Shown: positions 1-39,834 of the stretch, in pieces
Position numbering within the stretch: position 1 is the stretch's first letter
How the letters are laid out: each line of letters opens with the position of its first letter
Source: Oscillospiraceae bacterium
GTDB lineage: Bacteria; Bacillota; Clostridia; UBA1381
DNA length: 39,834 bases
Direction of reading: 5' to 3'
Assembly (NCBI GenBank): GCA_022509005.1
Contig: JAFLUC010000015.1
Location: 1 to 39,834, forward strand
Made by a program: the position numbers and the translations under genes
Notes under the pieces: model-generated
What the model was told of the DNA's origin: nothing
The model's database searches: none
Seen by the model: only the letters and a program-made list of their open reading frames with translations

Positions 1-1
1 A

Positions 2-52
2 CCTTGTCGAAGGTTGTCAGATATTGCTTACACAACTTTCTCTGCAGACCCA
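2..52 (+). repeat. Terminal repeat copy 1 (possible structured RNA element)
   Basis: About 50 nt beginning CCTTGTCGAAGGTTGTCAG and ending in AGACCCA. It is nearly the same as 39611-39660 at the other end of the window, with a few substitutions and one indel. It could fold as a small CCTT/AAGG hairpin (GTCG loop) followed by a GTTGT/ACAAC stem; the two stems share G13, so they may compete. A strong hairpin at 58-89 follows immediately, so it looks like the 3' part of a plus-strand transcript coming from outside the window. Its identity is unknown to me. Confidence 0.6.
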
Positions 53-57
53 AATAT

Positions 58-89
58 AAATCGCGGAGCCGTCACAAGCTCCGCGATTT
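58..89. terminator. Hairpin terminator, probably bidirectional
   Basis: Perfect 12-bp inverted repeat (AAATCGCGGAGC / GCTCCGCGATTT) with an 8-nt loop. It lies between the end of the minus-strand GH43 gene at 100 and the repeat at 2-52. The U-tract is short on both strands (GCATTTT on plus), so strength is uncertain, but position and stem fit a shared terminator for convergent transcripts. Confidence 0.6.
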
Positions 90-99
90 GCATTTTAAA

Positions 100-1023
100 C
101 TAATCTATCGGATACGCATTTACAAGCGCATCGTATTCCTCATCGGTTATCGGCATTGTCGTGCCGTGACGGTATATATCGTCAAATACCGCATCGCCTG
201 CCGAGGTGAATTTGCCCTTTGCGATGTCGGTTGTGATAAACGGCTTATATCCGTCCTTACCACTGTAATGGTCAAGCAGGAGGCACCATTTGTTTTCGTT
301 GTGATACTTGAAGATTGTCGGTCCTTCATAGCCGAAAACAGTGTTTCCGGGGATTCCGTCAATTGTATATGTTTCGACCGGCTCCCACGGTCCGTCAAGC
401 GAAGGCGCGCTTTCCATTGTCACAGCTTTAAAGGTTTCGTCCTTTGTGAAGCGGTAGAATATACCGCTATGGCTTGTTATCGTTGTGTCGATCGAGCAGT
501 TTTCGTTTTCAATAAATATTTCAGGCTTCGTAAATGAATGAAAATCCTTTGTGTATGCGCGGTACATTCTTTGCTTTGTGAAATTATCATCTGATGTTTT
601 TGAAGCCCAGAACACCATATACGCATCCTTTGCCGGATCGTATTCCGCCTCAGGTGCCCAGAGGCATCCGGCGCTTTCATCCATGCATTCTATCATTTCC
701 GGCGCCGTCCAGTGGATAAGATCAGGACTTTCCCATACGATAAGACTCCTTGAACCTGTCTGCTGGCAGCTAAGCCATCTGTTTTTATCATAACGGCGGT
801 GATAGATGCTCAGATCTGTGGCGATCACATAGAATTTACCGTCTTTGCCGCGTTCTATGTACGGATCGCGAACTCCCGCTTCACCTATCATGCTTGTAAG
901 GATAGGCTGCTTTCTGTTCAGTGTTTTCCAGATAGTTCCGTCTTTGGAAACAGAAAAATAAATCTGTTCATGTGCCGGGTCAGATTCTGTTCCTATGAAG
1001 TGTACAAACAAATATGCTCCCAT
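100..1023 (-). CDS. Glycoside hydrolase family 43-like protein (arabinosidase/xylosidase type)
   Basis: 307-residue protein with the five-bladed beta-propeller pattern of GH43 enzymes. The three acidic residues expected for the family are visible: D53 in VRDPYI (general base), D179 in SIDT (pKa modulator) and E233 in YEGP (general acid). There is no signal peptide or membrane segment, so it probably acts in the cytoplasm on imported oligosaccharides, perhaps arabinose- or galactose-containing pectin side chains; the substrate is inference. The ATG at 1023 is preceded by a strong AGGAG ribosome binding site and starts only 13 nt after the stop codon of the SLH protein gene, so the two are very likely co-transcribed. 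A GH43 with intact catalytic residues is confident; subfamily and bond specificity cannot be told from reading. Confidence 0.85.
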   Translation of the reverse strand: MGAYLFVHFIGTESDPAHEQIYFSVSKDGTIWKTLNRKQPILTSMIGEAGVRDPYIERGKDGKFYVIATDLSIYHRRYDKNRWLSCQQTGSRSLIVWESPDLIHWTAPEMIECMDESAGCLWAPEAEYDPAKDAYMVFWASKTSDDNFTKQRMYRAYTKDFHSFTKPEIFIENENCSIDTTITSHSGIFYRFTKDETFKAVTMESAPSLDGPWEPVETYTIDGIPGNTVFGYEGPTIFKYHNENKWCLLLDHYSGKDGYKPFITTDIAKGKFTSAGDAVFDDIYRHGTTMPITDEEYDALVNAYPID

Positions 1024-1036
1024 ATGCTTCTCCTGT

Positions 1037-4000
1037 TTATTCGTATATTACTATGAACTTAGCTGTAGGCACTGCTGACGATGATGAGGTTGAGCCTGAA
1101 ACGTATGTGACAAGAACCTTTGAACAGCTTGTGCCGTAATCATTCGCGCCCTTGAGATCCTGTATCGTAAGAGCCGTACTCTCCGTACCTTTTGCATAAG
1201 GTGTGAACTCTCTCTCTTCGGCATCGTATCTTACGATCTTTGTTGACGATGAAACCTTAATTTCCATATAATCAGATTCATTAATATTTCCTGATTCGTC
1301 AAAGCCGTCGCGAGTTACATAAAGCAAATTTTCATCAGTAAGAACCTGCATTATATTTACCATAAACGCGCGTGATGAAATACCGGTTACATTACCGCCT
1401 GTTGTCCAGTAGTTTTCGAGATCCGAGCTTGACGGCTCTTCGCCGTTCTCTACATCCTGTACTATAGCTGTCTTGGGATAACGGAAATCATATTTGTATA
1501 GCTGATAATAGTTATCCGCAGTCTGCTCTTGCTGGTCGCGCCAGTTATAGGTCTCATACCGCATATTGCCTTCTTCATCTTCTGAAGCGGTTACGTCACC
1601 GTTAAGCTTATCCTGTATATCGCTGAACTTGACTGCAGTCATATATGTATTCGCATACTTATCTCCGTCCAGACCGTTGAGGATGATATCTCCCTTTGAA
1701 ATATTCCTGGTAAACACATTCTTATAATCAGGTGCGATCTTTGTCTTTGTAACTGTTGTCGCACTGTTATAGGTGTAGAGCATACTGAATATATCACCGC
1801 TGGATTCATCATATTCTTCGTCTATATTCTTGCCTACGAGTCTGTATGCTGTTGTATATGTAATCGCTGTACCGCTCTTCATCGTTGAGTTATAAACAAG
1901 CAATACGTTCGGATACTTTGTAGAACTCAGGTCATACGCGTCAAGATAATAGGTTGAACCCGATATCATTGAGTTGGTGCTTATCGCCGATTTCAGAGAA
2001 TATGCGTTTGTATCGGTTCTGTCCTTGGGGATTACAAACAGCGGCGTGGTTGACTTGATGGAATATGCGGTTGAGCCTGTGCTCTTGTTTGTCTCCTTTA
2101 CGCTGCTGGAAGTAACGTAATATTTAGTGGTCGGATCCATTCTCCTGAACCTGTAAAGCGAGCCGTTATCCTCGTTTGTTTCCCCGTCCTTGTCGGAATT
2201 AAGAAGTATAACATTTTCGATCTGTCCTGATGAATTGAAGCCTACTTTTATGAGCTGATTATAGCCTGTTCCTTTTACAGTGATATTTGCTATATCAGCA
2301 TCGGGAAGCTCAGCATTAGCCTCAAGAGCTGCTATAATTGATTCCGGTGAGGACTTCTTTGAATTTAGCTTCGGGTTTGTATCCTGGATCTTGTACTTCT
2401 TCACGCTATATGCTGTTGATGATGTGAATGAAGTTGCTGAAGTATTTGTAGGCGCATACAACTGGAGATAGTAATCCTCGCCTTCGCCCTCAGCGTTTAC
2501 TACATAAGCGTAAGGATAGAATGTTGTAGTTTTTGTAATAGTACCCCATTCAAGTGTGCCGAATGCATCAACGTGTGCTGTAATAGAAGCGCCTGTTTCA
2601 AGCGTAGTCTTGTCCTTATTAGCTATATAATCAAGGAAGCGGTCGCTTACATGATACTCCTTATTGTTGATTGAAACAGTTTTATCTTTATCGTTTATAT
2701 TAAGTGACGTAATCGTTCCCGAAACGGTTTCGCTGCATACAAGCACGGTATAATAATCCCCGTCAAGATTCAGCGCATAGCTCACAACATCGCCGGAAGA
2801 AAGTGAGGTTGTTTCATAATCCGTTCCGTTCTTTGTCATTGTAAACTTATAGTCTGCCGCATCCGGGTTAAGAGTAAGCGTGTAGCCTGTCTTTGTTTTA
2901 TCGATTATTCTGTAATCAGGTGATACGGGAACAGAGTTGGGAACTATAGTTTCATAATCATAAATATCGATAATATTGTACTTACCGGTAGAGCCGGAAT
3001 CTATAATTCTTACATTTCCGTATATTTTATTCTCGGAATTATCGTCAAACCACTGTGTCAGTGCTTCCTCCGACGAATACATGTTATCGCCTATTGTTAC
3101 ATAGTCTGGAACGACGCGCCCGTTGTATCTGATGGTAAGATCCTCAGCATCAAGCCTTATTGTTGACGCTTTGCCTGAGCCTTCTGTGTAATATTTAATC
3201 GTATAATTTGAATAATCATACAGGTCGTATGATGAAATTGTCAGTTCCTTGTTTGTGTATGTTTCATTGTCAATTTCAACAAGCCATTTATCTATTGAAA
3301 GATTATCTGTGCGGTAGTAGATCTGTATTGTTTTTCCGAGATATGCCGTCATTTCCGAAAGCGAGCTTGTATATTCGGTGTAGTCGATAACATATTCTTC
3401 ATTTGTTCTGTCTTCATCGATAGCGAAATATCCGGGGCTGAGTGTACCTGCATCACAATTTGATGTGATTGACTCCTCAACGCCAACAACGGTTCCTTTG
3501 AGCTTATATACATTAAGATAGTCGTTAAGGATGGTTTTATCCGTTGTTTCCCATTTATTGCTTCCGTTGTTTTCACGAATCGGAACCTCAAGCGCATTGT
3601 ACATGATCTGTGCAACAACGCCTCTTGGCGCGTTATCGGTATAGCCTATACCGCTTATACCCTTATTGAGTTTGAGACTGTTAGCCTCTGCACGGTAGCC
3701 TTCGGGATATCCGCCGTTCGCATCTGCATCGTTCTGATAGCCGAGCGTGCAGACAACCATTTTAAGAGCCTGCTCATATGTAACAGGAGCGTCGGGACCG
3801 AATTCCGTATCGCTGAAACCGTTTACAATACCGAGATTATATGCTACGCATATATTCGCATTTGCCCAGTGATCCGTTGACAGATCCTCGAATCTGGTGA
3901 TTTTATCGGATAATCCGCCATATCCGAGCATATAAACAATAAGCTTGGTGAACTCGGCTCTTGTTATGCTCTTATCGGGACCAAAGGTGCCGTCCTCATA

Positions 4001-4165
4001 GCCGTTGATGACTTTCAGCTTATTAAGAGTAACAATTGCCTCCTGATAAGGATTGGTTTCGTTAACATCGCTGAATGATGCCGCGCCGGAATTCAAGTGA
4101 AACGGCGTCATCAATGAGGTTATCATTGTGACAAGCGCCACAAGCAATGAAAGCTTTTTCTTCAT
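1037..4165 (-). CDS. Secreted SLH-domain surface protein
   Basis: 1042-residue protein with a signal peptide (residues 1 to about 29, KKK then a hydrophobic stretch). Three S-layer homology repeats follow at about 30-80, 91-142 and 153-193, with typical elements such as GYEDGTFGPDKSITRAEF and GFSDTEFGPDAPVTYEQA. SLH domains bind pyruvylated secondary cell-wall polymer and hold proteins on the surface of Gram-positive cells. The remaining ~850 residues are rich in Ser, Thr, Tyr, Asp and Asn, look all-beta, and match no family I can name; I see no catalytic motif. It could be an S-layer-like structural protein or a glycan-binding scaffold. The ATG has an AGAAAGGA ribosome binding site and a near-consensus promoter at 4243-4271. 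It is the first gene of a two-gene unit with the GH43 enzyme. Confidence 0.85.
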   Translation of the reverse strand: MKKKLSLLVALVTMITSLMTPFHLNSGAASFSDVNETNPYQEAIVTLNKLKVINGYEDGTFGPDKSITRAEFTKLIVYMLGYGGLSDKITRFEDLSTDHWANANICVAYNLGIVNGFSDTEFGPDAPVTYEQALKMVVCTLGYQNDADANGGYPEGYRAEANSLKLNKGISGIGYTDNAPRGVVAQIMYNALEVPIRENNGSNKWETTDKTILNDYLNVYKLKGTVVGVEESITSNCDAGTLSPGYFAIDEDRTNEEYVIDYTEYTSSLSEMTAYLGKTIQIYYRTDNLSIDKWLVEIDNETYTNKELTISSYDLYDYSNYTIKYYTEGSGKASTIRLDAEDLTIRYNGRVVPDYVTIGDNMYSSEEALTQWFDDNSENKIYGNVRIIDSGSTGKYNIIDIYDYETIVPNSVPVSPDYRIIDKTKTGYTLTLNPDAADYKFTMTKNGTDYETTSLSSGDVVSYALNLDGDYYTVLVCSETVSGTITSLNINDKDKTVSINNKEYHVSDRFLDYIANKDKTTLETGASITAHVDAFGTLEWGTITKTTTFYPYAYVVNAEGEGEDYYLQLYAPTNTSATSFTSSTAYSVKKYKIQDTNPKLNSKKSSPESIIAALEANAELPDADIANITVKGTGYNQLIKVGFNSSGQIENVILLNSDKDGETNEDNGSLYRFRRMDPTTKYYVTSSSVKETNKSTGSTAYSIKSTTPLFVIPKDRTDTNAYSLKSAISTNSMISGSTYYLDAYDLSSTKYPNVLLVYNSTMKSGTAITYTTAYRLVGKNIDEEYDESSGDIFSMLYTYNSATTVTKTKIAPDYKNVFTRNISKGDIILNGLDGDKYANTYMTAVKFSDIQDKLNGDVTASEDEEGNMRYETYNWRDQQEQTADNYYQLYKYDFRYPKTAIVQDVENGEEPSSSDLENYWTTGGNVTGISSRAFMVNIMQVLTDENLLYVTRDGFDESGNINESDYMEIKVSSSTKIVRYDAEEREFTPYAKGTESTALTIQDLKGANDYGTSCSKVLVTYVSGSTSSSSAVPTAKFIVIYE

Positions 4166-4242
4166 TAAAAATCAATTCCTTTCTGCAAACAGATAAAGCG
4201 TTATATAATTACCGCAATATCTACTATGGTTATACATGAATA

Positions 4243-4271
4243 ATTATATCACTCTTTGTTTGTTAAGTCAA
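4243..4271 (-). promoter_or_regulatory. Sigma-A promoter of the SLH-GH43 operon
   Basis: On the minus strand TTGACT (4271-4266) and TATAAT (4248-4243) are separated by exactly 17 nt, preceded by TGA at the extended -10 position. The start of the SLH gene lies 78 nt downstream. Confidence 0.75.
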
Positions 4272-4295
4272 TCGATTTTGTGATTTGTCATGTAT

Positions 4296-4321
4296 GAAAT
4301 ATTTGTGAGAAATATTTGTGA
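4296..4321 (+). repeat. Tandem 13-bp direct repeat in the ftsH/SLH intergenic region
   Basis: GAAATATTTGTGA occurs twice back to back. The pair lies 38 nt upstream of the ftsH -35 box and 25 nt upstream of the divergent SLH -35 box, a plausible operator position for either gene. No known regulator motif was recognised. Confidence 0.55.
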
Positions 4322-4358
4322 ACAGGCTGTAAAAAGTCAAGAAATCAAAGAAAATGTG

Positions 4359-4387
4359 TTGAAATTTTTAAAGAAATGTGATAGACT
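4359..4387 (+). promoter_or_regulatory. Candidate ftsH promoter
   Basis: TTGAAA (4359-4364), 17-nt spacer, TAGACT (4382-4387). The -10 box is two mismatches from consensus; another TATTAT-like stretch follows at 4386-4391. Distance to the ATG is about 50 nt. Confidence 0.5.
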
Positions 4388-4436
4388 ATTATCCTGAGTT
4401 TAAATATCATCTTCGAAAGGAGAAGGACTATAATAT

Positions 4437-6431
4437 ATGAATGAAGAGAAAAGAAAGAAACAGGATCCAAAGGGCGGCAAAACTCCGTTTAAAAATCCTT
4501 TGATTATTTTTCTTATTATATCGGTGATTGCAACACTCATACTTAATCTTGCGATCAACTTTATTTCCAATCCGGGAAATAAAGAGATATCATATGATAA
4601 GTTTCTGAATATGCTTGAGGAAAAGGAGGTAGACGAGGTCGTTATAAAAAGCGACAGAATAGTAATATACGGTCAGCCCAAAATAACCGAAGAAAAGGCT
4701 GCTGAGCAGAAAAGCAGATCATTGTTCTCGATCACCGGCTTCGGAGAAAGCGCGGAGGATAAAGTAAAGAACTCCAGACCGACATATTATACGGGATATA
4801 TAAAATATGATGAGATTGTTCCTCTGCTCAATGATAGCGGGATAAAGTTCTCAGCGCCTGTTGATAATTCGAATCCGATCGTGAATTTTGTTATTTCATG
4901 GATACTTCCGCTTGTGTTCATGTATATTATCGTAATGCTCTTTATGCGGTTCATGTCCAAAAAAATGGGCGGCGGCGGACTCATGGGCATAGGTCAGTCA
5001 CACGCGAAAATGTATAATATAGAGAATAAAACGGGTATCACCTTCAAGGATGTGGCAGGTCAGGAGGAGGCAAAGGAATCGCTTGATGAAATTGTTGATT
5101 TCCTGCATAACCCGAGCAAATATACTGAAATAGGCGCAAAACAGCCCAAGGGCGCATTGCTCGTAGGTCCGCCAGGAACAGGTAAAACTTTGCTTGCAAA
5201 GGCGGTAGCCGGAGAGGCGAACGTGCCGTTCTTCTCGCTTTCAGGTTCGGAGTTCGTTGAGATGTTTGTCGGCGTCGGTGCGTCACGAGTACGTGACCTC
5301 TTTAAGCAGGCAAACGCGAAAGCACCATGTATAATATTTATAGACGAGATCGATGCTATCGGAAAATCGAGAGATAATCAGATGTCGTCAAATGACGAAC
5401 GTGAGCAGACTCTGAATCAGCTTCTTGCTGAAATGGACGGCTTTGACCCGTCAAAGGGTATCGTAATACTTGCCGCGACAAACAGACCTGAAATTCTCGA
5501 TAAGGCGCTTCTGCGACCTGGACGATTTGACAGAAGAATTATTGTTGAAAAACCTGATCTGAAAGGCAGAGAGGATATATTACAGGTTCATATAAAGAAC
5601 GTAAAGACAGCCCCTGATGTAGATCTTCACGAAATGGCGCTTGCCACAAGCGGTGCTGCCGGAGCGGATCTTGCAAATATGGTAAATGAAGCCGCCCTGC
5701 GCGCCGTTCGGTTCGGCAGAAAGGCAGTAACCCAAGAGGATCTTATGGATTCTGTTGAGGTTATTATAGCCGGTAAGGAGAAGAAGGACAGAATCTTATC
5801 CGCAGAGGAAAAGAGAATTGTATCGTTCCATGAGGTAGGTCACGCGCTTGCAACGGCGCTTCAGAAGAATACACAGCCTGTACAGAAAATCACTATCGTG
5901 CCGAGGACTATGGGAGCGCTGGGCTATACGATGCAGATGCCGGACGAAGAAGAGAAGTATTTAAACAGCCGAGACGAGCTGCTTGATCAGATAACGGTAT
6001 TTCTTGCCGGACGCGCGGCGGAGGAGCTTGTGTTCAATACCATGACAACCGGCGCTTCAAACGATATTGAGCGCGCAACGGATCTTGCAAGAAAGATGAT
6101 AACAATGTTCGGTATGAGCGAGAAGTTTGGTCTTGTAGGTCTTGAGAGCATTGAAAACAAGTATCTTGACGGCAGAAGCGTGGCGAACTGCTCAGAGGAA
6201 ACAAAAACGGAGATCGACCGTGAGATCGTTAAGATCATGAAGGAACGCTATGAAATAGCAAAGAGCTTGCTGCGGGATAACCGTGACGCGCTTGATGAGA
6301 TCGCAGAGTTCCTTATAGATAAGGAAACGATCACCGGCGACGAGTTCATGGAGATCTTCAATAATGTAAGAGAGAGAAGAGCGCTGATTGCCGAAGCTGA
6401 AACTGAAATGGCGACGGAAACAGAAGAATAA
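4437..6431 (+). CDS. ftsH: ATP-dependent zinc metalloprotease FtsH
   Basis: 664-residue membrane-bound AAA+ protease that degrades misfolded membrane proteins and short-lived regulators. Two N-terminal membrane segments (about 21-44 and 150-172) flank an extracytoplasmic FtsH_ext domain. The AAA module has Walker A GPPGTGKT at 244-251, Walker B IIFIDEID near 299-306 and the second region of homology [19 protein letters not shown] at 347-365. The zinc protease site is HEVGH at 465-469 (H465, E466, H469) with D543 in GASND as the probable third ligand. Length is normal for the family. The ATG follows a GGAGAAGGA ribosome binding site by about 9 nt. It is monocistronic, with its own promoter and a strong terminator at 6442-6474. 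Identification is very secure. Confidence 0.98.
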
Positions 6432-6441
6432 TAAAGAGAAA

Positions 6442-6474
6442 TACCGCTGCTTGTGCAAGCAGCGGTATTTTTTT
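6442..6474 (+). terminator. ftsH rho-independent terminator
   Basis: Near-perfect stem TACCGCTGCTTG / CAAGCAGCGGTA with a tiny loop, followed by TTTTTTT. On the other strand the stem is followed by a weaker T-rich run, so it may also stop transcription from the convergent pectin lyase gene. Confidence 0.9.
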
Positions 6475-6489
6475 GCATATGTATTAATG

Positions 6490-6498
6490 TAGCGTAGA
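6490..6498 (+). repeat. Partial copy 3 of the TAGCGTAGA repeat
   Basis: TAGCGTAGA directly upstream of the GGGGGA ribosome binding site of the 55-codon ORF. The same nine bases end the longer repeats at 11198-11254 and 20778-20804, also immediately before ribosome binding sites. Nine bases alone would be weak; the shared position makes it notable. Confidence 0.4.
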
Positions 6499-6513
6499 AA
6501 TGGGGGAATCAAT

Positions 6514-6681
6514 ATGAAAAAACTGATACTATCAATCATTGCCGTAATATTTATAACGGTAATTATCCCACTCGCAATAGTGGAGCTTGTGCCGCCGCAT
6601 AATAATGCAGCGTCGACCGAGCCGCAACAATCCCGCAGCAGCGATTTTGCTGCTGCGGAATTACAGTTGCGTGGTTGTTAA
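6514..6681 (+). pseudogene. 55-residue single-pass membrane peptide, possible spoIID 5' remnant
   Basis: A short ORF not overlapping other genes except for 4 nt at its end. It has a GGGGGA ribosome binding site and an ATG start. The peptide begins MKKLILSIIAVIFITVIIPL with a single hydrophobic segment, then VPPHNN and a short polar tail. The start resembles the N-terminal anchor of the sporulation protein SpoIID (B. subtilis SpoIID has a similar hydrophobic stretch followed by FQHN), but the catalytic remainder of ~280 residues is missing. The reading frame runs through a CCGCAGCAGC/GCTGCTGCGG hairpin at 6633-6658 and ends at the convergent lyase gene, which suggests truncation by rearrangement. 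It might instead be a genuine small membrane peptide. The SpoIID link rests on resemblance only. Confidence 0.4.
6633..6658. terminator. GC-rich hairpin at the 3' end of the pectin lyase gene
   Basis: Perfect 10-bp stem CCGCAGCAGC / GCTGCTGCGG with a 6-nt loop, 19 nt past the minus-strand stop at 6678. Neither strand carries a proper U-tract after the stem, so it may be a 3'-end protecting hairpin or a weak terminator backed up by the one at 6442-6474. Confidence 0.4.
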
Positions 6682-9600
6682 AGTTCCTGTTTCATCCCAG
6701 ACTCCATCGCCGGGAATATCGGATTCATACCGGCTGTTGAATCCCATGCAAACAGCTTAACCCTGCTGTTTCCTATAGCATTATCAAATGCTATTTCCCC
6801 GGTTTTACTATCACCTGACACAATATTTGAATACGTATCTCCGATCTTAACTGCTTTAAGTATACGACCATCATATAGCGCGCCTATAACCGTAAGATTT
6901 TCAATCGCTGTGCTTGTCGTAATGCTGTAGCTTACAGTTCTACTCGTTACCTTGGTGATTTTAAATTCACTCGCCGGAGTCGGTGTCGGGCTCGGACTCG
7001 GTGTCGGATCCGGCTCAACATACGGCACATACGTTATAACATTGACATTCTTGATTTTGGAAACCTTGCTGTTTATGGTATCAAAGAACTCAATACCGGT
7101 AATCGCTATATCGTCAAGATAAGCAAGATTCTTTCCTTCAAGAAGCGTTGCGCCTGACGCATCTGTGATTTTATACGAAATAGTTTTAGCTTCGGTATCT
7201 ATATCAAGTCTTGTGTGTATATAGTTGTCAAATGCGCTTGATATGCTTCCATAGGTCGTCTTATCCTCATTTACAGTATAGCTCGATGAGTCTACCTGAC
7301 CCTCAACCCATGCGACACCGGTTTTATCATATCCGTTCTTATTTGACGAACCCGGACGCTTTGACGCGTCAACGAGGGCAATTCTTGCTCTTGTGCCATC
7401 CGCAATATTCGAATCAAATTCAACAGAATAGGTTGTTTCATCCTTTACGATTGAGCTTATATCGGCTATCGAGAGTGCGCAGGCATTATTCGCATTCGAC
7501 GCGTTTGTGAATGTGATTTCATTTTCTGAGCCTGAGGCCTGCGAAACAGTTATTCTGCTGTTTTCCTTAAAGTCCGTAACAGCGTGATCAACGGGAGTAG
7601 GCGGCGCTACGTACTTGCCAAGCTCCTTCTTTGTATATGAGAGAGCTTCAATCATAGGAGCCGCTGATATTGTGCCCTCGCCGTTCTTTGTGGTTGATAT
7701 TCTGATCTGCTCAAGACTCAGACCGTTAAGGTCAAACGAAGTTGTGTACTGAGCCTCTATGCCGTCCTCCCATTGATTAGAGGTACCGTAAACGGTTGCG
7801 TTTGCTGTGCTGTTGTCATAATCAAATTCGATATTTAAGACCCAACGCTTTGCACTTCCCTGAACAGATCCTATTTTGTCTATAACCGGATTCCATGTTG
7901 ATGAGAATGATGCCGGGTCATTTGCGCCTATCTTAGTTGTAAGAGCGGCAGCAGATGTTGCATACGGCTGTGTGAAGGTAAGAATATTTCTTCCGTCCTC
8001 GCCGAGAAGCTCTATGTTTAATGAATATTCATGACCGTCCCAGTTCCAGTTCTCTCCATCAATTCTTTGTCCGCCTGTGGTGATATGGCAGTTAAGGATC
8101 GCATGACCGTCTGTAAGCTTTGTTATATTTCTGTGCATTTCTCCGCCTGTGGATGCCTTAGTCTGCGTAAGCGTGCCGCTTATTGCAGTAGCGTTTGAAA
8201 GCACGGTTTCTTTATCTGTATTTGTTGTTACAAATACATCATCGCCTGTAATGTCCTCTGAAACCATAGAAACTACATATACAGTACATTCAGCAGTGGC
8301 GCCGCTGTCGGTTGATTTTGCGGTAATAGTCGCCTTTCCTAATGAAACGCCGTAAACATTGCCCTCGCTGTCAACTGTTGCTACATTCTTATCTGATGAT
8401 GACCAGATAACATCCTGAACCGACGCATTTGCCGGAGCAACCGATGCTGTAAGCTTCTTGGAGTAGTCTAATCCGACGCTCATTGAGTCAGTGGATATCT
8501 TAACGCCCGTAACAGGTGTTGACCATACGGTAACCTCGCAGGTCGCGGTATATCCGCCGTCCTTTGCAATTGCCGTAATCGTTGCTGTGCCGTTGCTTAC
8601 GCCTGTTATTGTACCGCCTGTAACTGTTGCAACCGCCGGGTTTGATGAGGTCCATGTTATACCCTTTTTGGAAGCATTTGCCGGCTCAACCGATGCCGTT
8701 ATCGATACCGACTTTGTCTTTTCAACACTTACGCTTTTATCTGAAATAGATATACCGGTTACCGGAACCTTTTCGCCTGATCCGTATGTTACACTTGTAA
8801 AGAGTGTAGCCGGAGCGAGGTAGTTCATTGTTTTGCCGCTTGAATCCTTTGCAAGAGCTGCTGAACCGATATAGTAGCTCGTATGCGGCGGCTGGTTGTA
8901 TGCTACGTTCTGCCATGCTATGCCGCAGCGGTACTGCGCGTCATGCATGAGAGTTGTAAGTCTGTAATCTGTCGGGAGCGTTGATGTGAAGATTCTGAGA
9001 TACGGACTTTCATTCTGTCCCTTGCCGCCTGCAAGAATGATCTCTTCACGCCAGTCGCCCCAGATGTCTGCCGTAAGCGTAGGCGTGTGCTTTGTTGAGT
9101 TGTTTGATGCGCCTGAAATGTATCCGTTTCCGTCATCGTAGAAACGTGTTGTATATCCTGTTGACGCGTCAAACTTTGCAAGCTGGTTATCGTCAAGCAG
9201 CTCACGACCGAGATCGCCGTCCCAATATACCGTAAAGTTTGTCATACTTCTCGAGCTTGTTGCAGGGTGTGGGATCTCATTGCCGGATGAATCCTTAAGA
9301 TCTTTACCGGTAAGATCGTGTACCCCGGTATGGGATGCGCACCATGCAAGAGCAAGCGCATTTGGATTCTTCAACGCATAAGCGTCGTCAATGTTATCCA
9401 TAACACCGCGGCCGTTATCGGAGGATGATGTCTTCTTCTCGAAAAGTTCCACATAGTTCTTGTCGCCCGCCACTCTGAAGCTGTCCGAACGTGTTTTGAA
9501 ATCATCCTCCTTAACGCTGAATAATTCCTGTTTACCATCGTTGTTAAAATCGCTCAGGTGCATCGCGTCGCCGTGACCGAGGTTTGAGTCGCCAAGGATA

Positions 9601-10985
9601 GTCTTGCCGTCATGATCAAGAGATGCCGAGCCGTAAACGATCTCGTCATAGCCGTCGTTATCAATATCACCTATTGAAAGGTTGTGGTTACCGTCGCTGT
9701 AAAGCCCGCTGTTGCCGCTGTTATATTCCCACTGCTGTGTCAGTGACTCGCCGTCCCATGAGTATGCTCTTATAACGGCTCTTGCGTAATAGCCGCGGCA
9801 CTCAATGAGACTTGGATGAACGCCGTCAAGGTATGCAACTCCCGCAAGATAACGGTATGCTCTGTTGTATATTGAGTCGCCCCAGTAGCCGGAGTTGTTA
9901 AACGGAATCGCGTCAGTTGTGCAGAGCGCTGCTCCCGTCTCGCCGTCAAATATTGTATAGTATTCCGGCCCGAGGTTCTTACCCTTTGGCTTTCCGCTTG
10001 TGCCCACATTTGAGGCTGTGTTATCTGCTTTTCTGATCTCGTCTGTATCTCCGACCTCAGTTACATAATGACCTGTGCCGTCAATTGAACCGGGGGCGGT
10101 GAGAGATACAATCTCAGATTTGCCATCGCCGTCAAAGTCATAGACCATAAACTGCGTATAGTGCGGACCTGCGGTGATGTTCTGACCAAGATCAATTCTC
10201 CACATATATCCGCCGTTATTCGGGTCTATTTCATAGCCGTCAAGATATACGCGGCCTGTAAAGTCGGAGCCTGCGGAGTCCTTTGAATCCTCAGGGTTCC
10301 ATTTGAGGACGATCTCGTAATCGCCGTCACCATCAAGGTCACCCACTGAGGCGTCATTCTGTCCGCCTTCGGTATGTGAAGCATCGGTATAATAATATGA
10401 AGTCTTTCCGTCGCCCATTCTTGGAACCGGATTTGGACGAACAACCGGAACGTCTATGTATGAGAACGCGTTTGGAAGACTCGTTCCGCCTGCTACAAGG
10501 CTGCCTCTCGCCTGACGGAATGTGCCTGAGGGTTGAGTTGGCTCAACCGCCGCAAGCTCAGCCGCGCTGGTGCCTGCCGGAACTACCTTATAGTAGTTTG
10601 ACGCAGTGCCGCTCTTATCGGTATAGTTCGTTGCATCATGAACACCTGTTGTATAGATTTTTGAGTAGGTTCCGTTTTCCGATGTTGATCTGTAAATTTC
10701 AAAAGCCTGGTTCGTAAGGCTTTCTGTGCCCAACAAACGCCAGCTCAGATATACGCCGCTGCCAACCTTATTATAGCCGTTATCCGAAACAACGGTTGCA
10801 AAAAGACCACGGCTCAGATCCTCCATCTGACGTGCTGTTTCATGGAACTGGGGAGTGCCTGAGGTGTTTGCGGTCCAGTCCTCAATTCCGGCAGCGCTCG
10901 CCGTAAGCGGAGCCGTCCCTACAGCCGTAAATACGGATGACAGAACAGCCGCGCTAAGCGCCGCGCTGATAATTTTTCTTTTCAT
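6678..10985 (-). CDS. Secreted rhamnogalacturonan lyase, PL11 family, with Big_2 domains
   Basis: 1435-residue exported multidomain enzyme predicted to cleave the rhamnogalacturonan I backbone of pectin by beta-elimination. A signal peptide ends near residue 32 (TASAAG). An Fn3-like segment (about 60-137) leads into the PL11 beta-propeller (about 170-735), shown by calcium-binding-type motifs VGDLDGDGDYEIVLKW (214-229), YDFDGDGKSEIV (282-293), IGDIDNDGYDEIVYGSA and LSDFNNDGKQE. Two bacterial Ig-like (Big_2) domains follow at about 740-825 and 826-903, then ~420 residues of beta-rich sequence of probable glycan-binding role, a PTPSPSPTPTP linker near 1323-1340 and a C-terminal ~95-residue domain ending in KLFAWDSTAGMNPIF. 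No SLH or sortase signal is present, so anchoring is unclear. Expressed from its own promoter (11026-11054) with a GAAAGGAGAG ribosome binding site. Known PL11 enzymes are ~600 residues, so this is a heavily extended form. Confidence 0.93.
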   Translation of the reverse strand: MKRKIISAALSAAVLSSVFTAVGTAPLTASAAGIEDWTANTSGTPQFHETARQMEDLSRGLFATVVSDNGYNKVGSGVYLSWRLLGTESLTNQAFEIYRSTSENGTYSKIYTTGVHDATNYTDKSGTASNYYKVVPAGTSAAELAAVEPTQPSGTFRQARGSLVAGGTSLPNAFSYIDVPVVRPNPVPRMGDGKTSYYYTDASHTEGGQNDASVGDLDGDGDYEIVLKWNPEDSKDSAGSDFTGRVYLDGYEIDPNNGGYMWRIDLGQNITAGPHYTQFMVYDFDGDGKSEIVSLTAPGSIDGTGHYVTEVGDTDEIRKADNTASNVGTSGKPKGKNLGPEYYTIFDGETGAALCTTDAIPFNNSGYWGDSIYNRAYRYLAGVAYLDGVHPSLIECRGYYARAVIRAYSWDGESLTQQWEYNSGNSGLYSDGNHNLSIGDIDNDGYDEIVYGSASLDHDGKTILGDSNLGHGDAMHLSDFNNDGKQELFSVKEDDFKTRSDSFRVAGDKNYVELFEKKTSSSDNGRGVMDNIDDAYALKNPNALALAWCASHTGVHDLTGKDLKDSSGNEIPHPATSSRSMTNFTVYWDGDLGRELLDDNQLAKFDASTGYTTRFYDDGNGYISGASNNSTKHTPTLTADIWGDWREEIILAGGKGQNESPYLRIFTSTLPTDYRLTTLMHDAQYRCGIAWQNVAYNQPPHTSYYIGSAALAKDSSGKTMNYLAPATLFTSVTYGSGEKVPVTGISISDKSVSVEKTKSVSITASVEPANASKKGITWTSSNPAVATVTGGTITGVSNGTATITAIAKDGGYTATCEVTVWSTPVTGVKISTDSMSVGLDYSKKLTASVAPANASVQDVIWSSSDKNVATVDSEGNVYGVSLGKATITAKSTDSGATAECTVYVVSMVSEDITGDDVFVTTNTDKETVLSNATAISGTLTQTKASTGGEMHRNITKLTDGHAILNCHITTGGQRIDGENWNWDGHEYSLNIELLGEDGRNILTFTQPYATSAAALTTKIGANDPASFSSTWNPVIDKIGSVQGSAKRWVLNIEFDYDNSTANATVYGTSNQWEDGIEAQYTTSFDLNGLSLEQIRISTTKNGEGTISAAPMIEALSYTKKELGKYVAPPTPVDHAVTDFKENSRITVSQASGSENEITFTNASNANNACALSIADISSIVKDETTYSVEFDSNIADGTRARIALVDASKRPGSSNKNGYDKTGVAWVEGQVDSSSYTVNEDKTTYGSISSAFDNYIHTRLDIDTEAKTISYKITDASGATLLEGKNLAYLDDIAITGIEFFDTINSKVSKIKNVNVITYVPYVEPDPTPSPSPTPTPASEFKITKVTSRTVSYSITTSTAIENLTVIGALYDGRILKAVKIGDTYSNIVSGDSKTGEIAFDNAIGNSRVKLFAWDSTAGMNPIFPAMESGMKQEL

Positions 10986-11025
10986 AAATTCTCTCCTTTC
11001 AGTAAATATAAAATTTCTAATTTAT

Positions 11026-11054
11026 ATTTTATAACAAAAAACAGATAATTTCAA
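11026..11054 (-). promoter_or_regulatory. Sigma-A promoter of the PL11 lyase gene
   Basis: Minus-strand TTGAAA (11054-11049), 17-nt spacer, TAAAAT (11031-11026). It lies 41 nt upstream of the ATG. Confidence 0.7.
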
Positions 11055-11069
11055 GAGTTAAAACAGTAA

Positions 11070-11100
11070 ATTTGCATAAAAAATAAATTTTTCTGCAAAT
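11070..11100. promoter_or_regulatory. Candidate operator upstream of the lyase promoter
   Basis: Inverted repeat ATTTGCA-N17-TGCAAAT. It starts 15 nt upstream of the lyase -35 box, a typical activator position, and about 25 nt upstream of the divergent glycosyltransferase -35 box. No regulator gene is adjacent. Confidence 0.45.
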
Positions 11101-11125
11101 ATTTTTTCATCTTTTGTGTTTTCTA

Positions 11126-11154
11126 TTGCAAAAAATATGATATTGTGATAAAAT
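11126..11154 (+). promoter_or_regulatory. Promoter of the glycosyltransferase operon
   Basis: TTGCAA (11126-11131), 17-nt spacer, TAAAAT (11149-11154). A second TATAAT at 11174-11179 lacks a good -35 box. The leader then runs through the palindromic repeat at 11198-11254 to the first gene. Confidence 0.6.
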
Positions 11155-11197
11155 AAACAAGTATATTTTGTACTATAATATATTTTTAAAATAAAAG

Positions 11198-11254
11198 GTG
11201 AACAATCCGCTTGCGGATTGTAGCATAGCAAAACGCAGTTTTGCGTAGCGTAGA
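11198..11254 (+). repeat. Palindromic intergenic repeat, longest copy
   Basis: Contains a perfect ACAATCCGC-TT-GCGGATTGT palindrome (11202-11221) and a CAAAAC-GCA-GTTTTG hairpin (11229-11243), and ends TAGCGTAGA just before the GAGAGGGG ribosome binding site. Both ends match 20778-20804, which lacks the internal 30 nt; TTGCG occurs at each edge of that extra part, so the short form could arise by deletion between direct repeats. Confidence 0.65.
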
Positions 11255-11272
11255 GAGGGGATATGAAAGCCT

Positions 11273-12646
11273 ATGAGTTCTATTATTTTTATAGCTGTTT
11301 TTACCGCATTATTAGGCGGGGCTCTGTGGAAGCTGTATCTGCAGGATGCCGTGAAAAACACAGTAAAACAGCCGGAAAATAAAATATTTATTATAGCAGC
11401 GCTGGCAGCGGGTTTGATAGCTCATATAATATGCGCTGTAGCCTATAAGGGACATTCTACGGATATGGGCTGCTTCAGCGGCTGGTCGGACAGGATATAT
11501 AAAGATGGATTTGCGGCATTTTATGCCTCTGACGGTTTCCATGACTATCCGCCTGGCTACGTTTATATAATGTGGGTTTTAGGCGCGTTTAAGCATATAT
11601 TTAAGCTTCAGGACGGCGCGTCGTTATGGCTTCTTCTTAAAACTCCGGCGATCATAGCTGATCTCGTCATGGGCTGGCTTGTATATAAAATTGCACTCAA
11701 GAAATTTAATTGTGATGTGGCTTCTGTATTTGCGGCTATTGTTGTACTCAATCCCGCATTGATTGTTGACAGCGCATCATGGGGACAGATAGACAGTATT
11801 CTTGCGCTGTTCTGTGTTCTTGCCGTTTACTTTACGGCAGAGCGGAAATTTATCCCTGCGTATTTTGCGTTTGCGGCAGGAGTCCTCATTAAGCCTCAGG
11901 CGGCATTCTTCGCGCCGGTGATCATTTTCGGACTTATAGACGAGTTGTTTATTAAGGAGAAATTCTCGTTTGATCGGCTTCTTAAGCAAGTCGGCTGGGC
12001 GGCGGCTGCGGTTGCGGCTATGTTTATACTGTTCATGCCATTCGGCGATACTCCGATTAATGGTATACGGCTGATACTTGATCAGTATATAAAAACGCTT
12101 GGAGAATACCCTTACATGACCATAAATGCTTTTAATATATACGCCGCAGCCGGAAACAACTGGGAGAAGCTTAACGGCATGGCAAGCTGGTTCGGTTACG
12201 GAATGATGATTATGGTTGTTCTGTACGCTGCATATGTATTCTTTAAGAGCAAGAACCCGTCAAGGCATTATATAGCCGCGTTTATAATATCCTTCGGTAT
12301 ATATATTTTCGGAGTAAAGATGCATGAGCGTTACGCGTTCCCGGGAATATTCATGCTTGTGTTCGCGCTTATAACCATGCCGACGCTTAAGAATTTCATG
12401 ATGTACGGACTTTTCTCGGTCATATCCTTCTTCCAGTTTGCATGGGTGTTGTTTATATATAATCAGGATATAAATAAATACTACAGAACAGTAACAGTAA
12501 TAAACACGTCACTTATCACGATTGCAATATTTGTGATGAGCGTATGCTTCATCCAGAAGGAATACGTCGGATACAGAGAAGAGCATGAGCCGCTTTCAAA
12601 AACAATTGTATCAAAAACAACTGTATCAAAAGGGAGGACTAGCTAA
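11273..12646 (+). CDS. Gpi18-like membrane glycosyltransferase (GT-C fold)
   Basis: 457-residue polytopic membrane protein with about ten or more hydrophobic segments. The first extracytoplasmic loop carries D64 in GHSTDMGCF, the likely catalytic region, and DYPPGY at 91-96; SWGQIDS further on is characteristic of Gpi18-like mannosyltransferases (COG5542). Such enzymes move a sugar from a polyprenyl-phosphate donor to an acceptor on the outer face of the membrane. Donor and acceptor are unknown here. Its stop codon overlaps the next start by one base (TAATG), so it is translationally coupled to the PMT-family gene. The ATG at 11273 is the first in frame after a stop; its spacing from GAGAGGGG is rather long at 12 nt. 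An ATG at 11263 is in another frame and gives only a short peptide. Confidence 0.85.
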   Translation: MSSIIFIAVFTALLGGALWKLYLQDAVKNTVKQPENKIFIIAALAAGLIAHIICAVAYKGHSTDMGCFSGWSDRIYKDGFAAFYASDGFHDYPPGYVYIMWVLGAFKHIFKLQDGASLWLLLKTPAIIADLVMGWLVYKIALKKFNCDVASVFAAIVVLNPALIVDSASWGQIDSILALFCVLAVYFTAERKFIPAYFAFAAGVLIKPQAAFFAPVIIFGLIDELFIKEKFSFDRLLKQVGWAAAAVAAMFILFMPFGDTPINGIRLILDQYIKTLGEYPYMTINAFNIYAAAGNNWEKLNGMASWFGYGMMIMVVLYAAYVFFKSKNPSRHYIAAFIISFGIYIFGVKMHERYAFPGIFMLVFALITMPTLKNFMMYGLFSVISFFQFAWVLFIYNQDINKYYRTVTVINTSLITIAIFVMSVCFIQKEYVGYREEHEPLSKTIVSKTTVSKGRTS

Positions 12647-14706
12647 TGGCAAATAAAAAGCGTAATGCCGCATCGAAAAAGCAAAGCGGCCATAAATTTG
12701 TAACAAGCGCGCCTAAGCTGAAGCTGAGCAAATGGGATTTTATTATAATGGCCGTAATCGTAATTATTTACGGCTTGATAGCATTGTACAACCTCGGAGA
12801 CAAGTTTGCGCCTCAGACTGAGGTTGAGCTGTCCTCGGAAGAGATAACGGCCGATCTCGGTGAAATGAAGAATATTTCCAAGACCTCAATTTATCTGGGA
12901 GCAAGACACCTTGATGATTCAAGAGCAATAGATATTAAATTCTATGATGATAACAACCGTGAGGTGTCATCATCAAGGGTTTCATCAGGCTCTGTTTTCT
13001 GCTGGAATGTGACAAATACAAATGTAAACGCAAGATATGTGTCATTTTCGACACAGAATGTCAGATCGCAAACCGACCCGACAGACAATATATATGTAAA
13101 AGAAATATGCCTGATCGATTCTGACGGAAATAAGATAGAACCGGTGAATGCTGATGATAAAAGTATAGCTCATCTTTTTGACGAGCAGGATTGCTATTCT
13201 GCAACAAAGAACTTCATGACCGGAACATATTTTGATGAAATATATCACGGACGAACCGCATATGAATTCATCAATCATATGACCGTATATGAATGGACGC
13301 ATCCGCCGCTTGGTAAGGTCCTTATCGGATTTGGTATTCTCGCATACGGAATGGTGCCGTTCGGATGGCGAATTGTGGGAACACTGTTCGGAATATTCAT
13401 GGTTCCTTTAATATACCTGTTCGCAAAGCGTATGCTGAAGCATACGTGGCTGGCGGCTGTTATTTGCCTGCTGTTCACGTTTGACTTTATGCATTTCACA
13501 CAGTCGAGAATTTCTACAATTGACGTGTATGTAACATTCTTTATAATGCTCATGTATTATTTCATGTATAAGTATTATAAAATGAGCTTTTATGATACGC
13601 CATTGTGGAAAACACTTGTCCCGCTCGGACTTTCGGGAATATTCTTCGGCTTCTCGGTAGCGAGCAAATGGACTGGTCTTTACGGCGGAGCCGGACTTGC
13701 TCTGATATTTTTCTACACAGTATATGAAAGATGCAGAGAGTATTCATATGCTGCAAAGAATCCAAACGGTGAAACCTCAGGTATATCACATAAGTATGTG
13801 ATAAAGAATTTTGAAAAATATCTGTTTATAACACTCGGCTTCTGCGTAATTATGTTCATCGTAGTTCCTATGTGTATATACGCGTTATCATATATACCAT
13901 ATCTTAAAACTCCGAGCGGACACGGACTTGTTGCAACGATAAGGGATAATGCAAAATCAATGTATACCTATCACAGTAAGACCGTTGCGGCATCGACTCA
14001 CCCGTATTCGTCGCATTGGTTTGAGTGGCCGATAATGTACCGTCCGTTATGGTACTTCTCAAATACAACAGCAGACGGACTGAGACAGGGAATAAGCGCA
14101 TTCGGAAACCCGGCTGTGTGGTGGCTCGGAATAGGCGCGCTCGGATATATAACGGCGCTTGCTATCATAATTCCGCTTAAAAAGCGCAAGTATTACTTTA
14201 TGAACAAATACATCTTTGCCGGTATATACGCGCTTGTGTTTGTGCTTATCTGCACGATCGGCTACACTGCCGGCAAGGCTGATCCGGAAAAGCTGGTAAG
14301 ACTTTTCCCGTGTCTTGTATTCTATTCATCGGTAATGGTGGGAATGTTTTTAATAGTGCTGCTGTTTGATGAATACATCAAGCAGACCTCAAACAAAACA
14401 GCGCTGTTTATATTAATAGGATATTTCTCGGGACTGCTCCCATGGACGCTCGTAGTAAGAACGACATATATTTATCACTATTTCCCGTGTGTGCCGTTCG
14501 TTGTGCTGATGCTCGGATACTCGATCAAGACCTTCTATGACAACACAAGGAGTAAGAAGGCGGTAATAATTGCGTCGGCCATATACGCTGCCGCGGCAAT
14601 AGGGCTGTTTATAATGTTCTATCCTGTTCTTTGCGGTCATCCGATAACAAAAGAATACGGCGTTGAGTGGTTAAAATGGTTCAGATCATGGGTATTGATT
14701 CCTTAA
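12646..14706 (+). CDS. PMT-family (GT39) membrane glycosyltransferase with a luminal insert
   Basis: 686-residue polytopic protein. One membrane helix (about 32-50) precedes an extracytoplasmic domain (about 55-170), then the PMT catalytic loop with the acidic pair D197-E198 in TYFDEIYHGRTA and the family stretch VYEWTHPPLGKVLIGFG. About ten further membrane segments follow, with QSRISTIDVYVTFF and FGFSVASKWTGLYGG typical of protein O-mannosyltransferases. These enzymes use polyprenyl-phosphate mannose or related lipid-linked sugars to glycosylate exported proteins or glycans. The insert between helix 1 and the catalytic loop has the look of a discoidin/galactose-binding jelly roll, which is inference. 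Coupled by a 1-nt overlap to the preceding glycosyltransferase; the pair may glycosylate the surface proteins encoded nearby. Confidence 0.88.
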   Translation: MANKKRNAASKKQSGHKFVTSAPKLKLSKWDFIIMAVIVIIYGLIALYNLGDKFAPQTEVELSSEEITADLGEMKNISKTSIYLGARHLDDSRAIDIKFYDDNNREVSSSRVSSGSVFCWNVTNTNVNARYVSFSTQNVRSQTDPTDNIYVKEICLIDSDGNKIEPVNADDKSIAHLFDEQDCYSATKNFMTGTYFDEIYHGRTAYEFINHMTVYEWTHPPLGKVLIGFGILAYGMVPFGWRIVGTLFGIFMVPLIYLFAKRMLKHTWLAAVICLLFTFDFMHFTQSRISTIDVYVTFFIMLMYYFMYKYYKMSFYDTPLWKTLVPLGLSGIFFGFSVASKWTGLYGGAGLALIFFYTVYERCREYSYAAKNPNGETSGISHKYVIKNFEKYLFITLGFCVIMFIVVPMCIYALSYIPYLKTPSGHGLVATIRDNAKSMYTYHSKTVAASTHPYSSHWFEWPIMYRPLWYFSNTTADGLRQGISAFGNPAVWWLGIGALGYITALAIIIPLKKRKYYFMNKYIFAGIYALVFVLICTIGYTAGKADPEKLVRLFPCLVFYSSVMVGMFLIVLLFDEYIKQTSNKTALFILIGYFSGLLPWTLVVRTTYIYHYFPCVPFVVLMLGYSIKTFYDNTRSKKAVIIASAIYAAAAIGLFIMFYPVLCGHPITKEYGVEWLKWFRSWVLIP

Positions 14707-14727
14707 GAAGAGAGGATTTGACGTAAA

Positions 14728-15570
14728 ATGAGAATAATAAACAGTGAAGAAATAACAAGCGCTGTAAGGGATATGTGCATACAAGCGACATGTCACCTTA
14801 ACAAGGATATAAGAGAAGCGTTTACTAAGGGCATGGAAACCGAAAAATCAGACGTGGCAAAAGGCGTGTTCCGTGACCTGCTCCGCAATGCTGATATAGC
14901 CGACGAGAAGGAGGTCCCTATCTGCCAGGATACAGGAATGGCTGTTTTCTTCATTGAGGTAGGCAAGGACGTATTTGTTGAAGGCGATACGATCACCGAC
15001 GCGATAAACAAAGGCGTTTCAAAGGGCTACACCGAGGGCTATCTGAGAAAATCGGTTGTAAAGGATCCGTTAAACCGCGTCAATACAAAGGACAATACAC
15101 CGGCTGTAATATATTATGACTATGTTCCCGGCGATAAAATTAAAATAATCTTTGCCCCTAAGGGATTCGGAAGTGAAAACAAGGGCGGTCTTAAAATGCT
15201 CAATCCGTCAGATGGCGTAGAGGGCGTTGTAGACTTTGTTGTTGATGTTGTGCGTCATGCGGGGGCAAACCCCTGTCCGCCGATCGTTGTAGGCGTAGGA
15301 ATAGGCGGAACAATGGATAAGGCTGCGGTTCTTTCAAAAAAGGCGCTGACAAGAGATATAACGGAAAGAAATCCGGATCCGTATTATGTCGGGCTTGAAG
15401 AGCTGATTCTTGCAAAGATAAATAAGCTTGGTATCGGTCCGGCAGGTCTTGGCGGCGTAACAACGGCCATGGCGGTAAATATTGAAACGTACCCGACGCA
15501 TATCGCCGGACTTCCGGTTGCCGTTAATATCAACTGTCATGCAGCGCGCCATGCGGTGAAGGTGTTATAA
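14728..15570 (+). CDS. Class I fumarate hydratase, alpha subunit
   Basis: 280-residue N-terminal half of the two-subunit iron-sulfur fumarase (or the related L-tartrate dehydratase), which interconverts fumarate and malate. The three cysteines that bind the [4Fe-4S] cluster are present: C66 in ICQDTG, C183 in HAGANPCPP and C270 in NINCHAARHA. Length is normal for the subunit. The beta subunit, usually the next gene, is absent here; instead an XRE regulator starts within the stop codon (TAATG). It begins 21 nt after the PMT-like gene with an AGAGAGGA ribosome binding site and has no obvious promoter, so it may be read from upstream. Activity would need a beta subunit encoded elsewhere. The family is secure; fumarate rather than tartrate is the likelier substrate but is not proven. 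Confidence 0.9.
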   Translation: MRIINSEEITSAVRDMCIQATCHLNKDIREAFTKGMETEKSDVAKGVFRDLLRNADIADEKEVPICQDTGMAVFFIEVGKDVFVEGDTITDAINKGVSKGYTEGYLRKSVVKDPLNRVNTKDNTPAVIYYDYVPGDKIKIIFAPKGFGSENKGGLKMLNPSDGVEGVVDFVVDVVRHAGANPCPPIVVGVGIGGTMDKAAVLSKKALTRDITERNPDPYYVGLEELILAKINKLGIGPAGLGGVTTAMAVNIETYPTHIAGLPVAVNINCHAARHAVKVL

Positions 15571-16001
15571 TGGCGTGCGGAGAAAGGCTGCGGATGTTCC
15601 GCAAAAGTACGCGGCTTACAATAGCTGAGGCAGCGGATGTGATTGATATATCGGAAAGCTCGCTGGCTCTGTATGAGCGGAACGAAAAGCGTATTCCCAT
15701 ATCGGTTTTTATCAAGCTGTCATGTCTGTACGGGTTTGATGTATTTGATATTATGCATGTATATGAACCGACAGATTTCGACGAGGATATTCCCGCATAT
15801 AACCTTATAGCCGCGCATTGCAGACACCTTATAGCCTGCCGTATAAAGAGCGATACTGCATTCGGGAATACAGATGTACCCGAAGCGTATTATAATGAAT
15901 GCTACAGACAGCTCATACACGAATATGCGTCAAACCCGGAATATTGCGAAGAATTTCCGGGGCTTGACGAGACCGCGCTTCCGGATAAATATTTCGGATA
16001 A
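15570..16001 (+). CDS. XRE-family helix-turn-helix regulator
   Basis: 143-residue protein with an N-terminal Cro/CI-type HTH (about residues 5-60: LRMFRKSTRLTIAEAADVI, then SESSLALYERNEKRIP). The C-terminal ~80 residues are acidic, contain several Cys, His and Tyr, and match no domain I recognise. The ATG shares one base with the fumarase stop codon, which indicates coupled translation. It could regulate the fumarase/glycosyltransferase unit or something distant. The function is inferred from the HTH only. Confidence 0.75.
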   Translation: MACGERLRMFRKSTRLTIAEAADVIDISESSLALYERNEKRIPISVFIKLSCLYGFDVFDIMHVYEPTDFDEDIPAYNLIAAHCRHLIACRIKSDTAFGNTDVPEAYYNECYRQLIHEYASNPEYCEEFPGLDETALPDKYFG

Positions 16002-16014
16002 TTTGAAAAAAGTA

Positions 16015-16043
16015 TTGACAAACGGGCGCGGTTGGTGTATTAT
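16015..16043 (+). promoter_or_regulatory. Promoter of the trp operon
   Basis: Consensus TTGACA (16015-16020), 17-nt spacer, TATTAT (16038-16043). It starts right after the XRE gene and precedes the T-box leader. Confidence 0.85.
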
Positions 16044-16049
16044 ATATTA

Positions 16050-16320
16050 TAATTTAATGAAAATAAACCGTTGAGGCAGAAAAAAGGCAGAGCAGGTCTT
16101 TCCGAGCGAGTGGATTATGGTGTGAGTTCCACAAAGGCTCTCTGAGTAATATGGGCTGCTAAGGGCAGTGTTAAATGCACTGACGCAGGACTCGCGTAAG
16201 AAGTCGGGAGTATAGAGGTACTCTGCTAAGCGCACAGATCATTCTGTGAAACAAGGTGGCACCGCGGATATTATATTCGTCCTTGACAGATATTATAATT
16301 CTGTCAAGGACGTTTTTTAG
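16050..16320 (+). promoter_or_regulatory. tRNA-Trp-responsive T-box leader
   Basis: Classic T-box architecture before trpE. The T-box sequence AAGGTGGCACCGCGG is at 16253-16267 and a strong terminator follows at 16278-16318. In Stem I the base helix AGCAG (16091-16095) pairs with CTGCT (16156-16160), and the 3' strand just before it reads TGG-G, so TGG at 16152-16154 is the likely specifier codon for tryptophan. Uncharged tRNA-Trp should pair with the TGG and with the T-box to favour the antiterminator and switch on the trp genes. The specifier agrees with the genes below, which supports the assignment. Confidence 0.93.
16278..16318 (+). terminator. T-box regulated terminator
   Basis: Perfect 12-bp stem CGTCCTTGACAG / CTGTCAAGGACG with an 11-nt AT-rich loop and TTTTTT tail. 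It is the attenuator of the trp leader, alternative to the antiterminator formed with the T-box sequence. Confidence 0.92.
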
Positions 16321-16343
16321 TTAATTGGAAAGGAGATAATCAT

Positions 16344-17810
16344 ATGAATTATTCACCGGGATTTGAAACAGTAAAGGAGCTTGCGGATACGGGCAAATAC
16401 GATATTGTGCCGGTAAGCTGTGAAATGCTTTCGGATATCTGTACGCCGATCGAGGCTTTGCGGATACTTAAAAACGTATCAAACCACTGCTATATACTCG
16501 AATCTGTTGCAGGTAATGAAAAATGGGGACGTTATACATTTTTAGGCTTTGATCCTAAGCTTGAAATCACTTGCGCGGATGGAAAAATGAAGGTCGGTGA
16601 GCTGAGTATTAAAACAGACAATCCCACAAAGCAGATAAGAGAAATTCTATCAGGATATAGAAGTCCGAAATTTGATTATCTCCCGTCATTTACCGGAGGA
16701 CTTGTGGGATATTTCTCATATGACTATCTCGGCTACAGTGAGCCGGCGGTACGGATGAACGTGAATGATACGGAAAATTTTAAGGATGTTGACCTGATGC
16801 TTTTCGATAAGGTTATAGCCTTTGATAATTACCGTCAGAAAATAATACTTATTGTAAATATGAGCCTTGATGAGCCGGAGTCAAGCTATAACAAAGCGAT
16901 ATTTGAGCTTAATAAGCTGAAGGAATTACTGATACGCGGCGAAAAAAAGACAGGACTTAACGGACATCTTACAGGAGATGTCACGGCGCTTTTCTCGAAA
17001 GAAAAGTTCTGCTCCATGGTTGAAAAGGCAAAGCATTATATAAAGGAAGGCGATATTTTCCAGATAGTTTTGTCAAACCGTCTCGCGGCGCCGTTTGAGG
17101 GAAGCTTATTTGACACTTACAGAATGCTTAGGGTAATAAATCCGTCTCCGTATATGTTCTATTTCTCCGGAACAGATGTTGAAGTGGCGGGAGCGTCACC
17201 GGAAACGCTTGTAAAGCTGGAGGACGGCGTGCTCCACACATTCCCGCTGGCGGGAACAAGACCGAGAGGAAAAACCGAAGCTGAGGATAAAGCCCTTGAA
17301 AAGGAATTACTTGCAGACGAGAAAGAGCTTGCGGAGCATAATATGCTAGTTGACTTGGGCAGAAATGATTTAGGCAGAATAAGTAAATTCGGCACGGTGG
17401 AGGTTGAAAAGCTTCACAGCATAGAAAGGTATTCCCATGTAATGCACATCGGCTCTACCGTAAGAGGCGAAATTAAGGACGAATTTGACGCGCTTGACGC
17501 TGTAAGCGCCGTTCTTCCGGCCGGAACACTTTCCGGCGCGCCGAAAATACGCGCATGTCAGCTAATCGGAGAGCTTGAAGATAATAAGAGAGGAATTTAC
17601 GGCGGCGCGATAGGATATATAGATTTTACCGGAAATCTTGATACATGTATCGCAATACGTATTGCATATAAGAAAAACGGCAAGGTGTTCGTAAGATCAG
17701 GCGCCGGTATTGTTTACGATTCCGTTCCGGAAAAGGAATATCAGGAATGCATCAATAAAGCTGCTGCGGTCATAAATGCGCTCAAATCTGCGGAGGAGAT
17801 GGAATTATGA
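16344..17810 (+). CDS. trpE: Anthranilate synthase component I
   Basis: 488-residue TrpE, which makes anthranilate from chorismate using ammonia delivered by TrpG. The N-terminal region keeps the ILES tryptophan-binding motif (YILESVAGNEKWGRYTFLG), so feedback inhibition is likely. The chorismate-binding domain shows QIVLSNR, GASPETLV, LAGTRPRG, LVDLGRNDLGRI, the HIGSTVRG strand, LPAGTLSGAPKIRA and the C-terminal RSGAGIVYDS. Length is normal. The ATG has an AAAGGAG ribosome binding site after the T-box terminator. First gene of trpEGDCFBA; its end overlaps trpG by 4 nt (ATGA). Confidence 0.97.
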   Translation: MNYSPGFETVKELADTGKYDIVPVSCEMLSDICTPIEALRILKNVSNHCYILESVAGNEKWGRYTFLGFDPKLEITCADGKMKVGELSIKTDNPTKQIREILSGYRSPKFDYLPSFTGGLVGYFSYDYLGYSEPAVRMNVNDTENFKDVDLMLFDKVIAFDNYRQKIILIVNMSLDEPESSYNKAIFELNKLKELLIRGEKKTGLNGHLTGDVTALFSKEKFCSMVEKAKHYIKEGDIFQIVLSNRLAAPFEGSLFDTYRMLRVINPSPYMFYFSGTDVEVAGASPETLVKLEDGVLHTFPLAGTRPRGKTEAEDKALEKELLADEKELAEHNMLVDLGRNDLGRISKFGTVEVEKLHSIERYSHVMHIGSTVRGEIKDEFDALDAVSAVLPAGTLSGAPKIRACQLIGELEDNKRGIYGGAIGYIDFTGNLDTCIAIRIAYKKNGKVFVRSGAGIVYDSVPEKEYQECINKAAAVINALKSAEEMEL

Positions 17811-18385
17811 TACTTTTAATAGACAACTACGACAGCTTTTCATATAACCTGTATCAGTTTGTCGGGGAAATAAATCCCGATATCAGGGTTATACGAAACG
17901 ATGAATTAACAATAGATGAGATCAAGGCTTTAAAGCCGGACCGGATCATTCTTTCACCGGGTCCGGGGCGGCCTGAAAATGCGGGAGTTATTGTTGAATT
18001 GGCGCAAACACTTGCAAAAGAGATCCCGACGCTTGGGGTATGCCTCGGGCATCAGGCAATATGCATGGCATACGGAGCAACCGTAACATATGCAAAGGAG
18101 CTTATGCACGGAAAACAGTCTGAAATCAAGGCGGATATAACAAGCCTTCTCTTTAAAGAATGTCCCGAAAAAATGAAGGTTGCACGGTATCACTCTTTAG
18201 CCGCAGAGGGAAGTACAATTCCAGACTGTCTTGAAATAACAGCAGTGACCGACGACGGCGAGGTTATGGCGGTTCAGCATAAGGAATATCCGATATACGG
18301 CGTGCAGTTTCATCCTGAATCCATCATGACGCCGCAAGGAAAGAAGATGCTTAGAAACTTTATTGGAGGTAGTGATAATGATTAA
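17807..18385 (+). CDS. trpG: Anthranilate synthase component II (glutamine amidotransferase)
   Basis: 192-residue class I glutamine amidotransferase giving ammonia to TrpE. The catalytic triad is C79 in GVCLGHQ, H169 in QFHPE and E171. Oxyanion motif [11 protein letters not shown] is intact. Overlaps trpE by 4 nt and trpD by 8 nt. It is not fused to trpD. A double role in folate synthesis as PabA is possible, as in some Bacillota, but nothing here shows it. Confidence 0.96.
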
Positions 18386-19394
18386 GGAAACTATTGTAAA
18401 AATCGTAAACAAACAGGATCTGACTTATGATGAGGCATACACCGTTATGAATGAGATCATGAGCGGTGAAACGACCGCAACGCAGAACGCGGCATTTCTT
18501 GCGGCACTTTCGACAAAGAGCGCGAGAGCTGAAACAACCAATGAAATTGCGGGCTGTGCTGCGGCAATGCGCGATCATGCGACAAAGGTGAAAACCGATA
18601 TGGAGGTTTTTGAGATTGTCGGAACAGGCGGCGACGGCGCGAACAGCTTTAATATATCCACAACATCAGCGCTCGTTGCGGCAGCAGGCGGCATGAAGGT
18701 AGCAAAGCACGGAAACCGTGCTGCATCATCTAAATGCGGAACGGCTGATTGTCTTGAAGCTCTGGGCGTAAATATCGCGCAGGAGCCTGAAAAATGTGTT
18801 GAGCTTTTAAAGGAAGTAGGCATGTGCTTCTTCTTCGCTCAGAAATATCACAGCTCTATGAAATATGTGGGTGCTATCCGCAAGGAGCTTGGCTTCCGTA
18901 CCGTGTTTAATATTCTCGGACCGCTCACAAATCCGGCAACACCGTCATTACAGCTTCTCGGAGTATATGACGAGTATCTTGTAGAGCCGCTTGCACAGGT
19001 TCTTATAAATCTCGGCGTGAAGCGCGGCATGGTTGTGTACGGTAAGGATAAACTTGATGAGATCTCTATGAGCGCGCCTACCAAGGTTTGCGAGTTCAAG
19101 GATGGCTGGTATAAAACATATACAATAGCGCCAGAGGATTTCGGTCTTGAACGCTGCACAAAAGAGGATTTAGTCGGCGGAACACCGGAAGAAAATGCTG
19201 AGATCACACGCGCAATCCTGAACGGAGAAAAAGGTCCGAAGCGCAATGCGGTGCTTATGAACGCAGGCGCGGCTCTGTATATCGGCGGCAAGGCAGAATC
19301 AATGCAGGACGGCATAAAGCTTGCAGGTGAAATTATTGATTCCGGCAAAGCGCTTGAAACCTTAGAAAAATTTATTGAACTTTCAAACAAGTGA
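18378..19394 (+). CDS. trpD: Anthranilate phosphoribosyltransferase
   Basis: 338-residue TrpD, which joins anthranilate to PRPP. The PRPP/Mg site [17 protein letters not shown] and the [21 protein letters not shown] stretch are intact. I take the ATG at 18378 because GGAGGT lies 7 nt before it; a TTG at 18363 in the same frame sits upstream of that ribosome binding site and is unlikely. It overlaps the trpG end by 8 nt. Confidence 0.96.
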
Positions 19395-19404
19395 GGGATA
19401 GAGC

Positions 19405-20187
19405 ATGACAATACTTGACGAACTGGCGGAATCAGCAAGAAAGCGTGTGGAGGAAGCGAAAAAGCACTGTTCCGCGGAGGAAATAAAAGATAAGGCATTA
19501 AATATGCCAAAGGGAAGCTTTGAATTTGAAAAGGCTCTTAAAAAATCCGATATCACATTTATATGTGAATGCAAAAAGGCATCGCCTTCAAAGGGGCTGA
19601 TCGCGCCTGATTTTCCGTATCTGCAAATCGCAAAGGAGTATGAAGCGGCAGGCGCAGACTGTATTTCGGTTTTAACGGAACCGACACGATTTTTAGGCAG
19701 TGACGAATATCTTAAGGAAATTGCGACTTCTGTTTCTATACCGTGTATCAGGAAAGACTTCACGGTTGATGAATATATGATTTATGAAGCAAAGCTTCTG
19801 GGCGCAAAGGCGGTATTACTTATCTGTTCAATTCTTTCGGAAGAGCAGATAAAGGATTATATAGAAATATGTGACACGCTCGGTTTATCCGCGCTTGTTG
19901 AGGCTCATAATGAGGATGAGATTAAAATGGCGATACGCGCCGGCGCGAGAATAATAGGAGTGAATAATCGCAACTTAAAGGACTTCTCTGTTGATACAAA
20001 AAACAGTGCGCGTATGCGAGAGCTTGTGCCGGAGGATATTATATTTGTTTCGGAAAGCGGCGTACAATCAGCCGAAGATGTCAGAGAGCTGAGAACTATA
20101 GGTGCGGATGCAGTATTGATAGGCGAAACGCTTATGCGAGCAGAGGATAAGAAAGCAAAACTCAACGAGTTACGAGGCACGCTATGA
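19405..20187 (+). CDS. trpC: Indole-3-glycerol phosphate synthase
   Basis: 260-residue TIM-barrel enzyme closing the indole ring. The expected motifs are seen in order: FICECKKASPSKGLIA with the catalytic lysines, SVLTEPTRFLG, IPCIRKDF, VNNRNLKDF and VSESGV. Length is normal and it is not fused to trpF. It overlaps trpF by 4 nt. Confidence 0.96.
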   Translation: MTILDELAESARKRVEEAKKHCSAEEIKDKALNMPKGSFEFEKALKKSDITFICECKKASPSKGLIAPDFPYLQIAKEYEAAGADCISVLTEPTRFLGSDEYLKEIATSVSIPCIRKDFTVDEYMIYEAKLLGAKAVLLICSILSEEQIKDYIEICDTLGLSALVEAHNEDEIKMAIRAGARIIGVNNRNLKDFSVDTKNSARMRELVPEDIIFVSESGVQSAEDVRELRTIGADAVLIGETLMRAEDKKAKLNELRGTL

Positions 20188-20798
20188 CAAAAATAAAATT
20201 ATGCGGCTTAAGACGGAGCTGCGATGTAGATTATGTAAATAAGCTTCTGCCTGATTTTATAGGGTTTGTATTCGCTCCGAAAAGCAGCAGATATGTAACC
20301 TTTGATGAGGCGCAAGCACTCAGGGAAAAGCTTGATAATCGCATTATTCCGGTAGGCGTGTTTGTAAATGAAGCGCCGGAAAACATAAAATATCTTGTTA
20401 ACAGCAATATTATCGGAGCAGTTCAGCTTCACGGAAGCGAGGACAACGAATATATAAAGAAGCTGCGTGATGATGTGCACTGTCCGATTATACAGGCTTT
20501 TAAAATTGAAAGCGAGAAGGACATCAAAAAAGCTGAGGAGTCCGACGCAGATTACATCATGCTTGATTCGGGCGGCGGAACGGGAGAAACATTTAATCAT
20601 TCATTGATTAGCGATATAAAAAGAGATTTCTTTCTTGCGGGCGGACTTGGCAGCAGAAATGTTCGTGAAGCAATATCACTATGCAGACCCTATGCGGTAG
20701 ACGCAAGCTCGTCACTTGAAACAGACGGATTTAAAGATGAACATAAAATGACAGATTTTGTGCAGGCCGTTAGGAATGTGAACAACCCGCTTGCGTAG
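20184..20798 (+). CDS. trpF: Phosphoribosylanthranilate isomerase
   Basis: 204-residue TIM-barrel isomerase. KLCGLR with the catalytic Cys7, GFVFAPKSSRYV, GAVQLHG, MLDSGGGTGETF (catalytic Asp) and FLAGGLG are all visible. Overlaps trpC by 4 nt (ATGA). The last six codons and the TAG stop (VNNPLA-stop) come from the intergenic repeat at 20778-20804, so the native 3' end appears to have been replaced by repeat sequence without harm to the core fold. Confidence 0.95.
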   Translation: MTKIKLCGLRRSCDVDYVNKLLPDFIGFVFAPKSSRYVTFDEAQALREKLDNRIIPVGVFVNEAPENIKYLVNSNIIGAVQLHGSEDNEYIKKLRDDVHCPIIQAFKIESEKDIKKAEESDADYIMLDSGGGTGETFNHSLISDIKRDFFLAGGLGSRNVREAISLCRPYAVDASSSLETDGFKDEHKMTDFVQAVRNVNNPLA

Positions 20799-20804
20799 CG
20801 TAGA
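20778..20804 (+). repeat. Short copy of the palindromic intergenic repeat
   Basis: Reads GTGAACAACCCGCTTGCG then TAGCGTAGA; it matches both ends of 11198-11254 with one substitution and lacks the internal 30 nt. It supplies the end of trpF and places TAGCGTAGA just before the AAAGGAGG ribosome binding site of trpB. Confidence 0.65.
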
Positions 20805-20818
20805 AAAGGAGGATTAAA

Positions 20819-22009
20819 ATGACTAATTCAAAAGGAAGGTTCGGAATACACGGCGGTCAGTATATTCCAGAAACCTTGATGAACGCTATAATTGAGCTTG
20901 AAGAAGCTTATGAGCATTATAAAAATGATGATGAATTTAACCGCGAACTTACAGAGCTCTTTAATGAATATGCAGGCAGACCGTCAAGGCTGTATTATGC
21001 AGAAAAAATGACAAAGGATCTTGGCGGCGCTAAAATATACCTTAAGCGTGAGGATTTGAACCATACCGGTTCTCACAAAATTAATAATGTTTTAGGTCAG
21101 GCGCTGCTTGCAAAGAAAATGGGTAAAACAAGACTGATTGCTGAGACCGGCGCGGGTCAGCACGGTGTTGCGACAGCTACAGCGGCGGCACTGATGAACA
21201 TGGAATGCGTCGTGTTCATGGGCGAGGAGGACACGAAGCGTCAGGCACTCAATGTTTACAGAATGCGGCTCTTAGGCGCAGAGGTCGTTCCGGTAACAAG
21301 CGGCACAGCAACGCTTAAAGATGCCGTATCGGAAGCCATGCGTGAATGGACAAAGCGTATATCCGACACGCATTATTGTCTCGGATCGGTTATGGGACCG
21401 CATCCGTTCCCAACGATCGTGCGTGATTTTCAGTCGGTAATATCGCGCGAGACTAAAGCTCAGATCATGGAAAAGGAAGGCAGACTTCCCGACGCGGTAA
21501 TTGCCTGCGTCGGCGGCGGTTCAAACGCGATCGGCAGCTTCTATAACTTTATTGAGGATAAGGAAGTAAAGCTTATCGGCTGCGAAGCGGCAGGCAGAGG
21601 CATTGACACATTTGAAACGGCAGCTACGGTAAACACCGGAAGATTGGGAATATTCCACGGAATGAAATCGTATTTCTGTCAGGATGAATACGGTCAGATT
21701 GCGCCTGTTTACTCCATATCGGCAGGACTTGACTATCCGGGAGTAGGACCCGAGCACGCAAATCTTCATGACATGGGCAGAGCAGAATATGTGCCTGTCA
21801 CAGATGAAGAGGCGGTTTGCGCGTTTGAATATCTTTCAAAGGTTGAGGGAATAATCCCGGCAATAGAATCAGCTCATGCCGTAGCGTACGCAATGAAGCT
21901 TGCGCCGACAATGGATAAGGATAAAATAATTGTTATAACGATTTCAGGACGCGGCGATAAGGACTGCGCCCAGATAGCAAGATACAGAGGGGAGAATATT
22001 TATGAGTAA
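20819..22009 (+). CDS. trpB: Tryptophan synthase beta chain
   Basis: 396-residue PLP enzyme that condenses indole with serine. The PLP lysine is K87 in [10 protein letters not shown]; the catalytic glutamate lies in [15 protein letters not shown], the phosphate loop is [10 protein letters not shown] and SGRGDKD is near the C-terminus. Start at GG(F/W)[12 protein letters not shown]-like sequence and length fit the TrpB1 type that partners TrpA. RBS AAAGGAGG is excellent. Overlaps trpA by 8 nt. Confidence 0.97.
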
Positions 22010-22772
22010 AATAAAATCTGCATTTGAAAACGGAAAAGCGTTTATTCCGTTTATAACCTGCGGCGATCCCGATCTTGAAACGACTGAAAAAATTGTATGC
22101 GCCGCAGCGGAAAACGGCGCGGATCTCATAGAACTCGGTATTCCGTTTTCTGATCCGACAGCGGAGGGACCGGTTATACAGGGCGCTAATATAAGAGCTT
22201 TGGCAGGCGGTGTTACGACCGATAAAATTTTCGATATGGTAAAAAGACTCCGCAAAAGTGTTACTATTCCGATGGTGTTTATGACATATGCGAACGTGGT
22301 ATTTTCATACGGCGCGGAAAAGTTTATTTCAATTTGTAATGAAATAGGTATTGACGGTCTTATCCTGCCCGATCTGCCGTTTGAGGAAAAAGAGGAATTT
22401 TTGCCGCTGTGCAAAAAATATGATGTTGATCTGATCTCGCTCGTTGCTCCGACCTCAGCTGACAGAATATCAATGATAGCAAAGGAAGCGAGCGGATTTA
22501 TCTATATCGTTTCAAGTCTTGGCGTAACAGGAACGAGAAGCGAAATAACAACCGACCTTGATTCCATAATCGAGGTTGTCCGCAAGAACACAGATGTTCC
22601 GTGCGCGATAGGCTTTGGAATATCAACGCCCGAGCAGGCGGCAAGGATGGCGGCTGTATCTGACGGTGCGATAGTAGGCTCGGCAATCATAAAAATTATT
22701 GAAGAATATGGCAAGGATGCAGCAAAGCCTGTAGGAGAATACATAAATTCTATGAAACAGGCTATAAAATAA
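22002..22772 (+). CDS. trpA: Tryptophan synthase alpha chain
   Basis: 256-residue TIM barrel that releases indole from indole glycerol phosphate and channels it to TrpB. PFITCGDP, the catalytic E44 in [10 protein letters not shown] and [10 protein letters not shown] are present. The position equivalent to the catalytic Asp60 of the enterobacterial enzyme is Glu55 here (TAEGP rather than LADGP). I believe this replacement is found in other clostridial TrpA proteins, so it is probably a functional variant. Last gene of the operon; no strong terminator follows. Confidence 0.95.
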
Positions 22773-22832
22773 ACAATAAAATAAATCCGCTTTCCGTTGG
22801 ATTGGCAAAATTCATAAAAGATAAAAAAATAT

Positions 22833-22859
22833 TTATGCGAATTTTACAAAATTGCATAA
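22833..22859. promoter_or_regulatory. AT-rich near-palindrome upstream of the symporter gene
   Basis: Arms TTATGC-G-AATTTT and AAAATT-GCATAA pair except for one bulged base, with only two bases between them, so it is more likely a protein-binding DNA site than an RNA hairpin. It lies between trpA and the symporter gene, before a possible TATAGTACAAT -10 region near 22884-22894. It could be an operator for the symporter-ligase pair. Confidence 0.4.
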
Positions 22860-22929
22860 ACCCCCTTTATTTTTCTTTTCTTTTATAGTACAATGAAATT
22901 TGTAGTATAGTAACATGGTGGATATTGAT

Positions 22930-22952
22930 GATATGTGGGTGTTTCACATATC
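22930..22952 (+). promoter_or_regulatory. Hairpin in the symporter leader
   Basis: GATATGTG / CACATATC forms an 8-bp stem with a 7-nt loop, 41 nt upstream of the symporter start. GTGGATAT at 22918-22925 could alternatively pair with ATATCCAC at 22948-22955, so two exclusive structures share the same 3' arm. No U-tract follows, so it is not a terminator. Confidence 0.35.
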
Positions 22953-22993
22953 CACTGTAATTTAAAGTAAAACGGAAGGACGGGTTTATTTTT

Positions 22994-24610
22994 ATGAATT
23001 TAGCTCAAACTCAAACCGTGACGATTATCGCGCTTGCAATTTTTGCACTTGCAATGGTGTGTATAGGCGTGTTTTCGTCACTCAAAACAAAAACTATTGA
23101 CGGTTTTCTTTTAGGAAACAGAGGCATCGGCCCGTGGATATCGGCTTTTGCCTACGGAACCTCTTATTTTTCAGCAGTTGTATTTGTAGGCTATGCGGGT
23201 AATCATGGCTGGAACATCGGTATAGGCTCAATGTGGATCGGTATAGGTAACGCTGTATTGGGATGTCTTATCGCATGGCTGCTTTTAGCAAGGCGAACAA
23301 GAACCATGACACATACCTTAAGCGCAAAGACAATGCCGGAGTTTTTCGCTGCAAGATACAGCTCAAAGGCTATGAAGATTTTTGCGGCAATCGTAATATT
23401 TGTATTCCTCGTACCGTACAGCGCTGCGGTATATAATGGTCTCGGCAATATGTTCAAGGCTATATTCCCGAATGTAGGCGTAAACACATGGATGCTTGTT
23501 ATAGCGGTTCTCACCGGAATTTATCTTATACTCGGCGGATATGTTGCAACAGCGTACACCGATTTTATACAGGGTATCATCATGATTCTCGGTGTGTTTG
23601 CAATGGTAATCGCACTTGTTAAAACAGACGCGGTTGGCGGCTTCACGCAGTTCTGGGGCAGACTTGCAGAGCTTCCTAAAGACCACCCGCATGGTGTTGA
23701 CGGCGCGCAGCTCACAAGCATCTTCGGCGGTGTCAGATTCAAGGATCTCTGTTATAACATCATGCTCACATCATTCGGTACATGGGGCTTACCGCAGATG
23801 GTTCAGAAATATTATGCTATAAAGGACACAAAATCAATCAAGCAGGCGACTGTAATATCAACTGTATTCGCGCTTATCATCGGCTGCGGCGCATATTTTG
23901 TAGGCTCGCTCTCGCGTCTTGTACTTAACAACACATTACCATTACCAGAGGGTGTTACGGCTGCTTCCGCTACACCTGCTCAGATTACTGCTGCTGTTGA
24001 CAACGTAATTCCGAATACGCTCTTAAGGGCGTTCGGCGACGCGAATATGTTCACAACAATAATTCTTGCGGTACTGTTGATACTTCTTCTGAGTGCATCA
24101 ATGTCAACGCTTTCATCAATAGTTCTTTCATCGTCATCGGCAATCAGCGTTGACCTTATCCCTGAAGTAAAGAAGAATGCAAAGCCTGAAAATCAGGTTA
24201 TCACAACAAGAGTACTCTGTCTTATATTTGTAGGACTTTCATATGTGTTTGCAACAATGAAGATCTCAATAATCGTAAATATTATGTCATTCAGCTGGGG
24301 TATCGTAGCAGGAACGTTTATCGGTCCGTACATTTGGGGTATCTACTCAAAGAAAGTAACAAAGGTCGGCGCATGGGCAGGTATGATAGCAGGCTTCTGC
24401 ACTGTTGCAATACCGACAATTATACTTGCAATCAATAACGGTGGATCACTTCTGAAAGAGGCGATCCCGGCTGCGGCGAAGTTTGCGCCGCAGATGGGTG
24501 TTAGCGCAATGGCGGTATCACTCATAGTTGTGCCGATCGTATCAGCATTCACAAAGAAATATGATGATAAATTCCTTAAATCAGTATTTGCTGTTAAGGA
24601 AGAGAAGTAA
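22994..24610 (+). CDS. Sodium:solute symporter family (SSS) transporter
   Basis: 538-residue integral membrane protein with about 13 hydrophobic segments of the PutP/PanF/SglT superfamily. Typical SSS features are LGNRGIGPWISAFAYGTSYFSAVVFVGYAG near the start, GGYVATAYTDFIQGIIM in the middle and SASMSTLSSIVLSSSSAISVDL, whose Ser/Thr residues commonly take part in sodium binding. It would import a small organic solute driven by sodium. Solute cannot be told. The next gene, 33 nt downstream and very likely co-transcribed, is an acyl-adenylating ligase, so a carboxylic acid is the best guess. RBS GGAAGGA is about 13 nt from the ATG, a little far. Confidence 0.88.
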   Translation: MNLAQTQTVTIIALAIFALAMVCIGVFSSLKTKTIDGFLLGNRGIGPWISAFAYGTSYFSAVVFVGYAGNHGWNIGIGSMWIGIGNAVLGCLIAWLLLARRTRTMTHTLSAKTMPEFFAARYSSKAMKIFAAIVIFVFLVPYSAAVYNGLGNMFKAIFPNVGVNTWMLVIAVLTGIYLILGGYVATAYTDFIQGIIMILGVFAMVIALVKTDAVGGFTQFWGRLAELPKDHPHGVDGAQLTSIFGGVRFKDLCYNIMLTSFGTWGLPQMVQKYYAIKDTKSIKQATVISTVFALIIGCGAYFVGSLSRLVLNNTLPLPEGVTAASATPAQITAAVDNVIPNTLLRAFGDANMFTTIILAVLLILLLSASMSTLSSIVLSSSSAISVDLIPEVKKNAKPENQVITTRVLCLIFVGLSYVFATMKISIIVNIMSFSWGIVAGTFIGPYIWGIYSKKVTKVGAWAGMIAGFCTVAIPTIILAINNGGSLLKEAIPAAAKFAPQMGVSAMAVSLIVVPIVSAFTKKYDDKFLKSVFAVKEEK

Positions 24611-24643
24611 TTAACTGCACAAATCAGAAGGAGAATTTTCAAA

Positions 24644-26287
24644 ATGCCCATTATAGATTTACTGGACAGAAACGCAGAATTATACGGCGATGAAACAGCA
24701 TTGGTTGAAATCAGCCCGCAGATTATGGAGCATTCGCGCAGAACATGGAAGGAGTATGCGCTGATTGAGGCAGACCCGATGAACCCGGGTCGCTCGGAAA
24801 TAACATGGAAGGAGTTTGATAAGCGTGCTAATCGCTTTGCAAGCTTGCTTTTAAGCCGCGGCATCCGGAAGGGTGACAAGGTTGCGATCCTTCTCATGAA
24901 CTGTATCGAGTGGCTTCCGATATATTTCGGAACACTCAAAGCGGGCGCGATCGCAGTGCCGCTCAATTACCGCTACACTGCGGAGGAGATAAAGTATTGC
25001 GTGGAGCTTGCAGAATGTGACATGATGGTTTTCGGACCTGAGTTCATAGGCAGAGTTGAGGAAATATGCGACAGTATGCCGAGGGTCAGAACGCTGTTCT
25101 ATGTCGGCTCAAACTGTCCGTCATTTGCTGAAAGCTATGATTATTATGTAAAATTCATGCGTTCAATCGCGCCGGATATAACGATTACCGACGATGATTA
25201 CGCGGCAATATATTTCTCATCCGGAACAACCGGATTCCCGAAGGCTATCCTGCACAAGCACAGAGCGCTCACCCACAGCGCGAAGGTTGAGCAGGCGCAC
25301 CACGGGCAAACCCATGACGATGTGTTCCTCTGCATACCTCCGCTCTATCATACGGGCGCGAAAATGCACTGGTTCGGCTCGCTGATATCCGGTTCAAAGG
25401 CGGTAATCTTAAAGGGTGTTAAGCCGGAGTGGATTATCCGTGCGGTGTCAGAGGAAGGCTGTTCAATAGTATGGCTACTTGTTCCGTGGGCACAGGATAT
25501 ACTTGACGCTATAGAGCGCGGCGAGATAAAGCTCGATAAATATAAGATCGACCAGTGGCGGCTTATGCATATAGGCGCTCAGCCTGTTCCGCCGAGTCTC
25601 ATAAAGCGCTGGAAGCAGGTATTCCCGAATCATGAGTACGATACAAACTACGGACTTTCCGAGTCAATCGGACCGGGCGCTGTTCATCTTGGTGTTGAAA
25701 ACATACACAAGGTCGGTGCAATCGGCAAGGCTGGCTACGGTTGGGAAGCAAGAATAGTTGATCCTGATTTTAACGATGTAGAACAGGGCAAAGTAGGCGA
25801 GCTTGCAATTAAAGGTCCGGGCGTTATGATATGCTATTATAACGATAAGAAGTCAACTGATGAGGTTTTAAGAGGTGAGTGGCTGCTCACAGGCGATATG
25901 GCTGAAATGGACGAGGACGGATTCATATATCTTGTTGACCGAGCAAAGGATGTCATAATCTCCGGCGGCGAAAACCTCTATCCGGTACAGATCGAGGACT
26001 ATTTAAGAAAGTTCGATAAGATCAACGATATAGCCGTAATCGGTCTGCCTGACGCAAGACTGGGCGAGATCGCAGCAGCGATTATACAGCTAAAGCCGGA
26101 CGTAACCTGCACGGAGGACGAAATAATGGCATTCTGCAAGGATCTTCCGAGATACAAGAGACCGAGGAAGATCATATTCGCAGAGGTTCCGAGAAATCCT
26201 ACCGGTAAGATCGAAAAGCCGAAGCTCAGAAAAATCTATTGCGGTACAAGCGTTGTAGCGCGTCAGAACGAAATCACAGAGAAATAA
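24644..26287 (+). CDS. AMP-forming acyl-CoA synthetase-like ligase
   Basis: 547-residue class I adenylate-forming enzyme, which activates a carboxylate with ATP and usually joins it to CoA. Motifs in order: P-loop YFSSGTTGFPK near 188-199, NYGLSES, LTGDMAEMDEDG, DRAKDVIISGGENLYP, and the C-terminal PTGKIEKPKL with the catalytic lysine near 519. An N-terminal ~40-residue stretch precedes the usual start of the AMP-binding domain. The substrate is unknown; the pairing with a sodium symporter suggests uptake and activation of an external acid (fatty, aromatic or bile-type acids are all possible and unproven). RBS AGAAGGAG. A terminator follows at 26299-26336. Confidence 0.88.
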   Translation: MPIIDLLDRNAELYGDETALVEISPQIMEHSRRTWKEYALIEADPMNPGRSEITWKEFDKRANRFASLLLSRGIRKGDKVAILLMNCIEWLPIYFGTLKAGAIAVPLNYRYTAEEIKYCVELAECDMMVFGPEFIGRVEEICDSMPRVRTLFYVGSNCPSFAESYDYYVKFMRSIAPDITITDDDYAAIYFSSGTTGFPKAILHKHRALTHSAKVEQAHHGQTHDDVFLCIPPLYHTGAKMHWFGSLISGSKAVILKGVKPEWIIRAVSEEGCSIVWLLVPWAQDILDAIERGEIKLDKYKIDQWRLMHIGAQPVPPSLIKRWKQVFPNHEYDTNYGLSESIGPGAVHLGVENIHKVGAIGKAGYGWEARIVDPDFNDVEQGKVGELAIKGPGVMICYYNDKKSTDEVLRGEWLLTGDMAEMDEDGFIYLVDRAKDVIISGGENLYPVQIEDYLRKFDKINDIAVIGLPDARLGEIAAAIIQLKPDVTCTEDEIMAFCKDLPRYKRPRKIIFAEVPRNPTGKIEKPKLRKIYCGTSVVARQNEITEK

Positions 26288-26298
26288 TTAAATTGAAT

Positions 26299-26336
26299 AA
26301 AACAGCGGCATAGCCTGGGCTATACCGCTGTTTTAG
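26299..26336. terminator. Bidirectional terminator between ligase and MFS genes
   Basis: AAAACAGCGGCATAGC / GCTATACCGCTGTTTT with a 4-nt loop and one internal mismatch; T-runs lie on both strands. It serves the plus-strand ligase (stop 26287) and the minus-strand MFS gene (stop 26354). Confidence 0.85.
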
Positions 26337-26353
26337 TATTTGCATAAGTTTTA

Positions 26354-27733
26354 TCAGCTGTTTTTTTGAGTCTTGTTGGCAGAGTGAATATATAAAATTG
26401 CCATAGACGCGATAGCTATCGTTACAGCTCCGTAATATGCGTACACACCGTGAACGGCGGTCATATTACTGCCGATAAGCGTGAAAATAAGCACGGAAAG
26501 CGTGGAGGCGAGCGAGCTTGAGATCTGACGGAGTGTGTTGAAAATCGCACTGCCGTCAACACGATCCTTTCCGTCAAGCTTACTGAGCGCCATAGTAGTT
26601 ACCGGTGAATTTAATGATGACATTGCAATTGTCTGGCACGCAAAAACCGCAGCTATGTATATAATCGATGTGGTATGTGAAAAGAACAATCCCATAACCA
26701 CAAATGCTGTATATAGTCCCACGCCAGCGGCGAACATAGGTTTAATTCCCACCTTGTCATAAAGTTTGCCTGATGTAAGTGTCGCGATTACAGATAAAAT
26801 CGAGCCTACAAGTGTGGCAAGTCCGTAGGCGGTATCTGAAAACCCGCGCATCGATTTTGTAAAGATAGGCAAAATCATACTGTTTCCCATACTGATAAGA
26901 TATAAGCATAGACTTAATATAACTGCAATTCGGAATGACGGGTATCTGAATACACGCAAGTTCAGCATAGGCTTTTCAGATTTTAACTGCAAGATAGAGA
27001 ATGCGCAAAGAAGTAAAATTCCGACTATAATCAATCCGCCGCTTTTAAGCGATATAAGACCGCCGCTTATATTGCCTATACCTATTAAAAGCGCCGCAAA
27101 TCCCAGCGAGGAAAGCGCGATATACAGTACGTTCAGCTCTGCATCTTCTTTTTCTGTAATATTTTTCATGAACATAATTCCGAGAATGATAATCACAGCT
27201 CCAAATATAAACAGTGATGCGAATACACCCTTCCAGCTAAAGGCGTCCATGATAAGTCCCGCGTATGTAGGTCCCACGACCGCAGACACCATTGACGCCA
27301 TGGAGTATGCGCCCATAATAGTGCCGTGTTTTTCTTTCGGGTAGAGCTTCAGAAGCACGATCTGCGCGAATGACAGCAGCATTCCGCAGCCGATTGCCTG
27401 AAGCAGACGGCTTATGAGCAGCACAGGAAAGCTCGGGGCTAAAAACGCCGCGAGCGAGCCTATTGTGAATGCAATCATTGAGGAAAAGAAATATGTTTTG
27501 TTGGGTATACGCTTGATTAAAAATGCCGTTATCGGTATTGTTATTCCCGAAATCAGTGTCGCGCCGCTTGTGAGCCACTGCGCGAGATTTGAAGAAACTC
27601 CGAAAAACTTTGTAAAATTCGGTATCATATTCCCGGTTACAGTAGTTGACATTGCCGTTATAAAAGCCGCCGCAAGTAGCGTAATCAAAATTCCTGTTCT
27701 TTGCGTGTTTGATATATTTTTTGTATTACTCAT
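26354..27733 (-). CDS. MFS drug exporter, DHA2 (EmrB/QacA) type
   Basis: 459-residue membrane protein with about 14 hydrophobic segments. Typical DHA2 signatures are the start AAFITAMSTTVTGNMIPNF, WLTSGATLISGITIPITAFL, then RLLQAIGCGMLLSF (motif C-like, antiporter region). It is likely a proton-driven exporter of toxic compounds, but substrates cannot be read from sequence. Monocistronic, with a promoter at 27765-27794 and an AAGGAG ribosome binding site. Confidence 0.88.
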   Translation of the reverse strand: MSNTKNISNTQRTGILITLLAAAFITAMSTTVTGNMIPNFTKFFGVSSNLAQWLTSGATLISGITIPITAFLIKRIPNKTYFFSSMIAFTIGSLAAFLAPSFPVLLISRLLQAIGCGMLLSFAQIVLLKLYPKEKHGTIMGAYSMASMVSAVVGPTYAGLIMDAFSWKGVFASLFIFGAVIIILGIMFMKNITEKEDAELNVLYIALSSLGFAALLIGIGNISGGLISLKSGGLIIVGILLLCAFSILQLKSEKPMLNLRVFRYPSFRIAVILSLCLYLISMGNSMILPIFTKSMRGFSDTAYGLATLVGSILSVIATLTSGKLYDKVGIKPMFAAGVGLYTAFVVMGLFFSHTTSIIYIAAVFACQTIAMSSLNSPVTTMALSKLDGKDRVDGSAIFNTLRQISSSLASTLSVLIFTLIGSNMTAVHGVYAYYGAVTIAIASMAILYIHSANKTQKNS

Positions 27734-27764
27734 TATTTTGTTCTCCTTAATTATTTCTACTTTA

Positions 27765-27794
27765 ATTATAGCATAAAATCCGACAATGTGTAAA
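27765..27794 (-). promoter_or_regulatory. Promoter of the MFS exporter gene
   Basis: Minus-strand TTTACA (27794-27789), 18-nt spacer, TATAAT (27770-27765), preceded by TGC at the extended -10. The ATG is 31 nt downstream. Confidence 0.7.
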
Positions 27795-27810
27795 GTAAAA
27801 TTTTCTGCGC

Positions 27811-27844
27811 AAAAAAACAGCGCGGAGTATAATACCCCGCACTG
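27811..27844 (-). terminator. Terminator of the CAP protein gene
   Basis: On the minus strand a 12-bp stem (CAGTGCGGGGTA / TACTCCGCGCTG, with wobble pairs) and a 3-nt loop is followed by TTTTTTT, 44 nt after the CAP gene stop. Confidence 0.85.
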
Positions 27845-27887
27845 CTTTTATGAGTGCATCAAATAATGGTTATGTTCTCCTTATGAA

Positions 27888-28757
27888 TTATCTTGCAACG
27901 AACATCTGAGTCCAGTAAATTGTTCCGTTAGAAGCTGTTGCTGCGCCAACGCCTATTTCTTTAACATTCGCGTTAAGGATATTAGCCCTGTGGCCCGATG
28001 AATTCATCCATGCGTCCATAACAGCCTGCGGTGTTCTTTGGCCGTATGCAATATTTTCCGCCGCAGTTCTGTAGCTTATACCGTTCTTTCTGAGTCTGTC
28101 AAACGGTGAGTTGCCGTCAGGATCGTTGTGGCTGAAATAATTCCTGTTGATCATATCCCGGCTGTGCGCGCGGGCAACATTTGCAAGATCGTCAGCCCAT
28201 GTAAGAGCGTTGAGTCCGTATTCGGCTCTTACCTTGTTTACGAGGTTAAACACCTCAATTTCCATTGCCGATGCGTTTGTGGAAACGGAAGGCGCTTTTG
28301 TCGGAGCGGCAGTAGGTGCTGCCTGTTCAGGCGCCTTTGTCGGAGCAGCAGTAGGAGCTGCTGGTTCAGGCGTTTTTTCCGGCGCTTCCGAAGCCACCGG
28401 AGGTTTAGCAGGTGCCTGGGTGGCTTCGGGCGCTTCGGAGGCTTTGGGCTGCTCTGTTGCAGCCGGATCGGATTTGTCTGTTGAAGTAGAACAATTGAAG
28501 CCGGCACCTTTAAGAATCTCGTTAAGTACGCTGTTCGGAATGGAGCCGCAGTTTATGTAATTAAGAACTGAGCTGTCCGGCGTTATACATTGTCCGTTTA
28601 TGCAAATCTCTTTACTGTCCTTGTTAATTGTAATTGTATTATTGCCGCATTTTGCGGTTATACAATTATTTGACGCTGTGCCGCATGCCGCATATGCAGC
28701 AGGCGACAATGAGGCTATAACAAGCCCCGTAATAAGTAATTTAGAAACCTTTTTCAA
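27888..28757 (-). CDS. Secreted CAP (SCP/YkwD-like) protein with Cys-rich N-terminal domain
   Basis: 289-residue exported protein. Signal peptide to about residue 23 (SPAAYA). A cysteine-rich region with seven Cys (25, 32, 37, 52, 57, 70, 89) follows, then an Ala/Pro/Thr/Glu linker (about 97-160) containing the repeat AAPTAAPTKAPE, and the CAP domain at about 166-289 with VNKVRAEYGLNAL, HSRDM, YFSHNDPDG, AENIAYG and SGHRANILN. The CAP histidines and glutamate are present. Bacterial CAP proteins of the YkwD kind are extracellular, of mostly unknown role. The start codon is TTG (28757-28755), chosen because GGGAGA lies 9-10 nt before it. Own promoter at 28816-28844 and terminator. The Cys-rich part matches no family known to me. 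Confidence 0.87.
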   Translation of the reverse strand: MKKVSKLLITGLVIASLSPAAYAACGTASNNCITAKCGNNTITINKDSKEICINGQCITPDSSVLNYINCGSIPNSVLNEILKGAGFNCSTSTDKSDPAATEQPKASEAPEATQAPAKPPVASEAPEKTPEPAAPTAAPTKAPEQAAPTAAPTKAPSVSTNASAMEIEVFNLVNKVRAEYGLNALTWADDLANVARAHSRDMINRNYFSHNDPDGNSPFDRLRKNGISYRTAAENIAYGQRTPQAVMDAWMNSSGHRANILNANVKEIGVGAATASNGTIYWTQMFVAR

Positions 28758-28815
28758 TTCTATTATCTCCCTTTTGGTTATTTGTTTTGACCATTTGTAT
28801 CTTGATGCACATATA

Positions 28816-28844
28816 ATTATACACTCATTAAAAATGCTTGTAAA
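28816..28844 (-). promoter_or_regulatory. Promoter of the CAP protein gene
   Basis: Minus-strand TTTACA (28844-28839), 17-nt spacer, TATAAT (28821-28816). Confidence 0.75.
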
Positions 28845-28961
28845 CGCATAATATAAGGCATGGGAGGGGCATGATGGAAACAGACTGAAAATAATGTATA
28901 TAAATAAGGTGTATTTTCCGATATTCCGGAGTTATTTCCTTAAATTATATATAATTAGGGT

Positions 28962-28990
28962 TTGCAAAATTATGTAAATCATGGTATAAT
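28962..28990 (+). promoter_or_regulatory. Promoter of the nuclease gene
   Basis: TTGCAA (28962-28967), 17-nt spacer, TATAAT (28985-28990), 33 nt upstream of the ATG. Confidence 0.75.
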
Positions 28991-29023
28991 AGGAATAGTA
29001 CAGACATAGAAAGGAGAAGCAGT

Positions 29024-29824
29024 ATGAGCAAAAAAAGAAAGAAGCAGCAAATGCCGCTGATAGTTGTTATAGCATTAATTATAATTACGGCGGCAATAAA
29101 ATTATTTACAGGGAATGAGACGAAGCAAATATCATCGGTCGGAACAAATGCGGAGTATGCCGAGATAACGGCAGAGACATTCCCTGAATATGACGGAGAA
29201 CCATATATTGTAGTAAACGGAAACAAGGCATACTTTGATGCTGATGAGCTTACAACCGAACCGTTTGAAATATACAGCGAGCTTGACGAGCTTGGCAGGT
29301 GCGGCGCAGCATACGCTAATATATGTATTGACCTCATGCCAACGGAGTCGCGCGAAAGCATAAGCTCGGTGCACCCTTCAGGATGGCAAAGCGTAAAGTA
29401 TGATTTTATAGAAGGTAAAAGTCTGTATAACAGAAGTCATCTTATCGGATTCCAGCTTGCGGGCGAAAACGCGAACGAGAAGAATCTTATAACCGGCACG
29501 CGGTATCTCAATGCTGAAACGATGCTTCCGTTTGAAAACGAAATAGCGGACTATGTAAAGGAAACCGATAATCATGTGATGTACAGGGTAACGCCATATT
29601 TTGAAGGTGATGATCTGATTGCCAAAGGCGTTCTGATGGAGGCGTATTCTGTTGAGGATAAAGGCAAAGGCGTATCGTTTAATGTGTTCTGCTACAATAT
29701 CCAGCCGGGGGTTTATATAGATTATTCAACCGGTAATAACCATGCAACCGGAGAGATCGCAATGGATACGCGTGAGGTTTACATAGCTTTTTTGAGGCCT
29801 GTTTTCCAGCGCGCAGCTGCATGA
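29024..29824 (+). CDS. DNA/RNA non-specific endonuclease, membrane-anchored or secreted
   Basis: 266-residue protein with a basic N-terminus and one hydrophobic segment (about 11-29), so it is exported and either cleaved or tethered. The C-terminal half is a beta-beta-alpha-Me nuclease of the Endonuclea_NS_2 type. The usual DRGH motif reads NRSHLIGF here (N136-H139), with H139 as the probable general base, and GENANEKNLITGTRYLN (147-163) carries the metal-binding Asn. The family includes streptococcal EndA-like secreted nucleases that degrade external DNA. RBS AAAGGAG. An uptake or nutritional role is possible; nothing nearby points to competence or a toxin system. Confidence 0.83.
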   Translation: MSKKRKKQQMPLIVVIALIIITAAIKLFTGNETKQISSVGTNAEYAEITAETFPEYDGEPYIVVNGNKAYFDADELTTEPFEIYSELDELGRCGAAYANICIDLMPTESRESISSVHPSGWQSVKYDFIEGKSLYNRSHLIGFQLAGENANEKNLITGTRYLNAETMLPFENEIADYVKETDNHVMYRVTPYFEGDDLIAKGVLMEAYSVEDKGKGVSFNVFCYNIQPGVYIDYSTGNNHATGEIAMDTREVYIAFLRPVFQRAAA

Positions 29825-29866
29825 TCTGTCCACATAAAATTATTTTATTTGAAAGGGTATAAAACA

Positions 29867-30649
29867 ATGGAGCTTAAGGAAAAATATGCAATAGAAGATC
29901 TGATCTCGATAGTTAAGCGGCTGCGTGAGCCAGACGGGTGTCCGTGGGATAAGGTGCAGACGCACCAATCAATAAAAAAGAGCATGATTGAGGAAACATA
30001 TGAGGCGATTGACGCGCTCGATAACGGTACAGACCATGACTTTGCAAACGAACTGGGCGATGTGCTGCTCCAGGTTGTGTTCCATTCGGTAATGGCTGAG
30101 GAGCGGGAGGCATTTGATTTTGATGATGTGGTAAAGGAAATCTGCGTTAAGCTGATAACGCGCCACACGCACGTTTTCGGCAAGGATCACGCAGGGAACG
30201 CAGAGGAGGCTCTTACAAACTGGGAAAAGAATAAAAAGAAGGAAAAGAAGATAAGCACATACACCGGAGTGTTAAAGGATGTTCCTGCGCATCTGCCGGC
30301 GCTTATGCGCGCGGAGAAGATACAGAAGAAGGCGCGCGGATTCGGATTTGACTGGGACGATATTACTGACGTATACGCAAAAGTAAACGAGGAAATTGCT
30401 GAGCTTAAAGCGGCGAAGGCGGAGAGAGATATTCGTGAGGAATACGGCGATTTGCTGTTTTCTGTTGTAAATCTCGGCAGATTTTTAGGAACAGATCCCG
30501 AAACTGCGCTTACTGACGCGTCGAATAAGTTTATAAGAAGATTCGGCAGAATGGAAGAGCTTGCGGAGCGTGAGCAAAAGGATATAGGTAAGCTTGACCT
30601 TAACGAGCTCGACGATCTGTGGAATCGTATAAAAGGCGACTCAGAATAA
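29867..30649 (+). CDS. mazG: Nucleoside triphosphate pyrophosphohydrolase MazG
   Basis: 260-residue MazG with two tandem domains. The first has KSMIEETYEAIDAL and ELGDVLLQVVFHS, the second KVNEEIAELKAAK and EYGDLLFSVVNL, giving the EExxE and ExxD metal-binding sets. It hydrolyses abnormal NTPs. I use the ATG at 29867, with GAAAGGG 9 nt upstream; an in-frame TTG at 29849 lies before that site. As in the B. subtilis yabN-yabO-yabP-yabQ-divIC-yabR cluster it heads the hup-yab-divIC genes. Confidence 0.93.
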   Translation: MELKEKYAIEDLISIVKRLREPDGCPWDKVQTHQSIKKSMIEETYEAIDALDNGTDHDFANELGDVLLQVVFHSVMAEEREAFDFDDVVKEICVKLITRHTHVFGKDHAGNAEEALTNWEKNKKKEKKISTYTGVLKDVPAHLPALMRAEKIQKKARGFGFDWDDITDVYAKVNEEIAELKAAKAERDIREEYGDLLFSVVNLGRFLGTDPETALTDASNKFIRRFGRMEELAEREQKDIGKLDLNELDDLWNRIKGDSE

Positions 30650-30688
30650 AAATTCGGCATAAAACAGCAAAAAAAACAGTATAAACTA

Positions 30689-30717
30689 TTGACAAAATAT
30701 GATTTTTGTACTAAAAT
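30689..30717 (+). promoter_or_regulatory. Promoter of the HU gene
   Basis: TTGACA (30689-30694), 17-nt spacer, TAAAAT (30712-30717); one mismatch in twelve from the sigma-A consensus. Confidence 0.85.
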
Positions 30718-30791
30718 AAGTAATGTTCATTCAGGCAGTGTTATATAATACCTGCCATTGATTAATATAACTATTCTAGGAGGAAAAAACT

Positions 30792-31067
30792 ATGAACAAG
30801 CACGAATTAGTTTCAGCAATAGCACAGAATGCAGAATTATCAAAGAAGGATGCTGAAAGCGCATTGTCAGCAGCTTTAAGCGCAATAACAAAGGCTCTTA
30901 CAGAGGGCGAGAAGGTTCAGCTCGTTGGCTTCGGTACATTTGAGGTAAGAGAGAGAGCTGCAAGAACAGGTAAGAACCCGAGAACAGGTGAGGCTATTGA
31001 AATAGCTGCATCAAAGGTTCCTGCATTCAAGGCAGGCAAGGCTTTAAAGGACGTTGTAAACGGCTAA
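30792..31067 (+). CDS. HU family nucleoid protein
   Basis: 91-residue DNA-binding protein that bends and compacts DNA as a dimer. [12 protein letters not shown] at the start, [22 protein letters not shown] with the DNA-contacting beta arm, and [16 protein letters not shown] at the end are diagnostic. It has a strong promoter, an optimal AGGAGG site and its own terminator, and uses codons typical of a highly expressed gene. Confidence 0.97.
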
Positions 31068-31089
31068 TTAATAAAGTAAAGTCATTTGA

Positions 31090-31118
31090 GAGCCGGGCGA
31101 TAGCCCGGCTCATTTTTT
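31090..31118 (+). terminator. Terminator of the HU gene
   Basis: GAGCCGGGC-type 9-bp stem (GAGCCGGGC / GCCCGGCTC) with GATA loop, then ATTTTTT. It partly insulates HU from the yab genes that follow. Confidence 0.92.
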
Positions 31119-31143
31119 AACATTGGTATTGGAGAAATATATT

Positions 31144-31383
31144 ATGAGAATAGATAAATTTTTAAAGGTGTCGCGGCTTATAAAGCGCCGTTCTGTGGCT
31201 AATGAAGCATGTGACAGCGGACGTATTTGTGTAAACGGCAGACCTGTTAAGGCATCATATGATGTAAAGGTCGGGGATGTGCTTGAAATAACCTTCGGCG
31301 AGCGCGTAAGCCGATACGAGGTAACGGCGATTGCCGAGCATGTCTTAAAGGGCGATGCCGCGTCTTTGTACAAACCGCTTTAA
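31144..31383 (+). CDS. rqcP: S4-domain RNA-binding protein RqcP (YabO)
   Basis: 79-residue S4 RNA-binding protein: MRIDKFLKVSRLIKRRSVANEAC then GRICVNGRPVKASYDVKVGDVLEI. In Bacillus subtilis this protein (YabO) assists RqcH in tailing stalled nascent chains on 50S subunits. The ATG at 31144 has GGAGA 8 nt upstream; the in-frame TTG at 31123 lies before it. Position between HU and yabP matches the conserved Bacillota order. Confidence 0.92.
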   Translation: MRIDKFLKVSRLIKRRSVANEACDSGRICVNGRPVKASYDVKVGDVLEITFGERVSRYEVTAIAEHVLKGDAASLYKPL

Positions 31384-31397
31384 GTTCTAAGTGTGAT

Positions 31398-31440
31398 CTC
31401 CCGAACATAGTATATATATAAATATATGTGTTTCCGGGAG
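31398..31440 (+). promoter_or_regulatory. Hairpin covering the yabP ribosome binding site
   Basis: CTCCCG (31398-31403) is complementary to CGGGAG (31435-31440), the latter being part of the yabP GGGAGG ribosome binding site. AACATA and TATGTGTT extend the stem imperfectly around a loop of A and T. No U-tract follows, so translational masking is the simplest reading. Confidence 0.45.
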
Positions 31441-31446
31441 GTTATC

Positions 31447-31722
31447 ATGATAAAAAATGAAACGGTCCAGACAAAGCATTCTATAACAATTGAGGACAGA
31501 GCGCGTATGACGCTTACCGGCGTGCAGGAGGTTTCGGCATTTTCAGATACTGCGGTATCGCTTAAAACCTGTCGTGGAATGCTCATGATCCAGGGCAAAG
31601 GACTCAATATCAGTAAGCTTAATACAGATACCGGTGAGCTTAACGTGAGCGGCGAGATTTCTCAGCTCAGATACTCAAAGGATAAGTCAAACGGCGGATT
31701 TTTCGAGGGGCTTTTCAGATGA
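31447..31722 (+). CDS. yabP: Sporulation protein YabP
   Basis: 91-residue YabP/YqfC family protein: RARMTLTGVQEVSAFSDTAVSLKTCRGMLMIQGKGLNISKLNTDTGELNVSGEI. In B. subtilis it is made in the mother cell under sigma-E and is needed for efficient sporulation. I choose ATG 31447 (GGGAGG 5 nt upstream) over the in-frame ATG at 31426. CATAGTAT at 31406-31413 resembles a sigma-E -10 box, but a matching -35 is not clear. Overlaps yabQ by 4 nt. Confidence 0.9.
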   Translation: MIKNETVQTKHSITIEDRARMTLTGVQEVSAFSDTAVSLKTCRGMLMIQGKGLNISKLNTDTGELNVSGEISQLRYSKDKSNGGFFEGLFR

Positions 31723-32138
31723 GTCCGGAGCTTATGGCGTTCGCGCTGTCGGCTATGTGCGGCTCCGCGGCGCTCTTGCTGTGGGATTTCATGCATGGAA
31801 TGCGGCACAGCTTTGTCAAGGGAATTATAGGAAACATTCTGCTTGACACGGCTTGGTGGTTTATTTGCGCATGGATGTTTCTTTTATGCGTTTGGGAAAC
31901 GGTTTCGCTGCGGCTGAGATTTTTCGAGCTTTTCGCTGCCGTTTTGGGCGCGCTCTTATATCATTTTACCGTTTCATCTGCCATGAAGCGCTGTTTCTGC
32001 GCCTTTTTTGATATAATTTTAAAAATATTTAAATTTATTTTTAAAATACTCTTGACACCGGCAGTATTTTTGGATAAAATTTTATTAGAACCGTTTAAAA
32101 GGCGGTACAGAGAAAAAAGGAAGCGGAGTGACGGGTGA
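31719..32138 (+). CDS. yabQ: Spore cortex protein YabQ
   Basis: 139-residue membrane protein with three hydrophobic segments (about 6-25, 36-62, 68-90) and a basic C-terminal tail (RRYREKRKRSDG). YabQ is required for spore cortex formation and sits in the outer forespore membrane. The family signature is LLWDFMHGMRH followed by DTAWWFICAWMF. Overlaps yabP by 4 nt (ATGA) and ends in the start of divIC. Confidence 0.9.
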   Translation: MSPELMAFALSAMCGSAALLLWDFMHGMRHSFVKGIIGNILLDTAWWFICAWMFLLCVWETVSLRLRFFELFAAVLGALLYHFTVSSAMKRCFCAFFDIILKIFKFIFKILLTPAVFLDKILLEPFKRRYREKRKRSDG

Positions 32139-32452
32139 TGAATAACTTAAAAGAGATAGCGGTAAGGCTGTATAGAAGTCATAAGCGAACCGTAATCATA
32201 TGGGTTGTCGCTATTTTCTCCTGCGGAATGATTTTTAAGGGACTCATGCAGTATCCGCAGATTATGAGAAACCGTTCCGAGATTGCGTCACTTGAACAGA
32301 AAACAGAGGAAGAGCGCAATCGTCAGGCGGAGATCGATGATCTCAGTACAAAGGTTAACACTGATGAATACATAGAGAGAATCGCATCGGAAAAGCTTGG
32401 TCTGGTAAAAAGCAATGCCAAGATATTTATTGATGTTTCTGATGAGGATTAA
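32138..32452 (+). CDS. divIC: Septum formation initiator, DivIC/FtsB type
   Basis: 104-residue single-pass protein: a short cytoplasmic basic part, one membrane segment (about 18-36) and a coiled coil (IASLEQKTEEERNRQAEIDDL) followed by NTDEYIERIASEKLGLVKSNAKIFI, typical of DivIC. It acts with FtsL and DivIB in the divisome. The ATG overlaps the yabQ stop (TGATG); a GTG three bases earlier is possible. Place and sequence agree. Confidence 0.92.
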   Translation: MNNLKEIAVRLYRSHKRTVIIWVVAIFSCGMIFKGLMQYPQIMRNRSEIASLEQKTEEERNRQAEIDDLSTKVNTDEYIERIASEKLGLVKSNAKIFIDVSDED

Positions 32453-32469
32453 CGGGGGTATTTTTTAAC

Positions 32470-32904
32470 ATGGCTGTTGTTGGCAACATAGTTGAGGGAA
32501 CGATAACGAGCGTAATGGCATTCGGCGCGTTTGTGGATCTCGGTTCAAATGAATCGGGGCTTGTACATATTTCAGAGCTTTCAAATGAATATGTCAAGGA
32601 CATAAACACGTTTGTAAAAAAGGGTGATCGAGTAAAGGTTAAGATCATACGTGTTGATGAAAACGGGAAAATCAGCCTGTCCATGAAGCAGGCGGAGCAA
32701 AAGCAGGAGCGCGTGAAGAAGCAGAAACCGCAAAGAAGCTCGGCACGACCCGACTCATTTGACTGGTCGGCGCGTCAGACGGAGGAGCTGTCTTTTGAAG
32801 ACAAGCTTTCGCGCTTCAAGCATGAGAGCGAGGAAAAGATCCGCGACACGAAAAGGCGCATGGAGAACAAGCGTTCCGGCGGATATTCAAGAAAGGGCTA
32901 TTAA
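32470..32904 (+). CDS. S1 domain RNA-binding protein, YabR-like
   Basis: 144 residues: a single S1 OB-fold (1 to about 73; VGNIVEGTITSVMAFGAFVDL, GLVHISELSNEYVKDINTFVKKGDRVKVKII) and a charged, mostly disordered basic tail. It corresponds to B. subtilis YabR, the gene after divIC; similar proteins bind RNA or the ribosome. The exact role is unknown. A strong terminator at 32932-32972 ends the cluster. Confidence 0.92.
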   Translation: MAVVGNIVEGTITSVMAFGAFVDLGSNESGLVHISELSNEYVKDINTFVKKGDRVKVKIIRVDENGKISLSMKQAEQKQERVKKQKPQRSSARPDSFDWSARQTEELSFEDKLSRFKHESEEKIRDTKRRMENKRSGGYSRKGY

Positions 32905-32931
32905 TTTCTCGCCCTGAATTTCGTTTTTAAA

Positions 32932-32972
32932 GCGGATAAAATCATATGATTTATGATTTTATCCGCATTTTT
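32932..32972 (+). terminator. Terminator of the yab-divIC cluster
   Basis: Perfect 14-bp stem GCGGATAAAATCAT / ATGATTTTATCCGC, 7-nt loop, then ATTTTT. The first in-frame ATG of the next gene (32946) falls exactly in the loop. Confidence 0.9.
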
Positions 32973-32993
32973 GCAGAAAGAAAGAGTGGTTTT

Positions 32994-35096
32994 TTGAATA
33001 AAACATCGGAAAAAAGCGGGCTGATACTCAGGCTGCGAAATCGTATTATACCGATAACCGGAATGATTATTGTATTTATAATAAGCCTTTCGGTGCTGTA
33101 TCTTGGCGAGCATGTCGGTCTCAGTGACAACGGCGATTTCAGACGCGTGATGCTCGTGAATAATATTGAATATGCCGATGATACTGATTCGCATTATCTT
33201 TTTAAAGAGCATTACAAAATGAACCTGGACGAAAGCAGCTTTGGCGCTGCTGTAGGTTCGGCATGGCATACAAATAATGAGGAGGAAATATATTCCTCGC
33301 CGCATTTCCTTATAATCAAGCTTTCAAAGGAAATGAATATAATCGCAAATGCCATTAGCGGCAGACCGTTTTCGGATTATAATATAATCTATCTGGCACT
33401 GCTGTATATTTTTATGCTTTCAATAGCCGCGGGCGTTATTTTCACATTTTTTGCCGATGCGAAGCCAAGGCTTCAGGGTGCGGTTTTTGTGATGTTTATT
33501 TTTATATTCTGCGACGCGGGATATCTACTGTATTTTAATTCCTTTTACGGCGAGCCGCTTCAATATACGGCGCTTCTGATGCTCGTGTCGTTCGGGATGC
33601 TGATTTATAAGCGCCCGAGCGTGCCGAAGGTGATAGGGTTTTATGTGTCCTTATACTTTTTTGCGGGGGCAAAGCTTGCAAATATCCCGTATTCACTTAT
33701 GGCGGCACTCTTAGGAATATTGATTATGATAATGCGGCGGGACAAGCTGTTCAGAATCGGCGTAATAGCCTGCGCAGTAACGTGTATTGCGGCAATAATA
33801 GGGCTTTACAGCTCAATTCCGGACTGGATGGATAGAGATACAACATATCAGTCGGTATTTTTCGGCATAACAAAGAACAGCGAAGATCCAAAAAAGGATC
33901 TCAGAGAGCTAGGGGTGGATGAAAAATATGCCGTACTCGCCGGAACACACGCGTATATGGACGAGGATGAATACCCGATAGATTTAACAACAGATGAATT
34001 CAAGCACGATTTTTATGATAAGGTTTCGAAAGCTGATGTAACAGCGTTTTATATCAAGCACCCGATACGGCTTGCTAAAGAACTGTGCGTTGCGATAGAG
34101 AATTCAGCGTACATCCGTCCGCCTGTGCTAGGCAACTCCGAAACGGTGCCGATGCAGCTTACCAATAAGTTCAGCGGCTGGTCGAAGCTCAGGGTTGCGC
34201 TGAGGTTTCTATATACGCCGTGGGTTATATTCATGTGCTTTATATCGATAACGGTTTATATGGTGTTTATGAATGTATTCTATATACATAACCATAAGAT
34301 AGAGAGCCCGGAAAGGAAATACATGATATTCTCGCTTGATGTGCTCATAATCGGGCTGTGGATAAATCTGCTGCTGCCGATAATCTGCAACGGCGAGGGG
34401 GATATAGTAAAGCATATGTTCCTGTTCACGAACTGTATCGATATACTGTTTTTCGTATGTGTTCTCATGATAGTGGGGATGAACAGGCGGCAGATTATTA
34501 AATGGGCGGCGGTAATATGCGCGTTTAACTGCTTGTTCTATATACACAAGCCGTATAAGACCGTTAACTTCGGAAGAATAAACGGACAAAGCATACAGTG
34601 GAATATTCTCCGGCGGTATAATGACGGAAGCGTTCTTTTAGTAACGAAAAAATGTATAGGCAGAATGCCGTTTGACAATAATTCAAATGACTGGGAAACG
34701 AGCGAGCTGAGAGAGTGGCTCAATGATGGCTTTATCGATGAGTTCTCCGATGATGAGAATGCGCGTATTATTACAACTGAAAATAAGGTGCCGCTTACTT
34801 ATGAGGACCGTGAAAAGGCAGAGGACGGCGATCATGCCCATTACTGGAACTTTACGCGGTCGCTTTTAAACGATATGGGTGAAAGCGCATACCACTATAC
34901 CGTAGAGGATAAGGTATATATACCGACTCTTGATATGATGAAGGATATTGACGCTCCCGATTCATACTGGATATTATGTCCGTACACATCAAATGACTAT
35001 ATGCAGCGGTTCCTTAACCGCGACGGCTTCGGTCTTCATACAGACGTAAGGAACGAGCAGGGAGTAAGAGCGGTAATTCGTGTTAAACTAAACTAA
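32994..35096 (+). CDS. WsfD-like membrane glycosyltransferase fused to a DUF6273-like domain
   Basis: About 700 residues. The N-terminal ~530 residues are a polytopic membrane protein with some ten segments and the sequence LGEHVGLSDNGDFRRVM after the first helix, a pattern I associate with the WsfD family of glycan-building hexose transferases (GT-C like). The last ~170 residues (starting WNILRRYNDGSVLLVTKK, with WETSELREWLNDGFIDEFS and YWILCPYTSND) look like DUF6273, a domain usually found in secreted or membrane-bound clostridial proteins. The fusion would place that domain next to the membrane; which side is unclear. Start: the in-frame ATG at 32946 lies in the loop of the upstream terminator, so the TTG at 32994 (weak GAGTGG site 4 nt before) is my choice. 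The true start is uncertain. Family assignment of the first part is moderate, of the second good. Confidence 0.7.
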   Translation: MNKTSEKSGLILRLRNRIIPITGMIIVFIISLSVLYLGEHVGLSDNGDFRRVMLVNNIEYADDTDSHYLFKEHYKMNLDESSFGAAVGSAWHTNNEEEIYSSPHFLIIKLSKEMNIIANAISGRPFSDYNIIYLALLYIFMLSIAAGVIFTFFADAKPRLQGAVFVMFIFIFCDAGYLLYFNSFYGEPLQYTALLMLVSFGMLIYKRPSVPKVIGFYVSLYFFAGAKLANIPYSLMAALLGILIMIMRRDKLFRIGVIACAVTCIAAIIGLYSSIPDWMDRDTTYQSVFFGITKNSEDPKKDLRELGVDEKYAVLAGTHAYMDEDEYPIDLTTDEFKHDFYDKVSKADVTAFYIKHPIRLAKELCVAIENSAYIRPPVLGNSETVPMQLTNKFSGWSKLRVALRFLYTPWVIFMCFISITVYMVFMNVFYIHNHKIESPERKYMIFSLDVLIIGLWINLLLPIICNGEGDIVKHMFLFTNCIDILFFVCVLMIVGMNRRQIIKWAAVICAFNCLFYIHKPYKTVNFGRINGQSIQWNILRRYNDGSVLLVTKKCIGRMPFDNNSNDWETSELREWLNDGFIDEFSDDENARIITTENKVPLTYEDREKAEDGDHAHYWNFTRSLLNDMGESAYHYTVEDKVYIPTLDMMKDIDAPDSYWILCPYTSNDYMQRFLNRDGFGLHTDVRNEQGVRAVIRVKLN

Positions 35097-35116
35097 AGTT
35101 AAAGAAGGACATATAA

Positions 35117-36148
35117 ATGGAAACGAGAATTCTCGGAACAGATGACAATTCAATAAAGGAAGCCGGAGAAATCATTGCCCGCGGCGGACTTATCGCGTTC
35201 CCTACAGAAACGGTTTACGGTCTTGGCGGCAATGCGTTCAACGGCGACTCGGTAAAGAAGATATATACGGCGAAGGGCAGACCGTCGGATAATCCGCTTA
35301 TTGTACATATTGCGGATATTTCGGAGCTTGACGCTCTTGTTAGAGAGATAAGCGATAAGGCAAGCGCTCTCATTCATGCGTTCATGCCCGGACCGTTTAC
35401 GATAATTCTTAAAAAGAGTGACAAGATTCCCGAAGAGGTAACGGCGGGGATGGATACGGTTGCGGTACGCTTTCCCGAAAATGCAGTGGCGCAGCGTTTG
35501 ATAAAATCGGCAGGAGTGCCGGTCGCGGCACCGAGCGCAAATTTATCGGGTAAGCCAAGCCCCACAAAGGCGAAGCATGTTATTACAGATATGACAGGCA
35601 GGATCGACGCGATAATAGACGGCGGCGACAGCGATGTGGGTGTGGAATCTACCATAGTTGACGCCTCGCGTGATATTCCTGTTCTGCTGCGCCCGGGCGG
35701 CATTACATATGAAATGATATGTGACGTTGTGCCGGAAACGGTGATTGACCCGCATATTTTAGAGTCCTTGAAGGCGGATGAAAAGCCGCTTTGCCCGGGG
35801 ATGAAGTACAAGCATTATGCGCCCGATGCCGAGGTTACGGTTATTGAGGGTGACATGGCAGCGGTTAAAGCCGAGATAGATAAGCGGCTAAAGGAGCATA
35901 GCGGCAGAATATGCGGCGTGCTCACAATGAGCGAAAACTGCTATGACAGCGCCGTTATACTTCACGGCGGCATGACAAACAAGGAATACGCAAAAAATCT
36001 TTTTGCGTGTCTCAGGAAATTTGATGAGCTTGGCGTTGAGATCGTGTATGCCGAGTTTGAGAACCGCGACGGATACGGGCTTGCAATACGCAATCGTCTG
36101 TATAAAGCAGCTTCGCAAAGAATAATTCACGTAAACACGGAGGAATGA
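35117..36148 (+). CDS. Threonylcarbamoyl-AMP synthase (Sua5/YwlC type)
   Basis: 343 residues: YrdC domain (about 1-200) plus the C-terminal Sua5 domain. It forms threonylcarbamoyl-AMP from threonine, bicarbonate and ATP, the first step of tRNA t6A37. Visible signatures are GLIAFPTETVYGLGGNA, YTAKGRPSDNPLIVHI, MPGPFTIIL, VAVRFPENAVA and APSANLSGKPSPTKA; the linker CPGMKYKHYAPDAEV joins the second domain. TsaD, the final enzyme, is encoded three genes on. Overlaps an ATGA upstream of the next start. RBS GAAGGA. Confidence 0.95.
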   Translation: METRILGTDDNSIKEAGEIIARGGLIAFPTETVYGLGGNAFNGDSVKKIYTAKGRPSDNPLIVHIADISELDALVREISDKASALIHAFMPGPFTIILKKSDKIPEEVTAGMDTVAVRFPENAVAQRLIKSAGVPVAAPSANLSGKPSPTKAKHVITDMTGRIDAIIDGGDSDVGVESTIVDASRDIPVLLRPGGITYEMICDVVPETVIDPHILESLKADEKPLCPGMKYKHYAPDAEVTVIEGDMAAVKAEIDKRLKEHSGRICGVLTMSENCYDSAVILHGGMTNKEYAKNLFACLRKFDELGVEIVYAEFENRDGYGLAIRNRLYKAASQRIIHVNTEE

Positions 36149-36150
36149 TT

Positions 36151-36609
36151 ATGGCACAGGAGCCTATGAAAATATTATTTGTCTGCACTGGCAACACCTG
36201 CCGCAGCGCAATGGCAGCGGCTATGATGCTTGATATTGCGGTAAAGAATGATCTGAATATATTAATAGACAGCGCCGGAGTGTTTGCCGCAATTGGTGAA
36301 AAGGCGACTGATGAGGCGATAGAAGCTATGAAAAAGCGCGATATTGACCTTACCTATCACCGCACGAAGCCGCTCACGGACGAGCTTATAAGCATGGCGG
36401 ACGTTATTCTCACAATGACCGGCGCGCATAAACAGCTTATAGAGCATTATGCGCCGGATAAGGTAAAGACACTTCTTGAATACGCCGGGACGGAAGGAGA
36501 TATTTCCGACCCGTATGGCGGCGATCTGGAGGAATATGAGGAAACAGCGGCAGAAATTTATGACGCGCTTGTGGATATCGCAGAAAAGCTGCCTGTAATA
36601 GAGGATTAA
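36151..36609 (+). CDS. Low-molecular-weight phosphatase, YwlE-type protein-arginine phosphatase
   Basis: 152-residue LMW-PTP fold protein. The phosphate loop is CTGNTCRS with nucleophile C12 and R18, and DPYGG carries the general acid Asp. Thr16 in the loop matches the Thr that makes B. subtilis YwlE specific for phosphoarginine (tyrosine phosphatases usually have Ile there), so an arginine phosphatase is likely. B. subtilis also has this gene near ywlC (sua5), which supports the call. The ATG at 36151 is 7 nt after GGAGG; the ATG at 36145 is too near it. The McsB arginine kinase partner is not in this window. Confidence 0.85.
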   Translation: MAQEPMKILFVCTGNTCRSAMAAAMMLDIAVKNDLNILIDSAGVFAAIGEKATDEAIEAMKKRDIDLTYHRTKPLTDELISMADVILTMTGAHKQLIEHYAPDKVKTLLEYAGTEGDISDPYGGDLEEYEETAAEIYDALVDIAEKLPVIED

Positions 36610-36611
36610 CT

Positions 36612-37037
36612 ATGATAAAACGAATGACAGCAGCGGACATAGGTCTGATTGTTGAAATAGATAATGCGGCGTTCGGTAAGCCGTGGAAAGAGCAGGATTT
36701 TAAGGACGAGCTGGAAAAGGATCATGCGTATTATTTTACGGCGGACTATGACGGGAAAACGGTCGGATACGGCGGAATATGGTGCGTGTATGAAACGGCG
36801 GAGCTTATCCGCATAGCCGTGGAGCCGTCTGCCCGTGGCTGCGGCACAGCCGGCAGAATTATGGAGCACATTCTTGATTTCGCGGCGGAAAAGGGCTGCG
36901 AGAAGATGATGCTTGAGGTACGAAAGAGCAACGAGGCGGCAATAGGGCTATATAAAAAATACGGATTTTCGGAAATATCCGTGAGAAAGGGTTATTATGA
37001 CGGGGAAGATGCGGTCATAATGCAAAAGGAATTATAA
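36612..37037 (+). CDS. rimI: Ribosomal protein-alanine N-acetyltransferase RimI-like
   Basis: 141-residue GNAT acetyltransferase. Motifs: [33 protein letters not shown] (acetyl-CoA binding with R/Q-x-x-G-x-G/A variant RGCGTA) and [30 protein letters not shown] near the end. RimI acetylates ribosomal protein S18 and is often encoded beside tsaD, as here, with only 2 nt between the genes. TsaB and TsaE, often in the same cluster, are not in the window. Confidence 0.92.
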
Positions 37038-37039
37038 TA

Positions 37040-38053
37040 ATGGAAGATATACTGATACTCGGAATTGAAAGCTCGTGTGACGAGACTGCGGCGGCGGTCG
37101 TGAAAAACGGACGCGAAGTGCTTTCAAATGTTATTAATTCACAGATAGATATACATAAGCAGTATGGCGGAGTGGTGCCGGAAATCGCGTCGCGCTGCCA
37201 TATTGAGGCGGTAAATACCGTGGTTGACGAGGCGCTGGAGCAGGCGGGTGTTACGTTTAATGATATAGACGCGATTGCAGTAACGTACGGTCCGGGTCTT
37301 GTCGGTGCGCTGCTCGTGGGTGTTTCAACTGCAAAGGCGCTTGCCTACGCGCTTAAAAAGCCGCTTGTACACGTGCATCATATAAAGGGGCATATATGCG
37401 CAAATTATGTTGCGCACCCAGGGCTGAAGCCGCCGTTTACCTGCCTTGTGGCATCGGGCGGTCACAGCCATATTGTGTATGCCGAGGATTTTATGAAATA
37501 TGAAATAATGGGCATGACAAGAGATGATGCCGCGGGCGAGGCATTTGATAAGATTGCCCGTGTTATCGGTCTCGGCTATCCCGGAGGACCTAAGATCGAT
37601 AAGCTTGCAAAAGAGGGGAATCCGAACGCGGTTGAGTTTCCGCGGGTTAAAATGGCAAACGATTCGCTTGATTTTTCGTTCAGCGGAGTAAAGACGGCTG
37701 TTATAAACTATGTTCATAAGCTTGATCAGAAGGGTGAGGAATACAATAAGGCGGATATTGCCGCGTCGTTCCAGAACGCGGTGACCGATGCGCTATGCTC
37801 ACACACGATCGAGGCGGCAAAGAGGAAAAATTCAAAAACGATCGTTCTTGCCGGCGGCGTTGCATCAAACTCGGCGTTAAGAGCGAAGATGAGCGAACAG
37901 GCGGGAAAACAAGGCATAGATGTGCTTTATCCGCCGCCGGTGCTATGCACTGATAATGCTGTTATGATCGCCTCCGCGGGATACTTTGAGTATATCTCAG
38001 GAACAAGGGCAGATATGAAACTGAACGCTGTTCCGTCCTTAACTCTTTCGTAA
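37040..38053 (+). CDS. tsaD: tRNA N6-adenosine threonylcarbamoyltransferase TsaD
   Basis: 337 residues. The ASKHA-fold enzyme transfers the threonylcarbamoyl group to A37 of ANN-decoding tRNAs, with TsaB and Tsa[15 protein letters not shown] at the N-terminus, the metal site HHIKGH (H114, H118), [36 protein letters not shown] and CTDNAVMIA are all in place. Length is normal. It ends the tsaC-ywlE-rimI-tsaD run. Confidence 0.97.
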
Positions 38054-38080
38054 AGAAATACATTTTGTTCAGTATGACGG

Positions 38081-38109
38081 TTGATTTATTAGTCAGGATA
38101 TGCTATAAT
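38081..38109 (+). promoter_or_regulatory. Promoter of the PurF paralogue gene
   Basis: TTGATT (38081-38086), 17-nt spacer, TATAAT (38104-38109). The leader is about 65 nt long. Confidence 0.75.
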
Positions 38110-38136
38110 AACAACGGTTGATAAAAAATGACAAAA

Positions 38137-38152
38137 CCGGAGGGAACTCCGG
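38137..38152 (+). promoter_or_regulatory. GNRA-capped hairpin in the PurF-like leader
   Basis: CCGGAG-GGAA-CTCCGG: a 6-bp GC-rich stem closed by a GGAA (GNRA) tetraloop, about 30 nt before the start codon. It may stabilise the mRNA; no ligand-binding structure is evident. Confidence 0.4.
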
Positions 38153-38181
38153 AAGTACGGAAACAGAAAAGAGGTATGATT

Positions 38182-39594
38182 ATGGGCGGTTTCTTCGGAA
38201 CGACATCTAAGGACGATTGTGTTTTCGATTTGTTCTACGGAATAGACTACCATTCGCATCTCGGCACACGCCGCGCGGGAATGGCTGTTTATGATAAAGA
38301 AAACGGATTTGAAAGGGCTATTCATAATATTGAGAATACGCCTTTCAGAACAAAGTTCACAAAAGAATCAAATACTATGCATGGCACGCTGGGAATAGGG
38401 TGTATTTCGGATTTTGAGGCTCAGCCGATCCTTATACGTTCGCATCACGGCACGTTTGCGATTACTACGGTCGGAAAGATCAATAATTCGGATGAGATCG
38501 TAGAAGGTATTATTAAAAAACATACGCATTTCTTTGAAATGCAGAATGGTGATATTAACCAGACAGAATTGGTTGCCGCGATCATTAACCAGAAGGAGAA
38601 TTTTATTGACGGAATACGCTATGCGCAGGAGATTATTGACGGCTCAATGAGTATGCTTATTCTTACTCCGAAGGGTATTTATGCGGCGAGAGATAAGTAT
38701 GGAAGAACGCCTATCGTTATAGGTAAAAAGGCGGACGGTTTCTGCGCGAGCTTTGAGAGCTTTGCATATCTTAACCTCGGCTATGAACCGTACAGGGAGC
38801 TTGGTCCCGGCGAAATAGCCGTTATGACTGAGGATTCCGTAAAGACGCTTGTAGAGCCGGGCGATAAAATGAAAATTTGTACATTCCTGTGGGTTTACTA
38901 CGGCTATCCTTCATCGTCATACGAGGGTATGAGCGTTGAACAGATGAGATATAACTGCGGACAGTGCCTTGCAAAGCGCGACGGCGAGAATTTTAAACCG
39001 GATTCTGTTGCAGGTGTTCCGGATTCGGGTACGGCTCACGCTGTAGGCTATGCGAACGCATCAGGCGTCAAGTTTGCGAGACCGTTCATTAAATACACGC
39101 CTACATGGCCGCGTTCATTCATGCCCACTCATCAGAGCAAGCGTAACCTTATCGCTAAGATGAAGCTTATCCCGGTGCATGACCTTATAGCGGGAAAGAG
39201 CCTGCTGCTGATTGACGACTCAATCGTTCGCGGAACTCAGATGCGTGAAACGACAGAGTTTTTATACGACAGCGGCGCCAAAGAGGTTCATATAAGAACA
39301 GGCTGTCCTCCGCTTGTTTACGGCTGTAAGTACATCAATTTCTCGCGTTCAAATTCGGAAATGGAGCTTATCGCGCGCCGCGTTATAAAGGAGCTTGAGG
39401 GCGGTGACCCGGATGATGCGACACTGCAGGAATATACCGATCCGGACAGCGAGAAATATAAGAAGATGGTGGACAAGATATGCGAAACATTGCATTTCAC
39501 ATCATTGAACTATCTCCGTCTTGACGATATGATCGAGTCAACAGGAGTAGATCCGGAAAAATTATGTACCTACTGTTGGAATGGAAAAGAGTAA
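38182..39594 (+). CDS. Amidophosphoribosyltransferase paralogue (PurF-like) with degenerate glutaminase site
   Basis: 470 residues with the two-domain layout of PurF: N-terminal Ntn glutaminase fold and C-terminal phosphoribosyltransferase. The PRPP loop LLLIDDSIVRGT (341-352) is perfect, and cysteines at positions like the [4Fe-4S] ligands of B. subtilis PurF remain (C233 in ICTFLW, C382 or C375, and CTYC at 462-465). However, the catalytic N-terminal Cys is Gly (GGFFG instead of CGVFG), the HTRY glutamine-binding stretch reads GCISD and the QHRG region reads LGTRR. Glutamine hydrolysis is therefore not expected; ammonia-dependent or different activity is inferred. Start chosen at 38182, with AGAGG 7 nt upstream; earlier in-frame ATGs at 38128 and 38176 are badly placed. 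Many databases would call this purF; I leave the symbol empty for that reason. Confidence 0.82.
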   Translation: MGGFFGTTSKDDCVFDLFYGIDYHSHLGTRRAGMAVYDKENGFERAIHNIENTPFRTKFTKESNTMHGTLGIGCISDFEAQPILIRSHHGTFAITTVGKINNSDEIVEGIIKKHTHFFEMQNGDINQTELVAAIINQKENFIDGIRYAQEIIDGSMSMLILTPKGIYAARDKYGRTPIVIGKKADGFCASFESFAYLNLGYEPYRELGPGEIAVMTEDSVKTLVEPGDKMKICTFLWVYYGYPSSSYEGMSVEQMRYNCGQCLAKRDGENFKPDSVAGVPDSGTAHAVGYANASGVKFARPFIKYTPTWPRSFMPTHQSKRNLIAKMKLIPVHDLIAGKSLLLIDDSIVRGTQMRETTEFLYDSGAKEVHIRTGCPPLVYGCKYINFSRSNSEMELIARRVIKELEGGDPDDATLQEYTDPDSEKYKKMVDKICETLHFTSLNYLRLDDMIESTGVDPEKLCTYCWNGKE

Positions 39595-39610
39595 ATACCT
39601 GTAATTTTCG

Positions 39611-39660
39611 CCTTGTCGAAGGTTGTCAGGTATTGCTTACACAGCTTTTATGAAGACCCA
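39611..39660 (+). repeat. Terminal repeat copy 2 (possible structured RNA element)
   Basis: Begins 16 nt after the stop of the PurF-like gene. The first 34 bases match 2-35 with two substitutions, one in a putative loop and one in the second stem turning a T-A pair into T-G; the end AGACCCA is also kept. The base just before the repeat changes an A-T to a G-T pair at the foot of the first stem. A terminator hairpin follows at 39664. Confidence 0.6.
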
Positions 39661-39663
39661 TAC

Positions 39664-39709
39664 AAAACAGAGATGCCGTATTTCACAGCGCAGCATCTCT
39701 GTTTTCTTG
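39664..39709 (+). terminator. Terminator after the PurF-like gene and repeat
   Basis: Perfect 13-bp stem AAAACAGAGATGC / GCATCTCTGTTTT with a 16-nt loop. The T-rich right arm and the TTTTCTTG after the GC part act as the U-tract. The remaining sequence to 39834 holds only a small TATGGT/ACCATA hairpin at 39791-39807 and no gene that I can see. Confidence 0.75.
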
Positions 39710-39834
39710 TATTCATGCACTTGTTTTTGAAGCGCGGAACAGGACGACGACTCCATTCACTTGCCCCATTAAAGAATCATCTTATATTAGTATGGTCTTA
39801 CACCATAAGTTTTAACGTAGCAGTCAGAACACAG

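Follow-up and report, generated by a model that had tools for sequence, protein, structure and literature searches.

The window, the whole 39,834-nucleotide stretch of Oscillospiraceae bacterium DNA analysed here, carries on its forward strand a gene whose longest open frame (32946 to 35096) encodes 716 amino acids. The following features lie at this locus:

32470 to 32904, forward strand: upstream neighbour, S1 RNA-binding domain protein (Pfam).
32932 to 32966, forward strand: terminator-like hairpin of 15 pairs with a T-rich tail, 3′ of the S1-domain gene and spanning the upstream ATGs.
32946 to 35096, forward strand: WsfD-DUF6273 fusion, longest frame (open reading frame and domain profiles), with a probable true start at TTG 32994.
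33063 to 34463, forward strand: WsfD (GT-C) part, residues 40-506 (profile E 2.4e-99; GT-C structural neighbours).
33126 to 33146, forward strand: first outer loop motif D-N-G-D-F-R-R, residues 61-67, with D64 and R67 invariant in 56/56 aligned sequences.
34389 to 34418, forward strand: N-G-E-x-D-x-x-K-H-M motif, residues 482-491, with K489 and H490 invariant in the same alignment (56/56).
34491 to 34547, forward strand: last transmembrane helix, residues 516-534, the extra helix that goes with DUF6273 (hydropathy and topology comparison).
34551 to 35093, forward strand: DUF6273 domain, modelled as C-type-lectin-like, residues 536-716 (Pfam match 560-714; profile and structure comparison).
34983 to 35009, forward strand: residues 680-688 in the C-terminal part of the DUF6273 domain (conservation of Y680 and R688).
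35117 to 36148, forward strand: downstream neighbour, Sua5 threonylcarbamoyl-AMP synthase (Pfam).

The ATG at 32946 sits within the strong terminator-like hairpin (-21.6 kcal/mol, z -6.5), and in 4 of 16 relatives (L019, L022, L031, and L011) the frame is interrupted by a stop codon immediately ahead of the equivalents of window residues 12, 12, 15, and 17, respectively. These two observations make TTG 32994, which corresponds to residue 17 of the 716-residue frame and is the start given in the first-pass annotation, the probable true start.

The fusion gene is set among housekeeping and sporulation-type genes, without a glycan cluster around it. By Pfam, MazG, HU, YabP, YabQ, DivIC, and S1-domain genes lie 5′, and Sua5, a low-molecular-weight phosphatase, a GNAT acetyltransferase, and TsaD lie 3′. 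A Sua5 homolog occurs within two genes of the fusion in 34 of the 41 nearer named loci and an S1-domain homolog in 26 of them, so the gene position is an old one in the window’s clade; elsewhere the position differs. At 11273-14706 the window also encodes two adjoining GT-C-like proteins, one GT87/ALG6-ALG8-like (457 amino acids) and one PMT-like (686 amino acids); residues 64-133 of the latter resemble a galactose-binding domain at a score below threshold, and the protein falls far under the NCBIfam Pmt cut-off. Positions 27888-28757 encode a CAP-domain protein whose linker is rich in proline and alanine and which, judged by eye, has a signal peptide.

The frame had initially been read as a single-frame fusion of a WsfD-like membrane glycosyltransferase and a DUF6273-like domain, with a domain search proposed for both parts, and the profiles uphold both family names. 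The WsfD profile NF051875.1 (NCBIfam) matches residues 40-506 with 333.1 bits (E 2.4e-99), above its curated cut-off of 80 bits, while DUF6273 (Pfam PF19789.6) matches residues 560-714 with 42.7 bits (E 7.3e-11) in the whole protein and 48.1 bits when the C-terminal part is searched alone, above a gathering cut-off of 23.5 bits. With both profiles over their cut-offs in one frame, the fusion is confirmed. A sequence search of the PDB with the window protein gave no match at E values up to 10. In PHROGs, the GT-C part had no match at 0.01 and the DUF6273 domain hit only one unknown family, along with a weak Hoc-like match; among viral contigs, 28 pattern matches were found and none was confirmed by tblastn.

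The full-length model, built with 56 sequences, has a pLDDT of 91.3 and a pTM of 0.90. Foldseek places 9qa6 first (E 4.7e-8), followed mostly by GT-C enzymes (STT3, EmbB, ALG9, PMT, ArnT, and AftA) with E values from 0.007 up. VIA-align likewise returns 9qa6, whose residues 37-285 match residues 535-716 of the window protein with Z 22.3. GT-C rows (STT3, PMT, AftB, ArnT, AftA, and Emb) then make up the majority of the higher ranks, at Z 8.4-12.6; exportins and other unrelated helical proteins appear from Z 9.8 down. Since VIA-align Z values below 8, or below about 13 for helical bundles, may reflect a mere common arrangement, and all GT-C rows and most C-type-lectin rows fall under these lines, the GT-C and lectin assignments are carried by the WsfD and DUF6273 profile matches and by 9qa6. 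The nine-plus-two helices and the D64-bearing outer loop also agree with the GT-C pattern of 7-13 transmembrane helices and an acidic loop after the first. By its predicted fold, the N-terminal part probably groups with GT-C enzymes.

Modelled alone, the C-terminal domain reaches a pLDDT of 96.5 and aligns with residues 38-285 of 9qa6 at Z 22.3 (rmsd 1.8, 180 residues aligned). The latter is the T. ramosa IgA peptidase, in which residues 31-322 are named DUF6273 (PMC12402451), and the domain model thus has the same fold as a solved DUF6273. Legionella Lcl-CTD follows at Z 8.8, and C-type lectins and their relatives at Z 6.7-8.3, most of them close to the caution value of 8; protein binders with C-type-lectin-like folds and phage DUF6273 proteins are also among the matches. 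A published DALI comparison of phage DUF6273 likewise pointed to C-type lectins (PMC10743442). The comparison with lectins that had been suggested earlier accordingly identifies the C-terminal part, at the level of the model, as a C-type-lectin-like domain. Classic calcium-dependent C-type lectins are marked by EPN/QPD and WND motifs and by conserved disulfides. Assignment to this classic group was rejected: EPN/QPD-type triplets occur in 2 of 40 fused domains and WND in 0 of 40, and the best cysteine column holds 10 of 40. Lcl-CTD, though without classic disulfides and calcium/carbohydrate motifs, binds glycosaminoglycans (PMC11162425).

Nine transmembrane helices are predicted from hydropathy, and the model shows another two in the 203-242 region, for a total of eleven. 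With the topology anchored on a positively charged N-terminus inside, the D64 loop, the long loop at 287-426, the loop bearing the KH motif, and DUF6273 are predicted to face outside. Downstream of the KH motif, all 32 uncut unfused WsfDs have one predicted transmembrane helix (three more unfused-looking rows, cut by contig ends, were left out of this set), whereas among 79 fused WsfDs there are two such helices in 77, one in 1, and three in 1. The extra helix that accompanies the domain turns DUF6273 to the outside, so that, as far as topology can be read from sequence, the domain should lie outside the membrane.

Within the window’s GTDB family, 47 of the 70 genomes match the window protein at 1e-5, and in 42 of them, including 16/16 of the genus, a single match begins close to the N-terminus and covers everything up to the end of DUF6273. 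Wider sampling detected WsfD in 41 of the 77 genomes sampled across the order and in 53 of the 392 sampled across the class. Fragments aside, the WsfD frames come in two sizes, about 450-560 or about 690-820 amino acids, and DUF6273 scores over its cut-off in all 16 long proteins scanned, which represent nine family codes. It is missing in the four others scanned, three short frames and an interrupted copy in L097. At this last locus (5428-7520) a fusion copy is split across two overlapping frames, either interrupted or affected by a sequencing error, and its second short frame does carry DUF6273. Both WsfD forms coexist in some genomes (for example, G014, G258, G309, G368, and G443). In the named-genome collection, which shares contigs with the GTDB-family collection so that the two surveys are not independent, a profile built here finds the domain in 73 of 78 loci (the best 80 of 265 relatives); of the five domain-less loci, three (L169, L171, and L183) are truncated at contig ends and two (L209 and L210) are unfused. 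Fusion loci also occur in Paenibacillus (two), Sedimentibacter, and Vallitalea among the best-scoring named loci, and the close relatives include Candidatus Ornithomonoglobus as well as Clostridia. The search for further fusions that had been called for was therefore productive, and the WsfD-DUF6273 pairing is common to many gut and soil Firmicutes. Viewed from the domain’s side, DUF6273 occurs in 50 of 147 class genomes, with 9 of 103 matches falling by position in WsfD frames.

Two simpler accounts were rejected: a chance or frame artefact, since the same fusion recurs across many genera, and confinement to the window’s clade, since 14 of the 16 long proteins come from other family codes and two loci are in Paenibacillus. 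A search of one open library for literature treating DUF6273, glycosyltransferases, and membranes together did not find the fusion.

Nine residues are invariant in all 56 aligned sequences: D64, R67, D190, Y196, S199, E203, K243, K489, and H490. The first outer loop motif (residues 61-67) is a candidate catalytic site. Within DUF6273, fused domains have Tyr at 680 in 38 of 40 and Arg at 688 in 39 of 40, while the equivalent residues are found in 2 of 15 and 4 of 15 unfused domains; the fused rows are the best-scoring matches of one scan, and the unfused ones come from 35 loci searched with the fused-domain profile (17 stretches longer than 90 residues, 15 of them longer than 150). Mean identity over the hairpin is modestly higher in fused than in unfused rows (0.46 versus 0.34) and is 0.37 in both for the N-terminal half. 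In the phage proteins targeted by diversity-generating retroelements (DGRs), the variable regions fall in the C-terminal part of DUF6273 (PMC11792537), where residues 680 and 688 lie, and the part of the domain that phages vary thus stays conserved in the enzyme. We consider residues 680-688 a candidate ligand site.

When the fused/unfused label is mapped on a 109-row WsfD tree, two changes suffice, compared with a mean of 28 for shuffled labels. The unfused L209 and L210 branch inside the fused side, fused groups flank the remaining 30 unfused rows, and L075 sits on an unresolved fork. The tree is unrooted and therefore fits gain and loss of DUF6273 equally; with its two label changes, it lends no support to a single dated fusion event. 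In a tree of the domain alone, a single branch (support 90/94, recovered in 86% of 200 bootstrap trees) separates the 40 fused from the 15 unfused copies. Across 55 proteins (1485 non-independent pairs), pairwise identity in one half of the protein correlates with that in the other (Spearman coefficient 0.70). Taken together, these sequence comparisons indicate that the GT-C and DUF6273 parts have largely been inherited together.

GtrA-like and/or GT2 (GtrB-like) genes lie within two genes of WsfD in 12 of 37 distant loci, a set that includes the unfused L209 and L210 and in which only 27 loci have two genes on both sides; some of the twelve are close kin (L191/L197/L202 and L206/L208). By type, GT2 enzymes of one cluster occur in 10 of the 37 loci and GtrA-like genes in 9, and 25 have neither within this distance. 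Pfam recognizes Glycos_transf_2 in the four GT2 neighbors scanned and GtrA_DPMS_TM in the four GtrA neighbors scanned. At unfused loci, clear GT2/GtrA-type matches lie near WsfD in 3 of 21 (L114, L122, and L123). Elsewhere in the window genome, on contigs other than that of the fusion, are three homologs of the cassette’s GT2 enzyme, two of them on contig C94, and two GtrA homologs, one of them on C94. Such partner genes are in line with the synthase-flippase-transferase scheme described for GtrABC and for GT136 (PMC11127046).

The window’s own protein is the sole WsfD over the cut-off in its genome, in which four further DUF6273 matches also exceed theirs (L002, L003, L004, and L005). Contig C94 (L009, L212, L214, and L215), with its GtrA match and two GT2 homologs, additionally holds a weak WsfD match of 28.9 bits in a 688-residue frame and is a possible second sugar-decoration locus. 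At L206 and L208, the GT2 frame right before the fusion is 543-555 amino acids long, and in L208 the GT2 domain begins at residue 231. The two Paenibacillus fusions, L186 and L188, each have a frame of the same cluster two genes upstream on the opposite strand; in L188 this frame encodes a phosphodiester glycosidase (NAGPA).

We propose, with a probability of roughly 60%, that the WsfD-family GT-C part moves a polyprenyl-phosphate-linked hexose to a surface polymer while the outside DUF6273 domain holds the acceptor near the active site. The GT-C part would take the hexose from its polyprenyl-phosphate carrier at the external face of the membrane and join it to a cell-surface polymer; DUF6273, placed outside after the eleventh and last helix, would serve as a built-in C-type-lectin-like carbohydrate-binding module that keeps the acceptor polymer close by. 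This proposal builds on what the computation yields directly, namely the two families, the folds, the domain-linked extra helix, the conservation of the pair, and GtrA/GtrB neighbors in some genomes; the donor sugar, the acceptor, and acceptor binding by DUF6273 are what we infer. Branching glucose in the P. alvei S-layer glycan is reported to depend on WsfH and WsfD, the latter read as a lipid-carrier transferase (PMC2943079), and in the GT-C enzyme EmbC a C-terminal lectin-like CBM binds the acceptor and matters for activity (PMC3044687). The CBM of the GT136 enzyme ORF12 binds the backbone and was non-essential under the conditions tested (PMC11127046), and by analogy the role of DUF6273 in the window enzyme is likely auxiliary.

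Binding or handling of a surface glycan by DUF6273, as first suggested, is favored by the lectin-like fold and the outside topology. The accompanying statement that the domain has no known function needs qualifying, given that phage DUF6273 has been modelled as C-type-lectin-like DGR targets (PMC10743442, PMC11792537). Within the portions of the literature consulted, which included PMC10743442, PMC11792537, and PMC12402451, no DUF6273 ligand was found.

DUF6273 might instead be an outer structural or assembly domain that stabilizes the enzyme or binds a partner protein and no glycan. The phage proteins are proposed receptor binders of open ligand type (PMC10743442, PMC11792537), protein binders occur among the matched C-type-lectin-like folds, and in ThomasA the N-terminal DUF6273 and the C-terminal domains had no significant effect on catalytic efficiency, with stability, regulation, or localization suggested for DUF6273 (PMC12402451). 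The contrast at Tyr680 and Arg688 between fused and unfused domains argues for a fixed ligand, which could also be a protein, and acceptor-binding CBMs occupy the same position in other GT-C enzymes; on balance, we regard a structural or assembly role as unlikely. Compatible with any of these readings of the domain is a different substrate for the N-terminal part, which might modify proteins or lipids or use a donor other than polyprenyl-phosphate hexose, as the protein glycosyltransferases STT3 and PMT among the nearest solved folds could suggest; the WsfD profile match and the GtrA/GtrB-type neighbors in the distant loci render this improbable. That DUF6273 binds a glycan such as a secondary wall polymer to place or anchor the enzyme, without presenting the acceptor, would suit its predicted outer location, its lectin-like fold, and the GLUG-repeat/SLH protein three genes downstream of the fusion in L177, with relatives in L178 and L179, but unfused WsfDs manage without the domain and we consider anchoring very improbable. 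The L177 protein itself (11980-18144; 2055 amino acids) combines GLUG repeats with an SLH domain, and frames of its BLAST cluster are also found in L140, L178, and L179.

If DUF6273 does hold the acceptor, a concrete, testable role is offered for a widespread domain without an assigned function, a C-type-lectin-like fold is added to the known design of GT-C enzyme plus binding module, and a surface-decorating enzyme of Firmicutes is linked to a domain that their phages hypermutate. At the speculative end, and with little weight placed on it, the enzyme and the phages might apply the same lectin-like domain to the same polymer, the host with a fixed site and the phages with hypermutable copies that recognize the decorated polymer. 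On this view, what the enzyme modifies would be a phage receptor, and the host domain would provide a key to the ligands of phage DUF6273.

Among characterized systems, P. alvei WsfD shares its name with the NCBIfam family matched by the GT-C part and has a proposed lipid-carrier hexose donor (PMC2943079). Beyond residue 506, where the profile match stops, the window protein continues with the last helix and DUF6273. GT136 ORF12 from Citrobacter youngae is likewise a GT-C enzyme with an outer C-terminal acceptor-binding CBM after its eleventh helix, and its D31 and E34, needed for activity, have the same i, i+3 spacing as D61 and D64 in the window protein; its CBM, however, is immunoglobulin-like and it transfers a pentofuranose, whereas the window domain is modelled as C-type-lectin-like (PMC11127046). 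EmbC from Mycobacterium tuberculosis also joins a GT-C part to an acceptor-binding C-terminal lectin-like domain, but differs in its two subdomains, its CBM fold, and its donor (PMC3044687). O-antigen glucosylation by GtrABC involves the same proposed parts, a GT2 synthase, a GtrA flippase, and a GT-C transferase (PMC11127046). Unlike in that system, the GT2 and GtrA homologs of the window genome lie on contigs apart from the transferase. The Gtr GT-C enzyme belongs to another family. Finally, tentaclins and other phage DGR targets share with the window domain both the Pfam family DUF6273 and the C-type-lectin-like fold (PMC10743442, PMC11792537), yet they are virion proteins in which the C-terminal DUF6273 part is hypermutated, whereas that of the window enzyme is conserved.
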